Origin: Shewanella fidelis ATCC BAA-318
GTDB lineage: Bacteria; Pseudomonadota; Gammaproteobacteria; Enterobacterales; Shewanellaceae
DNA length: 64,000 bases
Assembly (NCBI RefSeq): GCF_000518605.1
Contig: NZ_JADX01000004.1
Coordinates: forward strand, 284,885-348,884
Direction of reading: 5' to 3'
The notes beneath the pieces are model-generated. The model had not been told where the DNA came from, did no database searches, and worked only from the letters and a program-made list of their open reading frames with translations. How positions within the stretch are numbered: position 1 is the stretch's first letter; the number at the start of each line of letters is the position of its first letter. Positions 1 through 64,000 of the stretch are shown here, piece after piece. The translations under genes and the position numbers were made by a program.

Positions 1-430
1 AAAGCCAAAAGCCTCAGGCTGTTATCTTTGCTCTACCTAGGACCTGCTTTTCCTAGAACCTGCTTTTCCTAGAACCTGCATTAAGTAGGACCTAGGCCCT
101 AGGACGCTTCGCTTCGAGGGCGGGCTAAAGCCCTGCTAGGATAAGCCAAAGCTAAAAGCTAAAAGCTAAAAGCCAAAAGCCAAAAGCCAAAAGCCAAAAG
201 CCAAAAGCCTCAGGCTGTTATCTTTGCTCTACCTAGGACCTGCTTTTCCTAGGACCTAGGACCTGTATTTAGTAGGCTCTAGGGCGCTTCGCTTAGAGGG
301 TGGGCTAAAGCCCTACTAGGATAAGCCAAAAGCCAAAAGCCAAAAGCCAAAAGCTCTGGCTGTTATCTTTGCTCTGCCTAGGATCTAGGACCTAGGACCT
401 GCTTTTCCTAGAACCTATAACCTAGAACCT
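1..430. repeat. Degenerate CCTAGG / AAAAGCC repeat array
   Basis: This non-coding stretch is built from about two and a half copies of a ~185-bp unit. Each unit has a run of AAAAGCC heptamers, then CAGGCTGTTATCTTTGCTCT, then several CCTAGGACCTGCTTTT words, then a GGGCGCTTCGCTT segment and GGGCTAAAGCCC. The words CCTAGG and GGGCTAAAGCCC are palindromic, so the RNA would fold. The same words reappear in reverse complement at 43206-43480. The left end is cut by the window edge. I see no ORF. It lies just downstream of the cysteine desulfurase stop codon. Confidence 0.8.
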
Positions 431-434
431 TCTA

Positions 435-1646
435 TTACAACAACAACTCTTTTACCGACTTCATTGCATTAATGAAGTTGTCGATATCAGCTTTGTTAGT
501 ATAGACCCCAATCGATGCGCGGCAGCAGCCTTTTAAGCCTAAGGTTTGCATTAGTGGCATAGCGCAGTGATGGCCACAGCGTACCGCGATGCCTTGTTGA
601 TCAAGCAAAATACCGACATCTTGATGATGTTCATCGGCCAAGTTAAATGCCACTGCAGCAATATTGTCACTATGGGCAGCGTAAAGCACTATGTCGCCCA
701 ATTTTCTGAGTTCATCTTGCAGGTAATTAAGTAGTGCTTGTTCCTCTGCATGTACTTGATCTCTTGGCAGAGATTCGATGAAGTCGATTGCCGCACCTAA
801 GCCGATCACTTCAGCAATAGGCGGGGTACCCGCTTCAAGTCGGTTAGGTAAAATATTAAATTCAGTTTGCTCAAAGCTGACGCTTTTAATCATTTCACCG
901 CCAGTCATTAGAGGCGTTAACTTATCAAGCACATCATAGCGGCCATACAGCACGCCGACCCCTGTAGGCCCATACATCTTATGGCCAGAGAACACATAAA
1001 AATCACAATCAATGGCTTGTACGTCAACATTCATGTGGGCAATCGCCTGTGCGCCATCGACCAATGTGATAGCGCCTGCTTGTTTAGCTAAGCTAACTAG
1101 CTCGTGTACCGGGTTTAGCGTACCAAGTGCATTGGAAACATGGCTGAGGGCAACAATAGCTGGCTGCTGTTGTAGTAAGACTTTATAAGCGTTTAGATCT
1201 AAGCGCTGATCTGCTGTTAGCGGAATAGGTTTTACTTGCGCGCCAGTGCGTTTAGCCAGTTGCTGCCAAGGTACAATATTGGCGTGGTGAGCAGCGCTAT
1301 CAATTAAAATCAGTTGGCCTTTGCTCAGTTGCTCGGTTAAGCCGTTGGCAACGATATTGATTGACTCAGTGGTGCCATGGCTAAAAATGATCTCTTGTCG
1401 GCGTTCGGCGTTAATAAACTGCTTTAGCTTATCGCGCACGGCTTCATATTGGCTGGTGGCTCGAGCCGACAGCTGATGTGCAGCACGATGCACATTGGCA
1501 TTATCAAAACGATAATAGTGCGCCATAGCATCGATTACGCTCTGCGGCTTTTGGCTGGTCGCGGCGGTATCGAGATAGCACAAAGGGTAGCCATCATTTG
1601 ACTGTTCGAGTGTCGGAAATTGTGACCGCAGCGTTGAGAGAACCAT
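435..1646 (-). CDS. sufS: Cysteine desulfurase, SufS/CsdA type
   Basis: PLP-dependent enzyme (403 aa) that removes sulfur from L-cysteine, giving alanine and an enzyme persulfide for Fe-S cluster assembly or other sulfur transfer. The PLP lysine is K223 in SGHKMYGPTGVGVLYG. The persulfide cysteine is C361 in RCGHHCAMPLM, and HHANIVPW matches the cofactor-binding region. Length is typical of group II desulfurases (about 405 aa). RCGHHCAMPL resembles SufS more than CsdA, but no suf operon is visible here, so naming between sufS and csdA is uncertain. A SufE/CsdE partner may lie beyond the left edge. The ribosome binding site before the ATG is weak. Confidence 0.9.
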   Translation of the reverse strand: MVLSTLRSQFPTLEQSNDGYPLCYLDTAATSQKPQSVIDAMAHYYRFDNANVHRAAHQLSARATSQYEAVRDKLKQFINAERRQEIIFSHGTTESINIVANGLTEQLSKGQLILIDSAAHHANIVPWQQLAKRTGAQVKPIPLTADQRLDLNAYKVLLQQQPAIVALSHVSNALGTLNPVHELVSLAKQAGAITLVDGAQAIAHMNVDVQAIDCDFYVFSGHKMYGPTGVGVLYGRYDVLDKLTPLMTGGEMIKSVSFEQTEFNILPNRLEAGTPPIAEVIGLGAAIDFIESLPRDQVHAEEQALLNYLQDELRKLGDIVLYAAHSDNIAAVAFNLADEHHQDVGILLDQQGIAVRCGHHCAMPLMQTLGLKGCCRASIGVYTNKADIDNFINAMKSVKELLL

Positions 1647-1669
1647 AAAGCTGATCCGAGGTTATAAAT

Positions 1670-1704
1670 AAAAAGGCGCGCAGATCTTGTAAGATCTACG
1701 CGCC
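1670..1704 (-). terminator. Intrinsic terminator after tas
   Basis: A 12-13 bp GC-rich stem (GGCGCGCAGATCTT pairing with AAGATCTACGCGCC, one mismatch) is followed on the minus strand by TTTTTATTT. It lies 35 bp downstream of the aldo/keto reductase stop codon and separates it from the desulfurase gene. Confidence 0.85.
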
Positions 1705-1738
1705 TAAAGCAAGTTTAGACTGCTAAATTATGGCTTTT

Positions 1739-2782
1739 TTATGGGCAAGGTACTCGGTATTGCAGAGCTAGCTCGTCTAGACGCAACTGTAATTGTGGCG
1801 AAATAGCACAATTGATGCTGTCGATATTCTGTTGTAACTGCTCAAGATTAGTCGCACCAATAATATTGGAAGCAACAAATTTTCTGGAGTTAACAAAAGC
1901 TAGCGCCATTTGTGCAGGATTCAAATTAAACTCATGTGCTAGCTCGACATAAGCTTTAGTGGCGTCTAACGCCATTTGAGTACCGGTATAACGTGCAAAG
2001 CGCTTAAATAGCGTCATTCTCGCGCCTTCAGGCCATTGGTTATCGAGGTATTTACCTGATAGCGCACCAAATGCCAAAGGTGAATAAGCCAGTAATGGCA
2101 CTTCTTCACGGTGGCTGATTTCTGCCATGCCGATCTCATAGCTACGATTAAGTAAGTTATATGGGTTTTGTACCGAGATGATTTTTGGCAGGTCGTGCTT
2201 TTCGGCAAGTCGTAAGTACTCCATAAAGCCCCAAGGGGTTTCATTAGAGATCCCGATATAGCGGATTTTTCCAGCCTTAACCAGATCGGCCAGTGCTTCT
2301 AAGGTATCAATAATCGGTGTTTGCTTTTCTTGTTCATCGATTTGGTTATAGCTAAGTTCACCAAAGAAGTTAGTGTTTCTGTCGGGCCAATGTACTTGGT
2401 AAAGATCGATAGTATCGAGTTGTAGACGTGCAAGAGAGGCATCAACTGCAGCGTGGATATTGCGCCAGTCGAGCGCCATATTCGGGCGAATATAATCGCT
2501 CTTGCCACCGGGAGCAGCCACTTTACTGGCAATGATGAGGTTATCGCGATTACCTCTTTGCTTGAGGTAGTTACCTAAAATACGTTCGGTTTCGCCCTGA
2601 GTTTCCGCCTCAGGCGGAACGGGGTACATTTCTGCTGTATCAATGAAGTTAACGCCAGCACCAATGGCGTAGTCGAGTTGTTCGAATGCTTGAGCTTGGG
2701 TATTTTGGGCTCCCCAAGTCATGGTGCCTAGACAGATTTGGCTAACGTGTAAACTTGAATGCGAAAGACGTTTATATTCCAT
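1739..2782 (-). CDS. tas: Aldo/keto reductase, Tas family
   Basis: NADP(H)-dependent aldo/keto reductase of the Tas branch, 347 aa. The sequence follows E. coli Tas almost throughout: YKRLSHSSLHVSQICLGTMT at the N-terminus, IDTAEMYPVPPEAETQG with the catalytic Asp and Tyr, SKV with the catalytic Lys, LDLYQVHWPDR with the His, and IGATNLEQL near the cofactor site. The frame is open 15 codons further upstream. I chose the ATG at 2782 because TAGGTGG lies 6-12 bases before it and the protein then starts where Tas starts. The natural substrate is unknown. It is a single gene with its own terminator. Confidence 0.9.
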   Translation of the reverse strand: MEYKRLSHSSLHVSQICLGTMTWGAQNTQAQAFEQLDYAIGAGVNFIDTAEMYPVPPEAETQGETERILGNYLKQRGNRDNLIIASKVAAPGGKSDYIRPNMALDWRNIHAAVDASLARLQLDTIDLYQVHWPDRNTNFFGELSYNQIDEQEKQTPIIDTLEALADLVKAGKIRYIGISNETPWGFMEYLRLAEKHDLPKIISVQNPYNLLNRSYEIGMAEISHREEVPLLAYSPLAFGALSGKYLDNQWPEGARMTLFKRFARYTGTQMALDATKAYVELAHEFNLNPAQMALAFVNSRKFVASNIIGATNLEQLQQNIDSINCAISPQLQLRLDELALQYRVPCP

Positions 2783-2879
2783 AAAAAGCCACCTAATACG
2801 TGAATGCGCTTGATCTGAGGCTAGCAAGCTTTAGCGATAAAAACCATTAACTTATGAGGCCTAAGCCATTAAATAATCA

Positions 2880-3815
2880 TTAGCTCCGAGTGATTGGCTT
2901 AAGCATGGGAATTTCACAAGCATCGTGGCCTGTATTACCTAAAGGTGCATCAAGCTGATTAAAGCCAAGAGAAGCATACAAGTTAATCGCTTCAACTAAG
3001 TTGGCAGTGGTTTCTAAATAACACGCGTTATAGTGCTGTGTCTTGGCAAATTCGATGGCCATTAACGCTAGGCGTCGGGCAAACCCTTTGCCACGTAGCT
3101 CCGAAGCAAAATACATTTTTTGTAGCTCACAAACTCCCTCTTGGCCGTGTAGCGGTGCAACACCAGCACCGCCAAGCACTTTGCCATCTCGTTCAATCAC
3201 CCAATAGTGAGCATTAGCGTGTTGGTAAACCTCATATAAGCTATCTAAGCTCGGATCAGCAACGCCGTAACCTTTATCTGCGGTCAAACCATATTCAGCT
3301 GATACATCGCGGATCACTTGCGCTATTTGTGGGTTATCTTCTGCTGTGATGCTGCGCACTTGATATCCCTGTTGCGCTTTAGACTGCATTACCGCTTTGT
3401 TATAGCGCGCCAGTGAGACTTCAAGTTCATTAATATGCTCGCTTGGTAGTTGCGCTAAAATATCACTGAACTGCTGGTTTTGTTGTTGGTGTAGCTTCTG
3501 CAACTGCCTTTTACCTTTAGCGCTGATTTGTACCACTAGGCTGCGATTATCTCTAGGATTGGGTTGGGTGCTGGCGAATCCTTTTTCCACAAGGTGACTC
3601 ACAGCGCGGCTAGCGTTGGACTTATCAATATTTAGTAAGCTAGCAAGCTGCTTAATTGCATAGCTATTTTCACCTAATTCGATGAGAGCATGGGCTTGTA
3701 CCGGAGATAGCGGTTGATTACCACAGGCGGCGTCGAGTAAGCCTAGTTGGCGAATAAGTTGTCTTGAGAGACGACGAAGCAGGGACGCAGAATTAGGCTG
3801 GGCTTGACTCATCAA
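2880..3815 (-). CDS. MarR-family regulator fused to a GNAT acetyltransferase
   Basis: Two-domain protein of 311 aa. Residues ~10-140 form a MarR winged helix: the recognition region is around [18 protein letters not shown], followed by the wing [17 protein letters not shown]. Residues ~150-305 form a GNAT fold with the acetyl-CoA loop [10 protein letters not shown] and the C-terminal [10 protein letters not shown]. This MarR-GNAT architecture is known in proteobacteria and usually annotated as a bifunctional helix-turn-helix/GNAT protein. Target genes and acetyl acceptor cannot be read from sequence. It is monocistronic on the minus strand, between tas and yjjX. Confidence 0.88.
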
Positions 3816-3905
3816 ACAGCTCTTGTTTAGTTGCGGGTAACACCTAAGTTACGAGGACTATTTTCTAAAATCAAGCCTGTTAAGTTAAAAATAATAAAGT
3901 TACTA

Positions 3906-4445
3906 CTAATTTATATAGAGTTCAGGATGCAGTATTGCTGCCATAGCTAAGATGATGGCTTGCGTGTAGTTACTTTGGCGGGTTTCATTACCATTGGTTA
4001 GTAAGGATATTGCACCACCTTTTTGTTTTATATTGACGGTATCAAACATCGCATCCATTACATGCCCTAACTCCTGGCCTTGGGTGAGTGCTTGGTATAC
4101 AGCCATAGGTAAAGGAAGCTGCGCACCACGGCCAATGCTAACTTGCTCTTTGTGGGCTATGGCAATATAAGCAAAGGTCGCTGGTCCATGTTCAAACAGC
4201 TCAACCCCGCCCTCCATTGCAATGTAGTAATCTGCTTGATATACCGATTGGCAATGTTTAACTCGGTTAATTGCGCCTAATTTAGTTTCTGCGTCGGTCA
4301 TGGGTTGATCGGCAACTAAAGAAGGTGCATCAACTCCGTCACATTGGATCTGGTGTTCAGGGAAAAGGCGCTCAAAGGCGACTTGGGCTGCGGCGACTTT
4401 TACTGGATTTTTTGAACCCACAATAATGCGTATTGCTGCTTTCAT
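3906..4445 (-). CDS. yjjX: Inosine/xanthosine triphosphatase (YjjX family)
   Basis: House-cleaning phosphatase of 179 aa that hydrolyses ITP and XTP and so keeps deaminated purines out of nucleic acids. Family signs are the N-terminal IIVGSKNPVKVAAA nucleotide-binding loop, QPMTDAETKLGAINR, and YYIAMEGGVE in the middle. Length fits the family (about 170-180 aa). It stands alone on the minus strand, with a long AT-rich intergenic region between it and the divergent sdaC. Confidence 0.9.
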   Translation of the reverse strand: MKAAIRIIVGSKNPVKVAAAQVAFERLFPEHQIQCDGVDAPSLVADQPMTDAETKLGAINRVKHCQSVYQADYYIAMEGGVELFEHGPATFAYIAIAHKEQVSIGRGAQLPLPMAVYQALTQGQELGHVMDAMFDTVNIKQKGGAISLLTNGNETRQSNYTQAIILAMAAILHPELYIN

Positions 4446-5002
4446 TTTAGTAATTTTTGCTCAGGTACAGAAGGTTTGAATTACACTAGTTTATTGCAAT
4501 TTATGCTTGGCTTCATCTGTAAACTTCGTCTTAAAGATCACCTCAAAATTACAACTCTTAAATTTGGCAACGACTATGAAAAATAAAATTACATTTATTT
4601 TGCATTAGTTTATCTAATGGTAAGCCTATAAGTGACCATAATTAATGTGATCTTGTTCAAGGAATTGTGCTGGCTTGTTGGGTGAGGTGGCTAAATCTGG
4701 TTTTTTGTGATCTATGCCCGTTAGGCAAAATTGCTGTTGCGAAGTTTTATATCAGTATTTCATGATTTAAGTAAACTTAATGTTAAACCAAGGTTCGATA
4801 CGGTTATTTTTATTGGTGAATAATGAAAATTTATTACACGATTAAAGAGATCCGGCTCACAAAACGGTTACATTGTGAAAAACAATTACAGAATATGAAC
4901 TCAGATCAATTTTTAGTACGTGCATTAGGATACTCTTAACCGCGAAAATACTCCTGAGATCAAAATTTATTGGTGTTTCTCAGCACCATCAAGGTAACAA
5001 GA
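4446..5002 (+). promoter_or_regulatory. Long AT-rich leader upstream of sdaC
   Basis: About 550 bp between the divergent yjjX and sdaC, with no conserved gene. It presumably carries the sdaC promoter. A 38-codon frame (4823-4939, MKIYYTIKEI...) has GGTGA six bases before its ATG and could be a leader peptide, but nothing beyond that supports it. Confidence 0.45.
4646..4661 (+). promoter_or_regulatory. Possible CRP half-site upstream of sdaC
   Basis: TGTGATCTTGTTCAAG matches the CRP pattern TGTGA-N6-TCACA in the whole left arm and three of five bases of the right arm. CRP control would suit a serine catabolic operon, but a site this short can occur by chance in AT-rich DNA. Confidence 0.3.
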
Positions 5003-6355
5003 ATGCAAAAAGACGCGATCACAACAAAAGATACGGCAACGACCAAGTCGCTGCCTTGGACACGTCAAGATACAACTTGGATGTTGAGTTTGTTTGGTAC
5101 AGCTGTTGGTGCCGGAATTCTATTCCTACCAATTAACGCAGGTATGGGCGGTTTTTGGCCGCTAATGATGATGGTAGCAATCATTGGTCCAATGACATAC
5201 TTAGCTCACCGTGGACTATCACGTTTTGTTTGTTCATCAAGCAAGCCTGGTAGCGACATTACCCACGTAGTGGAAGAGCACTTTGGTGTGGGTGCGGGCA
5301 AGGCAATTACTTTGCTTTACTTCTTTGCTATCTACCCAATCGTTTTGATCTACGGTGTAGGTATTACTAACACAGTAGAAAGTTTTATTGTTAACCAGCT
5401 AAATATTTTTGTTGAAGTACCACGTTTAGCGGCTGACGGTGCGCCTATGCTAACTGATGCTGGCGTACAGATCATGGATAAAGTATCAGGTGTGCCACGT
5501 TGGTTGCTATCTGGTGGCCTTATCGTTGCTATGATGTCTGTGATGGTTGCGGGCGAGAAAATGATGCTTAAAGTTACTCAGCTTTTGGTTTACCCATTAG
5601 TTGCTATCTTGGCGTTCATGTCGTTCTACTTGATCCCAGATTGGAAAATGGATGCATTACAAGTTGTGCCGCCAGTAGGTGACTTCCTAGGTACAGTTTG
5701 GTTGACTATTCCAGTACTTATTTTTGCTTTCAACCACTCACCAGCTATTTCACAGTTCTCTGTGTCACTTAAGCGTGAGCACGGTGTGAATGCTGCGCGT
5801 AAAGCAGACGTGATTCTACGTAACACAACCCTAATGTTGGTTGGTTTCGTGATGATGTTTGTTATTTCATGCGTACTATCTCTATCGCCAGCACAGCTTG
5901 CTGAAGCGAAAGAGTTAAACTTGCCGATTCTGTCATACTTGGCCAACGTACATAACAGCGGCTTTGTAAGCTACTTCGGTCCATTTATCGCATTCGTGGC
6001 AATCGTATCTTCTTTCTTCGGTCACTACATGGGTGCGACAGAAGGTATGAAAGGTATCATTAACAAGCAATTACGTTCTGCAAATAAGCAAGTATCTGAA
6101 TCTAAGCTAGACAAATTCATCTTAGGTTTCATGTTCTTCACTATTTGGGGCGTAGCAATCATCAACCCAAGTATCTTAGGTATGATTGAAGCATTAGGCG
6201 GTCCAATCATCGCGGCTATCCTATACCTAATGCCAATGTATGCGATCCACAAAGTACCAGCTCTAGCTCCGTACCGTGGCCGTATCAGCAACATCTTTGT
6301 TGTAGTTGCAGGTTTACTTGCAATGACTGCAATCCTATTCGGATTACTGTCTTAA
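5003..6355 (+). CDS. sdaC: Serine transporter SdaC (HAAAP family)
   Basis: Inner-membrane serine:proton symporter of the hydroxy/aromatic amino acid permease family, about 450 aa with about 11 hydrophobic segments. It resembles E. coli SdaC along its length: [20 protein letters not shown] in TM1, [32 protein letters not shown], and [20 protein letters not shown]. The frame opens at a TTG at 4970. I start at the ATG at 5003, which has AAGG eight bases before it and gives a family-like N-terminus. It is followed 126 bp later by sdaA, making a serine uptake and deamination pair. Confidence 0.93.
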
Positions 6356-6481
6356 GCAAGATACTGGCTGGGCGTGTACAGATTGCATGCGAGCACGCTG
6401 ACGCCCAGCTTTATAGTTCCATCAATGTTTGACAAAGCCTAGTCCCCTCTAGGCTTTTCCTCTTTTTTCGAGGTTATTTCC

Positions 6482-7849
6482 ATGTTTAGCGCATTTGATA
6501 TTTTTAAGATAGGTGTAGGTCCATCGAGCTCACACACTGTCGGGCCGATGAAGGCCGCCAAAGAGTTTATCGATGATGTTCGTCAAACGGGTCAGTTCGA
6601 TCAAGTGACACGTTTAGGCGTTGAGATTTTTGGTTCTTTATCATTAACCGGTAAAGGTCACCACACTGATATCGCTATTATCGTTGGTTTAGGTGGTAAC
6701 TCACCTGAAAGCGTTGATATTGATGCTATTCCAGGTTTTATCGCTGACGTTGAACAGACTAAGAAATTACCAATGGGCACTGAAAAGCGCCTAGTGGATT
6801 TTGGTCATGACGCCGTGATTTTCCACAGCCACGCATTACCATTGCACGAAAACGGCATGATGCTGCACGCATACAAAGGTGATGAGCTTGTACTAAGCAA
6901 GACTTATTACTCAGTAGGCGGTGGTTTTATTGTTGAAGAATCACAGTTTGGCAAAGCGGTTGAAAACCCAGTTGAAGTTCCATACCCGTTTAACTATGCC
7001 GATGAGCTTTTAGCGACGTGTAAAGAAACAGGCTTAAGCATCAGCAGCCTGATGTTCAAAAATGAGTTGTGTTTCAATAGTGAACAAGCAATTTATGATG
7101 GTTTCGGCGCTGTATGGTCAACCATGCATGATGCGATTGAGAAGGGCTGTCAAACCGAAGGTGTGTTAGCGGGTCCGTTAAAAGTAGCTCGTCGTGCACC
7201 TGCGCTTTACCGTCAGTTATTAACTGGTGAGCGTTTATCTAGCGATCCGATGGAAATCGTTGACTGGATCAACGTATTTGCAATGGCGGTGAGTGAAGAA
7301 AACGCAGCGGGTGGCCGTGTTGTAACATCACCGACTAACGGTGCTGCTGGTATCATTCCTGCGGTATTAGCTTACTACAACAAGTTTATTAAACCTGTTG
7401 GTAAGCAAGAGTACACGCGCTTCTTCCTAGCGGCTGCAGCAGTGGGTTCGTTATACAAGCGTAACGCTTCTATTTCTGGCGCGGAAGTTGGTTGTCAAGG
7501 TGAAGTGGGCGTAGCTTGCTCTATGGCAGCTGCTGGTCTTGCTGAGATCATGGGTGCAAACCCTGCTCAAGTATGTATGGCTGCAGAAATTGGTATGGAG
7601 CATAACCTAGGACTAACTTGTGACCCTGTTGCTGGCCAAGTTCAGGTGCCATGTATTGAGCGTAACGCGATTGCGGCAGTGAAAGCGATTAACTCATCAC
7701 GTATGGCAATGCGCCGTAACTGTGAGCCAAAGGTGAGCTTAGATAAAGTTATCGCGACTATGTACGAAACGGGCAAAGATATGCACGTTAAGTATCGTGA
7801 AACCAGCCAAGGTGGTTTAGCGATTAAAGTTACTAGCATTTGCGGTTAA
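6482..7849 (+). CDS. sdaA: L-serine ammonia-lyase, iron-sulfur, single chain
   Basis: Converts L-serine to pyruvate and ammonia using a [4Fe-4S] cluster rather than PLP; 455 aa, the usual single-chain length. The N-terminal [16 protein letters not shown] marks the beta domain. Likely cluster cysteines are in [11 protein letters not shown] and [19 protein letters not shown]. The chain ends in SICG, so the C-terminal tail cysteine that reaches into the active site of characterised enzymes is present. It lies downstream of sdaC and the two probably share expression; a terminator follows. Confidence 0.96.
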
Positions 7850-7883
7850 TGTTTATTGCCAGTCTAGTGCTGGAATGAATAGC

Positions 7884-7912
7884 AAAAAGGCCATCAATTG
7901 ATGGCCTTTTTT
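7884..7912 (+). terminator. Intrinsic terminator after sdaA
   Basis: AAAAAGGCCATC-AATT-GATGGCCTTTTTT: a perfect stem with a four-base loop and a T6 run, 35 bp past the sdaA stop. It lies just outside the left end of the MITE that follows. Confidence 0.92.
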
Positions 7913-7920
7913 GTGTCTTA

Positions 7921-8184
7921 TACCAATCAGTATAAACATTTAGTCACTCAGCGAGAGTTTAGCGGTTTTGAGGCAAGGCAACGAATGAAGAGCATAGTTG
8001 TTCTACGTTCAAGTTCGTTAACACAGCATCAGAATCGCTAAAACTCGCCATTCTGGAACGTTTTTGGCTGCCTACTTCTGCGTTGAATAACTTCACAAGG
8101 GAGCAACCATTCTTTCATTTATTCGCCTTGAATTAGATTGCCAAAAATCGTTCTGAGCTGATCAAATTCTTATACTGATTGGTA
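7921..8184 (+). mobile_element. MITE-like element, copy 1 (264 bp)
   Basis: The element is bounded by near-perfect terminal inverted repeats TACCAATCAGTATAA and TTATACTGATTGGTA. It is flanked on both sides by TTA (7918-7920 and 8185-8187), which looks like a 3-bp target duplication. The interior has no ORF but matches copies 2 (47229-47504, inverted) and 3 (58676-58938) along nearly its whole length, for example AGCGGTTTTGAGGCAAGGCA and CTTCACAAGGGAGCAACCAT. The right-hand TTA is also the stop codon of the minus-strand GNAT gene. Confidence 0.85.
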
Positions 8185-8628
8185 TTACTTTTGCTCGTAC
8201 ATTAAGTAGTAGCTTTGTTCCATTCCCAGTGCGCTATAGGTTTTTTGGGCATTGGTATTATCTTGCTCTACATAGAGCCTAAAACTAGCGGCACCACCAT
8301 TTTCTGCTGCGATATCTTTCACAGCTTGGTAAAGCTTGCCATAAATACCTTGGCGACGATTCTCAGGGCGAATGTATACGCTTTGGATCCAGTAGTAATC
8401 TTTGGCACGCCAGTCGCTCCACTCAAAGGTTACCATTAAGGAACCTGCAATTTCGCCATTAATTTCAGCGACTAAATAGAAGCCTTTCTCGGGAGACGTC
8501 AGTAAGGTATTAACGCCTTTTTCTAGTACTTGTGCATCTAAACTCAAGCCTTCGGTTTCTTGTGCCATGGCTTGGTTAAAGTTGACCAGAGCATGTAGGT
8601 CAGCTTGTTGGCCTTTACGAATTATCAT
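8185..8628 (-). CDS. GNAT family N-acetyltransferase
   Basis: Single-domain GNAT of 147 aa. The acetyl-CoA motif is IRPENRRQGIYGKLYQAV (R/Q-x-x-G-x-G-like), and the C-terminal NAQKTYSALGMEQSYYLMYE is the usual beta6-beta7 ending. The substrate is not predictable. The open frame extends eight codons upstream, but AAAGGA lies eight bases before the ATG at 8628, so I start there. The TAA stop coincides with the flanking triplet of MITE copy 1. Confidence 0.85.
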   Translation of the reverse strand: MIIRKGQQADLHALVNFNQAMAQETEGLSLDAQVLEKGVNTLLTSPEKGFYLVAEINGEIAGSLMVTFEWSDWRAKDYYWIQSVYIRPENRRQGIYGKLYQAVKDIAAENGGAASFRLYVEQDNTNAQKTYSALGMEQSYYLMYEQK

Positions 8629-8766
8629 TAATCGGTTTCCTTTTTTTGGCACACTTTAGCACGAAGCAAAATTTAACTCACTGCTGAAAATTATTGCCAA
8701 TTTGCATTCGACTAAAGTCTAACTCTGCTAAACTTTTTCTATGACCCGTTTACCACTGGAGTCACT

Positions 8767-9063
8767 ATGAAAAATAGCTACAAGCCATCAGTGAACAGCG
8801 CTGCTGCTAACAATAGCCAATGTTCAATAAAGCGTGATGCACAAGACATTAGGCATGGCTGGCACTTTGCTTTAACACTGCTAACACTCGGGATCTGGGG
8901 TTTAGTTTGGTGGTGGTTAATACTACGAGCTGAGGGTAAAGCGTTTTTTTCAGGTTTTGATGACGCTTATTGGAGCTATCTGATGGAGCGTGATCAACCT
9001 CCTGCTGCACTATATAAAATGAAGTTCTCTAAAAATAAGAATAATGCAAAATTTGATGCCTAA
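8767..9063 (+). CDS. Hypothetical small membrane protein
   Basis: 98 aa with one clear hydrophobic span at about residues 33-53 (FALTLLTLGIWGLVWWWLIL), a polar N-terminus and a lysine/asparagine-rich tail. The tail would be cytoplasmic or nucleic-acid facing by charge. GGAG six bases before the ATG supports translation. I do not recognise the family. It stands alone between a divergent GNAT and the symporter gene. Confidence 0.6.
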   Translation: MKNSYKPSVNSAAANNSQCSIKRDAQDIRHGWHFALTLLTLGIWGLVWWWLILRAEGKAFFSGFDDAYWSYLMERDQPPAALYKMKFSKNKNNAKFDA

Positions 9064-9233
9064 AATTGAGAATTATTCAGTCTTATAGCTGTTTCTGTTA
9101 TCGCTCCGATATGGGGCAAACCAGCGTGATATAGATCATCTATTGCTGTTGCAGCGTATGCTAAACTGCCGCGTTATTTTTTAAGCTGGCCTTTAGGCTA
9201 GTTGTCCTCCCACCACTGTTTCAAGGTTTAAAT

Positions 9234-10532
9234 ATGTCGAATCAACAAGCTTCACTTTTTAAGAAAGTGTGGTCGAGCTGGATGTCTGTGCCTTTATGGT
9301 TGCAGATCATGATTGGTATGCTGTTAGGTATTTTAACCGGAATTGGCTTAGGCGAGCAGGCTACTTACTTAAAACCGATTGGTACATTATTCGTTAACAC
9401 CATCAAAATGCTGATTGTTCCTTTAGTATTTTGTTCATTAATCGTTGGTGTGACTTCGATGCAAGACACCGCGAAAATGGGTCGCATTGGGTTTAAGTCA
9501 TTTGCTTTCTACTTAGGTACAACTTCAATTGCAATTACACTTGGCTTGATTGTAGGTCATATCATGCAGCCTGGTACTGGCCTAGATATGGTGCCACACG
9601 AGTCGGCTGAGGTGGTAAAACAAGCACCATCTATCATGCAAACCTTGATTGATATCGTGCCAACTAACCCTGTCGCTGCACTTGCTAGTGGTCAGATATT
9701 ACAAGTGATTGTGTTTGCTGTCGCACTCGGTATTGCACTGGTATTGATTGGCGACCATGGTAAACCAGCAATTCAAGTATTTGAGAGCTTAGCAGAAGCT
9801 ATGTATAAGCTGACAGATCTCGTGATGAAGCTAGCACCATACGGCGTATTTGGTCTGATGGCATGGGTTGCTGGCGAGTACGGCGTAGATATGTTGATGC
9901 CACTGATTAAAGTGATTATTGCGGTTTATATTGGCTGTTTCTTACATGTTGTAGGTTTCTACAGCTTTGTATTGGTGGTATTTGCCAAGCTTAATCCACT
10001 GCAATTCTTTAAAGGGATCAGCAATGCCATTGCTGTGGCGTACACCACGTCAAGCTCTGCAGGTACCTTACCTGCAAGTATGAAGTGTGCCAGTGAATAT
10101 CTAGGCGTTAATAAGAAGATCTCAAGCTTTGTACTGCCACTAGGTACAACCATTAACATGGATGGTACTGCACTTTACCAAGGGGTAACTGCGTTATTTG
10201 TGGCACAAGCATTTGGTATTGATTTAACTTGGGTTGACTACATTACCATTATTCTTACTGCGACTTTGGCTTCAATTGGTACTGCTGGTGTTCCGGGAGC
10301 GGGTCTGGTGATGTTAACCTTAGTGTTAACGACAGTTGGTCTGCCACTTGAAGGTGTTGCACTGATTGCGGGTATCGATCGTATCTTGGATATGGCGCGT
10401 ACCGTGGTTAACGTATCAGGTGATCTCGTTGCTACAACCGTTATTGCTAAGTCAGAAGGCGAGATTGATGTTGAGCACTACAATGCTAATGCTGAAGACA
10501 GTGTTGAGATGGCGGAAAAGCAAAAGTCATAA
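9234..10532 (+). CDS. Dicarboxylate/amino acid:cation symporter (DAACS/SLC1 family)
   Basis: Inner-membrane secondary transporter of 432 aa, similar in class to GltP/DctA/GltPh. Signature elements are present: the serine-rich re-entrant loop TTSSSAGTLPASM, the cation/substrate motif TTINMDGTALYQG in TM7, the second loop IGTAGVPGAGLVML and the TM8 segment GIDRILDMARTVVNVSGDL. An Arg at the RxxDM position in TM8 fits acidic substrates such as aspartate, glutamate or C4-dicarboxylates, but the exact substrate is uncertain. It is monocistronic, with a terminator 25 bp downstream. Confidence 0.93.
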   Translation: MSNQQASLFKKVWSSWMSVPLWLQIMIGMLLGILTGIGLGEQATYLKPIGTLFVNTIKMLIVPLVFCSLIVGVTSMQDTAKMGRIGFKSFAFYLGTTSIAITLGLIVGHIMQPGTGLDMVPHESAEVVKQAPSIMQTLIDIVPTNPVAALASGQILQVIVFAVALGIALVLIGDHGKPAIQVFESLAEAMYKLTDLVMKLAPYGVFGLMAWVAGEYGVDMLMPLIKVIIAVYIGCFLHVVGFYSFVLVVFAKLNPLQFFKGISNAIAVAYTTSSSAGTLPASMKCASEYLGVNKKISSFVLPLGTTINMDGTALYQGVTALFVAQAFGIDLTWVDYITIILTATLASIGTAGVPGAGLVMLTLVLTTVGLPLEGVALIAGIDRILDMARTVVNVSGDLVATTVIAKSEGEIDVEHYNANAEDSVEMAEKQKS

Positions 10533-10556
10533 TGGCTTAACCGATATCTGAACCAA

Positions 10557-10584
10557 TAAAAAACCGCCAACAGGCGGTTTTTTT
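10557..10584. terminator. Bidirectional terminator between convergent genes
   Basis: AAAAAACCGCC-AACA-GGCGGTTTTTTT has T runs on both strands. It can serve the symporter gene (plus) and the HslJ-like gene (minus, stop at 10603). Confidence 0.92.
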
Positions 10585-10602
10585 ATGTCTGAAACTCAAT
10601 AC

Positions 10603-11016
10603 TTACTTTTGGCTTAAAACGAATACAGTTTCATCGTTAGCATCTTTTAGTACTAACTTACCTTTTGCCATTTCAGCTTGAGTCACTTGCGGCATCGCTT
10701 GCATAACACGTTGCTCTTGTGCCGTTAGTGCGTCAACGCAAGCTTTCATGGTGTTGCCAGCAGGTTGCAAGGTTAGTGTTTGGCCATCGATGGTGTAGTT
10801 ACCAAAGAAGTTATTACAGCTATTGTTACCGGTTAATTTGCCATCTGCTGCAAAAATGAATTCTGCTGGGCTGTAATCAATAACAGGCTTACCTGCAGCT
10901 GATTCAATGTGCCATGTACCAACAATAGCTAAATCTTCAACTTGAGTTTGAGGAGTTGACTGGCAAGCAGCTAAACCCAATAGCAGACCAGCTACGATGA
11001 AGGATTGTTTTATCAT
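10603..11016 (-). CDS. hslJ: META-domain (HslJ-like) lipoprotein
   Basis: 137-aa envelope lipoprotein. The signal peptide MIKQSFIVAGLLLGLAAC ends in a lipobox, with Cys18 as the lipidated residue. The rest is a META/DUF306 domain: GTWHIESAAGKP, GKLTGNNSCNNFFGNYTIDG and MKACVDALTAQEQRVMQAM are the conserved blocks. E. coli HslJ (about 140 aa) is a heat-inducible outer-membrane protein linked to novobiocin tolerance; equivalence here is by family only. Confidence 0.82.
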   Translation of the reverse strand: MIKQSFIVAGLLLGLAACQSTPQTQVEDLAIVGTWHIESAAGKPVIDYSPAEFIFAADGKLTGNNSCNNFFGNYTIDGQTLTLQPAGNTMKACVDALTAQEQRVMQAMPQVTQAEMAKGKLVLKDANDETVFVLSQK

Positions 11017-11116
11017 GTTGTGGATCCAAAGTGATTAATATCGGTATATTGTGACTATAGTATACTAATCGCTAGGCATATTAGTAAAAAAATCCGTATC
11101 AAAAAGAGGGGGTAGC

Positions 11117-11335
11117 GTGCAAAAACGTATCATAGATGCCTTAAAAGTGATGCATTGGCTTGGGTTAACTATGTTACTCACTGCCGTGGGGATCTATTTC
11201 CTTTCTGACTGGGCACAGCAAATTAGCGGTATGGTCACTGTTGCCAGCTTAGCGGGTGTAGGCATGGTGATGATGTCGCCTTTTCCTATCGCATTATTTT
11301 TAGACTGGGCTCGCTCGCAAAGTACTGATAAATGA
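11117..11335 (+). CDS. Hypothetical two-TM inner-membrane protein
   Basis: 72 aa with two hydrophobic spans at about residues 14-31 and 38-60. It starts at a GTG with GAGGGGG five to ten bases upstream, a strong site that supports a real gene. No family recognised. It converges on the degenerate GGDEF gene across a long hairpin. Confidence 0.6.
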   Translation: MQKRIIDALKVMHWLGLTMLLTAVGIYFLSDWAQQISGMVTVASLAGVGMVMMSPFPIALFLDWARSQSTDK

Positions 11336-11336
11336 A

Positions 11337-11382
11337 GGTATGCCTTATCAGCTTAAAAATTATAAAGCTGCTAAGGCATACC
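11337..11382. terminator. Long hairpin between convergent genes
   Basis: GGTATGCCTTA pairs perfectly with TAAGGCATACC. After one mismatch CAGCTT pairs with AAGCTG around an AT-rich loop. It begins two bases after the stop of the 72-aa gene and ends eight bases before the stop of the minus-strand gene. There is no T run on either side, so it may act as an RNA end-protecting or factor-dependent terminator structure. Confidence 0.6.
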
Positions 11383-11389
11383 ACTGAGC

Positions 11390-12331
11390 TTAGCGTCTAG
11401 TTGCTAATATTTTTTCCCGATTTCGCTCAAGATCGGCAACAGCTTGTTGCTGCATCGGTATCAATGATTGTTGGCTATCAGGGGTAAAAAAGCACATACC
11501 GCTTAGCAGTGTCACGTCAGGCGCTTCGCGTTCGAGGCGCTTACGTAGTCTGGCGATAAGAGTGGCTAAATTCGCTTCATTATCAATAAAGGCGAGAATA
11601 ATAAATTGCTCATCGTCAAAGCGGGCGCAGATATCCGCTTCTCGCATACTTTCTGAAATGACTCTGGCAATGGTGCGTATAAACTGTGAGCCTATGGCTG
11701 CCGATGCATTTGCCCGCGACGGCATCGCTTCAAGTACGATTAAACCAGCATGGGAGCCAAATCTACGACTTAAGCTTAATTGTCTTGGTGCCATCAAGTT
11801 AAAGCCGTATGGGTTTAGCATGTAGGTAAACTCATCTTGCACAGATAATCGCTGCAGTTGCTCAGCCATATACATCTGCTTTAGTTCGCCTTGCAGTAAC
11901 GCTTTTATTGATTCGCATACAGCAGCATAGGTGTTGCTGATATGAGTGGTGGCGGGATCGCAAATTAGTAAGCAGCCAAATACACGACCGTCAGGCCAAG
12001 ACAGCTGTATTGCCAATAGCAGGCTAACCGCGTTCGTGGTGCAGCCAATATCACTCGGCTTTAACTTTATTAAGCCAAAGTCGGTTTGGTCGTTGATTGA
12101 TTGGATTAAGCCTTTAGCTTCGAAGATTTCACCTAGCATTAAGTTCTTCGAGTCGAAAGGCGCGTTACAAACCGTTTGCGCTTCGTCGCCATTGGTCTGA
12201 ATAATCAGGGTGTTTTTCGCTTGGTAAAGGTCGTTGATTAAGTCGACCTGTTGCTGCCATCTTGGCAAGCTAATTGCGGGATGATCCTTTTCCCTTAGCC
12301 AAACCTTTTGGTTACTGTCTTGGGCTAACAT
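11390..12331 (-). CDS. GAF-like plus degenerate GGDEF domain protein
   Basis: 313 aa, no signal peptide or TM segment. Residues ~20-150 look like a GAF-type sensory domain. Residues ~165-310 follow a GGDEF fold: SRRFGSHAGLIVLEAM, then IARVISESMREADICARFDDEQFIILAF, then LIARLRKRLE. The catalytic GG(D/E)EF signature is replaced by RFDDEQF (237-243), so diguanylate cyclase activity is unlikely. It could be a c-di-GMP or GTP sensor or a structural remnant. It is monocistronic on the minus strand. Confidence 0.75.
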   Translation of the reverse strand: MLAQDSNQKVWLREKDHPAISLPRWQQQVDLINDLYQAKNTLIIQTNGDEAQTVCNAPFDSKNLMLGEIFEAKGLIQSINDQTDFGLIKLKPSDIGCTTNAVSLLLAIQLSWPDGRVFGCLLICDPATTHISNTYAAVCESIKALLQGELKQMYMAEQLQRLSVQDEFTYMLNPYGFNLMAPRQLSLSRRFGSHAGLIVLEAMPSRANASAAIGSQFIRTIARVISESMREADICARFDDEQFIILAFIDNEANLATLIARLRKRLEREAPDVTLLSGMCFFTPDSQQSLIPMQQQAVADLERNREKILATRR

Positions 12332-12755
12332 ATTGGGCTCATTAGTTATTATTAGGACGATACGGGTACTAACTGGTGAAAGACTATACTAATTTTTGCT
12401 GGTTATTTGAATGTTAAAAATGTAGGTTTTTTGCTATTTTATGCTTGAATAGTACACATCGGATCACTTGATTTAGGTGAATTAATTCATTTATTTTTGG
12501 GGATGCGCCTGTCTATCAAGCTTGTGGGGTATTCGGCTATAATTGCTATATATTACTGTCGTGTATCTAATAGCAAATCATTATAAGAAATCGAGGCACC
12601 TCAAGCTTTAGCTAAGGTGATTTTTTGCCATTATTGACTCATTGCGAACCTACATAACTATGCGGTTCTATGCTGTAGAGCCGCATATGTTGTTAATGTT
12701 TGGAGGATAGCAATGGCTGTCTTCTTTGGCTGAAGTAAATACTTAAAGTAACACA
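12332..12755 (+). promoter_or_regulatory. 424-bp intergenic leader before the GNAT gene
   Basis: No long ORF. It holds promoters for the divergent GGDEF-like and GNAT genes. Near its right end are an 11-bp-stem hairpin at 12660-12686 (ATGCGGTTCTA pairing with TAGAGCCGCAT, one G-U) and a six-codon ORF with a strong ribosome binding site (separate entry). Confidence 0.5.
12713..12733 (+). CDS. Possible six-codon upstream ORF (MAVFFG)
   Basis: ATG GCT GTC TTC TTT GGC TGA, with GGAGG six bases before the ATG. That is a better ribosome binding site than the GNAT gene's own, which starts 22 bp further on. A hairpin precedes it. It may be a leader peptide that couples translation to the GNAT gene, but it could also be a chance occurrence. 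Confidence 0.3.
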   Translation: MAVFFG

Positions 12756-13313
12756 ATGAAAATTAGACGAGCCAACATATCGGATGTTACCGCCTTAGCT
12801 GCATTAGAACAGCTGCACTTACAAGATGAATTAGCTGCTGATAAACGGGATAACTCGTTTGAAGGTCAATCTTTTTCAGCAGCAGATTTTACCACTTTAA
12901 TTAACCAACACTGGGTGATTGTCGCTGAAGTTGATACAACAATCGTTGGCTACGTGATCGCCGGAAAATGGTCTTTCTTTAAGCAATGGCCGATTTACCG
13001 TAACTTATTGAATCGTTTGCCTAAGCTTGATTATGAACGAGCAAGACTCACTGAAAACAACTGTTGCCAATATGGCCCTATCTGGATTGCGAGTCAGCAT
13101 CGAGGACAAGGTATATTTGAAGCTTTAGTAGGGTTCTTAAAAAAACAGGTTAGCAATGAGTTACCCTATATGTTGACCTTTATTGCTGAAGACAACCAAG
13201 GCTCATTTGCTGCTCATACTCGTAAAGCTGATATGCAAGTTGTCGATTACATTAGTTTTGATGGCCGTGATTATTACTTATTAGTCCTACCAACCAGTGA
13301 AAGCTTTTTTTAA
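12756..13313 (+). CDS. GNAT family N-acetyltransferase
   Basis: 185 aa, starting MKIRRANISDVTALAALEQLH, typical of RimI-like GNATs. The acetyl-CoA loop is IASQHRGQGIFEALVGFLKK (QxxGxG). The C-terminal half has FIAEDNQGSFAAHTRKADMQ. It carries a longer middle segment (~75-105) than minimal GNATs. The following 116-aa gene begins eight bases after its stop, so the two are probably an operon. Substrate unknown. Confidence 0.82.
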   Translation: MKIRRANISDVTALAALEQLHLQDELAADKRDNSFEGQSFSAADFTTLINQHWVIVAEVDTTIVGYVIAGKWSFFKQWPIYRNLLNRLPKLDYERARLTENNCCQYGPIWIASQHRGQGIFEALVGFLKKQVSNELPYMLTFIAEDNQGSFAAHTRKADMQVVDYISFDGRDYYLLVLPTSESFF

Positions 13314-13321
13314 GGAAGTTT

Positions 13322-13672
13322 ATGTTATCACCATCTGTTGCTGCTATTTTCAAACCATACCTTAGCCTTAATCTTTCGGGGTTCGATAACCTCAAATTAG
13401 TGATCGCGGTATTAACGGCCCAAGGGCAGGAGTGCCATGCCTTGGAAGCGCAGCTAACCTTTGAAGGCAAAAGCCAAACCGCATACCTAGTTCGTTGGCA
13501 TAAGCACTTTATTTATTGTGGTCGTACTAATTCTTACGGTAATTCACTTGATGAAGTAGCGAGTCTTGATGACATTAATCCCGAGTCGATTAAGGTGCTA
13601 CAGCCGCCAATTTTATCTATGCAACAGCTTGAGTTTATGTGCATGGAGAATGCACACTTTGATCACTGTTAG
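13322..13672 (+). CDS. Hypothetical protein, co-transcribed with GNAT
   Basis: 116 aa, soluble, no signal peptide. AAGGAAG precedes the ATG, which lies eight bases after the GNAT stop. It contains FEGKSQTAYLVRWHKHFIYCGRTNSYGNS, suggesting a small beta-rich fold, and four cysteines. I do not recognise a family. The tight spacing suggests a role linked to the acetyltransferase, but that is inference. Confidence 0.65.
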   Translation: MLSPSVAAIFKPYLSLNLSGFDNLKLVIAVLTAQGQECHALEAQLTFEGKSQTAYLVRWHKHFIYCGRTNSYGNSLDEVASLDDINPESIKVLQPPILSMQQLEFMCMENAHFDHC

Positions 13673-13779
13673 TTATGGTGTCGCGATAGCTTAACGTAAT
13701 ACCAGCTGAGGCTGGATTTAGTTTAGCCGCGATAGTGCTGACAAGCATTTCTATTTACAAAGTGTGAAAACGCATTAAA

Positions 13780-13810
13780 AGGGCGCAGGCTTATTAAAAG
13801 CTATCGCCCT
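13780..13810 (-). terminator. Probable terminator of the DUF3016 gene
   Basis: AGGGCG pairs with CGCCCT, with an inner GCTT/AAGC helix, and is followed on the minus strand by TTTTAATG. It lies 22 bp past the DUF3016 gene stop. Read on the plus strand it could also end the GNAT operon, but less convincingly. Confidence 0.55.
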
Positions 13811-13831
13811 ATTTATTGTTGTAAAACTTCA

Positions 13832-14365
13832 CTATAGCAGTGGTTTAATTGTTTTTTTAAACCACTCTATTAGCAATTTTTGCTCATAACGGAAAGTGTC
13901 GTTATTTAATGGCTGCAGATCCGAAAGATAACTCATATTTCTGAGTTTCTCAGTTCCAGATGCGATGACTTTGCCGTTTTGGCTTAATGTATACTCGAAA
14001 TCTAATTTTGGTGGGTAAAGGTCTGTGACAACACGAATGTCGTCTACTGAGGCACCAAAAGTGGGCTGAACATCTCCAGCAAGATCGACATTGGTCACAG
14101 TGAGATCTAATTGCTGCCCCTCAGTTAAATGCTTATTGGCAAGCTTACCGAGCTCTTGGGTAAGCTGGGTAAACAGGTACTGCTCAAACTTTGATTGCAC
14201 GCCAATAGTCGCTTCAATATCGGTATAGTCGTTGGTGTTTTGCCAGAGAATATTGACATTACCGTCATTAGTCAGAAAGTTCTGCGGCTCAGTAGGAGCT
14301 TGCTGAGCACAACCTGTTATGGTTAATGTTGCGGTAAACAGTACTAGCTTCAGTAAGTGTTTCAT
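13832..14365 (-). CDS. DUF3016 family lipoprotein
   Basis: 177 aa from the ATG at 14365, which has GGAG nine bases before it (the open frame runs 11 codons further up). The signal peptide ends in LTITGCAQQ, a lipobox. The body fits DUF3016: VNILWQNTNDYTDIEA near the start, GQQLDLTVTNVDLAGDVQP and VVTDLYPPKLDFEYTL. This family of periplasmic or outer-membrane lipoproteins is common in Shewanella-like bacteria and has no known function. Confidence 0.8.
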   Translation of the reverse strand: MKHLLKLVLFTATLTITGCAQQAPTEPQNFLTNDGNVNILWQNTNDYTDIEATIGVQSKFEQYLFTQLTQELGKLANKHLTEGQQLDLTVTNVDLAGDVQPTFGASVDDIRVVTDLYPPKLDFEYTLSQNGKVIASGTEKLRNMSYLSDLQPLNNDTFRYEQKLLIEWFKKTIKPLL

Positions 14366-14391
14366 ATCGACTCCGTTGTATGTCAGGTAAT

Positions 14392-14439
14392 ATACCAATA
14401 AGGATAAAGACTTGTTTAACTTCTTATTCTGATTGGTAT
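14392..14439. mobile_element. 48-bp remnant of the MITE family
   Basis: ATACCAATAAGGATAA at one end and TTATTCTGATTGGTAT at the other form 14 of 16 matched inverted termini of the same type as the full MITEs. Only a 16-bp centre remains. It lies in the upstream region of the DUF3016 gene and would fold into a hairpin. It looks like an internal deletion derivative. Confidence 0.65.
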
Positions 14440-14489
14440 ACCTAGTTATAGCTCAATTATTGCAATAGCCCAGTGCAATTGATCACTAA

Positions 14490-15182
14490 CTATAAGCTTT
14501 TATCAAACTTATCGATTAAGGCTTGCTCTTTTGTGGTGACATCATCAAACAAGCTGTAGTCGTAAAGGTTATACTCAATGCGCTTTTCACTCGGGTAGTT
14601 CTTAAGTTTAATCGTTAGGTTTTCGGCGTTTTTTGATAGTCGGTTTAAACTGGCGGATCGATGTTGTGATATATCGCCCCAGACCTCTTCAGGGTGATAC
14701 TTTTCCTCTAAACCCTTTTGAGTTTTGGCATTAAGCTTGGCAACATTTTGGCGGATTGATAGGTTGCCAAGTTTGCCATCATCGGTGAATCTTGCAATAA
14801 ACCATACAATATTGTTGGCTTGCAAAAATGCGGTATCGCAGGCTTTATCTGAACAAGAGATCTCTTTAATCTCGTTAGTTAAACGTAATTGTTGAACTTG
14901 CTTAATGAGTAGCTCTCGTTGCTCTGTGGGTATGTGTGAGTACTTTTGTTGATATTCGTCGGCTATCTCTGCGGCCGCAGCAGTAAAGTCGGTCGGTATT
15001 GGATTGTTGAGGTTTCCCACGGTAACTTTAGAGCTAGCTTGGATCTTTAGTAGCTGAACTACCTCATTAGGTGTCATTTCTAATTGTAAGCCCAAAATAT
15101 CTGTTGGTTGTTGGGCTTGTGCAATCGGCGTTATCGCGAAAGGCGTAATAAATAGCGCCTTAATGCATGTCTTCCATTTCAT
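14490..15182 (-). CDS. Hypothetical secreted/periplasmic protein
   Basis: 230 aa. I start at the ATG at 15182, with AGGGA nine bases upstream; the frame is open for 19 more codons. This gives a standard signal peptide, MKWKTCIKALFITPFAITPIAQAQQ, cleaved after AQA. The mature part starts PTDILGLQLEMTPNEVVQLL, the pattern seen in proteins that begin with a short domain on how a gene product responds to load, but I cannot assign a family. One cysteine pair (SCSDKACD) may form a disulfide. Confidence 0.7.
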   Translation of the reverse strand: MKWKTCIKALFITPFAITPIAQAQQPTDILGLQLEMTPNEVVQLLKIQASSKVTVGNLNNPIPTDFTAAAAEIADEYQQKYSHIPTEQRELLIKQVQQLRLTNEIKEISCSDKACDTAFLQANNIVWFIARFTDDGKLGNLSIRQNVAKLNAKTQKGLEEKYHPEEVWGDISQHRSASLNRLSKNAENLTIKLKNYPSEKRIEYNLYDYSLFDDVTTKEQALIDKFDKSL

Positions 15183-15571
15183 GGTGTACTTCCCTTGGCT
15201 TTTACTGTTCCATTTGTAATGCGGATGACACCATAACATAGGTATGAGTGATAAATTAACTACGAGTTAGCTCGTTTACATTGCTGCTAGCATGTCGCCA
15301 TATTCGATTATTGGTTGTTGTGGCTGAGAGCAGTTAGAGGATGCTTCAGTGATAGGGGGCTAACTCAAATCTAAGTTTTGAAGTTTGATAAACCCGACTC
15401 GCAACTATGACTGCTCAAGAGTGACACCAGCGGCAGAACAAGGTATTTTTACGCCCTTGTACGTTATCTAGCGTCAATGCTGGCATTATAAAGCCGCTAG
15501 TCTAGGATCAGAGCACTGGTTTTAATTTTTACACTTTTCGAAGCTTGTATGCTTCGCCTGGAAAACAACAT
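15183..15571. other. Intergenic region, nothing recognised
   Basis: 389 bp between divergent genes. It must carry two promoters, but I see no convincing operator, RNA gene or repeat. Confidence 0.5.
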
Positions 15572-16267
15572 ATGAGTAGTACATCGACACATAAACCTCG
15601 GCCTATGGTTGATCTGTTAGTAAGTATCGCCATTCCCGCTTTTATCTTAATGAAGTTAAGTGGTGATGCTCAGCTAGGTGCGAGTGGTGGTTTAATGTTG
15701 GCGTTAAGCTTTCCATTAGGCTGGGGTATTTTTGAGCTTATCAAATACAGAAAATTTAATTTTATCGCCTTGCTTGGCCTAGCCAATGTGGCGCTAACCG
15801 GCGGTATTGGTTTACTGGAACTTGATCTGAAGTGGTTAGCAATCAAAGAAGCAGCGATTCCAGCGGTTATCGGTATTGCCGTGCTTATTTCGACCTTTAC
15901 TTCTAAGCCACTAATCAAAGCTATGGTCTTTAATCCTGCGGTGATGGACGTAGATAAGATCATGCAGCGCTTACAAGAGAACAATTGTATGGCGGCGTTT
16001 GAAAAGCGACTCATGAATGCTACCTATATGGTTGCAGGCTCATTTGCGTTCTCGGCCACGATGAATTACATATTGGCAAAGTGGATCGTGACCAGCCCAA
16101 CAGGCACCCCTGAGTTTAATGAGCAGTTGGGGGAGTTGAGTTTATACAGTTACCCAATGATTGCTGTGCCATCTATGTTGATGATGATGGCCACGTTTTA
16201 TTATCTATGGCGTACGATTCGTGATTTAACCGGGCTTAAATTGGAAGAGGTTTTGGCAAACCAGTAA
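15572..16267 (+). CDS. VC0807-type multi-pass membrane protein
   Basis: 231 aa with about six hydrophobic segments (residues ~15-30, 38-55, 65-85, 90-108, 155-175, 195-215). It resembles the VC0807 family of uncharacterised inner-membrane proteins: the N-terminal RPMVDLLVSIAIPAFILMKL and VAGSFAFSATMNYILAKWIV are the parts I used. The frame opens at a TTG at 15545; the ATG at 15572 gives a more usual N-terminus. Function unknown. The multi-hairpin repeat begins seven bases after its stop. Confidence 0.65.
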   Translation: MSSTSTHKPRPMVDLLVSIAIPAFILMKLSGDAQLGASGGLMLALSFPLGWGIFELIKYRKFNFIALLGLANVALTGGIGLLELDLKWLAIKEAAIPAVIGIAVLISTFTSKPLIKAMVFNPAVMDVDKIMQRLQENNCMAAFEKRLMNATYMVAGSFAFSATMNYILAKWIVTSPTGTPEFNEQLGELSLYSYPMIAVPSMLMMMATFYYLWRTIRDLTGLKLEEVLANQ

Positions 16268-16274
16268 TGGTTGT

Positions 16275-16640
16275 GTCAGGTTGCGTCTGACGGTTCGCTT
16301 TCTAGTAATCAAACTTCGTTTGATAAGTCTATCAGGCTACGCCTGACTTCTAAGTTAGACTTTGTCTAACAATTAACATCGTGGGATTCCATCCCACACC
16401 CGGGCAAAAGGGGGACAACAGCTTCCCCCTCTTGACCCTTTCTTTTATAAAGAGTCCCAGCCGCCCCGACGAAGTTGTTGATCCTCAGTTATTTTCGACA
16501 ATCGCTATCGCCTTATATTCGCCATCCATGGCTCACCTAAGGCTATCTCGGCATCCATGCCTCGCTCATGCGGCTAATGTTTACAAGAGCCTTCAATAAC
16601 CTCGGTAACTCCGATGGGGAATAGGCGTTTTCTGTGGGTT
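16275..16640 (+). repeat. String-of-hairpins repeat, copy A
   Basis: It begins seven bases after a stop codon with a row of short hairpins: GTCAGGTTGCGTCTGAC (16275), ATCAAACTTCGTTTGAT (16308), TCAGGCTACGCCTGA (16332), GTTAGACTTTGTCTAAC (16354) and GTGGGATTCCATCCCAC (16381). Then comes a larger helix, GGGCAAAAGGGGG against CCCCCTCTTGACCC (16402-16438), and then GCCATCCATGGC and GGCATCCATGCC. It ends in AACTCCGATGGGGAATAGG and GCGTTTTCTGT. Copies B (18694-18976, inverted) and C (51579-51890) have the same order. ORFs called inside it are not credible genes. Confidence 0.8.
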
Positions 16641-16680
16641 TGTAATGAGCTGATAGCTTTTAGTTATGGCAATCAGATAT

Positions 16681-16785
16681 GCGCTAAGGCCTCAATATGG
16701 GGCGCATAAAAGCATGGCTATAATTAGCGACGAAGGAGCGCAAGCCATGCGTTTTTCGTCCATGCCATTATTGACTTGTTATGTT
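16681..16785 (-). repeat. attC-like site c (cassette 3)
   Basis: Follows the stop of the 132-aa cassette gene. It opens with ATAACAAG, and its central stem pairs AGCATGGCT with AGCCATGCG across a GC-rich spacer. The distal end (CCTTAGCGC) departs from the usual GTTRRRY core, so this site may be degenerate and mark the end of the array. Confidence 0.6.
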
Positions 16786-17177
16786 TCCCAACTCGTATCA
16801 TCACCTATACATTTAAAGGCTATGCTCGATCTACCATTCAGGTTGAAAGTAACCTTAGTCCCATTTTCAATTGCTTTCGTTTCACAAGATACTATTTGTG
16901 ACCCCGCAATATTCAACTCATTTCCTAGGTCACGAAACTTATATACGGTTTCATCAAATTTAATTATGTGCTCATTTTCGAAGTCAGTAATATCTTGACG
17001 CCAGAAAACAATGCCGCAATCAAAGTAAAGTCGATACCAAGTATTGTCGACGTTGAGATAGACGACATTGGCCACTTCTTCACAGATGCCATCATACCAG
17101 AACTCCTGCACTATCAATTTTTTTAGTGCTTTACCATTTAGCTCGGGCACTACGCCGTTAATTTCAAGTTCATCCAT
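16779..17177 (-). CDS. Hypothetical cassette-borne protein
   Basis: 132 aa, soluble, acidic (MDELEINGVVPELNGKALKK...). Aromatic-rich segments VVYLNVDNTWYRLYFDCG and FDETVYKFRDLGNELN suggest a beta-rich fold. No family recognised. The start codon lies 14 bases after the presumed recombination point of the upstream attC, and the stop lies inside the next attC-like site, as expected for an integron gene cassette. Base composition is more AT-rich than flanking core genes. Confidence 0.65.
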   Translation of the reverse strand: MDELEINGVVPELNGKALKKLIVQEFWYDGICEEVANVVYLNVDNTWYRLYFDCGIVFWRQDITDFENEHIIKFDETVYKFRDLGNELNIAGSQIVSCETKAIENGTKVTFNLNGRSSIAFKCIGDDTSWET

Positions 17178-17190
17178 AATCTAAGGGAAA

Positions 17191-17290
17191 CATAACGCCC
17201 CAATAATGGGCAAATAACAGTTGGTTAAAATAAGCGACGCAGGAGCAAAAACCAACTGTTATTTGTCCTGATTAATTGGCTTGTTATAAC
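17191..17290 (-). repeat. attC-like site b (cassette 2)
   Basis: On the minus strand it runs from GTTATAACAAGCC to GGGGCGTTATG. The core helix pairs AACAGTTGGTT with AACCAACTGTT around a short GC-rich spacer (GCTCCTGCGTCGC). Terminal complementarity, size (100 bp) and position at the stop codon of the cassette ORF match VCR-type attC sites. Confidence 0.8.
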
Positions 17291-17754
17291 TCACAAGCCA
17301 CCGTAATTTTTTTTGATTGCACTTTTCCACTTGTGAGGAGAACAAACTCCACTTCATTTTGTACTAAGTTCGAGGTTTCACTGCTAGGCTCGCAGTCAAC
17401 CTCTTCACCAAATAGTATATAAAGGCTATAGGATGAAGGTATATCAGCTTTTTTCTCGCCGTTTATTCTTAAATTAAGACCGTTAGAATAAACTAAGCCT
17501 ATATTATTTAAATTAGGAGATTTAAATCCCTCAAACGATTTTTCAGACAACTCCATTTTTACATTATTTATGATGAGTTCGAACTCTGTCATTTCATCTA
17601 AATAATTTGAGCCTCTTTTAGCTGTTAACGTGTAATTGTGATTGCCTTGAAAACCACCTGAAATATTTATTTCATTTGGAGTTAACACAACTGGAGAGCT
17701 TGCCTGTGCAAAAGCGCAGATTATCACCAATGTTAAAAAGATCGCATATTTCAT
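17284..17754 (-). CDS. Hypothetical secreted cassette-borne protein
   Basis: 156 aa with a clear signal peptide (MKYAIFLTLVIICAFAQAS). The mature part is probably an all-beta periplasmic or secreted domain (LTPNEINISGGFQGNHNYTL; VEFVLLTSGKVQSKKITVAC) with cysteines C129 and C154 that could pair. No family recognised. The ATG is seven bases from the attC boundary, leaving no room for a standard ribosome binding site, and TAA overlaps the next attC. It is AT-rich. Confidence 0.65.
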   Translation of the reverse strand: MKYAIFLTLVIICAFAQASSPVVLTPNEINISGGFQGNHNYTLTAKRGSNYLDEMTEFELIINNVKMELSEKSFEGFKSPNLNNIGLVYSNGLNLRINGEKKADIPSSYSLYILFGEEVDCEPSSETSNLVQNEVEFVLLTSGKVQSKKITVACEL

Positions 17755-17760
17755 AGTGAG

Positions 17761-17866
17761 TTATAACGCCCGCATAAGGGGCTGATAATGCTTGGCTATA
17801 CTTGTGCAGCGAAGCGGAACCGAGCCAAGCGTTAGCAGTCCCTTCACTTTATGCTCTTGTTATATT
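17761..17866 (-). repeat. attC-like site a (cassette 1)
   Basis: The best attC of the cluster. On the minus strand it starts TATAACAAGAGC and ends CAGCCCCTTATGCGGGCGTT followed by ATAAC, very close to the terminus of Vibrio-type repeats. The long stem pairs CTAACGCTTGGCT with AGCCAAGCATTAT. The stop codon of the RraB-like ORF lies inside it. Confidence 0.85.
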
Positions 17867-18248
17867 CGCTTTCAAATCCCCAACCATCACTTTTTCCACC
17901 GTATTTAGTTGCTACTTCTGCAAATGTGCTTTCCACATGAGTGATGTTTTCGGGTGTTGGCTCCATAATAACCGAGACATAAACATCGTAGCCTTTTGAA
18001 ACTTCATTTGTATAAATGGCGACTTTGATATTTTCATATGAATTATCTACTTCATAGGCCATTTTTACAGCTGATTCTTCATCTTTAAATAAATGGAAGA
18101 AATCAATTTCATATTCTCGATTTAGGTTTACGCCACGTTCAAGCATGTTTTGTAATACTTGACCATTTTCATCATTGGGGTACTGCATTTCTTTTCCTTG
18201 TGCAGTAAAAGATAGAAGTAGAATAATAATTAAATATATGAAACGCAC
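17844..18248 (-). CDS. RraB-family protein with signal peptide, in a gene cassette
   Basis: 134 aa. Residues ~22-125 fit the RraB (RNase E inhibitor) family: YPNDENGQVLQNMLERGVNL, IDFFHLFKDEESAVKMAYEV, YDVYVSVIMEPTPENITHVE and KYGGKSDGWGFES. Unlike RraB, which acts on RNase E in the cytoplasm, it begins with a hydrophobic export signal (MRFIYLIIILLLSFTAQG). Either the domain works outside the cytoplasm or this is a membrane-anchored variant. It starts at GTG with AGGGA upstream. It is the first cassette of the array as read on the minus strand. Confidence 0.72.
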   Translation of the reverse strand: MRFIYLIIILLLSFTAQGKEMQYPNDENGQVLQNMLERGVNLNREYEIDFFHLFKDEESAVKMAYEVDNSYENIKVAIYTNEVSKGYDVYVSVIMEPTPENITHVESTFAEVATKYGGKSDGWGFESEYNKSIK

Positions 18249-18274
18249 AACCAGTCTTCCCTGCGAATATAACA

Positions 18275-18693
18275 GTGTATTAGGCTGAATTCCGAATAAG
18301 AACAGTTAGCCTAGTTAATCCTATGCGAACAAGGTAACCGTAGATGTCTTTTTAATCAATGCCTTAATGGGTGCCGTCTTGTGAGACTACTGACTCTTCT
18401 GATGGTGAAAACCAGAATTTACTTATTTGTGACGAGATTTGATTTAACTATTGGGGAGAAATCTTTTTTAACAGCCACTTAGCAGTTGTTAACTTTAAAT
18501 TGTTTTCCTTCTTACACCAAAATAATGCTGAAAATTCACAATGCTTGTTATAACTGTTTATATGTACAGCTAGTGTAAAGATGAGGCTATGCATGAGCTT
18601 TCATATTAGGTTTTCTACTAACAAAGGTTCAAATTTGCTACTCAACTCTTGTTGTAGTGAAAATGATTTAGGGGCAAAAGTTAGTCACAAAAC
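18275..18693. other. Gene-free spacer between cassettes and repeat B
   Basis: About 420 bp. An ATATAAC at 18268-18274 could be the recombination boundary of the first cassette. Beyond that I see only AT-rich sequence without ORF, attC, or a recognisable integrase remnant. Confidence 0.5.
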
Positions 18694-18976
18694 TTACAGA
18701 AAACACCTGTCCCCATCGGAGTTGCCGAGGTCATTGAAGACAATCGCGTGAGCGAGGCATGGATGCCGAGATAGCCTCAGGTGAGCCATGGATGGCGAAT
18801 ATGAGGCGATAGCGATTTTCGAAAATGACTGAGGATCAACAACTCCGTTGGGGCGGCAGGGGAGATGCAAGAGGGGATTGCTGTTGATCCCCTTTTGCCC
18901 GAGTGTGAGCTGGAAGCTCACGACCTTTATCAAACGAAGTTTGATTGCTTCAAAGGCCGTAAGGCCTCAAATAAAA
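18694..18976 (-). repeat. String-of-hairpins repeat, copy B (inverted)
   Basis: Read on the minus strand it starts 17 bp after the stop of the GNAT gene. Hairpins are AGGCCTTACGGCCT (18953), ATCAAACTTCGTTTGAT (18929) and GTGAGCTTCCAGCTCAC (18905), then the GGGCAAAAGGGGATC helix, GCCATCCATGGC, GGCATCCATGCC and a terminal AACTCCGATGGGGACAGG. The middle ~130 bp are nearly identical to copy A. The GTGAGCT/AGCTCAC stem differs from copy A (GTGGGAT/ATCCCAC) but remains paired. Confidence 0.8.
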
Positions 18977-18982
18977 CGACAG

Positions 18983-19471
18983 CTATCGTTCAATAGCACC
19001 AGTAAATCCCATTAACACCAACCTCTCATCATCCCCCTGATACTTCAAAAACAACTGCGCAATATCATTGGGTGCTGATGTCACAGCGCTAAACCCATGT
19101 TGTGTGTAAAACCCTTCTAAATGGGCTAGGGCAAAAATGTAAGTTTTGCCATCACAAATAACGGATGCCAGTTCTCGCATCAACTGATGCCCAACACCTT
19201 GGTCACGAAAATCGGGATGCACCAACATGCCGGTTAAAATGGCTAACTGGCCAATAGGTCGAATACGGGCACTGGCAATGATTTTAGAAAGAGTAATGCT
19301 TGAGCAAGAGGCGCCAGAAGAAGATAGTTCAGCGTCGTTAGCCGAAGTGCAGCTCCCTTGGGTTAACACGCAGACAGATTCTTTCTGCAACAAGCGTGCA
19401 TAAGGCAGGTGCTTACGATAGAACTTCTTCACCTCGATACGCTCATCAGGCGCTAACCAAGTTAATTGCAC
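18983..19471 (-). CDS. GNAT acetyltransferase with a low-complexity insert
   Basis: 162 aa, starting MQLTWLAPDERIEVKKFYRK. The acetyl-CoA loop is VHPDFRDQGVGHQLMRELAS, and LEGFYTQHGF is the C-terminal helix-strand. Residues ~33-63 (SVCVLTQGSCTSANDAEL and following) are serine- and cysteine-rich and interrupt the usual beta2-beta3 region. They may be a surface loop or a recent duplication/insertion. It is similar in size to YhbS/PA2578-like acetyltransferases. Substrate unknown. Confidence 0.78.
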   Translation of the reverse strand: MQLTWLAPDERIEVKKFYRKHLPYARLLQKESVCVLTQGSCTSANDAELSSSGASCSSITLSKIIASARIRPIGQLAILTGMLVHPDFRDQGVGHQLMRELASVICDGKTYIFALAHLEGFYTQHGFSAVTSAPNDIAQLFLKYQGDDERLVLMGFTGAIER

Positions 19472-19536
19472 TGTGTAACTACCTCATTCTTAGTCTGTAT
19501 AGAGCTGGAAATATTATGCTGTACATTGATAGTAAT

Positions 19537-19633
19537 CAGAGTGATACAAATGAAGCAAGTATACGCAGCAGGGATGCTGCGGTTAAGCCCTCAGGGATGA
19601 GTTAATGGCGTCTTGCGTAGTTGTGTCACTCTG
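19537..19633. repeat. Palindromic extragenic element
   Basis: CAGAGTGATACAA (19537) and TTGTGTCACTCTG (19621) are inverted repeats bracketing an inner hairpin CGCAGCA-GGGA-TGCTGCG (19564-19581) and GCCCTCAGGGATGAG. The 311-bp gap between the GNAT gene and metK holds nothing else apart from the metK terminator. Confidence 0.5.
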
Positions 19634-19716
19634 ATACACAACTTAATATTGCTAATAGCAGACACAACGACGATTGTTTGCCGTCCATGGCAACTCGTCA
19701 TAAATGTTCCAGACAT

Positions 19717-19743
19717 AAAAAAACCGCCCTTAGGCGGTTTTTA
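19717..19743 (-). terminator. Intrinsic terminator of metK
   Basis: AAAAAACCGCC-CTTA-GGCGGTTTTT has T runs on both strands. It lies 40 bp past the metK stop on the minus strand. Confidence 0.9.
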
Positions 19744-19782
19744 TTAGCGTTGAACCAGCAACGCCTTAGCAATCGATAACGA

Positions 19783-20937
19783 TTACAGACCAGCGTCAGC
19801 GCGTAGTGCGTCAACCTTGTCTGTTGCTTCCCATGGGAACTCGTTACGACCAAAGTGACCGTATGCTGCAGTCGCTTGGTAGATTGGACGAGCTAGGTTC
19901 AACATTTCTGTTAGACCGTATGGGCGTAGGTCGAAGTGACGACGTACTAGATCGATTAGTAGCTCTTCAGCAACTTTAGCAGTACCGAAAGTTTCGATGC
20001 TGATTGATGTAGGCTCTGCCACACCAATTGCGTAAGACACTTGGATCTCACAACGGTCAGCTAGGCCAGCTGCAACGATGTTTTTCGCTACGTAACGTGC
20101 TGCGTATGCTGCACTACGGTCAACTTTTGATGGATCTTTACCAGAGAAAGCACCACCACCGTGACGCGCCATACCACCGTATGTGTCAACGATGATCTTA
20201 CGACCTGTTAGACCACAGTCACCTACTGGACCACCGATAACAAAACGGCCAGTTGGGTTGATGAAGTATTTAGTGTCTTTAGATAACCATTTAGCCGGTA
20301 ATACTGGCTTGATGATGGTTTCCATTACACCTTCAATTAGGTCTGCTTGAGTTACATCTTCGCTGTGCTGTGTAGATAGAACTACCGCATCGATACCAGC
20401 AATGCTGCCGTCGCTGTTGTATGCAAAAGTAACTTGGCTTTTCGCATCTGGGCGTAACCAAGGCAATGTTTTGTCTTTACGTACTTCAGACTGACGCTTT
20501 ACTAGCATGTGCGAGTAAGTGATAGGTGCAGGCATGAATACGTCAGTTTCGTTGTTGGCATAACCAAACATTAGACCTTGGTCACCAGCGCCTTGCTCTT
20601 TAGGATCAGCACGGTCAACACCTTGGTTGATGTCAGGAGACTGCTTACCAATCACGTTTAGGATTGCACAAGAATCTGCATCAAAGCCCATGTCTGAGTG
20701 AGTGTAGCCAATGTCACGTACTGTTTTACGGGTGATCTCTTCGATATCAACCCAAGCAGAAGTGGTGATTTCGCCGCCAACCATAACCATGCCAGTTTTG
20801 ACATAAGTTTCGCATGCTACACGAGCTTTTGGATCTTGCTCCAAAATTGCGTCAAGTACCGCATCAGAAATCTGATCGGCGATTTTATCTGGATGACCTT
20901 CTGAGACCGACTCAGAGGTAAACAAGTGCTTTGCCAT
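19783..20937 (-). CDS. metK: S-adenosylmethionine synthetase
   Basis: Makes S-adenosylmethionine from methionine and ATP; cytoplasmic homotetramer. 384 aa, the family's usual length. All three signature blocks are present: [14 protein letters not shown] at the N-terminus, the adenine-loop hexapeptide GAGDQG, and the phosphate-binding [19 protein letters not shown]. Transcribed alone on the minus strand, divergent from tkt. A candidate MetJ operator lies 37-60 bp before its ATG. Confidence 0.98.
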
Positions 20938-20973
20938 GATGGAAAATCTCGTCTTTATACAATTCGAATATGT

Positions 20974-20997
20974 AGAAGTATCTACATCTAGACGGCT
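20974..20997 (-). promoter_or_regulatory. Candidate MetJ operator (three met boxes) upstream of metK
   Basis: Three adjoining octamers, AGAAGTAT, CTACATCT and AGACGGCT, match the met-box consensus AGACGTCT at 6, 5 and 7 of 8 positions. MetJ binds tandem met boxes with SAM as corepressor, and metK is a standard member of its regulon in gammaproteobacteria. Position and spacing fit; binding itself is inferred. Confidence 0.65.
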
Positions 20998-21440
20998 ATT
21001 CTAGTGGAAAATGGCCTTGATAACACCCCCTTCGCTAAATTTTGTGCGGTCTCTCGCGCTATTTATTTTATAGGTGCATCATGAATGTAATTTATGATTA
21101 CGTCTATCTAGCTGTAATTATTACTGATTTACAGATTAAGCTAAGCAGTGTTCTGTACAAAAAAAGATAAAAATTTAGCTTTTTTGCTTCGATTTCAGCG
21201 CTAAACAGCAACGAGGATAAACTTAAGCACTAATATTAGCTTAGTTAAAATTGTACAAGCTTTATTCAAGCTGGTTGTAAGTAACAATATTTTTAATTGT
21301 TGGTGAATTAAATTTGCGTCCTACAGCCTAGTAGGCGAAAATATGGCTCCCTAATTTGTGTGTGGAGGGAGAGTGGCTATAAAGCTACCGCCTTTCACTC
21401 AATCTAAGCCTCAAAACCTCAAAAACAAGCAGGAGAGAGC
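20998..21440 (+). promoter_or_regulatory. Leader region of tkt
   Basis: AT-rich divergent promoter region of over 400 bp. AGGAGAGAGC just before the tkt ATG is a strong ribosome binding site. I see no riboswitch or clear operator for tkt. Confidence 0.4.
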
Positions 21441-23432
21441 ATGTCATCTCGTAAAGAACTCGCAAACGCAATCCGCGCACTGACCATGGATGCTGTTCAA
21501 AAAGCCAATTCAGGTCACCCAGGTGCACCAATGGGGATGGCTGATATTGCTGAAGTGCTATGGAATGATTTCCTAAAGCACAACCCTAACAACCCTGACT
21601 GGGTTGATCGTGACCGCTTTATTCTTTCTAACGGTCATGGCTCTATGCTTATCTACTCTTTGCTACACCTAACAGGTTATGCATTGCCAATGGAAGAGTT
21701 GAAAAACTTCCGTCAGCTTCACTCTAAAACACCAGGTCACCCTGAATACGGTTACACACCAGGTGTTGAAACCACCACTGGTCCATTAGGTGCTGGTATC
21801 AGTAACGCAGTAGGTATGGCGATTGCTGAAAAGACATTGGCTGCACAGTTCAACAAGCCTGGTCATGACATCGTTGATCACTTCACATACTGCTTCCTAG
21901 GTGATGGCTGTTTGATGGAAGGTATCTCTCATGAAGCATGTTCATTAGCAGGAACTCTAGGTCTTGGTAAGCTAATCGCATTCTGGGATGACAACGGTAT
22001 CTCTATCGACGGTCACGTAGAAGGCTGGTTCACTGATGATACGCCTAAGCGTTTTGAGTCTTACGGCTGGCACGTAATTGCTAACGTAGACGGTCACGAC
22101 AGCGACGCGATTCGCGCAGCTATCGAAGAAGCTAAGTCAGTTACTGACAAGCCAACAATGATCTGCTGCAAAACCACTATCGGTTTCGGTTCTCCAAACA
22201 AGTCTGGTAGCCATGACTGTCACGGCGCGCCACTAGGTGATGCTGAAATCGCTGCTGCACGTGAATTCCTAGGTTGGAACCACGCTGCATTTGAGATCCC
22301 TGAAAACGTATATGCGGGTTGGGATGCTAAAGAAGCGGGCGCTGCTCGTGAAGCAAGCTGGAATGAGAAGTTCGCTGCTTATGAAGCTGCCTTCCCAGAA
22401 TTGGCTGCAGAATACAAGCGCCGCGTAATCACGGGTGAGCTACCAGCTGACTTTGAAGAAAAAGCACAAGCTTTCATTCAAGAGTGCCAAGATAAAGCTG
22501 AAGGTATTGCTAGCCGTAAAGCATCACAAAATGCGATTGGTGCATTTGGTGCAATCCTACCTGAAATGTTAGGTGGCTCAGCTGACCTTGCGGGTTCTAA
22601 CCTAACGCTTTGGTCTGGTTCTAAAGGTATCCAAGACGATCCTGCTGGTAACTACATTTTCTACGGCGTACGTGAATTTGGTATGAGCGGTATCATGAAC
22701 GGTGCATCACTTCACGGTGGTTTCATCAACTACGGCGCAACTTTCATGATGTTCATGGAGTACGCACGTAACGCTGTTCGTATGTCAGCATTAATGGGCA
22801 TTCAAAACATCTTCGTTTACACCCATGACTCTATCGGTCAAGGTGAAGATGGTCCTACTCACCAGCCAGTTGAGCAGTTAGCTAACCTACGTATGACACC
22901 AAACATGAACGTATGGCGTCCATGTGATGCGGCAGAAACTGCAGTATCTTGGAAGAATGCGATTGAGCGTCGTAACGCGCCTACCTCGCTAGTATTTAGC
23001 CGTCAAAACCTACCAGCACAAGCACGTACTGCTGAGCAGTTAGCAAACGTAGCTAAAGGTGGTTATGTACTAAGTGATTGCGCTGGCACGCCAGATCTAA
23101 TCCTTATTGCAACAGGTTCTGAAGTACAGCTAGCACTTGATTCTGCTGCTGCATTAACTGAGCAAGGCAAGCAAGTACGTGTGGTTTCTATGCCATCAAC
23201 TAACGAGTTCGACAAGCAAGACGCAGCTTATAAAGAATCAGTACTACCAAGTGCTGTAACTAAGCGTGTTGCAATTGAAGCGGCTCATGTTGACTACTGG
23301 TACAAGTACGTTGGCTTTGGTGGTGCTGTTGTTGGTATGACTACCTTCGGCGAATCTGCTCCAGGCGGCGACTTGATGAAGCACTTCGGCTTCACGGTTG
23401 AAAACGTTGTTGCAACTGCTAACGCTCTATAA
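21441..23432 (+). CDS. tkt: Transketolase
   Basis: Thiamine-diphosphate enzyme that moves two-carbon units between sugar phosphates in the pentose phosphate pathway; 663 aa, standard length. The N-terminal [20 protein letters not shown] carries the active-site His. [18 protein letters not shown] through DDNGIS is the TPP-Mg site. [17 protein letters not shown] is the transketolase signature in the pyrimidine domain. The strong AGGAG ribosome binding site suits a highly expressed gene. It leads the tkt-epd-pgk-fba series. Confidence 0.98.
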
Positions 23433-23567
23433 TCGGTTAGCATGTTAAAGCAAGCGATACATCGGCAAGTCATTCGAGTTTTACAACCGAAAAATTTAGT
23501 TGATGTATCGCGCTATCGCTCAACGATACAGAATATTTGTTTAAGTATGTTTAAACTTAAACTTTTA

Positions 23568-23610
23568 TGATACAACGGCTTACCTATTGAGGTAGGCCGT
23601 TGTTGTATCA
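23568..23610 (+). terminator. Long hairpin between tkt and epd
   Basis: TGATACAACGGCTTACCT pairs with AGGTAGGCCGTTGTTGTATCA over about 18 bp with small bulges and an ATTG loop. There is no T run, and the epd gene follows 33 bp later. It is more likely an mRNA-end or attenuating structure within the operon than a full terminator. Confidence 0.5.
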
Positions 23611-23642
23611 CCAACTAGCTGTTAAAGGAAGATTAAGCTTAC

Positions 23643-24665
23643 ATGATCAGAGTCGCTATAAATGGCTACGGCCGCATTGGTCGCTCAATTCTTCGTGCTG
23701 TGTATGAATCTGCAAAGCGCGATCGCATTCAGATTGTGGCGATTAACGAGTTGGCAAAACCAGAAGCGATGCTTCATTTAACTCAGTACGACACCACCCA
23801 TGGTCGTTTCCATACCGAGGTAAAGCTCGAAGATCAGCATATGCTTATCGGCGATGACGCCATCAAGCTGTTGCATGAGCCGGATCCTGAAAACCTACCT
23901 TGGCAAGAGTTAGGTATAGATATTGTTTATGAAGCGACGGGCGTCATTAACAGTAGAGATGAGTGTGAGGCGCACATAAAAGCAGGCGCTAAACAAGTGC
24001 TCATCAGCCATCCATCATCCCATGATGTTGATGCCACCATAGTTTATGGTGTGAACCACCTATTATTGCAAGCTGAGCATACTGTGGTATCCAATGCTTC
24101 TTGCACCACTAACTGCATCGTGCCAGTGATTGATGTTTTAGATAGACACTTTGGCGTTAAAAGTGGCGCCATCACCACAATCCACTCGGCAATGAATGAC
24201 CAACAGGTTATTGATGCATACCATGATGATTTACGTCGAACCCGTGCTGCAGGGCAATCGATTATCCCGGTTGATACCAAACTTGCCCGTGGTATCGAGC
24301 GTATTTTGCCGCACATGAAAGACAAGTTTGAAGCCATCTCTGTGCGGGTGCCTACGGTTAATGTCACAGCAATCGATCTTTCCGTGACGCTTAATAAACG
24401 CGTCGACATCGATACAGTTAACCGAGTGCTTAAACAAGCAACTGAAGGCTCTTTCTCTGGCGTTGTTGGTTTTACTAATGCGCCTTTAGTCTCTTGCGAT
24501 TTTAATCATGATCCACGCTCGAGCATTGTCGATGGCACTCAAACCCGAGTCAGTGATGGTCATTTAGTGAAGTTATTACTCTGGTGCGATAACGAGTGGG
24601 GTTTTGCTAACCGCATGCTCGATACCAGTTTAGAGATGATCCGCGCAGTACGCGAAGCGCAATAA
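23643..24665 (+). CDS. epd: D-erythrose-4-phosphate dehydrogenase
   Basis: NAD-dependent enzyme oxidising erythrose 4-phosphate to 4-phosphoerythronate, the first step of the DXP-dependent pyridoxal phosphate pathway; 340 aa. It is a GAPDH relative: [13 protein letters not shown] binds NAD, and Cys154 in NASCTTNC is the nucleophile. Epd rather than GapA is supported by [34 protein letters not shown] and by its place between tkt and pgk, as in E. coli. Tkt makes and consumes its substrate. Confidence 0.94.
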
Positions 24666-24800
24666 GGGTTAACCCATTTTGATGCTGACTGAGTCTTGCT
24701 GAGCCTGACCCCGTCAGCGGTTTAGCTGTTTGAACAAGCTTTTACTTTAGAATTTAACTTTAATTTTTAACTTTAACTTAGATAGTAAGGAAGCATAAAC

Positions 24801-25976
24801 ATGGCGATTCTTAATATGCAAGATCTTGATCTTCAAGGTAAGCGCGTGCTTATTCGTGAAGATCTTAACGTACCTGTAAAAGACGGCGTGGTGACGAGCG
24901 ACGCACGTCTACGCGCATCTCTACCGACGATTAAGCTAGCACTTGAAAAAGGCGCTGCAGTAATGGTGATGTCACACCTTGGTCGTCCAACAGAAGGCGA
25001 ATTCAATGCCGAGTTCTCAATGCAGCCTGTGGTTGATTACCTGACGAATGCACTTGATTGCAATGTGCGTCTAGCAGCTGACTACCTTGATGGTATTGAA
25101 GTGGCTGTGGGTGAAGTGGTTGTGTTCGAAAACGTACGTTTTAATGTAGGTGAGAAGAAAAACGACGAAGCACTTTCTAAGAAGATGGCTGCACTTTGTG
25201 ATGTATACGTAATGGATGCATTCGGTACCGCGCACCGCGCTCAAGCATCTACTCACGGTGTAGGCCTTCATGCGCCAATCGCTTGTGCAGGTCCACTGCT
25301 TGCAGGTGAGCTTGCAGCGCTGGGTAAAGCACTTGATAACCCTGCTCGCCCAATGGTTGCAATTGTTGGTGGCTCTAAAGTGTCAACTAAGCTAACGGTA
25401 CTTGAAAGCCTTTCAACTAAGGTTGACCAACTTGTAGTGGGTGGCGGCATTGCTAACACTTTCGTTGCTGCAGCAGGCCACAAAGTGGGTAAGTCACTTT
25501 ATGAAGCTGACCTTATTGAAGAGGCTAAGCGCCTCGTTGCCAATGCACAAAGCCGTGGTGGTGATATTCCAGTACCAACAGATGTTGTTGTAGCTGGCGA
25601 ATTTAGCCCTACAGCCGCTGCGACACTAAAAGATGTTAGCGCCGTATCTGATAGCGATATGATTTTTGATATCGGTCCTGATAGCGCTGAAGCCTTGGCT
25701 GAAATCATCAAAAATGCTGGCACAGTTGTATGGAACGGCCCTGTAGGTGTATTTGAATTTGACCAATTCGGTGAAGGTACTAAGCGTATTGCTCAGGCCA
25801 TCGCAGAATCAAATGCATTTTCTATTGCTGGTGGCGGCGACACTCTTGCAGCAGTCGACAAATATGATATTGCTGACAAAGTGTCTTATATTTCAACAGG
25901 TGGCGGTGCTTTCCTTGAGTTTTTAGAAGGTAAAGAACTACCAGCAGTTGCTATGCTTGAAAGCCGTGGTCAGTAA
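24801..25976 (+). CDS. pgk: Phosphoglycerate kinase
   Basis: Interconverts 1,3-bisphosphoglycerate and 3-phosphoglycerate with ATP formation; monomeric cytoplasmic enzyme of 391 aa. [15 protein letters not shown] is the N-terminal signature, [10 protein letters not shown] the substrate-binding region, [19 protein letters not shown] the hinge, and [16 protein letters not shown] the nucleotide-binding end. AAGGAAG precedes the ATG. It lies 135 bp after epd and 301 bp before fba. Confidence 0.98.
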
Positions 25977-26021
25977 TTTATTACAAATTAGGCGCAAGCT
26001 TACAAAATAATTACCAAACTG

Positions 26022-26076
26022 TTTGTTGGCGGGCTTTAAATCGACATTTGTCGGGGTTACACTAGCCGCCAACAAA
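26022..26076. other. Branched hairpin between pgk and fba
   Basis: TTTGTTGGCGG pairs with CCGCCAACAAA (11 bp) and encloses a small hairpin CGAC-ATTT-GTCG. It lies 45 bp after the pgk stop in a 301-bp gap. It lacks a T run on the plus strand, so it may be an RNA-processing or 3'-end-stabilising element rather than a classical terminator. Confidence 0.5.
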
Positions 26077-26277
26077 AATAGTGCTGTAAACGGCGTATAA
26101 CAGCAACAATAACAAGCCTATAAAAAAGCTGTGATGACGCTGTGCAAAATACTCAAACTGAAAAAGTAACCGCTGTAGCGTTAGTCTTTTTGTAATACTG
26201 ACAACGTTAGAGCATAAAAATCCATCCAAACGATAGTGACCTTGGTGAGGCGACTCACCCTATTATTGGAGTAAAAA

Positions 26278-27342
26278 ATGGCCTTAATTTCCCTACGTCA
26301 AATGTTAGATCACGCAGCAGAACACGGATATGGTGTTCCTGCGTTTAACGTGAACAACCTTGAGCAGATGCGTGCAATTATGCAAGCTGCTGAAGCAACA
26401 GACAGCCCTGTTATTGTTCAGGCATCTGCTGGTGCACGTAAGTATGCACGTCCTCAGTTCCTTAAGTATCTAATGGCAGCTGCACTTGAGCAGTATCCAG
26501 ATATTCCTGTATGTATTCACCAAGACCATGGTACAGATCCTGATATTTGTCAGCGCTCTATCCAGCTTGGTATGTCATCAGTAATGATGGACGGCTCACT
26601 AATGGCTGACGGTAAAACACCTGCGTCATACGAGTACAACGTTGATGTAACTCGTCGCACCGTTGCATTTGCTCACGCTTGTGGTGTGTCTGTTGAAGGT
26701 GAAATCGGTTGTCTAGGTAGCCTAGAGACAGGTATGGCAGGTGAAGAAGACGGTGTTGGTGCAGAAGGCGTACTTAGCCACGACCAACTACTTACTACGC
26801 CTGAAGAAGCGGCACGCTTTGTTGCTGACACACACGTTGATGCATTAGCAATCGCAATTGGTACTAGCCACGGCGCGTATAAGTTTAGCCGCAAGCCTAC
26901 CGGTGACGTGCTACGTATCGACCGTATCAAAGAGATCCATGCACGGATCCCTAACACTCACCTTGTAATGCACGGTTCGTCTTCTGTACCGCAAGAGTGG
27001 TTAGAGATCATCAACCAATACGGTGGTGCTATCCCTGAAACTTACGGCGTACCATTAGAAGAGATCGTTGAAGGCATTAAGCACGGTGTGCGTAAGGTTA
27101 ACATCGATACCGATCTACGTTTAGCATCAACAGGTGCGGTACGTAAGTTCCTAGCTGAAAACCCAGCTGAATTCGACCCTCGTAAATTCTTAAAAGCGTC
27201 AATGGAAGCAATGGCTGATATTTGTACGACTCGTTACGAAGCGTTTGGTTGTGCGGGCATGGGCTCTAAGATCAAGCCTAAGTCACTTCAAGCTATGTAC
27301 AAAGCTTACCAGTCTGGCGAACTTGATCCACAAATCAAGTAA
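26278..27342 (+). CDS. fba: Class II fructose-bisphosphate aldolase
   Basis: Zinc-dependent aldolase splitting fructose 1,6-bisphosphate to DHAP and glyceraldehyde 3-phosphate; 354 aa. IHQDHGTD (His81, Asp83, His84 region) is the metal and catalytic site, VEGEIGCLG a metal ligand region, GTSHGAYKF and LVMHGSSS further ligands, and [11 protein letters not shown] the phosphate-binding end. Length and the N-terminal [20 protein letters not shown] fit the type B ('Calvin cycle') subgroup rather than E. coli FbaA. It ends the glycolytic block with a good terminator. Confidence 0.97.
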
Positions 27343-27376
27343 CTGACACTGTTACGTTAGTACGCATTTTAATGCT

Positions 27377-27407
27377 AAAAATACCTGCCTAGTGCAGGTA
27401 TTTTTTT
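27377..27407 (+). terminator. Intrinsic terminator after fba
   Basis: AAAAATACCTGC-CTAGT-GCAGGTATTTTTTT: an 11-bp stem including A/T pairs with a T7 run, 35 bp after the fba stop. Confidence 0.92.
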
Positions 27408-27502
27408 ATTTATCGACTTGTATGCAACATTTTCAATTTTGGGTCTTAAATGTTAATATTGCGCCGATTTTTAGGGAACTTGGTGAACGGAGTACGATAA
27501 AT

Positions 27503-28243
27503 ATGAAAAAAATGCTTACAGCTATGGCCGTGGTGCTGGCAACTCCTTTTGCTGCGCAGGCGGGAGCTGACTTTGTTGAAGGTGATAAGACTTTTGCAGG
27601 TGAGGCTGAGTTAGGTGCGACACTAACCACAGGTAACACTGATACCTCTTCAGTTAAAGCACGCCTTAAGATGATGCAAGAGCTAGGTAACTGGGAAAAC
27701 GTTTACCTATTAGAAGGCTTATATAAAGAAGATACCGATGAAGTCACTGCAAAGCGATACTATGGTGGCGTTCAAGGTGATTATAAGTTTGATGAAAAGA
27801 ACTATATGTATATCACGGCTAACTATGAAGTCGACCCGTTTACTGGTTACGATTATAAAGCGGTAGCATCTGCGGGTTATGGTCATAAGTTTATCGATAG
27901 CGGTGATATGTTCCTTAGCGCTGAAATTGGTCCAGGTTATATCTATAAAAAGCTAGATGACGAACAAAGAGCAATACTGGGCTATGATAATGAAGATAGC
28001 GTTGTGGCTCACGGTGCGATGAAGTTTACTTATGACATTAGTGACAGTTCGCGTTTTAGTCAGTTATTTGTTGCCGATTACGGTGATAGCTTTGAAGGTC
28101 GCTCTGAAACATCAATCACAGCCAATATAATTGGTGCATTAGCAATGAAATTTGCCGTGATTGTGCGTTATAACGATTCACCGCTAGATGATAAGAAAAG
28201 TACAGATACTGAAACCAACATGACATTGTTATACGCATTTTAA
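27503..28243 (+). CDS. DUF481 (YdiY-like) outer-membrane beta-barrel protein
   Basis: 246 aa. I start at the ATG at 27503 (GGAG upstream), because it gives the signal peptide MKKMLTAMAVVLATPFAAQA; the open frame begins before the fba terminator and its first 37 codons are not credible. The mature protein is a DUF481 barrel: FAGEAELGATLTTGNTDTSS is the family hallmark, followed by alternating strands and a final NMTLLYAF with a C-terminal Phe. E. coli YdiY belongs here. Role unknown; some members are salt-induced. Confidence 0.88.
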   Translation: MKKMLTAMAVVLATPFAAQAGADFVEGDKTFAGEAELGATLTTGNTDTSSVKARLKMMQELGNWENVYLLEGLYKEDTDEVTAKRYYGGVQGDYKFDEKNYMYITANYEVDPFTGYDYKAVASAGYGHKFIDSGDMFLSAEIGPGYIYKKLDDEQRAILGYDNEDSVVAHGAMKFTYDISDSSRFSQLFVADYGDSFEGRSETSITANIIGALAMKFAVIVRYNDSPLDDKKSTDTETNMTLLYAF

Positions 28244-28318
28244 AATTGTTAACAAGCTCAAGGCGGTAACTGTTCATTTTTTGACACTTAATGGTTAACT
28301 GTAAATGTTAATGAGTAT

Positions 28319-28342
28319 AAGGCATCGATAAGATGCCTTTTT
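28319..28342 (+). terminator. Intrinsic terminator after the DUF481 gene
   Basis: AAGGCATC-GATAA-GATGCCTTTTT: an 8-bp core stem and T5 run. Confidence 0.88.
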
Positions 28343-28572
28343 GTTTTGTTTGTGATTCGCTTTAGTTTTGCATCTGTTTGTTTTTAATGCGTTTTGCAAC
28401 CTTTTGTTTTCAATCGTATCGGTTTGTTTCTTTTAAGTTTTTAAAATTGATAACATTTATGTGCGAGAACTCACGAAAGTGGCAACAGCTCGGCTAAACG
28501 CTAATTAAATCGCGGACTCAGGCAAAGAATAACAGTAAACTGTTGCTCAGTTATTTTGTTAGAGTTGTTAAC

Positions 28573-29310
28573 GTGTATATAGGTCCATATCGATTCGACC
28601 TCGAGTTAAGAGAGCTTATCCATACTCGCTCCGAATCAGTATCATCATTCAAATTATCAGACATAGAATACTTAGTGCTGCATCAGCTGATGCAGGCACG
28701 TGGTCAAGTAGTGTCTACAGAATCGATGTGTGATCAATTCCTCCCTAAAAAGGTTAGCCATCAAGATATTGCTACGGCAGTGAACAACATTAAGCGCTTT
28801 TTGGGGCGTGAGCATGCAAGCTGGATAGAGAATATCACTAAGCAAGGTTACTTGCTGCATGCCAAAGCCAAAGCAAAACCAATGCTAACCTGTGCGTTAA
28901 GTGGCATATCGATAAAAAATTATCTGCTTTGCTTAATTCTTGGGATCTTACTTATTATCTTTTTAGCAATGAACCTGACAACAACTTCCGATATTAGCCT
29001 TTCGATGCCTGATAAAGTGGCTATCAAAGGGACTGAATCAATCTTAGTGCCGATTTATGGTTTAGATGAAGACAAAGATAAATATCACACTCGAGTGAAA
29101 GAGTTAGCGTTAAAGCTTGCTAATTGTAAGCAGGTTAAATGGCAACGGGTTTATGTGGCGCCGTCAAATGACGGCAACAAGCTTGAGTTTGTTATGAATA
29201 ACTTAGCTGATGATGGTAAAGCCTGTGCCAATCTAAAAGTGAAAAATGTGGGTGAAGATTGGCACTTTATTGATGATGCTTGGCTAAAAGAGGCAGGCAT
29301 TTGTGAGTAA
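28573..29310 (+). CDS. ToxR-like membrane-bound winged-helix regulator
   Basis: About 245 aa. Residues ~1-100 form an OmpR/ToxR-type winged helix (FKLSDIEYLVLHQLMQARGQ, VVSTESMCDQF, ATAVNNIKRFLG, IENITKQGYLL). A single TM segment follows (~118-138, LLCLILGILLIIFLAMNL), then a ~110-aa periplasmic domain with two cysteines (ANCKQV, GKACAN). This is the ToxR/CadC layout. The start is uncertain: the frame opens at TTG 28543, and I prefer the GTG at 28573. The next gene overlaps its end by eight bases. Confidence 0.8.
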   Translation: MYIGPYRFDLELRELIHTRSESVSSFKLSDIEYLVLHQLMQARGQVVSTESMCDQFLPKKVSHQDIATAVNNIKRFLGREHASWIENITKQGYLLHAKAKAKPMLTCALSGISIKNYLLCLILGILLIIFLAMNLTTTSDISLSMPDKVAIKGTESILVPIYGLDEDKDKYHTRVKELALKLANCKQVKWQRVYVAPSNDGNKLEFVMNNLADDGKACANLKVKNVGEDWHFIDDAWLKEAGICE

Positions 29311-29830
29311 GTTAATGAAGAAAAATCCTTTTGCGGGTTTTAAGGCAACGCCGATATTAGCGACCCTAACCTTGATTTTTGCTATGTGTATTTTTCTTGA
29401 TCATACTGTGGATGATGATAGAAATACCAGTTTGCACTGTATAGCCAGTGCTTATCGGGTTGGTAGTGGTTTTGAGGATAGCCAGCAGTTACACATCGAG
29501 AATACTGGCCGTGGTGTAAACGTATCAATGAGCTATTACCAAGGTGATAAGCTTACCAATAAGATTAGCGCAGTGGGAACTGTAGAAAAGATTAAAGCGC
29601 CAATTTTGACTTACGCAATAGATTTGTCTGCGGGTCAATACGCTAAAGGTTTATTGCAAGCTGCCCCAAGTGAAAGCCTACAAGAGGCTATTACGCTAGC
29701 GAAATACATGGTTGAAGATAACGATAGCGAGCCGTTTTTAGTCAAGGTATTAGAGATGAATAAAGCGGCAGGTATGGTGACAATTCAAATCGAGCCTGGC
29801 AATAGCTTATGGGTGTGCAAAATTAAGTAA
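29303..29830 (+). CDS. Single-TM periplasmic partner of the ToxR-like regulator
   Basis: 175 aa. It starts at a GTG overlapping the regulator's last eight bases (an ATG four codons on is an alternative), so the two genes are translationally coupled. A TM segment at ~16-33 (TPILATLTLIFAMCIFLD) anchors a periplasmic domain with cysteines C46 and C172. I find no recognisable family. Topology, size and coupling recall ToxS, which stabilises ToxR from the periplasmic side, but there is no sequence resemblance I can claim. Confidence 0.68.
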   Translation: MSKLMKKNPFAGFKATPILATLTLIFAMCIFLDHTVDDDRNTSLHCIASAYRVGSGFEDSQQLHIENTGRGVNVSMSYYQGDKLTNKISAVGTVEKIKAPILTYAIDLSAGQYAKGLLQAAPSESLQEAITLAKYMVEDNDSEPFLVKVLEMNKAAGMVTIQIEPGNSLWVCKIK

Positions 29831-30084
29831 CTTCTGTAATTTCTGCTGTGTAAACTGTTTCAATATCCGCCGTTGGCCTAATGCATTGGTTCAACGGCTT
29901 ACGCACTATAGCGCCGAGTCATCTGCGCTACTCAATTAAACTGCTATGTAAAAGCATTATAGATAAAGTATTCTTATTAGTGTGCAGCAAACTCCGTCTT
30001 TATATAGGGTCAAACGCTGCATTCACCATCTAGTCATTAGAGTTATAACATTTTACATCACTTGATGTTATTCGATTAAATAAG

Positions 30085-31518
30085 GTGTCTGTGTCTAAAG
30101 TCAGAATTAAGCAAGAAGAGTCATTGTCGATTAAGTTTCTACATCAGATGGAAGCGGGCGATAACCGTAAATTAGATCTGTACTTTTTCCTGCCTAAAGA
30201 GATGGGGATCAATCCGCAAAGTCTCAATGAAGATGAATATTATCATTCATCAATTACTGGACGTCGTTCTTATTACTCGTCGGGACTTCACCTTCCTTTG
30301 GTGCAAAGCCGGTTTGCTAGCCAGAAAAAGCGCACTGTGGAAGAGTTTAGGTTGTACCTAAACTTATTCGCTTATCAATTTGCAGTTGCCATTGAAACTG
30401 ACTGCAAAGAGCTGGGACAAGTTGAAGACTTTGAGCTGTTTTATAGTGCACTTGATGAGTTAAGCGAGCAGGTGGTGCACTTACTTAAGCGCTTTAGACG
30501 TAACGAGCCTAGTGATGAAAAGTGGAAGTCATACTTTGAGAATGCCGATAACTATCTATCTTGGTTTTGTGAGCAGCGGTTACTAAAACTGTTGGCTCAT
30601 GCGCCGCGCACTAGCGACTTTAATGAGATTAATGACCGAGTATTGAACTTATGTCGGGCGGAAGCAGCCTATCGTAAAGAGCGTAACTATAACTCATCGC
30701 AAACGGTTAAAGATCCTAACCGTATTGCCAATAAGATGCTGTTGTTAAGACGGCTTATTCAACAAGGTGTGGTACTTAAAGAAGATTTAAAAACCTTAGG
30801 TGTTGGCCTAAAGAAAATGACCACAGGTATTGCCACTGCTATGGTGATGTTAGTGGTCTCGGCGCTGATTATTAAGGCTCAGGGCTTTTTTAGTGGCTTG
30901 ACCATAGCGTTAGTACTAACCTTAGCGGTGATTTATGGCTTTCGTGAGATCTTTAAAGATGATATCCGTAATGCGTTATGGCGAATCATCCAAAAAGGCC
31001 GCCCGCGTTGGAGTCGTGCATTAAGTGATACAACCAGCAAAACGACTATTGCACGTCAGTTAGTTTGGCTCGAATTTATGCGCAAGAAAGAGCTGCCAAA
31101 AACCGTAGCTGAGATTATTACTAAGCGGCATAGCCAGAATAAAGTAGACGCAGAGATCTTGCATTACGGCATTCAGACTCGGGTATCGCAAAAAGATTTC
31201 TTGTCGGGTTACTCAACGATTCAAGAGCAGGTGAACTTTAGTTTTGTGCCGTTTGCACGTAACTTAGAGCGTGGAAAAGATAAGATCTATAAAGAGCATG
31301 ATGGCAAGATCAGTAATGAATCCGTTGAGCGCCGTTACCAAGTGAATCTTGTTTTAGTGCTGAAAGAGGGCAAGCAAGCGCCACAATATGCGCGTTATAA
31401 AATCACTATGAACCGTTCTGCCATCATTGAGATCATTGAAAGCGATCTGCCTTCAGGGGTTGAAAACATGGAGGATGAGCCATTCAAGGATGAACTCGCA
31501 GATAAGTTGAATACTTGA
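30085..31518 (+). CDS. Large hypothetical membrane protein
   Basis: 477 aa. Residues 1-240 are soluble and mostly helical, and two adjacent TM segments follow at ~247-265 and ~270-285 (GIATAMVMLVVSALII, GLTIALVLTLAVIYGF). Residues ~290-470 are a basic, soluble C-terminal domain. No family recognised. It starts at GTG 30085 or, better placed behind AAGG, GTG 30091. It stands alone with its own terminator. The helix-TM pair-helix layout suggests a membrane-anchored scaffold, but this is only a shape argument. Confidence 0.7.
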   Translation: MSVSKVRIKQEESLSIKFLHQMEAGDNRKLDLYFFLPKEMGINPQSLNEDEYYHSSITGRRSYYSSGLHLPLVQSRFASQKKRTVEEFRLYLNLFAYQFAVAIETDCKELGQVEDFELFYSALDELSEQVVHLLKRFRRNEPSDEKWKSYFENADNYLSWFCEQRLLKLLAHAPRTSDFNEINDRVLNLCRAEAAYRKERNYNSSQTVKDPNRIANKMLLLRRLIQQGVVLKEDLKTLGVGLKKMTTGIATAMVMLVVSALIIKAQGFFSGLTIALVLTLAVIYGFREIFKDDIRNALWRIIQKGRPRWSRALSDTTSKTTIARQLVWLEFMRKKELPKTVAEIITKRHSQNKVDAEILHYGIQTRVSQKDFLSGYSTIQEQVNFSFVPFARNLERGKDKIYKEHDGKISNESVERRYQVNLVLVLKEGKQAPQYARYKITMNRSAIIEIIESDLPSGVENMEDEPFKDELADKLNT

Positions 31519-31523
31519 TAGAC

Positions 31524-31548
31524 AAAAGGCCCGTGAACGGGCCTTTTT
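31524..31548 (+). terminator. Intrinsic terminator
   Basis: AAAAGGCCCG-TGAA-CGGGCCTTTTT, six bases after the stop of the 477-aa protein gene. AAAA on the left side also gives T4 on the minus strand, so it may serve the convergent sensor gene. Confidence 0.92.
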
Positions 31549-31566
31549 GCTGTTGTTAAGTCATTT

Positions 31567-33786
31567 TTAGCTATCAAAGCGGGTGTAAGCTTGGCAGATA
31601 TTCTGATCACCTGTTTGCTTGGCACGCTTAAGTGCAACCCCTGCATTGGCGATTAGCTGTTCTAGCTCTTGTCCAGCTTGATATGATGCAATACCGATAC
31701 AGATCCCGTCACCTAAGCCGTTTTCATTGAGTTTATTTAGACTCTCTAGGGCAAAGTAATGCGCTTGATCTGAGTTGGTATCAGGCAGCACGATAATGAG
31801 TTTGCCAAGTTGCCAATGAGACATCTGATAGCGATGCGGCAGGTCGCGCAGCAGATGGATTTCCACCTCTTTTTGGCGAGACTCTAGCTGACCAAGATCA
31901 CTCATATGACTGAGCATGCCCTCAGCACTAATATCGATCATCAACAAGCTGGAAAAGTCTTTGCATTTTTGCGACAAGTTATTGAAATAACGCTCTAAGT
32001 CATCTTTATGATTAAAAATGGTGCTACGTTTGGGTACTAAGCTGCCATTGTCTCTAACTAAGGTTCTTTGCTCTGAAAGCTCAAAGCTACAATGAATATA
32101 TTCAAGCTCTCCTGCTGCATCTAAATGGCCTTTGATTGTTGCTTGTAAATATTGATCTGGCATATGACCAAGTACCACAAATACTTGCCCTTTCCAGCAA
32201 CCTTGGATCTGTAACTGTTGTGCAATTTGTGGCCACTGTTGGTTAAACTCATCACTTAATAGTGCGCTAACGTTAAGTGCGGTGCTGTCCTCAATTTTTA
32301 AAAGCTGATTGAAGGCATCGTTTGCTTTTAATACAAGGCCTTTGGCGTCAGTTAACACACTGGCCATAGGTACATCATTTAATAAGCGACAAAGTACGGC
32401 TTGCTGCTGAATTTGCTTAAGCTCAGTGATATCTTCAAAGGTAACCAGCATATAGCGACGTTTATCGTCCGCGCCGATCTCTATGCGTGTGTGGATCGCG
32501 AGCCAGTTATTTAAATCTGCATCGAGTTGCAGTTCACCACGCCACTCTTTATCGGTTTGCATTTGGCTCAAGAAAAGTGCGTACTCATCGTCATCCATCT
32601 TTAAGACTCGCTGCAAACTGCGGTCTGCTAACTCGTCTATTGGCTGGGAAAGTAGCTTTGAAGCGGTATTGTTAGCAATGACAATCCGGCCGGTATCACT
32701 GGCAATAATGCAACCCTCATCAGAGTCGAATAATCGGTTAGTCATATAGATACTAAACTCACGTGAACGCTGAACTAAGCGGTATAAATGGGTGAGTAAA
32801 ATGACTAAAGCGGTAAGCAGGGTTAGTACTGTTGCACCACCCATTAGAATGTTACGCCATTGGGAGAACTTGGCGGCAATCTCATCATTCTTAATATATG
32901 ACACCAAGAAATATTCTCGGCGGGTCTCATACTGGGTCGTTAGCTCGACTTTTAGGTACACAAAGGTGGCCACATCACCATGGAATTGACCGAAGTTACT
33001 CATCGACATTTTACGCCAAAGCGCCGGATAAGATAGCTTTAAGCTACCGCCCATGGTTTCAGGTAAGCGGCTGACATTACCGTTTGTCTGAGCGCCCGCA
33101 TAAAGTAAGCCTTGAGTATCGAGCATCATTAATGGTGCTTGTTCACTGGAGTATGCAGGCTTAATACTTCTTAGCATTTTAGCCATCGAGTTATAGGTTA
33201 CCAGATAGCCGCGTACGCTCTGATCTGGGTTTTCTAACCAAGCAAATTGATACATATAGGGCTCAAGTTGGCCATTAATCGGCGTAAACTCAAGTGGAGA
33301 AGTGTAGATTTCATTGCCGCCCATATTGCGGGCAGTGCCGAGTAGGGCTGACGGTAAACTTTGTTTGCCAAAATCATTAGTGCTGGCAAATCTATGTTGT
33401 CCTTGGGGATCATAAAGAGCAATACCTAATAGCTCAGGCACATTGTTTACTAAGGTGTCCCAGTTACTCAGTAGTTTTTGCTGGTTTTCAGCTGAAGGTA
33501 AGGCAAGATATTGTTTTAATAACTCAGACTTGGCAAACATCTGGGTTCTAAATTGCTGAAAAGTGACTTTATCTGAGATTAATGCGCCTACTGCTTGTAA
33601 TTCACTATAGCGTTGCGTAGCCCAGTCTTCCTGCAAACGTCTCTCACCTAGAGTGATGATGATATTAGTCAGAATAATCACAGTCACCAGCAGCATACAC
33701 AGCTGGCTTGCGACAGCTAATATACGTGATTGGGACCAGTGGATCCCCTGTGCATTGATTAATAGCGGTAGATTACGGCTTAGCAT
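31567..33786 (-). CDS. Membrane sensor with PAS domains and a degenerate GGDEF domain
   Basis: 739 aa. TM1 at ~25-48 and TM2 at ~315-337 frame a ~265-aa periplasmic sensor region of dCache/CHASE type. Two PAS domains follow (~350-465, ending LVTFEDITELKQIQQQ, and ~470-580). The last ~130 residues align with a GGDEF fold (DFSSLLMIDI; GICIGIASYQAGQELEQLIA; VALKRAKQTG), but where GG(D/E)EF should stand the sequence is YQMSHWQLGKLIIVLP. Cyclase activity is therefore unlikely. It is probably a signalling relay or a c-di-GMP-related regulator. Confidence 0.82.
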   Translation of the reverse strand: MLSRNLPLLINAQGIHWSQSRILAVASQLCMLLVTVIILTNIIITLGERRLQEDWATQRYSELQAVGALISDKVTFQQFRTQMFAKSELLKQYLALPSAENQQKLLSNWDTLVNNVPELLGIALYDPQGQHRFASTNDFGKQSLPSALLGTARNMGGNEIYTSPLEFTPINGQLEPYMYQFAWLENPDQSVRGYLVTYNSMAKMLRSIKPAYSSEQAPLMMLDTQGLLYAGAQTNGNVSRLPETMGGSLKLSYPALWRKMSMSNFGQFHGDVATFVYLKVELTTQYETRREYFLVSYIKNDEIAAKFSQWRNILMGGATVLTLLTALVILLTHLYRLVQRSREFSIYMTNRLFDSDEGCIIASDTGRIVIANNTASKLLSQPIDELADRSLQRVLKMDDDEYALFLSQMQTDKEWRGELQLDADLNNWLAIHTRIEIGADDKRRYMLVTFEDITELKQIQQQAVLCRLLNDVPMASVLTDAKGLVLKANDAFNQLLKIEDSTALNVSALLSDEFNQQWPQIAQQLQIQGCWKGQVFVVLGHMPDQYLQATIKGHLDAAGELEYIHCSFELSEQRTLVRDNGSLVPKRSTIFNHKDDLERYFNNLSQKCKDFSSLLMIDISAEGMLSHMSDLGQLESRQKEVEIHLLRDLPHRYQMSHWQLGKLIIVLPDTNSDQAHYFALESLNKLNENGLGDGICIGIASYQAGQELEQLIANAGVALKRAKQTGDQNICQAYTRFDS

Positions 33787-33881
33787 GTATCGAATTTTAT
33801 TACAGTTATTATGTCCAATATTCTATCACGATTTGTCTACCTAACCAGTGCTAGCTCAATTTTAACTAGGATAAAATTAGC

Positions 33882-34490
33882 CTAACCGACGATATCTAAC
33901 TCTCGTTGTTTAAACTGCGCACCACGAGACTCGACGATTTGCCGGCAAGCATCTATATCTACCCCATCTAGGCCATTTATGGCAGAAACTTGTACTTGCT
34001 TAATGAGTTTTGGCGCCAGTGCGATAAAGTCTAAGACAGCGGCATATGAACCAGCCAACTTAGGACGGCAGTGTTTGATGTAGCTCTCTTCAGTATCGGC
34101 ATTGAGAGAAATAGATAGGCTATCAACACATAGTGCTAACTCTGGCAGGATATCACGTCGATGGAATAGATTACCTAAGCCATCAGTATTGACGCGAACT
34201 TTACCGCCACGGCGTTTAATTTCAGTGGCCACACTTAATAGTGTTGTGAGGTTAAGAGTGGGCTCACCGTAGCCGCAAAAGACATATTCATCAAATAGGC
34301 TTACATCACCAAGCTGAGCAATAAGTTCATCGGCTTTAGGCTGACGCTCGAGATCCAGTTGATACTCATGGACCTGTTTACTGCCATTATGTTTGGGACA
34401 AAACTGACAGCGTAAGGTACAGCGTCCTGTGATATTGAGGTAGCGGCTATTACGAATATCGTAAACAAGTGTGGGTTGTTGAGCTTCCAT
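33882..34490 (-). CDS. Radical SAM protein, TatD-associated type
   Basis: 202 aa from the ATG at 34490, chosen because longer starts would overlap the RND gene and its terminator. The cluster motif is CTLRCQFC (CX3CX2C) within YLNITGRCTLRCQFCPKHNG. FCGYGEPTLN binds SAM, and KVRVNTDGLGNLF follows. This matches the small radical SAM family often encoded beside TatD nucleases, though no tatD lies in the window. Reaction unknown. Confidence 0.85.
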   Translation of the reverse strand: MEAQQPTLVYDIRNSRYLNITGRCTLRCQFCPKHNGSKQVHEYQLDLERQPKADELIAQLGDVSLFDEYVFCGYGEPTLNLTTLLSVATEIKRRGGKVRVNTDGLGNLFHRRDILPELALCVDSLSISLNADTEESYIKHCRPKLAGSYAAVLDFIALAPKLIKQVQVSAINGLDGVDIDACRQIVESRGAQFKQRELDIVG

Positions 34491-34576
34491 GGCAGACCTA
34501 TCTATAAACGGTATAGCCACAGCATATAGGTTTCGGTTAGTTAAATCTGTTTGCTGGATCGAGAACTCGGTATATA

Positions 34577-34598
34577 AAAAGGGAGGCTCAGCCTCCCT
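34577..34598 (-). terminator. Intrinsic terminator of the RND operon
   Basis: GGGAGGCT-GA-GCCTCCC followed by TTTTT on the minus strand, ten bases after the RND transporter stop. It separates the efflux operon from the radical SAM gene. Confidence 0.9.
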
Positions 34599-34608
34599 CG
34601 TTATTGAT

Positions 34609-37600
34609 TTATACCGATACCTCATCGGTCTTTGGCTTCCACCACCAGTGATAGAAGCGACTTAATCCACGTCTAAAGTCATCTAAAATGATGTACAACA
34701 GCGGGACTAAAATTAAGGTCACTACGGTCGAGAACAAAATACCAAATGCTAACGATGCAGCCATAGGTATAACAATCTGTGCTTGTAAGCTCTTCTCTAA
34801 CAAAATAGGTACTAAGCCGACAAAGGTAGTGAGTGAGGTAAGAATAATGGCTCTAAAGCGGTAGCAACCTGAGTCAACAGCTGCGCGCACGATACTGTGG
34901 CCTTCGGCGCGGGCACGGTTAACAAAGTCGACCAGAATAAGCGAGTCATTCACCACAACGCCCGCTAGTGCCACAATGCCACATAGACTCAAAATACTCA
35001 TATTCAGGCCTAATATAAAGTGACCAAACAGCGCACCAATCATGCCAAATGGGATCACCGACATAATGATTAGTGGCTGGCTGTAAGATTTTAGCGGAAT
35101 GGCCATTAAGGCATAAATGGTAAATAGCGCAAAGAAGAAGCCTTGCAGTAAGCTAATTAATGCACTTTGCTCGTCGGCGCTACCACCATCCAATGCGGTT
35201 GAGATCTGTGGATATTTCGCTTGCAACTGTGGCAAGAAATCTTGTTGGATTTCACTGACCACTTTTGACGGCTCCACTTTGTTGGTATCAGCATTGGCAT
35301 TAATGGTAATCGCACGGCGGCCATCAACACGGGTGATAGATGAATATGAGTCACCAAGTTGCAGCTCTGCGACACTTGCAAATGGCACCGCGGCACCTGT
35401 TGGTGTGCGGATCAACATATTCTCAAGATGGCCAATAGTACGGCGCTGCTCTAATGGGTAGCGAACCATGACTTTGACCTCTTCTTTATTACGCAATATA
35501 CGCTGTGCCTCATAGCCGTAGAAACCATAACGTACTTGACGTGCCAGATCTGACAAGGTTAGCCCTAGCGCTTCGGCTTCTGGGCGAATTTTGAGTTTAA
35601 TTTCTTGGCTACTGGATGAGAAGTTGTCGGCAATGTCATACACACCTTCATAGCTTCTTAGCTTTTGCTTTAACTCTTCTGATGCTTTTGACAGTTGCTC
35701 AAGATTACTCGAGGTTAGTCTAAATGAGATGTCACCACCTTCATTAGTGCTGGCATTGATATTCAGTTTCTTAACCGCTAATAGCTCTGGTAGATTTTTA
35801 CGCCATGCGCTAGCGATTGCTTCGCCATCTACGTCGCGATCTTCACCTTTAGTCAGTTCGGCAAATAGGAACGCTGAAGTGCGTGAACTCATATTGATGA
35901 AGCTATGTTTTACCACAGGGTAGCCAAGCTCTTGCTCCATTTGAGCGTTCATTGCGTAGAGGGCTTCTTCCACTTCTTGTACGACTTTTAAGGTATTTTC
36001 CTCTGAGCTGCCTTCTTCCATTTCGAGGTTAACCTGAATAAAGTCAGACGGTAGGTTAGGGAAAAACACCCAGCGCACTTGGCCGCTGATGACCAGTGAG
36101 ATAGATAAAATTAATACACCGATAAATACAGCTACTGCGTTATAGCGCTGCACAATACAACGCTCTAAAAATGGGCGATAGTAGTTGTGAATGAAGCTTT
36201 GTAACTTATCGTTAAGCTTAGCTTTTAATTGGCCTAAAGCGCCTAATTGCTCACGGGGTTTACGCGGTTTCATATGCGCTAAATGAGCTGGCAAAATAAG
36301 CTTAGATTCAATCAATGAAAATATCAGACATAAGACTACAACCATGCCGATAGACTTCCAGATAATGCCTTGCGGGCCAGATACCATAAGCATAGGCATG
36401 AAGGCGGCAATAGTTGTCAGTACGCCAAAGGTAGCTGGCATGGCGACTTTTTTAGCCCCCTTAATGACATTGTCGAGTGAGTGACCATTTTCTTCTATTT
36501 CACTGTAGGCACTTTCACCTATGACAATGGCGTCATCGACGACAATCCCTAACACCAGAATAAATGCGAATAGGGTTAATAGATTTATCGATAATGAAAA
36601 CGGCTCTAGCGGCATAAACAACATGGCGCCAAGAAAGCTAATTGGCAGCCCCATCATTACCCAGAATGCTAATTTTATTTCTAAAAATAGCGCTAAGATT
36701 AGAAATACCAGTAAGGCACCATAAAACATGTTAGATAACATCATGTTTAAGCGGCCTTCAAGATAGTGAGTTAAGTCTCCCCAAGTATCTAACTTAGCGC
36801 CAGTTGGTAGACTGTCACGCTTTTGCTCAATATAAGCTTTAACCTGCTCTGAAATATCCAGCGCGTTTTGGTCATCAACGCTGAGCACTTCAATAATCGC
36901 TGAAGGTTGACCGTTAAATCGGGTGTACTCTAAACGCTCTTCAAAACCGTCATTAATGGTCGCTACTTGTGGCAACATAATACGGCTGCCATCTGGACGG
37001 GTGCTTACGACTATTTGCGAAAAGTCCTCGCCGGTATAGGCTTGGCCTTTAGTTCGTAGCAGGATGTCGCCATCTTTAGCGCGAATTGAACCACCGGGTA
37101 AATCGATTGATGAGTTTTGAACGGCTTGGGCAACCTGCGAGAAAGTCAGGCCATATTCCCGTAGTTTATCTTCTGATAACTCTATGCCTATTTCGTAATC
37201 GCGCACGCCAGTCACTTGCGCTTTGGTCACTGCTGGAAGTGCGGCAATATCGTCGCGGATGACTTTAGCGAGCTCTTTCATCTCTTGTAGTGATTGATCA
37301 CCATAAACCGAAATCCAAATTACGTTGTTTTCGGGTTTGACTCGGTAAATATTGGGCTTTTCAATATTAACTGGGAAGGTCGATATCGCGTCGATACGCA
37401 GCTTAGCCTCGTCGAGAATATCTTGTGGATCATAACTGTCTTCTACTTCAATTGAGACAGAGCCTACACCTTCGCTAGCAACAGAGTTGACCTTCTTGAT
37501 ACCGTTAATATCTTGAATGGCTTCTTCAATTTTAATATTAATGCCTTCCTCAATTTCTTGAGGTGCGGCGCCGGGGTAGGCGACGCTGATATTAATATAG

Positions 37601-37770
37601 TTAAGCTCAAATGAGGGAAAGACCTCTTTGTTGATGATCAAGGTGCTAAACAGACCACCTATGATTAAAATCCACATCAACAGATTGGCTGCGACATTGT
37701 TGCGGGCAAACCAAGCAATAATACCTGTTTGATTCGATGCGCTTGTTGATTGCGAGCTTTCAGTGGTCAT
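34609..37770 (-). CDS. RND efflux transporter permease (AcrB/HAE family)
   Basis: 1053 aa, a proton-driven inner-membrane pump with 12 TM segments and two large periplasmic loops. TM1 is WFARNNVAANLLMWILIIGG. The TM4 proton-relay aspartate pair is in LGIVVDDAIVIGES. GVVVNDSLILVDFVNRARAEGHS in the second half is the matching repeat, and TSLTTFVGLVPILLEKS is typical of HAE-like pumps. Substrates cannot be told from sequence. It overlaps the end of the adaptor gene by one base (TAATGA-type junction), so they form one operon. No outer-membrane factor is encoded nearby. Confidence 0.95.
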   Translation of the reverse strand: MTTESSQSTSASNQTGIIAWFARNNVAANLLMWILIIGGLFSTLIINKEVFPSFELNYINISVAYPGAAPQEIEEGINIKIEEAIQDINGIKKVNSVASEGVGSVSIEVEDSYDPQDILDEAKLRIDAISTFPVNIEKPNIYRVKPENNVIWISVYGDQSLQEMKELAKVIRDDIAALPAVTKAQVTGVRDYEIGIELSEDKLREYGLTFSQVAQAVQNSSIDLPGGSIRAKDGDILLRTKGQAYTGEDFSQIVVSTRPDGSRIMLPQVATINDGFEERLEYTRFNGQPSAIIEVLSVDDQNALDISEQVKAYIEQKRDSLPTGAKLDTWGDLTHYLEGRLNMMLSNMFYGALLVFLILALFLEIKLAFWVMMGLPISFLGAMLFMPLEPFSLSINLLTLFAFILVLGIVVDDAIVIGESAYSEIEENGHSLDNVIKGAKKVAMPATFGVLTTIAAFMPMLMVSGPQGIIWKSIGMVVVLCLIFSLIESKLILPAHLAHMKPRKPREQLGALGQLKAKLNDKLQSFIHNYYRPFLERCIVQRYNAVAVFIGVLILSISLVISGQVRWVFFPNLPSDFIQVNLEMEEGSSEENTLKVVQEVEEALYAMNAQMEQELGYPVVKHSFINMSSRTSAFLFAELTKGEDRDVDGEAIASAWRKNLPELLAVKKLNINASTNEGGDISFRLTSSNLEQLSKASEELKQKLRSYEGVYDIADNFSSSSQEIKLKIRPEAEALGLTLSDLARQVRYGFYGYEAQRILRNKEEVKVMVRYPLEQRRTIGHLENMLIRTPTGAAVPFASVAELQLGDSYSSITRVDGRRAITINANADTNKVEPSKVVSEIQQDFLPQLQAKYPQISTALDGGSADEQSALISLLQGFFFALFTIYALMAIPLKSYSQPLIIMSVIPFGMIGALFGHFILGLNMSILSLCGIVALAGVVVNDSLILVDFVNRARAEGHSIVRAAVDSGCYRFRAIILTSLTTFVGLVPILLEKSLQAQIVIPMAASLAFGILFSTVVTLILVPLLYIILDDFRRGLSRFYHWWWKPKTDEVSV

Positions 37771-38993
37771 TATTGAGCTCCTGCATTAGCAAGTTGCTCG
37801 GCATCACTTATTTCAGTTGCGTCATCTTGTGATGAATTGCTTTGTTCACCCAAGATTTTCACAATTTGACCATTTTCAGCATTAGTAAGGTTGGTCAGTG
37901 AAATACGCTCACCATCAGCAAGACTGTCTTTAATGTAGACGTTTTCAAGATCGCTTTTTACGATATTAACGTCTCTAAGCTCGATACTATTGTCATTGTT
38001 GACGACTGTGACTTGATTGTTGCGTACTAAATGGCGCGGTAATTTTACAATACCGCTAACGGTACGGCCTTTGATTACTGCGGTAACAAAGGTGCCGTAT
38101 TTAAGCGGTAACTGACCTTCATCACGCTGTTTACGTAGATAAGGATCTTTGATTTCTGCAACTAAATAAACCATACGGTTTTCAGCATCAATGACGCCTT
38201 CACTACGGATAATCTGTCCGTGCCAAGTAATGGTTTTGCCAGCGAGATCGGCGCTAAGGCTAACATCGGTATCTGGATTATCGACTGATTCAAGGTAGGC
38301 TAAATCGTTATTTGATAATGGTAAGCGTACTTCAGCAATTTGAGTATCGTATAGCTCGCCTAAATTTGTGCCTAAAGTGACATACTGACCTAAATCGACA
38401 TTACGTGCTTTAATGATGCCGTCAAATGGCGCTCGAATAACAGTGCGCTCCAAATTACGTTGAGCGCGGGCAAGTGCTGCTTGTTGGAATTTTACGTTTG
38501 CTTGCTCTTGCTTGAGCTGTGGTAAGCGTAAACCTAGCTCAGGTGGCACACCGCCGTCATATCCTTTCCAATCGTTTTTCGCCACTTCACCTTTAGCGCG
38601 TTCTTCTTCTAATGCCGCTTCAGCTTGAGCAAGCGACGCTTGTGCTTGCATTAAATCAGCCTCGTAATCAGATGGTTCGATAACTGCAAGCTCGTCGCCT
38701 TTTTTAACAACGCCACCGGCAACGAAATTAGCTGAGATAGACAGCATGCGCCCTTGTACTTCGGTTACCAACTGGGTTTTGTATTTAGGGGTGACCACGC
38801 CATAGGATGGCAGGTTAAGTGATACTGTTTGCTGTTCAACTTGAGTGACATCTATGACCGGCAGTGGTGCTTCGTCGGCTTTTTGTTCTGGCGCCTGTTT
38901 GGTACCAATAAGGATGACCGCAGCGATTAAAAAGGCTGTCAGAATGAAGAGTGGCATCATTCTGCGGATAATTGTTTTGATATTAAAGCTCAT
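37770..38993 (-). CDS. RND efflux periplasmic adaptor (membrane fusion protein)
   Basis: About 407 aa. An N-terminal anchor (MPLFILTAFLIAAVILIG) is followed by a lipoyl half (VTEVQGRMLSISANFVAGGV), a helical hairpin (EADLMQAQASLAQAEAALEE; QQAALARAQRNLERTVIRAP), the second lipoyl half (FDGIIKARNVDLGQYVTLG) and a beta-barrel/membrane-proximal region. It bridges the pump to a TolC-like channel encoded elsewhere. The frame is open to 39014; I prefer the ATG at 38993, but neither start has a strong ribosome binding site. Confidence 0.9.
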   Translation of the reverse strand: MSFNIKTIIRRMMPLFILTAFLIAAVILIGTKQAPEQKADEAPLPVIDVTQVEQQTVSLNLPSYGVVTPKYKTQLVTEVQGRMLSISANFVAGGVVKKGDELAVIEPSDYEADLMQAQASLAQAEAALEEERAKGEVAKNDWKGYDGGVPPELGLRLPQLKQEQANVKFQQAALARAQRNLERTVIRAPFDGIIKARNVDLGQYVTLGTNLGELYDTQIAEVRLPLSNNDLAYLESVDNPDTDVSLSADLAGKTITWHGQIIRSEGVIDAENRMVYLVAEIKDPYLRKQRDEGQLPLKYGTFVTAVIKGRTVSGIVKLPRHLVRNNQVTVVNNDNSIELRDVNIVKSDLENVYIKDSLADGERISLTNLTNAENGQIVKILGEQSNSSQDDATEISDAEQLANAGAQ

Positions 38994-39155
38994 TTGATCT
39001 GCGATTCCATGCAAAGGTATTTTCTAAATGCATAAATTACCAGAGTCAAAGGCAAGGTTAAATCATTATTTGTAAATGAAATGTTTCAAAGTGTGGCGTA
39101 TTGCAAGCGTTTACGTCTACCCTAGGAAAAGACGGAGTGGATATTTACAGGTTAT

Positions 39156-39183
39156 GAAAAAGGCCACATGAAGTGGCCTTTAA
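39156..39183 (-). terminator. Intrinsic terminator of srmB
   Basis: On the minus strand AAAGGCCAC-TTCAT-GTGGCCTTTTT, 30 bp after the srmB stop. Confidence 0.88.
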
Positions 39184-39213
39184 GTGTTTGCTAGCAATCA
39201 AAAACAAATGAGA

Positions 39214-40449
39214 TTATTTTTTCTTTTTCTTCTTGTTTTTCTTGCTACTGTTTTTGCTATCAGCCGACGGCTTTTTCTTTCCTGGAGGCTTAGCTTCTTT
39301 GTTTTTCGGACGCAGATCTTTGATGAATCGACGTTTTAGCGGCTGACCGATATAACGTTCGATTTTACCCACGACTCGAATATCGTGTGCTTCAACTAAA
39401 GAGATAGCAGTGCCTTTGGCGCCAGCACGACCTGTACGGCCAATACGGTGCACATAAGTGTCAGCAGAGCGTGGCATATCAAAGTTGATGACATGGGTAA
39501 TACCGTCAATGTCGATACCACGAGCAGCAACGTCAGTCGCTAAAAGTACATTCACTTGGCCTTTGGTAAAACGACCGAGGGCTTGGAAGCGGGCTTTTTG
39601 CTCCATATCGCCGCGCATAAATGCACAAGCAATACCTTCTTTTTGTAATAAGCCTTCGATACTTGCAACCGCTTCACGGGTCTTGACGAACACGATGGCA
39701 CGTTGCACTTCTTCTTGCTTTAGCAGTGCGGCAAGCAAGGCAAACTTATGGGCCTTGTCATCAGCAAGATGGATCCATTGGTGGATCTTTGCTTTTTCAC
39801 TGCGTGGTGATTCTGCTTCAAGTCTTACTGGATCGGTTAGTAGTTGGTGCGAGAAGCGGCCAACATCACTGCCCTCAAGTGTGGCTGAAAACAACATAGT
39901 TTGTTTACGGCCAACAGACTCAATTGCAATCGTTTCAACGACGGCTGAAAATCCCATGTCTAACATGCGATCAGCTTCGTCAATCACCAGTACTTCAACG
40001 TCTTCAGCGTTAAAGTGACCTTTATCTAAGTACTCCATTAAACGACCAGGAGTGGCGACTAAGATATCAACGTTTTTCTGTAGCGCTTCTTCTTGCGGCC
40101 CATAAGGTACACCACCAGTGATAATCACGGTATCTAAGCCTAGGCCTGTCGCCAAGTGACACGCATAGCGGTGGATTTGGCTGGCAAGTTCACGGGTCGG
40201 AGTCAAGATCAATACACGTGCGCGGCCACCGTATCGACGTGGGAAGTCGATAAGGTGCTGTAACGCAGGCAGAAGGAAGCTTGCTGTTTTACCCGTACCT
40301 GTAGGTGCGCGAGCTAAGATATCTCTTTGCTCCATTGCTACAGGGATTGTTTGTTGTTGGATCGTAGTGGGCTTGTTGTGGCCCATTGCTTTCAGTGACT
40401 CTAACAAACAAGGGTCAAGCTGGAGATCTTCAAATTGCATGCGTGGCAT
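39214..40449 (-). CDS. srmB: DEAD-box RNA helicase SrmB
   Basis: ATP-dependent RNA helicase that assists assembly of the large ribosomal subunit; 411 aa. Motifs in order: the Q motif (KPTTIQQQTIP), I (APTGTGKT), Ia (PTRELA), GG (TGG), Ib (TPGR), II (DEAD), III (SAT), IV (IVFVKT), V (ATDVAARGIDI) and VI (HRIGRTGRAG). It ends in a lysine-rich tail of about 30 residues, suited to RNA binding. Sequence details and its position next to trmN6, as in E. coli, support SrmB over RhlE or RhlB. Confidence 0.92.
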   Translation of the reverse strand: MPRMQFEDLQLDPCLLESLKAMGHNKPTTIQQQTIPVAMEQRDILARAPTGTGKTASFLLPALQHLIDFPRRYGGRARVLILTPTRELASQIHRYACHLATGLGLDTVIITGGVPYGPQEEALQKNVDILVATPGRLMEYLDKGHFNAEDVEVLVIDEADRMLDMGFSAVVETIAIESVGRKQTMLFSATLEGSDVGRFSHQLLTDPVRLEAESPRSEKAKIHQWIHLADDKAHKFALLAALLKQEEVQRAIVFVKTREAVASIEGLLQKEGIACAFMRGDMEQKARFQALGRFTKGQVNVLLATDVAARGIDIDGITHVINFDMPRSADTYVHRIGRTGRAGAKGTAISLVEAHDIRVVGKIERYIGQPLKRRFIKDLRPKNKEAKPPGKKKPSADSKNSSKKNKKKKKK

Positions 40450-40516
40450 CTCGATAAATAATAGCCGGACATTATAAAGCTTATAGCAGAGACTTTAAAC
40501 GATTAGATCACTGCAT

Positions 40517-41239
40517 CTATAGCTTTAAATAAAAATCCTTGCTTAGTTGGATAAATTCGTTGCTGTATTGACCATTTTTGAGGCGAACAGTGAGCTGCTG
40601 TTCAAATGCGCTAGCAGTGCTTTGCGCTGCATGAGATAGCAGTAGTATGTGTCGATTCGGCGCCTTACCTTCAACGCTTGCGGCTGACAGTTTGCCGTGA
40701 AGTGCTAACTGGTTTGGCGCTAGTTTTGCCTCAAGTTGTGCCACTGTTTCGCTAGGTAATATCAAACTCACAGTGCCATTTGCTGCCAATAGTGCCTTAA
40801 TCGATTGCAGTAAGGTGTCAAAGCTTAGGCTATCAGTGTGCCTTGCTGCAGCACGGGCACTATTATCTGATTGTGGACCATTGGCAAAGTAAGGTGGGTT
40901 GCAAATAATATGTTCAAACAGTGCTGCCTTGGATTGTGAATAAGCTTGCGCGTAACTGGCAATATCGCTGCAAACCAGTGCTAATCTGGCAGACCAAGGG
41001 CTAGCAGCAAAGTTATTGAGGCAGTCTGCTGCAGCTAAAGGCTCGAGCTCTACTGCCGTTATATAGGCTTGGCTGCGCTGCGCAGCCATTAGGCTTAACA
41101 ACCCGCTTCCTGCACCAATATCTAAAATGCTTTTTGCCTCAGTGAGCGGTGCCCAAGCACCGAGTAAAACACCATCAGTGCTAACCGGCATACCGCAGCG
41201 GCTATCGTCAATATGAAAACGTTTAAAAGTAAAAGGCAT
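40517..41239 (-). CDS. trmN6: tRNA1(Val) (adenine-37-N6)-methyltransferase
   Basis: SAM-dependent methyltransferase (E. coli YfiC) making m6A37 in tRNA-Val; 240 aa. MPFTFKRFHIDDSRCGMPVS is the family start, ILDIGAGSGLLSLMAAQRS is SAM motif I, AVELEPLAAADCLNNFAASP is the acidic loop, and CNPPYF is the N6-adenine catalytic NPPY motif. Length fits the family. The srmB-trmN6 neighbourhood is shared with enterics, where the two genes are divergent; here both lie on the minus strand, 67 bp apart. Confidence 0.93.
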   Translation of the reverse strand: MPFTFKRFHIDDSRCGMPVSTDGVLLGAWAPLTEAKSILDIGAGSGLLSLMAAQRSQAYITAVELEPLAAADCLNNFAASPWSARLALVCSDIASYAQAYSQSKAALFEHIICNPPYFANGPQSDNSARAAARHTDSLSFDTLLQSIKALLAANGTVSLILPSETVAQLEAKLAPNQLALHGKLSAASVEGKAPNRHILLLSHAAQSTASAFEQQLTVRLKNGQYSNEFIQLSKDFYLKL

Positions 41240-41771
41240 CTACAAAAGCTTTATTAGAGAAAGTCGCCTAATTGTACGCTAAACAAGCCACTACTGAAAT
41301 TGGCAAATTGGCGCCAGTTGTTAACTATTAACGCGAGATTTTATGTTGCTGATGGTAAGTGGTTACTAGCTTTATAGTGCTTGCTGGCTATTAAAGCAGA
41401 TGTGTCGGGTTATGTTGGGTCATAGGGTGAATGTAAGTTATGAAAAAACTATGTTAATGCTTGGTTGTTACTTGTATCGAGAATGCGCTTTATTCCGCAT
41501 GCTTGCTTGTTAATTATGATTGACTCTGCTAATAGTATGCCCCTCTTTGACGGGTAAAAGCCCAGTTTTAGAGACGGTAAACCAGTTTTCAAGCAATTTT
41601 AGCGTTAGTATTTTCCGCTGCTGTTCAAAAACTCGCCAAGAATCGGCCGTATTTACCACGGAACCATGTAAAGTAAAGATTACACCCTTTGTTGCCATCT
41701 GAGCAGATGCTGTAAAGGGCGGTGATTGCATAACATAGTTAACTAAATAAAAAATCTAGATGGGGAATAAA
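41240..41771. other. Intergenic region between trmN6 and brnQ
   Basis: About 530 bp with divergent promoters. A 73-codon minus-strand frame at 41510-41731 has protein-like composition but no ribosome binding site, and I do not call it. The word GACGGGTAAAAGCCCAGTTTTA at 41549 onward gives a small plus-strand hairpin with a T4 run. Confidence 0.4.
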
Positions 41772-43103
41772 GTGCAAAACAATCAGTTGAGTATCGCAGA
41801 TACGTTAGGGTTAGGGTTCATGACCTTCGCGTTCTTCTTAGGCGCAGGTAACCTAATTTTCCCGCCATTAGCAGGCTTTTTAGCCGGTGAAAACATTACG
41901 CTAGCCATGTTCGGCTTCTTAATTACTGCTGTCGGTTTACCACTGATCACGCTTATTGCTGTCGCGAAAGCAAACGGCAAAATCATGCAACTGCTGCCTC
42001 CCATCGCTGCAACTGCATTGGCTGTGTCGATCTTTATCATTATTGGCCCTGCGTTTGCGGCGCCAAGAACCGGACTAGTAGCATATGAAGTGGGTTTCAA
42101 GCCTTTCTTAGAAGACACGTCAGCTACGTTTATGATCGCGGGTCTAACGTTAAATATCACTCAACTATTTTACACGTTAGGTTTCTTCGGTCTTTCTATG
42201 GTGCTTGCTCTATTCCCTGGCAAGCTATTAGATAGCGTCGGTAAAGTCCTTACTCCGATTTTAATTCTACTGTTAGTGGGCTTAGCGATCTCAGTTATCG
42301 TTATTCCTGGTAGCGATATTGGCGCTGCTGTGGGTGACTACCAAGCGAGCCCGTTGACTAAAGGTATTTTGGAAGGCTACAACACCATGGATACCTTGGC
42401 ATCATTGATCTTTGGTATTCTTATTATTGATATTCTTCGTAAAAAAGGTATCAACGAACCTGCTGCACAAACTAATTACCTGATTAAGGCTGCATTGATT
42501 GCTGCTGCAGGTTTGGCCTTTGTTTATGTGTCACTATTTTATCTAGGTGCGACAGCTGGCGACTTAGCGACAGGCGCTGAAAACGGCGGTGTTATTTTAA
42601 GTAATTATGTGATTGCTAAGTTTGGTGCTAGCGGCATGATTTTACTGTCTTCAGTAGTAACACTTGCTTGTTTAACGACAGCTGTGGGTCTGATCAGTGC
42701 ATGTGGTGAGTACTTTAACGAGTTACTGCCTAAAGTTTCATATCGCCGTTTTGTAGTATTGGTTAGCCTTGTTTGTGCAACTGTTGCAAACGTGGGTCTG
42801 GCTCAGTTAATCAACATCAGTGTACCTGTGTTAATGACGGTATACCCTGTTGCGATTGCACTGGTTGCGGTAACTTTCTTAACTGAACGTTTCGCCCATC
42901 CAAAAATGGCACATCGTATTGTATTAAGTGTGGCATTGTTCTTCGGTATCGTTGATGGCTTTAAAGCGGCTAAAGTTGATGTAAGCTTCTTTAACTTTAT
43001 GCCACTGCATAACGAAGGTATGGCATGGTTACTGCCAACCGCAATCGTGATTATTGCTTGTTTAATGGTTAAAAAGCCGAGTCAGCCAGTCGCTGCGAGC
43101 TAA
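41772..43103 (+). CDS. brnQ: Branched-chain amino acid transporter BrnQ (LIVCS family)
   Basis: Cation-coupled uptake of leucine, isoleucine and valine; about 443 aa with about 12 TM segments. DTLGLGFMTFAFFLGAGNLIFPP is the LIVCS N-terminal signature, GPAFAAPRTGLVAYEVG follows TM3, and AVGLISACGEYFNELLPKVSY is a conserved later loop. An ATG exists at 41760, but its GGGGA is perfectly placed as the ribosome binding site of the GTG at 41772, which I chose. It is monocistronic with a terminator. Confidence 0.93.
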   Translation: MQNNQLSIADTLGLGFMTFAFFLGAGNLIFPPLAGFLAGENITLAMFGFLITAVGLPLITLIAVAKANGKIMQLLPPIAATALAVSIFIIIGPAFAAPRTGLVAYEVGFKPFLEDTSATFMIAGLTLNITQLFYTLGFFGLSMVLALFPGKLLDSVGKVLTPILILLLVGLAISVIVIPGSDIGAAVGDYQASPLTKGILEGYNTMDTLASLIFGILIIDILRKKGINEPAAQTNYLIKAALIAAAGLAFVYVSLFYLGATAGDLATGAENGGVILSNYVIAKFGASGMILLSSVVTLACLTTAVGLISACGEYFNELLPKVSYRRFVVLVSLVCATVANVGLAQLINISVPVLMTVYPVAIALVAVTFLTERFAHPKMAHRIVLSVALFFGIVDGFKAAKVDVSFFNFMPLHNEGMAWLLPTAIVIIACLMVKKPSQPVAAS

Positions 43104-43167
43104 AGCAAATAGCGTTTTATTGTGCTGAGGTTAAGATAGCGAAGCACAACACAATGACATAATATTG

Positions 43168-43197
43168 AGGCGATGATTACACAATCATCGCCTTTTT
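43168..43197 (+). terminator. Intrinsic terminator after brnQ
   Basis: AGGCGATGATT-ACAC-AATCATCGCCTTTTT: an 11-bp stem and T5 run. Confidence 0.92.
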
Positions 43198-43205
43198 GTT
43201 TAAAA

Positions 43206-43480
43206 GAAGGTTCTAGGGAAAGTAGGTTCTAGGTTCTAGGTTCTAGGTTCTAGGGAAAGCAGGTCCTAGGTCCTAGGCAAAGACGAGTACGAGGCCTAGG
43301 TAGACCGACAAGGCAAGTACCGCTACATTCTGACGGTGATAGGTCGCACGCTGTCGGCCCGCGAGATAGAGCGTGCAGCCCTAGGTTCTAGGAAAAGCAG
43401 GTCCTAGGTTCTAGGAAAAGCAGGTCCTAGGTCCTAGGGAAAGCAGGTTCTAGCAGAGAAGCGCCCTAGGTTTTAGGCCC
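43206..43480. repeat. CCTAGG repeat array, inverted relative to 1-430
   Basis: Repeated words GGTTCTAGGTTCTAGG and CTAGGAAAAGCAGGTCCTAGG-type units are the reverse complement of the CCTAGGACCTGCTTTTCCTAG units at the left end of the window. At least ten such words flank a ~90-bp unique centre (43285-43375). No ORF. It fills most of the 408-bp gap between brnQ and xerD. Confidence 0.78.
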
Positions 43481-43511
43481 TCGTTTATTTAATCGTAGAT
43501 AGGAATGACAA

Positions 43512-44414
43512 GTGTCAGATAAGTACACGCCCGATAGCATCATTGATATTTTCTTAGATGACCTATGGTCAACGAAGGGCTTGAGTGACAATACCTTAAG
43601 TGCCTATCGCACCGATCTACGCCATTTAGACCGCTATGTGCAGCGTAACGGTGGGGAACTGCGTACTTGCGGTCAATTAGCGATCCGAGAGTACTTAGCT
43701 GAACGTTTTGATAACGGAGCTGCCAAAACCAGTAGCGCACGCATGATGAGTAGTTTACGGCGCTTTTATAACTACTTGATTGTGAAAAAGCAGATAGAAA
43801 CAGATCCAATGGCATTAATCGAGTCGCCTAAATTAGCACGTAAGTTGCCTGACTCATTGAGCGAGCAAGATATTGATAGCTTGTTGGCTGAGCCAATAGA
43901 TGATGATCCAATTGAGTGTCGAGACAAAGCGATGCTTGAATTGCTTTATGCAACAGGACTGCGAGTATCTGAGCTGGTGGGGCTAACAATGGAGCAATTG
44001 AGTCTGCGCCAAGGCTTAGTGCGTATTACAGGTAAAGGTGGTAAGGAACGATTAGTACCATTAGGTGAAATGGCGGTGGCAGAACTTGAAAACTACTTGA
44101 AGTTTGCTCGAGCTGAATTGCTAAAAGGTAAGCAAAGTGACGTGCTATTTCCATCGAAACGCGCACAACAGATGACACGGCAGACCTTTTGGCACCGTAT
44201 TAAGCATTATGCATTACGGGCGGGGATCACCACCGAGCTATCGCCACATACTTTGCGTCATGCGTTTGCGACCCATCTTTTAAATCATGGTGCAGATCTG
44301 CGAGTAGTGCAGCTGTTATTGGGCCATAGCGATCTGTCGACGACCCAGATTTATACCCATGTGGCTACAGCCAGACTTGCTAGTTTGCACAGTGAGCATC
44401 ACCCTCGTGGCTAA
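43512..44414 (+). CDS. xerD: Tyrosine recombinase XerD
   Basis: Site-specific recombinase that acts with XerC at dif to resolve chromosome dimers; 300 aa. All catalytic residues are present: Arg151 (ATGLRVSELVGL), Lys175 (ITGKGGKERLVPL), His246 and Arg249 (SPHTLRHAFATHLLNHGADL), His272 (LLGHSDLSTTQ) and nucleophile Tyr281 (IYTHV). It starts at GTG behind AGGA. The order xerD-dsbC-recJ is the same as in E. coli and confirms XerD rather than an integron or phage integrase. Confidence 0.96.
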   Translation: MSDKYTPDSIIDIFLDDLWSTKGLSDNTLSAYRTDLRHLDRYVQRNGGELRTCGQLAIREYLAERFDNGAAKTSSARMMSSLRRFYNYLIVKKQIETDPMALIESPKLARKLPDSLSEQDIDSLLAEPIDDDPIECRDKAMLELLYATGLRVSELVGLTMEQLSLRQGLVRITGKGGKERLVPLGEMAVAELENYLKFARAELLKGKQSDVLFPSKRAQQMTRQTFWHRIKHYALRAGITTELSPHTLRHAFATHLLNHGADLRVVQLLLGHSDLSTTQIYTHVATARLASLHSEHHPRG

Positions 44415-44674
44415 TCCTGAGTCACAAGTGTCTTAATAACGTTGATTAAGTTGAATTGATTTGCCGCTTTAGCATTGTTGAATAGCTAACGAGGTAAGGG
44501 CGATTTAGACTTTACTCGATCATAAATATTTGATGGATTTCACGTCTGAATGATTTAGTTACAGCAAATAATTTGCTTTAACTGGATGGAGTCTGTAAGT
44601 TTTCAGCTCCAAACAAGGTCTAATCGTTTATTAATACCCGAAAGTCTGACCCTTATAAAAGAGTAGGAATAGTA

Positions 44675-45397
44675 ATGAAGTTCACTCGAACATTTTCTTT
44701 AGTAATGGCAATGTTAATTGCCCCGGCAGCAAGTGCGGCATCAAACAGCGACAACACCGCGGCATTAAAGCAAAAGCTAAGTGACACACTAAGCGTTGAA
44801 GTGATCTCCATTAAGCCATCACCGGTAAGTGATCTCTATGAAGCGTTTACCGATCGCGGCGTGCTTTATATTTCTAAAGACGGATCAAAGCTATTTCACG
44901 GTAACCTTTATGATCTAGACAAAGGCATGAAGAACCTAACTGAAGCTGCTATGGCTGGTCCTCGTGTTGATATGATGAAGCCACTTGAAGATCACATGTT
45001 GGTTTACAAAGCGAAAAACGAAAAGCACGTAGTCACTATTTTCACTGATGTTAGCTGTGGTTACTGCCGTAAGTTACACAATGAAATGGATGGTTATAAC
45101 GACCTAGGCATTACTGTGCGTTACTTAGCTTTCCCACGCGCAGGCGTGCCATCATCTAACGCAGATGAAATGGAATCAGTATGGTGTGCTACTGACCCAC
45201 TAAAGGCGATGGGCGATGCTAAAAATGGCCGTGCGGTTAAGAAAGCCTCATGCGATGCCAAAATTAAAGAGCAATATCAGTTAGGCCAAACATTTGGTAT
45301 TAACGGTACACCAGCTATCGTGCTTGAAGACGGTACATTAGTTCCAGGCTATCAGCCACCAGAAGCACTACTACGTACTATTGAGTCACAGCTTTAA
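44675..45397 (+). CDS. dsbC: Thiol:disulfide interchange protein DsbC
   Basis: Periplasmic disulfide isomerase and chaperone, dimeric, kept reduced by DsbD; 240 aa. The signal peptide is MKFTRTFSLVMAMLIAPAASA, followed by the N-terminal dimerisation domain (to ~80) and a thioredoxin fold with active-site Cys128-Gly-Tyr-Cys131 (DVSCGYCRKLHNEM). The cis-proline loop is GINGTPAIVLEDG. A second cysteine pair (WCATD, ASCDAK) matches the structural disulfide. It lies between xerD and recJ and has its own terminator. Confidence 0.96.
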   Translation: MKFTRTFSLVMAMLIAPAASAASNSDNTAALKQKLSDTLSVEVISIKPSPVSDLYEAFTDRGVLYISKDGSKLFHGNLYDLDKGMKNLTEAAMAGPRVDMMKPLEDHMLVYKAKNEKHVVTIFTDVSCGYCRKLHNEMDGYNDLGITVRYLAFPRAGVPSSNADEMESVWCATDPLKAMGDAKNGRAVKKASCDAKIKEQYQLGQTFGINGTPAIVLEDGTLVPGYQPPEALLRTIESQL

Positions 45398-45412
45398 TAT
45401 TAGCCAGTGATG

Positions 45413-45440
45413 AAAAAGGTGAGCAAGGCTCACCTTTTTT
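45413..45440 (+). terminator. Intrinsic terminator after dsbC
   Basis: AAAAAGGTGAG-CAAGG-CTCACCTTTTTT, 15 bp after the dsbC stop. recJ must therefore have its own promoter in the following 60 bp or rely on read-through. Confidence 0.92.
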
Positions 45441-45501
45441 GTGCCCCTTTTCGGCAGTTTTGTTATGCTACTATTTTTAAATTTTGAGGATTTAATCTAA
45501 C

Positions 45502-47238
45502 GTGATCCATCAGATTGTTCGCCGCCCAAGAGTCGATGATAGCCACCTACCTGATAGCCTTTCGCCAATTTTAAAGCAGATCTACGCCAGCCGTGGCGTC
45601 AGCCCTGAAGACTGCGAGCTGAGCCTTGGTAAGCTATTACGTCCAGATACGATGGCGGGGCTAGATAAAGCAGCCCAGATAATTGCCGAGGCGATTGAAG
45701 CGCAAAAGGCGATTTTGATCATGGGCGACTTTGATGCCGATGGTGCGACATCGACTAGCGTCTGTGTGCTAGCACTGCGGATGATGGGCGCGCAAAAAGT
45801 GGATTATCTGATCCCTAATCGTTTCGATTATGGCTACGGCTTAAGTCCTGAGATTGTTGCTGTTGCTGCCAGTAAAAATGCACAGCTACTGATCACCGTT
45901 GACAACGGTATTTCATCTATTGAAGGTGTCGCTGCGGCCAAGGCTCTTGGCATGACGGTAGTGATCACTGACCACCATTTGCCGGGGCATACTCTGCCTG
46001 ATGCCGACGCGATAGTGAACCCTAACCAAGATGGCTGTGAGTTTGCCAGTAAATCGATTGCTGGCGTAGGGGTGGCGTTTTATTTAATGTCTGCGCTTAG
46101 AGCTGAGCTCAGATCCCGTAACTGGTATCAACGACAAAATATCAGCGAGCCTAACCTTGGCCAGCTACTGGATATTGTTGCCTTAGGAACAGTGGCCGAT
46201 GTGGTATCACTCGACACCAATAACCGTATCTTGGTTGAGGCGGGCTTACAGCGTGTTAAAGCGGGCCGCTGTCGCGTGGGGATCACAGCCTTGCTTGAAG
46301 TCGCTAAGCGCACACCTTCTCGCATTGTAGCCTCAGATTTTGGTTTTGCAGTAGGCCCTAGACTCAATGCTGCAGGGCGTTTAGATGAGATGGCGCTAGG
46401 GGTAGAAACCTTACTTTGTGATGACATCATGTTAGCAAGACGTATGGCATCGGAGCTTGATGGTTTGAATGCTGAGCGACGTGATCTTGAAGCTGAAATG
46501 CAGCAAGAAGCACTCAAAAGCCTTGAGAGTGTCGAGCTTAATGAAGCTGAGCTACCGTGGGGGATTGCCATTTATCAGGCGGATTGGCATCAGGGAGTGA
46601 TTGGTATTTTAGCCTCTCGGATTAAAGATAAATATCACCGACCTGTTATCGCTTTCGCTGAAGCCGGTGAGGGGGAGATCAAAGGCTCGGCTCGCTCAAT
46701 TAAAGGTCTGCATATGCGAGACTTATTGGAGCTGATTAATAGCCGCCACCCTGGAATGATTTTAAAGTTTGGCGGCCATGCAATGGCGGCGGGCTTATCA
46801 ATTCAAGCTGGCCAATTTGCCCAGTTTGCTGACGCCTACGATAAAGCGGTACGCGAAGTGTTAGCGCCTGAGTTATTAACTGGTGAGTTAGTGTCTGACG
46901 GTGAACTCACACCTGAGCAGTTTAAGCTTGAGCTTGCCAGTGAGCTGAGAAATGCAGGCCCTTGGGGGCAGTCATTCCCTGAGCCTTTATTTGATGGTTA
47001 CTTCAGAGTGATCCAGCAGCGCATTGTTGGCGAGAAGCATTTAAAGTTGATTTTAGAAACCGAGTGCGGCCGAGTGATGCTCGACGCTATCGCGTTTAAT
47101 GTGGATTTGAAAACTTGGCCCGATGCCACGATTCAGTACGCGCAGGTGGTGTATAAACTCGATGTAAATGAGTTTAGAGGTAATCAAAGCTTGCAGCTAA
47201 TGGTTGAGCAGATAGAACCTAAGTATAATACCAATTAG
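45502..47238 (+). CDS. recJ: Single-stranded-DNA 5'-3' exonuclease RecJ
   Basis: DHH-family exonuclease for recombination and mismatch repair; 578 aa. Metal-binding motifs are IMGDFDADGATSTSV (motif I), TVDNGISS, TDHHLPG (the DHH triad), VGPRLNAAGRLDE and, in the DHHA1 part, SARSIKGLHMRDLLELI and KFGGHAMAAGLSI. It starts at GTG. The last codons (ACC AAT TAG) come from the terminal repeat of MITE copy 2, which begins inside the gene, so the native C-terminus was altered by the insertion. Confidence 0.95.
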   Translation: MIHQIVRRPRVDDSHLPDSLSPILKQIYASRGVSPEDCELSLGKLLRPDTMAGLDKAAQIIAEAIEAQKAILIMGDFDADGATSTSVCVLALRMMGAQKVDYLIPNRFDYGYGLSPEIVAVAASKNAQLLITVDNGISSIEGVAAAKALGMTVVITDHHLPGHTLPDADAIVNPNQDGCEFASKSIAGVGVAFYLMSALRAELRSRNWYQRQNISEPNLGQLLDIVALGTVADVVSLDTNNRILVEAGLQRVKAGRCRVGITALLEVAKRTPSRIVASDFGFAVGPRLNAAGRLDEMALGVETLLCDDIMLARRMASELDGLNAERRDLEAEMQQEALKSLESVELNEAELPWGIAIYQADWHQGVIGILASRIKDKYHRPVIAFAEAGEGEIKGSARSIKGLHMRDLLELINSRHPGMILKFGGHAMAAGLSIQAGQFAQFADAYDKAVREVLAPELLTGELVSDGELTPEQFKLELASELRNAGPWGQSFPEPLFDGYFRVIQQRIVGEKHLKLILETECGRVMLDAIAFNVDLKTWPDATIQYAQVVYKLDVNEFRGNQSLQLMVEQIEPKYNTN

Positions 47239-47504
47239 TATAAGAAGTTGATCTACTCAGAGCGCTTTTGGCAAACTAATTCAAGGCGAATAATTGAAAG
47301 AATGGTTGTTCCCTTGTGAAGTTATTCAACGCAGAAGTAGGCAGCCAAAAGCGCTCCAGAATGGCGAGTTTTAGCGGCTCTGATACTGCGGCTCTTTATA
47401 AAAAGAGGAAGCTTGAACCTAGTTTTACTATGCTCTTCACTCGTTGCCTTGTCTCAGTGCCGCTAAATTCTCGCTGAGCGATTAAATCTTTATACTAATT
47501 GGTA
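47229..47504 (-). mobile_element. MITE-like element, copy 2 (276 bp, inverted)
   Basis: Termini TACCAATTAGTATAA and TTATACTAATTGGTA, flanked by TAA on both sides (47226-47228 and 47505-47507). The interior is the reverse complement of copies 1 and 3, with one diverged stretch of ~35 bp near 47390-47425. It is inserted at the very end of recJ and supplies its stop codon. Confidence 0.87.
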
Positions 47505-47505
47505 T

Positions 47506-47533
47506 AAGGGATGCATAGCTTGCATCCCTTTTT
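47506..47533 (+). terminator. Intrinsic terminator past recJ and the MITE
   Basis: AAGGGATGCA-TAGCT-TGCATCCCTTTTT: a perfect stem with T5 on the plus strand. It begins one base after MITE copy 2, so the recJ transcript would include the whole MITE. On the minus strand it is a weaker terminator for the Lrp-type gene. Confidence 0.85.
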
Positions 47534-47538
47534 ACTCA

Positions 47539-48018
47539 TTAAGCCGGCTTTAGTGGTAAAACTGTGCTGAACTTCAACGACTCCATGGCAAAAGTTGAGG
47601 TGACATTGGTGAGCCCGGCAACTTGATTAACTAAACGTTTATAAAAGTGATCAAATGCAGCCATGTCTTCAACTTGTACCCGCATCATATAATCATATTC
47701 TCCCGCCATGCGATAAAACTCCATGACTTCGGGCATGGCGTAGACAGCTTCAATGAAGGTTTCATACCAAGCATGGGAATGATCGCATGTCTTAACTTGC
47801 ACGAATGCGGTGAAGTCAACGCCTATTTTACTGGGGTTGAGAAGTGCGACCCGTTTACTAATTACTCCCTCTTCTTCTAAACGCTTTAAGCGTTTCCAGC
47901 AAGGCGTGGTCGTTAAATTAACGGCTTTAGCTAAATCGTTCAGCGATAGCGTGACATCGTGCTGCAACATGGTGAGTAACTGGCGGTCAACTTTATCAAG
48001 TTTTACTTTTTCAACCAC
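47539..48018 (-). CDS. cyuR: Lrp/AsnC-family regulator, DecR/CyuR-like
   Basis: 159 aa. I start at GTG 48018 because AAGGA lies eight bases upstream; the ATG three codons earlier overlaps that site. The HTH is [28 protein letters not shown] (two parts: [30 protein letters not shown]). The ligand-binding RAM domain has [19 protein letters not shown]. Divergent from cyuA, it is most likely the cysteine-responsive activator known in enterics as DecR/CyuR, an inference from neighbourhood and family. Confidence 0.82.
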
Positions 48019-48090
48019 GAAAACCATCCTTTAAGGTTATCTATTGTGCTTATTTTAGCGGCTATTCTAATTCTCTGAGCTATATTAATA

Positions 48091-48142
48091 GAATTATTTT
48101 CTCTTTTAAGTGCTATTTGTAGAAAAAATGGAAAAATATTTC
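48091..48142. promoter_or_regulatory. Candidate Lrp-type operator half-sites between cyuR and cyuA
   Basis: GAATTATTTTC (48091-48101) and GAAAAATATTTC (48131-48142) are imperfect dyads of GAA/TTC half-sites about 40 bp apart, in the 200-bp divergent region. Lrp-family activators use such AT-centred dyads. The assignment is by position only. Confidence 0.3.
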
Positions 48143-48222
48143 TTCAAGCAATCCATTACAATAAAACCAAGATTGCAATGACGCTATTTAACCTGTGTCG
48201 ATGATGAAAAGTGAGCACAAGC

Positions 48223-49542
48223 ATGAAACAACACCTATGGCCATTATTCCTTGAAGCAGTAAAACGCGATGTAGTGCCAGCACTTGGCTGTACAGAGCCC
48301 ATTTCAGTTGCATTAGCTGCGGCAATTGCCATTGATGAGCTAGGTATGGATCGCCACAGTGAACAGCTGCTAACAGAGGTTAAAATAGATGTTGCTGTAT
48401 CTGCTAACCTGATGAAAAACGGTATGGGTGTCGGCATTCCGGGCACAGGTATGGTCGGCCTGCCAATAGCGGCAGCAATTGGTACTGTGGCTGGCGATCG
48501 CCATGCGGGGCTTGAGGTACTAAAAAATCTCACCGCAGCAGATGTTGCAGCGGCTAAACAGATGCTGGATAACCAGCAAGTCACTGTGGGTGTCGCAGAT
48601 GTCGCAAATATTTTGTATGCCAAAGTAACGGTTTACTATCAACAGCAAACGGTGAGCGTGACGATTGCAGATAGCCACACAAATGTGATTGCCATTGAAA
48701 AAAATGGTGAATTATTAGCAGCCTTCGCCGCAATGGAACAGTCTGAAAATAATGACAACGTCAGTAAAGACAACCTGTTTGTTGAAGCAAAACTGCAAGA
48801 TATTTATGACTTTGCTATACATGCACCGATTGCTGATATTCGCTTTATCCTGCAGGCAAAAACATTGAATGATGCTTTGTCTAACGAAGGCTTAACGGGT
48901 GATTACGGCTTAAAGATTGGTGCAACTTTTATTAAGAACCAAGAGCGAGGCTTATTGTCTGGCGGCTTACTAACAGAAGTATTAACCCGCACTGCTGGTG
49001 CATCTGATGCGCGTATGGACGGTGCTATGATGCCTGCGATGAGTAACTCAGGATCGGGTAACCAAGGTATTGCGGCAACGATGCCAGTTGTTGTGAGTGC
49101 AGATTTTCTTAAGTCGAGTGAAGAGCAAACGGTCCGTGCATTAATGTTGTCGCATTTGACGGCTATATATATTAAAAGCTATCAAAACAAGCTTTCTGCG
49201 TTATGCGGCGCAACAACAGCTGCGATGGGATCTGCTGCGGGGATCACCTATTTACTTGATGGTGAGATTGAACAGGTTAGTGCAGCGATCTGCAGCATGA
49301 TTGGTGACGTTAGTGGGGTGATTTGCGATGGTGCTAAAACCGCATGCGCAATGAAAGTATCATCATCTGCGGGCGCTGCGGTAAAAGCGGCTTTAATGGC
49401 GATTGATGGTATTAGAGTTACCGGTACTGAAGGCATTGTGGCTGATGATGTTGACCAAACCATTCGCAATTTAGCAAGCTTAGCCAATGGCGCGATGACC
49501 CAAACCGATGTGCAGATCTTAGAGATCATGATGCATAAATAA
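48223..49542 (+). CDS. cyuA: L-cysteine desulfidase CyuA (UPF0597/YhaM family)
   Basis: Breaks L-cysteine into pyruvate, ammonia and sulfide using an Fe-S cluster; distantly related to the SdaA alpha domain. About 439 aa. RDVVPALGCTEPISVALAAA is the family's N-terminal signature with a conserved Cys, NGMGVGIPGTGMVGLPIAAA follows, and AMSNSGSGNQGIAATMPVVV and VSGVICDGAKTACAMKVSSS carry further conserved cysteines. I chose the ATG at 48223 over the GTG at 48211. In enterics CyuA is an important cysteine-degrading enzyme under anaerobic conditions, matching the regulator and transporter beside it. Confidence 0.9.
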   Translation: MKQHLWPLFLEAVKRDVVPALGCTEPISVALAAAIAIDELGMDRHSEQLLTEVKIDVAVSANLMKNGMGVGIPGTGMVGLPIAAAIGTVAGDRHAGLEVLKNLTAADVAAAKQMLDNQQVTVGVADVANILYAKVTVYYQQQTVSVTIADSHTNVIAIEKNGELLAAFAAMEQSENNDNVSKDNLFVEAKLQDIYDFAIHAPIADIRFILQAKTLNDALSNEGLTGDYGLKIGATFIKNQERGLLSGGLLTEVLTRTAGASDARMDGAMMPAMSNSGSGNQGIAATMPVVVSADFLKSSEEQTVRALMLSHLTAIYIKSYQNKLSALCGATTAAMGSAAGITYLLDGEIEQVSAAICSMIGDVSGVICDGAKTACAMKVSSSAGAAVKAALMAIDGIRVTGTEGIVADDVDQTIRNLASLANGAMTQTDVQILEIMMHK

Positions 49543-49639
49543 ATTGCGGGTTAATGCTAAATAATAGTCACTCATGGCTATCATCACAGCTGTTTATCTA
49601 TGCCCTTAACATAAAAGCTTGAGCCGAGTGCTAAGCGAA

Positions 49640-49685
49640 AAATAAGCCAAGTCGATTGTTTATTGAACGTCGATTTGGCTTTTTA
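49640..49685 (+). terminator. Intrinsic terminator after cyuA
   Basis: AAGCCAAGTCGA pairs with TCGATTTGGCTT (one G-U) around a 14-base loop and is followed by TTTTAG. It makes cyuA and cyuP separate transcripts. Confidence 0.8.
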
Positions 49686-49832
49686 GTATCTGCTGTTTGC
49701 AACAGCGCCAATATCTGAAAATCTTCATTCATAATACTGATTGCTATTATTAACTCTCTTCAATTTAAAGATACTGTCATCTAGCTTGTTAATTTATTTT
49801 CTAATAGTTTGATTTTTAGTCTTATGCTGGTG

Positions 49833-49848
49833 GGTGATGTGACTCACA
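49833..49848 (+). promoter_or_regulatory. Candidate CRP site upstream of cyuP
   Basis: GGTGATGTGACTCACA matches TGTGA-N6-TCACA at nine of ten arm positions. It lies about 400 bp before the cyuP start in a 700-bp gap that has no gene. Confidence 0.5.
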
Positions 49849-50025
49849 TATCGATTTGATTTAGTTGGGGTTATCACTTTAATTCGCGAATTGTGCGCCA
49901 CACCTCTCTAGCCTTAAATCTAAAATATTGAAATGAATCACATTTTTAAGCTCGGGAACGCTAAAGATTAATGACTAATAAGGTGAAGGCCATCAAACTA
50001 TTGGCCGCTGAAAAGTGATTAACTC

Positions 50026-50039
50026 TTGATCTGGATCAG
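50026..50039 (+). promoter_or_regulatory. Candidate FNR/EtrA site upstream of cyuP
   Basis: TTGATCTGGATCAG matches the FNR consensus TTGAT-N4-ATCAA at nine of ten positions. Anaerobic activation would fit the known anaerobic use of CyuA/CyuP in enterics. The rest of the 49543-50245 gap is AT-rich without ORFs. Confidence 0.55.
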
Positions 50040-50245
50040 TACGGATAAATCATCTGAAAAAATCGCTGATTTGAGAGCATGTTTTGCTAAATTTCCCTTG
50101 TTTGGTGGCATTTTAAATAAAAAAATTCTCTCCATCCTTGAGTATGCTCAGGCCAAGTAAATGCTATAAAAGCATGCGTTCTCATAAGCATAATTATAAT
50201 TTTTATCGTATCAGTGGCTCTAGCCAAATTTAATGGAATTGATTA

Positions 50246-51574
50246 ATGAGTGAAGTAGTTCAAGGGGCACTAACTGGTGGCACCCAAGCGCAATCCCTAC
50301 ATGAGCGCGCCAACATGACCCAAGCCGAATGGCAACAAGCGACCAAATTCGACAGTGTCGACATAGGTTGGATTGTGATGAGTATTGGTATGGCCATTGG
50401 TGCAGGTATCGTTTTTTTACCTGTGCAAGTTGGTGTAATGGGACTGTGGGTATTTTTGCTGTCATCTATTATTGGCTATCCAGCAATGTACCTGTTCCAA
50501 AAGTTATTCATTAACACTTTAGCTGAGTCAAAAAAGTGTACTGACTACCCAGGCGTGATAGAAAACTACCTTGGTAAAAACTGGGGTATCGCTTTAGGTG
50601 TGCTGTATTTCTTAATGTTGGTTATTTGGGTGCTGGTTTATTCGCTAGCGGTTACTAATGACAGTGCCTCTTACTTGCAGTCGTTTGGGGTAACAGAGGG
50701 CAAGCTGAGTGACAATGTATTTTACGGGTTAGCTCTTATCTGCTTATTAGCTTTTATCGGCTCAAAAGGCGAAAAGCTACTGTTTAAACTGTCTGGCTTT
50801 ATGGCGGTTACCGTGTTGTCATTGGTTGCAGTCATGGGCGTATTATTGATGGCTCGCTGGGATATGGCCAACATTCCAAGCATGGGCGAATTTGCCCCTA
50901 TGCTGAAAAATGCCATTATTACCTTGCCATTTACCTTAACGTCTATTTTGTTTATCCAGTCGTTAAGCCCAATGGTTATCTCTTATCGCTCTCACGAAAA
51001 GTCGATTGAAGTTGCGCGCTTTAAAGCTGAGCGAGCAATGAAAATTGCCTTTGCTATTCTTTTTGTCGTGGTGTTCTTCTTCGCGGTATCGTTTACCTTC
51101 GCTATTAGCCAAGAGCAAGCAACCGATGCGATGCAGCAGAACATCTCTGCTTTGGCGATTATTGCGCAATACTTCCCGGGTAGCTGGGCGACCATTACCG
51201 GTATTGTGATTAATATCTTTGCGGTAGTGACTTCTTTCTTCGGCGTGTTTTTAGCATTCCAAGAGGCCTGTCGCGGTATTGCAATGAACATATTGCTGCG
51301 TAGCCGTAAAGAGTCACAGATTAATAAAGAACTGGTTAATAAGCTTATTACAGCATTCATTATTTTACTGGCGTGGTCTGCGGTTGCGTTAAATGCACCT
51401 ATTTTGTCGTTTACTTCTATCTGTAGTCCAATTTTTGGTTTGGTAGGTTGTTTGATCCCTGCGTACTTAGTGTACAAAGTGCCACACTTGCACAAGTATA
51501 AAGGTTGGGCGACTAATCTGATTATTGTCACCGGTATTTTGTTGTGTGTTTCACCATTACTAGCCTTTATGTAA
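50246..51574 (+). CDS. cyuP: Cysteine/serine transporter CyuP (YhaO, HAAAP family)
   Basis: 442-aa inner-membrane permease with about 11 TM segments. It is very close to E. coli YhaO/CyuP: WIVMSIGMAIGAGIVFLPVQ in TM1, FLLSSIIGYPAMYLFQKLFI, KNAIITLPFTLTSILFIQSL, SPMVISYRSHEKSIEVARFK and APILSFTSICSPIFGLVGCL. It belongs to the same family as SdaC at 5003-6355 but a different branch. The partner gene cyuA lies upstream, separated by a terminator and a 700-bp regulatory gap. Repeat copy C starts five bases after its stop. Confidence 0.92.
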   Translation: MSEVVQGALTGGTQAQSLHERANMTQAEWQQATKFDSVDIGWIVMSIGMAIGAGIVFLPVQVGVMGLWVFLLSSIIGYPAMYLFQKLFINTLAESKKCTDYPGVIENYLGKNWGIALGVLYFLMLVIWVLVYSLAVTNDSASYLQSFGVTEGKLSDNVFYGLALICLLAFIGSKGEKLLFKLSGFMAVTVLSLVAVMGVLLMARWDMANIPSMGEFAPMLKNAIITLPFTLTSILFIQSLSPMVISYRSHEKSIEVARFKAERAMKIAFAILFVVVFFFAVSFTFAISQEQATDAMQQNISALAIIAQYFPGSWATITGIVINIFAVVTSFFGVFLAFQEACRGIAMNILLRSRKESQINKELVNKLITAFIILLAWSAVALNAPILSFTSICSPIFGLVGCLIPAYLVYKVPHLHKYKGWATNLIIVTGILLCVSPLLAFM

Positions 51575-51578
51575 TCAC

Positions 51579-51890
51579 CGATTAGTGATTGGCTAATCAA
51601 GCTACGCTTGGGCTTTGGGTTAGACTGCGTCTAACAACTAAAGTCGTGGGATTCCATCCCACACCCGGGCAAGAGGGGGACAACAGCTTCCCCCTCTTGC
51701 CCTTTCTTTTATAAAGAGTCCCAGCCGCCCCAGACGAAGTTGTCTCCCTCGTACTTATTCGAAATAACCTAACGCTTCCGATGGGGCATCCTGCCCCGCG
51801 AAAGCTAGCCAGACATCCATGTCTGGACTCACGAAATTTATTCCAACGTACTTCGGCAACTTCGATGGGGAATTGGTGTTTTCTGTTAGC
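51579..51890 (+). repeat. String-of-hairpins repeat, copy C
   Basis: Starts five bases past the cyuP stop. Hairpins: GATTAG...CTAATC (51579), AAGCTACGCTT (51600), GTTAGACTGCGTCTAAC (51619) and GTGGGATTCCATCCCAC (51646); then GGGCAAGAGGGGG against CCCCCTCTTGCCC, GGGGCATCCTGCCCC and CAGACATCCATGTCTG. It ends GGCAACTTCGATGGGGAATT and GGTGTTTTCTGTTAG. Order and 5' half match copies A and B; the central hairpins are different sequences with the same form. Confidence 0.8.
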
Positions 51891-52122
51891 TTGGTTATGA
51901 ACTTCATCCATTGGAAGAAAAAAGGTAAAGCAATTACTGATAGTCTACTAATCTGCAGTGTTTCAAATATCTTCTATTAGTTTTACTACTACCTATTAAA
52001 ACAATAGGTTATATTCTTGCTAAGCGTTTTATCGAGACACTCAGATAAAATTTAAAGACGTAACGATAACAATGCTATCGGTGCTGCAGTTTAATAAGCT
52101 GTTAGGTGTACAAGGAGGTTCG

Positions 52123-52503
52123 GTGAATTTAAATCAAGTTACATTACCCGTAATTAACATGGATAAGGCTACAGATTTCTATCGTATTCTAGGTTTTACC
52201 CAAATAGTTGATACGCCACATTATGCGCGTTTTGAATGCCCTGAAGGTGGTTCAACTTTTTCACTATCTTTAGAAAATTGTGAATTTGTAAGCCGAACGG
52301 TTATCTATTTTGAACATGAGCAGCTAGATGAATGGGTCGATCAATTGAAGATTAAAGGCATTAATTTCGACCAAGAACCTACAGATGAAAGTTATTTATG
52401 GCGAGAAGCTGTTTTACATGATCCATCAGGTAATAAAATTAAACTTTATTGGGCTGGTGAAAATCGCCTCAATCCACCTTGGCGTGTCGAAATACGTACC
52501 TAG
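52123..52503 (+). CDS. VOC (glyoxalase/bleomycin-resistance fold) protein, cassette-borne
   Basis: 126 aa. The correct start is the GTG at 52123: AAGGAGG lies four bases before it, and the 17 codons further up are upstream sequence. The fold is a single VOC domain: LNQVTLPVINMDKATDFYRI, YARFECPEGGSTFSLSLE, and LHDPSGNKIKLYWAGENR with the metal-site Glu replaced by Lys-Leu-Tyr, so it may not be a typical metalloenzyme. A GTTAGGT at 52101 lies just upstream and an attC follows the stop, so this is probably a gene cassette. Function unknown. Confidence 0.8.
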   Translation: MNLNQVTLPVINMDKATDFYRILGFTQIVDTPHYARFECPEGGSTFSLSLENCEFVSRTVIYFEHEQLDEWVDQLKIKGINFDQEPTDESYLWREAVLHDPSGNKIKLYWAGENRLNPPWRVEIRT

Positions 52504-52597
52504 TAAGTGCTAAAGGAAGGACGTAAAAAGCTTGGCTTGCGACACTTCATTCCTAAGTTTAGCCAAGCATTTTGCACCTGTTAGGCGGGCGTTAACT
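52499..52597 (+). repeat. attC-like site of the VOC cassette
   Basis: It overlaps the VOC stop codon. The core stem pairs AAGCTTGGCT with AGCCAAGCATT around a 20-base spacer. It ends CACCTGTTAGGCGGGC then GTTAACT, the VCR-like distal end with a GTTRRRY core. The proximal R box is poorly conserved. Confidence 0.72.
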
Positions 52598-52622
52598 ATT
52601 TTTCGTATGTAAAGGAATTCCT

Positions 52623-53111
52623 GTGGTAAAAGTGCTTGTTAGCTCGTGCTTGGTTGGAAATAAAGTTAGATACAACGCAAGTTGCCTATCAATCCCTGAG
52701 TCTGATTTCGAATGGCTCAAATCAAATGTTGAATTAATAGTGTTTTGTCCCGAGGTGTCAGCAGGTCTGCCTACACCGAGAGCTCCTGCTGAAATAATTG
52801 CGGGAGAAGGTGATGATGTGCTCAATCATGGCGCGAAAGTTGTTGGAAATGATGGTATCGATGTTACAACTCAATTTTTAATAGGGGCGGAAAACGCGTT
52901 GCTGCTCTGCCAAAAGCTGCAAATAAAGTATGCGTTGCTCGCAGAAGGTAGCCCGTCTTGTGGTAGTTCCACAATTTATGATGGCTCATTCAGCGGTATA
53001 AAAATTGATGGAGCTGGGGTAGCCGCTGCATTATTAACGCGTAATGGTATCAAAGTATATAGTCAGCATACTGTCGCTAAGCTTCGACATGCGCTGAAAG
53101 CTATTTGCTAA
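52623..53111 (+). CDS. DUF523 family protein, cassette-borne
   Basis: 162 aa starting at GTG behind AAGGA. It is a DUF523 (YbbK-like) protein: VLVSSCLVGNKVRYNA, VFCPEVSAGLPTPRAPAEI and LLAEGSPSCGSSTIYDGSFS hold the conserved cysteines, suggesting a metal- or thiol-based site. Function is unknown. It begins 32 bases after an attC recombination point. After its stop, GCTAACAAC resembles the first few bases of another attC but no full site follows. Confidence 0.85.
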   Translation: MVKVLVSSCLVGNKVRYNASCLSIPESDFEWLKSNVELIVFCPEVSAGLPTPRAPAEIIAGEGDDVLNHGAKVVGNDGIDVTTQFLIGAENALLLCQKLQIKYALLAEGSPSCGSSTIYDGSFSGIKIDGAGVAAALLTRNGIKVYSQHTVAKLRHALKAIC

Positions 53112-53213
53112 CAACTGATAAAAATGGCGTGACTTTCTATCAATATACAATTCAACGATCATAGTTAAACGCGCTGATGATTAGTGTCACAGTAGGTCGT
53201 CAAGGAGAGGTAA

Positions 53214-53756
53214 GTGAATATTGACAATATATCGAAATTTAGGTTGGCAGGTGAAGCGTGCCCAGCAGATTTAACCTTTCTGGTAAAGCGCTTCTTGCCG
53301 CTGTTATCAGAGGTGGAAGTTGAGTTTAACGACCAAGCTGATTGGCAGCCTTGGGCTGATAAGAGTTATCTGACGGAAAAGGACTTGGCCGATCCCGATA
53401 TTGTGGCTAATGTGCAAGCCATTGACGACACATTTGCACTGATTTCATTTGTGGCTGAGTTTCCTAATGGTGAATACCTTGGCTATTGGCGTGGTCCTGA
53501 AAATAGAGCAATTAAAGATAGTCCATTAGTGCTGTATAGCAGTGATGGCCGATTTTCGCTTTGTGGCGCTAATCTGTTTGAGGCATTGCATCTTTATACC
53601 TACGACGATGACGTACTGACAAGAATAAAAAACGCAGCAATTGCTAATGGCTTTGAACTGGATTTTGACTGCGTTGATGAAATTGAAACTGATGAAGTGG
53701 TTGTTTCGCCTGATACCTATCACGAAACACGCTACTACCAACTGAAAGGTAAATAA
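53214..53756 (+). CDS. SUKH/SMI1-KNR4-like protein
   Basis: 180 aa, acidic, soluble, starting at GTG behind GGAGAGG. The middle and C-terminal part (FVAEFPNGEYLGYWRGPENR, PLVLYSSDGRFSLCGANLFE, ALHLYTYDDD) looks like a SUKH (SMI1/KNR4) fold, a superfamily rich in immunity proteins against nuclease toxins. No toxin is adjacent. The match is a visual impression. The next gene starts two bases after its stop, so they form an operon. Confidence 0.55.
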   Translation: MNIDNISKFRLAGEACPADLTFLVKRFLPLLSEVEVEFNDQADWQPWADKSYLTEKDLADPDIVANVQAIDDTFALISFVAEFPNGEYLGYWRGPENRAIKDSPLVLYSSDGRFSLCGANLFEALHLYTYDDDVLTRIKNAAIANGFELDFDCVDEIETDEVVVSPDTYHETRYYQLKGK

Positions 53757-53758
53757 TA

Positions 53759-54169
53759 ATGAAAGTGATTGATAAGCTTGCTTGGGTGTTGATTCGAGAT
53801 GGCAAGTTGTTAGCGGTGCGCTCTAAAGGTAAACAGTTGTTTTATCTGCCGGGTGGTAAGCGCGAGGCGGGGGAGAGTGATGAGCAGGCATTGGTGCGTG
53901 AGATTAAAGAGGAACTGTCTGTCGATCTTGAGCCTGCTAGCATCAAATATATGAATACATTTACTGCTCAAGCAGATGGTAAAGCTGAAGGTGTGTCGGT
54001 ACAGCTGACTTGCTACTTTGCTGATTACTCAGGTGAGTTGCAGCCGGATGCTGAAATTGAGCAGCTTGAATTTGTTGACATGAATGACGAGGCAGTATGC
54101 TCGTTAGCAGCGCTAGTTGCTATGGGCTGGCTTGAGTCGCAACAGCTTATTAATAGTAAGACTGCTTAA
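53759..54169 (+). CDS. Nudix hydrolase
   Basis: 136 aa. The Nudix box is GGKREAGESDEQALVREIKE followed by ELSVDL, matching GX5EX7REUXEEXGU apart from Val at the final Gly position. It hydrolyses a nucleoside diphosphate linked to some other group; the substrate cannot be inferred. The N-terminal VIDKLAWVLIRDGKLLAVRS is typical of MutT-like members. It is co-transcribed with the SUKH-like gene. Confidence 0.9.
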   Translation: MKVIDKLAWVLIRDGKLLAVRSKGKQLFYLPGGKREAGESDEQALVREIKEELSVDLEPASIKYMNTFTAQADGKAEGVSVQLTCYFADYSGELQPDAEIEQLEFVDMNDEAVCSLAALVAMGWLESQQLINSKTA

Positions 54170-54193
54170 TCACAAGCTGAGTTAACCATCTAA

Positions 54194-54223
54194 TAGAGCA
54201 AGCTAATGGCTTTAGCTTGCTCT
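54194..54223. terminator. Hairpin between convergent genes
   Basis: AGAGCAAGCTAA-TGGCT-TTAGCTTGCTCT, a perfect 12-bp stem 25 bp after the Nudix stop and 33 bp from the stop of the minus-strand gene. The flanks are AT-rich without a clean T run. Confidence 0.6.
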
Positions 54224-54255
54224 AATTAATTATATTATCTCTCGCGGCCGATAGG

Positions 54256-54684
54256 TTAGAGCAGCTTGCGCCATACTTCGTACTCTTTTACACCGTCAAC
54301 TTCGCCTTTATGGTGCCAGTAGGTGACGGTTTGACCATTCTCTTCACTGGTTTCTAGCCAACCTTTAAAATGGTAGTTCTTGCCATGATGCTTAGTACGA
54401 GTACCGCTTTTTACTGCTTCGGTGTAGTTGTCACCATCCACTAAAAACTCACCGGCAAGATAACCTAAGAACACACCATTTTCGCTATTGGTTAATGAAA
54501 ATATATCGCCTTTAATTGATTTTACTGCCACTAAACTGCTGTTGTCGGCTTTTAAAATGGTGCCATCCGCTTGCTTGTATTCCCCCTTTAGGAAGTACCA
54601 GTTACCTTCAAAGGTGTGTGCTGAGACCTGAGTGGGCAATAATATGGCGAGTATGATGACGACACTACTTATAAACTGCTTCAC
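54256..54684 (-). CDS. Hypothetical secreted protein
   Basis: 142 aa starting at GTG with AAAGGAG before it. Signal peptide MKQFISSVVIILAILLPTQVSA, then a beta-rich mature domain (FEGNWYFLKGEYKQADGTIL; FLGYLAGEFLVDGDNYTEAV; YHFKGWLETSEENGQTVTYW) that looks like a small lipocalin-type or avidin-like barrel. No family assigned. Likely periplasmic. Confidence 0.68.
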   Translation of the reverse strand: MKQFISSVVIILAILLPTQVSAHTFEGNWYFLKGEYKQADGTILKADNSSLVAVKSIKGDIFSLTNSENGVFLGYLAGEFLVDGDNYTEAVKSGTRTKHHGKNYHFKGWLETSEENGQTVTYWHHKGEVDGVKEYEVWRKLL

Positions 54685-54908
54685 GACTTACTCCTTTAAT
54701 TTATTTGATAGTTTCTTCCTTGTCTCTCTTTATGAGAGCTGTTTGTAAGCTATCACTAATATCTGCAGACCAACAATAAAGTGTTGGAATGACATATGAC
54801 AGCTTTAGGTAAATCACACTAAATAGGATGATATAAATCACGCTTTTATGGCTGCTCAAATGCGACAATAGCGCACGCTAATTTTCAATCCACACCTGTA
54901 AGATCCCT

Positions 54909-55841
54909 ATGCAATCCAATACTGCGAACACTGCCTCGTCTACGTTTCAAGGCAATGCGCTTGCTGCGTTCTCATTTTTACTTTGGGGCTTAATGCCACT
55001 GTACTATCAATTTCTGCCTAATGCGGATATTAATGAGTTACTGGCCTTTAGAATTTTGTTTTCTGTTCCTTTTATGGCATTAGTTTTTATTCTGCTAGGC
55101 CGTAACATGCCATCATTGGCTGAGCTTAAGGCTGATAAAAGGTCGGTTTTGTTGTGTGGCTTAGCATCACTGATAATGTGTGTGTCTTGGTATAGCTTTA
55201 CGTGGGCGATGACCCATGGCCAAGTTCTGGCTGCAAGTCTAGGTTTTTTCATTAATCCATTATTTGCTATCGCCTTAGGGGTGCTGTTTCTTGGTGATAA
55301 GCTATCTGCAGCGCAAAAGATGGCTGTGGTGTTGGGGATCTGTGGTATTAGCTATATGGTTTATAGCTATGGCGAGTTGCCTTGGTTGGCACTGAGTATG
55401 GGCAGTTTTTTTGCGCTTTATGGTTTGTGCAAAAAGTTTATTCGCTTTGACTCATTAACCTCGGTAACGGTTGAAGCATTGCTGTTAATGCCTGTTGCGG
55501 CTATTTACCTAATGTGGCTCTGGGGCTCAGATCAAAGTGTGGTGATCTCTTCAGCTATGTCAGGTGAGCTAGCAACTTTGCTGCTTTATATCGGTTCTGC
55601 CCCTGTGACGCTGATGCCGCTAGTATTCTTTGCACTAGCGATTAGAGCGACCAGTTTATCTATGATTGGTTTGATGCAATATGTTGAGCCTAGCTTACAA
55701 TTCTTGTTAGCGGTTTTAGTATTTAACGAGCATTTTGACCAAGTGAAAGCGGTGAGCTTTGCGTTAATTTGGACAGGTCTACTGCTGTGCTCATTAGAAG
55801 CACTGCCAAAATTACGCAAGAAAACCAAAGCGCCAGTTTAA
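54909..55841 (+). CDS. rarD: RarD family EamA transporter
   Basis: 310 aa, ten TM segments in two EamA halves. GNALAAFSFLLWGLMPLYYQ and INELLAFRILFSVPFM at the N-terminus, WAMTHGQVLAASLGFFINPL in the middle and IGLMQYVEPSLQFLLAVLVF near the end are the RarD pattern (named for E. coli RarD, linked to chloramphenicol sensitivity). Substrate unknown. It is monocistronic with a terminator. Confidence 0.92.
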   Translation: MQSNTANTASSTFQGNALAAFSFLLWGLMPLYYQFLPNADINELLAFRILFSVPFMALVFILLGRNMPSLAELKADKRSVLLCGLASLIMCVSWYSFTWAMTHGQVLAASLGFFINPLFAIALGVLFLGDKLSAAQKMAVVLGICGISYMVYSYGELPWLALSMGSFFALYGLCKKFIRFDSLTSVTVEALLLMPVAAIYLMWLWGSDQSVVISSAMSGELATLLLYIGSAPVTLMPLVFFALAIRATSLSMIGLMQYVEPSLQFLLAVLVFNEHFDQVKAVSFALIWTGLLLCSLEALPKLRKKTKAPV

Positions 55842-55866
55842 GCTAAAATTGCTGTGCCAATTTATT

Positions 55867-55890
55867 AAAGGGGAGCATGCTCCCCTTTTT
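55867..55890 (+). terminator. Intrinsic terminator after rarD
   Basis: AAAGGGGAGC-AT-GCTCCCCTTTTT, 25 bp past the rarD stop. Confidence 0.9.
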
Positions 55891-56044
55891 GCTGTGGTTA
55901 GCCATGTGAGCTAAGCCACAAGATCTTGGTTAAGCACTGCGAGATAATTGAAACTGAGTTGGGTTTAACATACATTGGAATGCTGCGTTAATTTTACCGC
56001 ACTGGCTGCTATGCAGTTTTCACATCGATTCCGATAGGTAAAAT

Positions 56045-56893
56045 ATGAAACATTATCCAACTGCTGCAACGGGTTTAGTATTAAGCTCGATTTCATTTCC
56101 AAGTTCACTACCTGCAACTCACCAGCAACTGCTTGAGCAGATCATTCGCGTGTTTAGCACCGATCCTCGGGTGGTCGGCATTGGCGCTAGTGGCTCTTAT
56201 GCGTCGAACTCAATGGATAAATATAGCGATTTAGACTTAGTGATTGCGATTGAGCCTGCATTTTTTGAGCAGGTCATGGCAGAGCGCTTGAGTTTGGTTG
56301 ATAAAATTGATGGTAAGGTCGCAGCCTTTACAGGCGAGCATGTTGGTGAGCCAAGACTGATCATTGCTTTATATGAGCCCCATGCTCTGCATGTGGATTA
56401 TAAGTTTGTTGCTTTGCCTGATGCGGCCCTGCGCGTAGATGATACCCAAGTCATTTGGCAGCGAGGCCAGCGTTTATCGGCAGTATTGGCAAGTACCGCT
56501 TTTGCTTATCCGCAGCCAGAACAGCAGTGGATTGAGGATAGGTTTTGGACTTGGGTGCATTATGGCACCACTAAAGTTGCTCGCGGTGAGTATTTTGAGG
56601 CAGTGGAGTTTTTATCATTTCTGCGTAGTACAGTACTGTCGCCTTTGGCACTGCAAAAGCAGGGCTTAACCCCCTCTGGAGTAAGAAAAATTGAGCAGCG
56701 CTTACCTGATTTTACTCGGCAGTTATCACTCACCGTTGTGAGTCCTGAGAAAGCGCCATTAATCGCCGCGTTGCAGCAATGTATAGATCTATATCTAGGG
56801 TTAAGACAGCCTTCACAGATAACGGTTAACACTCAAGCTGAGAAGCTCTGTATTGATTACTTTAACGCTGAACTGCTTGGTCAATCTACTTAG
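56045..56893 (+). CDS. Nucleotidyltransferase-domain protein
   Basis: 282 aa. Residues ~40-115 carry a DNA-polymerase-beta-type nucleotidyltransferase site: GASGSYASNSMDKYSDLDLV gives the GS...DxD pattern, and LHVDYKFV supplies a third acidic residue. The C-terminal ~150 residues are helical (WIEDRFWTWVHYGTTKVARG; LSFLRSTVLSPLALQKQGL), like aminoglycoside or lincosamide nucleotidyltransferases. Substrate not known; resistance is possible but unproven. It converges with the AraC-type gene. Confidence 0.83.
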   Translation: MKHYPTAATGLVLSSISFPSSLPATHQQLLEQIIRVFSTDPRVVGIGASGSYASNSMDKYSDLDLVIAIEPAFFEQVMAERLSLVDKIDGKVAAFTGEHVGEPRLIIALYEPHALHVDYKFVALPDAALRVDDTQVIWQRGQRLSAVLASTAFAYPQPEQQWIEDRFWTWVHYGTTKVARGEYFEAVEFLSFLRSTVLSPLALQKQGLTPSGVRKIEQRLPDFTRQLSLTVVSPEKAPLIAALQQCIDLYLGLRQPSQITVNTQAEKLCIDYFNAELLGQST

Positions 56894-56907
56894 TAATACT
56901 GAGTAAC

Positions 56908-57930
56908 TTACTTAGATTGACGCAGTGCATGGGGGCTAGTGCCAAAGCGTTTACGGAATACTTTGCATAGATAACTCACATCATTTAGGCCAATTTCTGC
57001 AGCCAAGTGTTGCAAGTTATGGTCAGAGTTAAGTAGTCGCCAGTTAACGTGTTGCAGCCGCATTTCAGCCCAGTACTCTCGCGCTGTTTGGTTAAAGCTG
57101 TCTTTGAATAATCGGTCAAGTTGCCGCCGACTGATGGCAAGTTTCATGGCTAAGCTGTCTACCGTGTCAGTACTTGCCAGCTGTTGTCGCATTAAACTCA
57201 CTGCGCGGCCAACATGGCGGTTGGCAGTATTATTGATCTGTACATTGGCATTAAGCGATTTTAGTTGATGGCGCTGCTCTCGAGCCTCATCAACTAACAT
57301 ATCGGCTAAGCCCTTTAGTGCTTTAGTGCGGCCGCAGTGCTTTGCTAATAGCTCAACTGCAAGATCTATTGCGGCATTGCCTCCTACGCAGCTTATGCGT
57401 TTATTATCGATACTAAATAACTGCTCACTAGCCACTTCTAACTTTGGAAATGCCACTCTAAATTCAGCTACATGACGCCAATGCACAGCCACTTTATGTT
57501 GCTTTAATAGGCCTGCCTCGGCAAATAAAAAACAAGCGTTATCGATACTAACCAGCGTGATCCCTTTGGCTACAGCGGCATGTAATATGCGGTGGTATTG
57601 TTGCGGTAGTTGCTGACAATTTCGAGCACTGCGGCCACCAAAAACCACTAAGTAGTCAAAGTCATTCAGCTCAAGTTCTTCAATGGTGCAGTTGATCTCT
57701 ATCGACACGCCATTGCTCGATTGCTGATGGCAAGGAGTTGGGGCGATGAGCTGCCAACGACAGTATTGTTGGTTACTGTAATCTTCTTCATCGGCAGAGA
57801 AGCGTAACTTATCGAGAAACCCTGCAAACGGCAGCATGCTAAATTCGGGTAATGGCAGCAGTAAAAAACGCACATCTGGCGACTTTACCGAGTTGATTGA
57901 CTCTAGTGGGCTGTTGGTTGACAAAATCAT
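56908..57930 (-). CDS. GlxA-like AraC-family regulator (DJ-1/PfpI domain plus HTH)
   Basis: About 340 aa. Residues ~10-200 form a class I glutamine-amidotransferase-like (DJ-1/PfpI) domain, with YLVVFGGRSARNCQQLPQQY and VSIDNACFLFAEAGLL (nucleophile-elbow Cys). Residues ~235-340 carry the two AraC helix-turn-helix motifs (TVDSLAMKLAISRRQLDRLF; LQHLAAEIGLNDVSYLCKVF, FGTSPHALR). Related regulators (CdhR, GbdR, ArgR of Pseudomonas) control amine and amino-acid catabolism. I start at ATG 57930 rather than the TTG upstream. Divergent from a LysE exporter. Confidence 0.88.
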   Translation of the reverse strand: MILSTNSPLESINSVKSPDVRFLLLPLPEFSMLPFAGFLDKLRFSADEEDYSNQQYCRWQLIAPTPCHQQSSNGVSIEINCTIEELELNDFDYLVVFGGRSARNCQQLPQQYHRILHAAVAKGITLVSIDNACFLFAEAGLLKQHKVAVHWRHVAEFRVAFPKLEVASEQLFSIDNKRISCVGGNAAIDLAVELLAKHCGRTKALKGLADMLVDEAREQRHQLKSLNANVQINNTANRHVGRAVSLMRQQLASTDTVDSLAMKLAISRRQLDRLFKDSFNQTAREYWAEMRLQHVNWRLLNSDHNLQHLAAEIGLNDVSYLCKVFRKRFGTSPHALRQSK

Positions 57931-58060
57931 TGCCGCTTTCAAAAAAACAGATGTCTTAATATTACCTTGTTTTGTCTAATTTGCCTCGCGTGTTGTGGCT
58001 CAGTGCGCTTTATAATTCGCACATCAAAGCGCTAGTCTAGTTTAAATTTAAGGTTAAGGT

Positions 58061-58675
58061 ATGGCATTAGACACTTGGTTAATTTATTTGGTTGCAGTTA
58101 TTGGTTTATCACTCGCTCCGGGGCCTAACGGCTTGTTGGCGCTGACTCATGGAGTGATGTATGGCCATAAAAAGACGTTGTTCACTATTACTGGCGGCGT
58201 GCTTGGATTTGTGGTGGTGATTGGCTTGGCGATGTTTGGGATCGGGGCGTTGCTGCTGGCTTCAACTGACTTGTTGTTGCTGTTTAAATGGCTAGGTGGT
58301 TTGTATCTAATTTGGCTGGGTATCCGTATTTGGCGTTCACCTGCAATGGAGTTGCAGCCTATTGCTAAGGCGCAAGCGGTAAGTGGTTGCAGCTTGTTTA
58401 GGCAAGGCGCATTAGCTGCAATAACCAACCCTAAGGTATTGTTATTTTTTGGCGCGTTTTTACCACAGTTTATCGACCCAAAGCTGTCATTAGTTAGTCA
58501 GTTTATGGTGATGGCAGCAACGTTTGCGGTGGTGGAGTTTGTGGTGGAGTATTTTATCGCCAATGTGGCGACTAAAATCCGTCCATGGTTGGCTCGTTCT
58601 GGTAAGCGTTTTAACCAATGCTGTGGTGGTTTATTTACCTTGATAGGCGCGAGTCTGCCTTTATACAACAATTAA
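58061..58675 (+). CDS. LysE/RhtB family amino acid exporter
   Basis: 204 aa, six TM segments. YLVAVIGLSLAPGPNGLLAL is the family N-terminus with the PGPN motif, then HKKTLFTITGGVLGFVVVIG, WLGGLYLIWLGIRIWRSP and AAITNPKVLLFFGAFLPQF. It exports an amino acid or related metabolite. It is divergent from, and probably regulated by, the GlxA-like gene 130 bp away. Its TAA stop is the target triplet of MITE copy 3. Confidence 0.92.
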   Translation: MALDTWLIYLVAVIGLSLAPGPNGLLALTHGVMYGHKKTLFTITGGVLGFVVVIGLAMFGIGALLLASTDLLLLFKWLGGLYLIWLGIRIWRSPAMELQPIAKAQAVSGCSLFRQGALAAITNPKVLLFFGAFLPQFIDPKLSLVSQFMVMAATFAVVEFVVEYFIANVATKIRPWLARSGKRFNQCCGGLFTLIGASLPLYNN

Positions 58676-58938
58676 TACCAATTAGTATAAAGGTTTGATC
58701 GCTCAGCGAGAATTTAGCGGCACTGAGACAAGGCAACGAGTGAAGAGCATAGTGATTCTACGTTCAAGCTTGTTAACGCAGGATCAGAGCCGCTAAAACT
58801 CGCCATTCTGGAGCGTTTTTGGCTGCCTACTTCTGCGTTGAATAACTTCACAAGGGAGCAACCATTCTTTCAGTTATTCGCCTTGAATTAGTTTGCCAAA
58901 AACGCTCTGAGTAGATCAATTTCTTATACTAATTGGTA
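58676..58938 (+). mobile_element. MITE-like element, copy 3 (263 bp)
   Basis: Termini TACCAATTAGTATAA and TTATACTAATTGGTA, flanked by TAA at 58673-58675 and 58939-58941. It has the same orientation as copy 1 and is nearly identical to it over the right two-thirds. The left TAA is the stop codon of the LysE gene. No ORF inside. The rest of the gap to rpiA holds only the rpiA terminator. Confidence 0.87.
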
Positions 58939-58982
58939 TAAGGTGTTTTTGATCCTTGGCTTTTATGTTTTAGTTAGCCATT

Positions 58983-59010
58983 AAAAAAGCCACTCAATGA
59001 GTGGCTTTTT
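58983..59010 (-). terminator. Intrinsic terminator of rpiA
   Basis: AAAAAAGCCACTC-AAT-GAGTGGCTTTTT, bidirectional, 24 bp past the rpiA stop. Confidence 0.9.
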
Positions 59011-59033
59011 AGTTTGTTAATCAAGTATAAGCA

Positions 59034-59693
59034 TTAGAAAGTAACGGTTTTCACACCATCAGGAGTACCGACTAATAAGATGTCTGCACCACGCTTAGCG
59101 AATAAGCCATTGGTGACAACACCAACGATACCGTCTATCTGCTCTTCAAGCTCTTTTGGCTTCATAATTTTCATGTTGTATACATCAAGAATGATGTTGC
59201 CGTTGTCAGTGACACAGCCTTCACGGTATACCGGATCGCCACCAAGTTTAACAATTTGACGTGCCACATATGAGCGTGCCATTGGAATGACTTCGATTGG
59301 TAGTGGGAACTCACCAAGAATATCGACTTGTTTGGTGTTATCAACGATACACACAAACTTATCAGCGACTGCCGCAACGATTTTTTCGCGTGTAAGTGCT
59401 GCTCCGCCACCTTTAATCATATCCATTTGGCTGTTGATTTCATCTGCACCATCAACATAAACTGAAAGTTCATTGACGCTGTTTAGGTCGAAAACCGGAA
59501 TACCTAAGGCTTTCATTTTTTCAGTTGATGCTTCAGAGCTTGATACCGCACCTTGGATATCAAATTTCATGGTAGCAAGTGCATCAATAAAGTGGTTCAC
59601 AGTTGAACCTGTTCCTACGCCAACAATGCTGTTTTCTTCTACGTACTGCAGAGCAGCCCAACCGGCAGCTTTTTTCATTTCATCTTGGGTCAT
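59034..59693 (-). CDS. rpiA: Ribose-5-phosphate isomerase A
   Basis: Interconverts ribose 5-phosphate and ribulose 5-phosphate in the pentose phosphate pathway; 219 aa, standard. Signature pieces: [17 protein letters not shown] (phosphate loop), [39 protein letters not shown] with catalytic Asp/Glu, [20 protein letters not shown] and the final [25 protein letters not shown] precedes the ATG. It supplies the transketolase encoded at 21441-23432 with substrate. Confidence 0.97.
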
Positions 59694-59967
59694 TATGAAA
59701 TCCCTTATTTAAGATAGAAGTTAAAGATAAAGTAATAGGCAAGGTTAAAAATATTGGCGACAGTATACTCGTTTAGCGACTTGAATGGGCTGAATTTTGG
59801 CGGATCTCGGTTAAACATTTAGCTAACGGCAAAACTAGAGTTAGCTAACATTATATTGTCATTAGATTATTTAGCATTAGTACGCTACTTTGCACAGGTA
59901 ACCTTAATCTAGGTTTTATTGAGATGGATTTTTTAGTGCTGTAAATGCACAACACAAAGGAGTCGTT

Positions 59968-60909
59968 ATGGCTGGCGCAAGCTTATTAACCTTATTGGAT
60001 GACATTGCCACGATTTTAGATGATGTCGCTGCAATGAGTAAAATTGCAGCCCGTAAAACAGCAGGGGTGCTTGGAGACGATCTTGCGCTTAATGCTCAAC
60101 AAGTCACTGGGGTGAGCGCTGAGCGTGAACTGCCTGTGGTGTGGGCCGTCGCCTTGGGTTCGTTTAAAAATAAATGCATTTTAGTACCGGCGGCGATGTT
60201 GATCAGTGCGTTTATTCCTTGGGCTGTCACCCCACTACTCATGTTTGGTGGCTTATTTCTTTGCTACGAAGGCTTTGAGAAAATTTATCACAGCTACTCG
60301 GCGAGTAAACATCAGCTTGCTGAAGAAGTTGATCCACAGTTAGATGACAATATTGATTTACAAGAATATGAAAAAAACAAAGTCAAAGGGGCTATTCGTA
60401 CTGACTTTGTATTATCGGCAGAGATTATCGCCATTACTTTAGGCATAGTGGCAGAAAAGAGCTTAAGCACGCAGTTTTTTACCTTGAGCTTTATAGCAAT
60501 CATCATGACCATAGGTGTGTATGGCTTAGTGGCTGGAATTGTTAAACTGGATGACGCCGGCTTGTACTTGAGTCAACGTCCGGGCGAAGGAGCATGGGCG
60601 CGATTTAAGCGGCGCTTTGGCTTTATGTTACTTAGCTCTGCTCCCTATTTGATGAAAACGCTGTCAGTTGTTGGCACCATTGCTATGTTTATGGTTGGTG
60701 GCGGTATTCTAACCCACGGTTGGCATTGGATTGGCGAAAAGATTAGCTTAGCTGCAGCTTGGGTTGCTGGTTTTGATTTTGTTGGCCCCGTAGTTGCTTT
60801 TATTACTCCAAGTATTTTGAATGCGCTTTTTGGGGTTGTTGCAGGCGCTATCGCGCTATTGTTGATGCAAATTGTTAATAAGTTGAAGTCTGGTAAGACT
60901 GCGAGCTAG
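59968..60909 (+). CDS. yedI: DUF808 (YedI) inner-membrane protein
   Basis: 313 aa. MAGASLLTLLDDIATILDDV and AAMSKIAARKTAGVLGDDLA are the characteristic DUF808 start, PLLMFGGLFLCYEGFEKIYH follows, and there are about six TM segments up to residue 305. E. coli YedI is a member. Function unknown. AAAGGAG lies before the ATG. The EEP-family gene starts 40 bp downstream, so they may be co-transcribed. Confidence 0.9.
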   Translation: MAGASLLTLLDDIATILDDVAAMSKIAARKTAGVLGDDLALNAQQVTGVSAERELPVVWAVALGSFKNKCILVPAAMLISAFIPWAVTPLLMFGGLFLCYEGFEKIYHSYSASKHQLAEEVDPQLDDNIDLQEYEKNKVKGAIRTDFVLSAEIIAITLGIVAEKSLSTQFFTLSFIAIIMTIGVYGLVAGIVKLDDAGLYLSQRPGEGAWARFKRRFGFMLLSSAPYLMKTLSVVGTIAMFMVGGGILTHGWHWIGEKISLAAAWVAGFDFVGPVVAFITPSILNALFGVVAGAIALLLMQIVNKLKSGKTAS

Positions 60910-60948
60910 CGATAAAACATCGATTTATATCTGTTATTAAGGGTAGTA

Positions 60949-62124
60949 ATGACAAACATGGTAAATTCCAATGCAGGTTCTCATAGCAACAGGTTAAAGC
61001 TGGCCAGTTTTAACCTGTTTAATTACATCGAACCACCATTGGCTTTTTACGATTTTGAAAATATCTACAGCACAGAGCAATGGCAAAAGAAGCAAGCTTG
61101 GTTAGCTGATTTTCTAGGGCAGCACCAACCTGACGTTATTGGTTTTCAGGAAGTATTTTCGGCAGCAGCACTCGAACAACAAATGCGCCTTGCTGGCTAT
61201 GATCATTTCGCTGTGGTCGATGAACCCACAGTCATTGACGATTATATTTGCCGCGATCCGGTAGTGGCGCTTAGCTCAAAGTATCCGATTATTGAAGTCT
61301 GTGCGATTGAAGCTAAGCCTGAGTACGTTCACGCTTTAGGTTTAGATACTGGCTTTAGCTTTAGCCGTAAACCGCTGCGCGCTAGTGTTAATCTACCGCA
61401 AATTGGCGTTTGTGATATCTATGTGGTGCACTTTAAATCTAAGCGTCCGCATTTAGATGGATTGCCGCAACCTCAGTTTACTCAAGCCCCAGCGAGTACA
61501 TCTGCAGCACCTTTGGTTAACTTTGGCGAGTTACTTGGCCGTAACAGCCTTGGTCAATGGGCCTCGAGTGTGCAGCGCGGCAGTGAGGCTGCATTGCTGT
61601 TTCAAGCTATGTTGCAGCGGCGAATTGAGACTGGATATCCCATGGTGTTAATGGGCGATTTTAATGAGGAGCTGACTAGCTCGGTATTGTCAGGTTTAAC
61701 AACTCGAGAACTGCGTTTTGAAAAAGAGGGCTATGATCAATTAGCCAATTACCCGTTAACTGATGCTTATAAACTGTTTCAGCAAGGGTTAACCGATTTA
61801 TTTGGCCTAAAAGACGCTGATGACACTGTGCCTGCAAACCAGGAAACTAATTTTGAGGCCAGTTTTGAAGATCCTGCATTAGAGCAGCAATTATTGGCCA
61901 AGGCTCGAGCATCACGCGCACCAACTCACTATTACGGTGCTTGTGGCTCAGTATTAGATTACCTGTTATTGTCAGCTGATTTTGACCCAAGCTTTGATAA
62001 AAGTGTCGCTGAGGTATGCGATTATCACACTGAAGATCGTCACTTAGTTAACCCTAGCTTTGAGCGTGATAGCCAAAGTAGCGATCACGCTCCGGTTATT
62101 TGTACTTTGCGTATAAGAACCTAG
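60949..62124 (+). CDS. Endonuclease/exonuclease/phosphatase family protein
   Basis: 391 aa, no signal peptide. EEP-fold motifs: LKLASFNLFNY at the N-terminus, DVIGFQEVF with the catalytic Glu, YVVHFKSKRP, MVLMGDFNEE with the metal-binding Asp and Asn, and the final SSDHAPVICTL with Asp-His. A ~90-residue segment (DLFGLKDADDTVPANQETNF...) lies before the last motif. Substrate could be nucleic acid, an inositol-phosphate-like compound or a lipid head group. Two alternative ATGs lie close together. Confidence 0.88.
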   Translation: MTNMVNSNAGSHSNRLKLASFNLFNYIEPPLAFYDFENIYSTEQWQKKQAWLADFLGQHQPDVIGFQEVFSAAALEQQMRLAGYDHFAVVDEPTVIDDYICRDPVVALSSKYPIIEVCAIEAKPEYVHALGLDTGFSFSRKPLRASVNLPQIGVCDIYVVHFKSKRPHLDGLPQPQFTQAPASTSAAPLVNFGELLGRNSLGQWASSVQRGSEAALLFQAMLQRRIETGYPMVLMGDFNEELTSSVLSGLTTRELRFEKEGYDQLANYPLTDAYKLFQQGLTDLFGLKDADDTVPANQETNFEASFEDPALEQQLLAKARASRAPTHYYGACGSVLDYLLLSADFDPSFDKSVAEVCDYHTEDRHLVNPSFERDSQSSDHAPVICTLRIRT

Positions 62125-62138
62125 TCGCTAACGAGCGC

Positions 62139-63698
62139 TTAAAATTGCTGTAAAAACTTTAATAGCTCGGGTTTTGAGTCGGCGTAGTCTAATGCGCTGG
62201 AGCCTGAGTGATTAATAGCTTGCAGATCGGCACCATAATCAATTAGTGCTGAGATCACCTGTTTGGCATTATCGTCTAGTTGATCAATATTAAGCACTGC
62301 AATATGCAGCGCATTGTTACCATTTAAATTTGTGCCTTTAATGTCGGCGCCGCTGTCCATCAGTAACGACAGCATGGGCAAGTCTAGCTTACTGCTAGCG
62401 AGTACTATCGGCGGCCAGTCGCCATAGCTATCGCTAATATTGATATCGGCTCCTTTGGCGAGCAAGAGTCTGGCGATTTCAAGGTTGTTGATATCAATCG
62501 CAGTGGCAAGTGGCGTCCAGTGTTGCTTAGTAAGCTCATTCACATCAGCACCAGCATCTATCAGTAATTTAACCGCGGTTTGGTTTTGTAGTCCTATAGC
62601 GTACCTAAGTGGAGAAGCGCCTTGGACATCCCGCTGATTTGGTTCTGCACCAAGCTGCAAAAGTCGCTCAATCATAGGGTTACTTTGAATATAAATTGCT
62701 GACATTAATGGGGTGGTATATCCCTCTAGAGTCGCTAATGAAGGATCGGCTCCCGCTGCAACTAATTGGTTAACTTGAGCGATATTGTTGCTCTCTACTG
62801 CGATAACTAACGGCGTCGCTTCAGCGCCATGACTATTAACATTCGCTCCAGCGGCAATCAATTTATCAATTATCGTTTGGCGGGGTTCTCTTCTGAGTAA
62901 GGCATCCATTAACGGTGTTGTGTCATGCGCTGTTTTGGCATCGACATCTGCACCTAACCTAAGTAACGCGGCTACGATTTCAGGTTCATTAAAATCGATT
63001 GCTTGGATCAGCGCAGAAAAGCCGCCTTTTGTGAGTAGATCTAAATTAGCACCTTGAGCTGCAAGTGCGCTAAGCATGGGAATATTATTGTATTTTGCGG
63101 CAACAAAGGCAGGGCTTTCACCTTCATTGTCTTGTTGATTGATGTTGGCACCATGCTCCATAAGTAAAGCCAATGCTTGGTGATTAAATTCATCCCTTGG
63201 TAAACAGCTACCACAGCGACTTTGGGCTAAATAATGCAGCGGGGAAAGTCCTTTGTAATCGACGGTATTAGGCGTCGCATCATAGGCTAAAAGTTGTTTG
63301 AAGCTGTTAATGTCAACGTTGAAAATGGCAAACATTAGCGGTGTTTGATAACCGGAATATTGATTGCCTAAGTTGGGATCTGCTCCGGCATCAAGTAATG
63401 GCTTCACCAGCTCGGGATGGCGCATGGTAATTGCTAGGTATAAGGGGCTATAACCATCTTTAGGGTTAAGGCTTTGTCGAGGAGAACTTGCTAACAGAGC
63501 TGTAAATGCGGTTATGTCGTTTTGCTCTAAAGCGGTAATCATTGCTTCTGTAGCGGCATTAATTTCACTTTCACTCAAATCACTGCTTGAGGGTGGATTA
63601 GTGGCTTGGTTTGTTGGTTGTGGTTTAGGTGCATTGGCTGGTTGTGCGCAGCCGCCAAGCGCTAGGCCTAGCATGATTACTGTGGTTAGGCGTCTCAC
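62139..63698 (-). CDS. Ankyrin-repeat lipoprotein
   Basis: 519 aa starting at GTG behind AGGGGA. Lipobox in MLGLALGGCAQP (lipidated Cys near residue 16), a proline/asparagine linker to ~45, then about 12-13 ankyrin repeats filling the rest (for example GYSPLYLAITMRHPELVKPL, LDAGADPN; TPLATAIDINNLEIARLLLA, KGADIN). It should be anchored in the envelope, facing the periplasm or outside, as a protein-binding surface. The next gene upstream encodes another repeat protein (MORN type). Partner unknown. Confidence 0.9.
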   Translation of the reverse strand: MRRLTTVIMLGLALGGCAQPANAPKPQPTNQATNPPSSSDLSESEINAATEAMITALEQNDITAFTALLASSPRQSLNPKDGYSPLYLAITMRHPELVKPLLDAGADPNLGNQYSGYQTPLMFAIFNVDINSFKQLLAYDATPNTVDYKGLSPLHYLAQSRCGSCLPRDEFNHQALALLMEHGANINQQDNEGESPAFVAAKYNNIPMLSALAAQGANLDLLTKGGFSALIQAIDFNEPEIVAALLRLGADVDAKTAHDTTPLMDALLRREPRQTIIDKLIAAGANVNSHGAEATPLVIAVESNNIAQVNQLVAAGADPSLATLEGYTTPLMSAIYIQSNPMIERLLQLGAEPNQRDVQGASPLRYAIGLQNQTAVKLLIDAGADVNELTKQHWTPLATAIDINNLEIARLLLAKGADINISDSYGDWPPIVLASSKLDLPMLSLLMDSGADIKGTNLNGNNALHIAVLNIDQLDDNAKQVISALIDYGADLQAINHSGSSALDYADSKPELLKFLQQF

Positions 63699-63764
63699 GT
63701 TTTCCCCTAGAATATCCGTATGTTGCAGCTACAACTCAATGGTGCTTGCTTGGCGGCAGCATGT

Positions 63765-64000
63765 TTAAATCCGCTGTCCATTTTTGTAAGTTCTTATCTG
63801 TTTGATAGTTCCATCTTCATTAAAATATGTCCACTGTCCATCAGGGCGGTCATTTTTGTGAAAGGACTCACGTGCTAAGGCGCCATTGTTATAATAAAGC
63901 AGCCATTTACCAACTGCTTCGCCTTGGCGAAATTGGCCTTGCTCTTCTATTGTGCCATCTGCATAAAACTTGGTTATGGGGCCATGGGGCTTGCCATCTT
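63765..64000 (-). CDS. YwqK/MORN-repeat protein, 3' part (cut by window edge)
   Basis: The last 78 codons of a minus-strand gene whose start lies beyond position 64000. The translation shows three MORN_2-type repeats: KFYADGTIEEQGQFRQGEAV, GKWLLYYNNGALARESFHKN and DGQWTYFNEDGTIKQIRTYK, ending KNGQRI and TAA. Such YwqK proteins are often labelled antitoxin-like, but most have no known role. It ends 67 bp before the ankyrin lipoprotein starts, so the two are likely one operon. Confidence 0.78.
   Translation of the reverse strand, partial: DGKPHGPITKFYADGTIEEQGQFRQGEAVGKWLLYYNNGALARESFHKNDRPDGQWTYFNEDGTIKQIRTYKNGQRI

Follow-up and report, generated by a model that had tools for sequence, protein, structure and literature searches.

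The window analysed here is a stretch of 64,000 nt of Shewanella fidelis DNA. It contains three copies, A (16275-16640), B (18694-18976) and C (51596-51886), of one dispersed element that consists of a run of 17-nt hairpins and a folded core of ≈ 230 nt. A and B lie between two host genes: a plus-strand gene of 240 aa on the left (15545-16267; no Pfam match above the cut-off) and, on the right, a minus-strand gene for a GNAT acetyltransferase (18983-19471; ORF and Pfam). The core of A (16376-16635) folds on the minus strand, and its string of short hairpins (16275-16380; 7-bp arms, 3-nt loops, no strand assigned) adjoins the 3' end of the upstream gene. Hairpins H1 (helix 10, 16381-16397) and H2 (helix 9, 16404-16435) were read directly from the sequence of A, H1 also from its alleles across copies; they lie on the minus strand, as do two apical hairpins with AUGGAU loops (16521-16561). 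The core of B folds on the plus strand (18696-18926) and includes its own H1 (18905-18921); the short hairpins of B (18927-18976, no strand assigned) adjoin the 3' end of the GNAT gene. The core of C is on the minus strand (51641-51886), and we found no partner copy near it in the window.

The DNA between A and B carries three ORFs on the minus strand, together with attC-like sites on the same strand. The site of cassette 1 (16684-16800) is 73.7% identical to that of cassette 2 (17193-17288), in which 19-nt inner arms are 95% complementary; the site of cassette 3 is at 17763-17866. Among the matches listed, copies in other genomes of the genus were 89-99% identical to the second site and 91-96% identical to the third. 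ORF 1 (16779-17177, 132 aa) had no Pfam match, ORF 2 (17284-17754, 156 aa) comes from the ORF list, and ORF 3 (17844-18248, 134 aa) belongs to the RraB family (PF06877, 2.2e-20). Judged from these sites and ORFs, the cargo of A and B is a putative three-cassette integron remnant. The sequence-only reading had placed A and B in inverted orientation around gene cassettes, which agrees with this arrangement. It had also described a near-identical core common to both; the longest of the blocks in which they are complementary measures 117 nt at 93%, followed by 63 nt (79%), 30 nt (93%), 29 nt (90%) and 25 nt (80%).

To ask how many copies the window holds, we searched it with the covariance model R1. 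At E ≤ 0.01 there were exactly three matches: A (131.3 bits, E 4.2e-31; also placed by direct alignment with other copies), B (175.7 bits, 5.1e-42) and C (227.9 bits, 6.8e-55). The covariance-model check proposed in the sequence-only reading thus came out positive, and it extended to the genus: 68 of 97 genomes, our own counted, were matched by R1 at E ≤ 1e-5, no more than seven candidates being scored per genome. The genome of the window itself yielded 29 blast pieces and at least 11 R1 matches (11 candidates scored). Relatives with the same fold were detected by R1 in other families of the order. Plasmid and phage collections contained no match to A, and the pair of copies at locus L302 was not matched in the plasmid collection either. 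Blast pieces in Pasteurella and Burkholderia (both short) and in Aeromonas (long, 94% covered at 74%) were rejected as copies, none of them having an R1 match. The Burkholderia pieces were seen beside the Rfam sRNA Bp1_684.

The H1 hairpin reads GTGGGAT-TCC-ATCCCAC in A and C and, on the minus strand, GTGAGCT-TCC-AGCTCAC in B. This paired swap, and a change on both sides of the next helix between alleles, had been noted from the sequence alone and are both present. Both copies fold better than their dinucleotide shuffles (A, z -5.3, none of 100 shuffles as good; B, z -7.5, none of 200). To analyse covariation quantitatively, we aligned 51 of the 58 near-full type-2 copies, omitting seven that mostly had long inserts. 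Both sides had changed in 22 of 61 pairs. The covariation score was 0.290, versus 0.143 ± 0.005 after shuffling and at most 0.071 after sliding. Pairing was intact in 97.7% of the alignment cells, and the many uncompensated stem changes that would have refuted selection on the fold were not seen.

The linkage between sites was measured as well. For unpaired sites, r2 was 0.24-0.35 at distances within 10 nt and had dropped to 0.02-0.03 beyond 100 nt (0.016-0.024 when permuted), and for paired columns it stayed at 0.58-0.65. For partners 60-135 nt apart in two sequence types (11 and 10 pairs), the mean normalised information was 0.41 and 0.43, compared with 0.11 and 0.07 in columns that do not pair; a third type (23 copies, three pairs) gave 0.20 versus 0.14. 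Since unpaired sites have been shuffled almost freely and paired sites have not, the element shows selection on structure with unusual clarity. A pseudoknot of the H2 loop with the P1-P2 junction, attractive in one copy, was rejected; its alleles were not associated, one combination being present in 38 of 45 copies and a compensated one in 1 of 45.

Which strand folds can be read from the wobble pairs. Counting only pairs common to the folds of both strands, we found 334 G.T versus 115 A.C cells, and 84 versus 30 columns, on the reverse-complement strand of A (three sequence types). This excess identifies the reverse complement of A as the folded strand, a refinement of the earlier reading, and the consensus energy favours the same strand in all three types. 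In paired copies, it is the strand that is read from the intervening gap towards the outside. Together, these data support the earlier proposal that the folded form is under selection; whether as RNA or as single-stranded DNA remains undecided, and the element can be used for testing RNA against DNA function.

The sequence-only reading had recognised no named family, but one named relative was identified. Rfam at gathering thresholds gave nothing in the window, and TwoAYGGAY (RF01731) surfaced only in a permissive search. Its scores were 37.0 bits for A (16467-16607, minus) and 37.3 bits for B (18695-18867, plus). Since the gathering score of 43 was not met, we file A and B as TwoAYGGAY-like relatives and not as members. 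A further copy in the same genome, L011, exceeded the gathering score (48.0 bits). Other loci scored 62.4, 57.1, 49.6 and 46.8 bits, L294, L299, L301 and L302 being above the gathering score, and a Pseudoalteromonas record passed it at three places. Two hairpins with loops of the AYGGAY type are present in A (16521-16532 and 16550-16561) and in B (18756-18767 and 18785-18796), and the common stem under both that we looked for was there, on the strand of the RF01731 model. By type, 60 of 71, 47 of 58 and 18 of 23 near-full copies had at least two CA(N)GGAYG motifs. R1 and RF01731 agreed in strand at all ten places that they share (A, B, L011, L292, L294, L299, L301, L302 and two in L321). The structured element of which A, B and C are copies is a relative of TwoAYGGAY RNA. 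The 2010 listing of TwoAYGGAY gave it as 'probably RNA' and as not cis-regulatory (Weinberg et al. 2010, PMC2864571); publications from 2014 and 2025, as far as their accessible parts go, still describe it as of unknown function or unexplored.

We then considered how copies are arranged in 14 genomes. Using a close-pair limit of 4.5 kb, which was set after the first positions had been seen, we counted 37 pairs of close neighbours: 26 faced inward, none apart, and 11 pointed in the same direction. The facing pairs enclose 0.6-4.4 kb of cargo. The search for ends allowed three mismatches in five genomes and two in nine; positions for this count, for the R1 count that follows and for the replication-direction count below were transcribed by hand, and B was added by hand. 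A search with R1 gave nine facing pairs (two in our own genome), none apart and three in the same direction, omitting five neighbours less than 300 bp away, all in the same direction. Close copies in Shewanella thus mostly form inverted pairs, whose sharp ends point towards the one or few accessory genes between them. Only 52 of the 204 ends in the 14 genomes belong to facing pairs, and three quarters do not. Paired copies were of the same type in 7 of 13 cases (5.0 expected) and so not clearly more alike. Two head-to-head pairs, at L302 (genus Shewanella) and L294 (a relative), have no cargo and a spacer of 76-77 bp. An array in Pseudoalteromonas (L321) alternates strictly, neighbours there pointing apart as often as inward.

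Two classes of cargo-side end, I and II, could be told apart. They were seeded after the pattern had been seen by eye, partly from ends of pairs that were later counted, and no class could be assigned to 92 of 136 cargo-side ends. Both ends were classed in seven facing pairs, and all seven combined I with II, also when each pair was left out of the profiles; 19 pairs were not classable. The cargo-side end of B (18576-18695, minus) scored 36.8 bits with the class I profile and 29.5 bits with a profile lacking both A and B, its first 28 nt being one of eight hand-picked class I seeds. The cargo-side end of A (16636-16683, plus) was compared by local alignment with 16 class II flanks and scored 24.9, versus 15.3 ± 1.5 for shuffled sequences (0 of 200 as good); against class I, 73 of 200 shuffles were as good. 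In a profile built without it, the end of A was weak (2.1 bits for II, none for I). On this evidence, the end of B is class I and that of A class II-like.

Some features of position were recorded in their own right. Among 39 cores, 25 had no overlapping ORF, and 18 of these follow the left gene at its 3' end; right-hand genes had no such bias (12 versus 13). Copies outside facing pairs showed a modest bias in replication direction, 37 of 50 in four genomes (13/14, 11/18, 9/11 and 4/7; p 0.0009 against 0.5 and 0.044 against 0.6), if the origin is assumed to be at the start of each contig. A fifth genome, G225, counted by hand, gave 3 of 7. Gene direction may be the cause of this bias.

The site occupied by A and B is a hot spot. 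The 240-aa gene and the GNAT gene are its neighbours in 14 fetched loci; four of these carry different cargo between inverted copies, and three lack both core and cargo. One host intergenic site, then, holds different cargo, or none, across species. Attempts to find recurrent cargo at different sites by protein clustering mostly returned shared hot-spot neighbours instead. Blast similarity assigned an attC-like site to each of L143 and L204; a regex scan of the cargo at 13 other loci found none, and was insensitive enough to miss the one in L143. The proteins analysed further were picked by hand (Pfam, 30 from cargo and 5 from the window; PADLOC, 30 from cargo and 10 host-side controls) and include L144, L140 and L293, for which a core was seen on just one side. 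Half of the cargo-side proteins (15 of 30) had no Pfam match at E ≤ 0.001. PADLOC matched 10 of its 30 cargo-side proteins, versus 2 of the 10 controls, one of them strongly; the link of the cargo to defence genes is descriptive only. No recombinase or transposase was recognised as shared by the listed cargo ORFs, most of which were judged by eye only.

The reading that we prefer, with a probability of roughly 0.55, is that paired TwoAYGGAY-like elements border gene cassettes that can be exchanged. The exchange mechanism, the role of an RNA and its expression are inferred, and neither excision nor a circle, a target duplication or a precise junction at an empty site has been shown. Similar borders would allow homologous recombination to exchange cargo among strains and species, and the same recombination would shuffle the elements themselves. 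The shape of an outward-read RNA could be kept by a reader, perhaps CsrA acting via the conserved GGA loops, an idea that derives from PMC4333381. Alternatively, the RNA may shield the flanking host genes against transcription from the cargo. Inverted pairs, distinct cargo ends and common hot spots provide a testable context for TwoAYGGAY and may point to small defence cassettes nearby. A bolder proposal, which we hold only tentatively, is that TwoAYGGAY-type structures border an unrecognised gamma-proteobacterial cassette system. Inverted copies with inward ends, class I at the 5' and class II at the 3' side, would enclose one to a few, often anti-phage, genes between conserved host sites; they would move or be swapped through a mechanism that reads the folded outward strand, its enzyme acting in trans, with the cargo-less pairs of L302 and L294 and the L321 arrays as the empty form.

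An enzyme in trans is also part of an explanation we consider unlikely, that the fold works as single-stranded DNA and the elements are ends for transposition or site-specific recombination (attC-like or IS200/IS605-like). C-G-closed GNA loops are unusually stable in DNA, and the nine commonest short hairpin units all have a TNC loop, which is GNA on the folded strand, closed by C-G in seven. Inverted pairs with two distinct cargo ends resemble a two-ended mobile unit, and the cargo-less head-to-head pairs would suit it too. However, because the copies are inverted, only one of the two ends is in the folded orientation on a given DNA strand; on its outer side the element is bounded by a variable hairpin string and not by a fixed terminus; and no Y1 transposase was matched in the own genome, nor a core in 30 fetched Y1 loci. 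The same two null results weigh on the very improbable idea that these are REP/BIME-type palindromes spread by a RAYT transposase, even though short palindromes lie downstream of genes and 57 of 94 genomes of the genus have a Y1 transposase. Near four Y1 loci inspected there was another repeat (GGTCAGAGTAAA or its complement).

Non-mobile repeats are a further explanation, which we regard as improbable: shared DNA at hot spots would promote homologous recombination, as with the mosaic intergenic repeats of Neisseria, and the fold would have no role. The strong decay of linkage inside 230 nt fits this, as do mosaic alleles, those of H1 and H2 showing no detected association with core type (p 0.32 and 0.28, 'other' alleles excluded). 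Yet paired columns remain linked amid the shuffling, the wobble is strand-specific, and relatives in other families of the order have the same fold. Paired changes could even arise without selection if replication slippage copied one arm onto the other (quasi-palindrome correction), since compensated arms are then expected without function. We give this hardly any credence, because it predicts neither the strand-specific excess of G.T over A.C nor covariation between partners 60-135 nt apart.

Homologous recombination has been proposed as the exchange mechanism for the Neisseria repeats and minimal mobile elements. As far as the accessible sources describe them, the mosaic intergenic repeats with dRS3 and the minimal mobile elements are likewise mosaic repeats beside exchangeable genes; dRS3 is a 20-bp repeat, whereas in the Shewanella element the fold spans 230 nt, covariation is strand-specific and the cargo ends are distinct. 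REP, BIME and CGTC-tagged palindromes (PMC3733652, accessible part) are also short palindromes after genes, but they differ in stem and loop sizes, we found no RAYT link, and the present element is a large composite fold. Identity with the CGTC-tagged repeats was rejected, because these have a stem of 8-9 bp, a loop of 4-5 nt and a CGTC tag, versus 7-bp arms and 3-nt loops here. With respect to terminal-inverted-repeat transposons, for which fixed outer termini, a target duplication and a transposase are expected, the hairpin string on the outer side of the element is variable. The A-B cargo, three ORFs with attC-like sites, is like integron cassettes without an integrase (CALIN), but A and B themselves do not resemble attC sites. 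With TwoAYGGAY the element shares two adjacent AYGGAY-loop hairpins on a common stem, in the identical strand. Unlike TwoAYGGAY, it adds H2, H1 and the string of 17-nt hairpins, and many copies are inverted around cargo, an arrangement that the accessible parts of the TwoAYGGAY literature do not mention.

The window holds three copies of the element: A (16275-16640), B (18694-18976) and a third copy, C (51596-51886). As the sequence-only reading had proposed, A and B proved to be inverted copies, aligning in five inverted blocks, and the two hairpins in which it had noted changes on both arms were confirmed in the sequence. Both A and B folded better than shuffled sequences. The element is bipartite. 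A string of 17-nt hairpin units (7-bp arms, 3-nt loop) adjoins the 3' end of a host gene, and the core of ≈ 230 nt runs through H1, H2 and a long stem ending in two hairpins up to its right end, GGTGTTTTCTGT in A's orientation (the sharp end, which faces the cargo in inverted pairs). On the folded strand, the nine commonest units all carried GNA loops (9/9), as did 34 of all 75 different palindromes tallied, a set that includes chance occurrences; 33 different ones were present in a control region of the same length past the sharp end. In the cores of loci L091 and L097, other hairpin sequences were inserted at the loop of one apical hairpin each. Another repeat (approximately CCCAGTGTAGATGCGGCTTAGG, with copies that differ somewhat) often followed the sharp end in the right flanks of L004, L006, L032 and L069.

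The earlier inference that the folded form is selected was supported, both by covariation above controls and by linkage of paired sites amid decay. In an alignment of 51 copies of one sequence type, 97.7% of the cells were paired and both sides had changed in 22 of 61 pairs. The covariation score was 0.290, whereas 500 shuffles gave 0.143 ± 0.005 and sliding the partners gave 0.029-0.071. Could shared ancestry account for this? In the two larger types, unpaired variable sites at most 10 nt apart gave r2 values of 0.24 and 0.35; at separations above 100 nt the values were down to 0.024 and 0.030 (0.016 and 0.024 after permutation), whereas paired columns gave 0.65 and 0.58 (12 and 16 pairs). 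Because linkage between unpaired sites fades while paired columns stay linked, shared ancestry does not explain the covariation. For pairs at least 60 nt apart (11 and 10 pairs), normalised information averaged 0.41 and 0.43, versus 0.11 and 0.07 for unpaired columns; a third type (23 copies, three such pairs) showed little difference (0.20 versus 0.14). The copies are freely shuffled among one another and, as judged from their sequences, the fold is under strand-specific selection.

To determine the strand, base combinations were counted only at pairs that the predicted folds of the two strands share. On the strand opposite A, the three sequence types had 140, 139 and 55 G.T against 59, 40 and 16 A.C combinations (by columns, 25:14, 36:10 and 23:6). 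Consensus energies on this strand were −140.5, −170.0 and −161.9 kcal/mol, compared with −122.3, −151.9 and −137.5 kcal/mol on the A strand. Together, the G.T excess and the energies indicate that the folded molecule runs from the sharp end to the hairpin string. The G.T counts do not separate RNA from single-stranded DNA, since both tolerate G.T.

The element matched in 68 of 97 genomes of the genus, and the genome collection had 54 stretches matching the right-end pattern exactly, all of them from Shewanella. A covariance model, R1 (230 positions, 76 pairs, from 51 copies), gave matches at E ≤ 0.001 in 19 of 197 genomes from the order, namely 13 of the genus, including the genome under study, and six of other families. 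At E ≤ 1e-4 with stricter filters, two of 274 genomes of the class matched, one being the same genome. A weak R1 match lay directly past the 3' end of a tmRNA gene in a relative (L297:3927-4725).

Many of the elements occur as inverted, inward-facing pairs. Fourteen genomes provided 204 right ends, with 37 neighbours lying within 4.5 kb; 26 faced inward, none apart and 11 in the same direction, so that facing pairs account for 52 of the 204 ends. The R1 search gave 12 close pairs (nine inward, none apart, three same direction); two of the nine are in the S. fidelis genome, A/B being counted again as one. In contrast, a Pseudoalteromonas piscicida array (L321:4803-7132) of seven copies, six found by R1 and the seventh only by Rfam, alternates strictly, so neighbours point apart as often as inward; it contains no ORF of at least 90 aa.

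Where classable, the cargo ends are of two kinds. Just inside 136 sharp ends, the sequence was class I in 28, class II in 16 and unclassed in 92. Both ends were classed in seven of the 26 facing pairs, one end in five and neither in 14; all seven fully classed pairs were I/II, and leave-pair-out profiles kept every assignment, one end weakly (5.7 bits). The cargo-side end of B is class I (36.8 bits; 29.5 bits with A and B out of the profile). That of A resembled class II by local alignment (0/200 shuffles as good) and scored weakly in the class II profile (2.1 bits). Eight units, these seven and the window's, have an assignment for each end; of their 20 mechanically called ORFs (≥ 75 aa, non-overlapping), 18 ran from I to II. 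Two head-to-head pairs lacked cargo, with spacers of 77 and 76 bp.

The site in the window is a hot spot shared among genomes. Both of its neighbours were found at 14 loci: three lacked core and cargo alike, their neighbouring genes being separated by 92, 158 and 220 bp; one carried cargo but no more than a piece of the element; and ten had at least one core, four of these as an inverted pair around different cargo. At a second site, near 4.35 Mb in genome G053, flanks matched in other genomes and the gaps varied.

Pfam matches on the cargo side comprised Mrr_cat with M78, Schlafen AlbA_2 with NB-ARC, GHKL ATPase, DUF2971, AbiU2 HEPN, DUF4238, AAA_21, T5orf172, KAP NTPase and TIR; 15 of 30 cargo-side proteins had no Pfam match. 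PADLOC matched ten of the 30 at E ≤ 0.001, six of them at E ≤ 1e-15, with names including PD-Lambda-1 (2.4e-177), PDC-S20, AriA-like and PDC-S35. Since two of ten host-side controls also matched, one strongly (RtcR type), enrichment of defence genes in the cargo is suggestive but not proven. PADLOC found no match for the window's own three cassettes, the third of which (17844-18248) codes for a member of the RraB family (regulator of ribonuclease activity B). A second unit at L204:703-4339 has an attC-like site and five ORFs, one of them for a TIR-domain protein.

Two ORFs beside or inside such units (L157:902-1918 and L159:883-1920), which resemble IS110-family transposases, clustered together as proteins; the hairpins may be their target choice. 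At four Y1-transposase loci (L131-L134), the motif GGTCAGAGTAAA or its complement lay nearby, and in some cores this motif also lies directly against the sharp end.

We infer that the paired elements would serve as borders for cassette exchange, mainly via homologous recombination; neither excision nor a responsible enzyme has been shown. The outward-read strand may be retained for an RNA role, possibly protein binding through its GGA loops or shielding of neighbours, although transcription and host benefit have not been demonstrated.

The RNA candidate family TwoAYGGAY (RF01731) was tabulated in 2010 as probably RNA and not cis-regulatory, with human gut, gamma-proteobacteria and Clostridiales as its sources (PMC2864571); CsrA binding was proposed in 2014 (PMC4333381), and a paper of 2025 describes the motif as relatively unexplored. 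The passages of this literature available to us nowhere mention inverted pairs or cargo. The sequence-only reading recognised no named family. A named relative does exist, yet A and B remain below its cut-off of 43 bits, scoring 37.0 (E 0.0015) and 37.3 bits (E 0.0013) in a permissive Rfam scan. Gathering-level matches were absent from most other fetched core-bearing loci; the cut-off was exceeded at L011 in the S. fidelis genome (48.0), L302 of the genus (62.4), L294 of a relative (46.8), L299 (49.6) and L301 (57.1). The RF01731 matches to A and B lie on the same strand as the folded strand inferred from wobble pairs.
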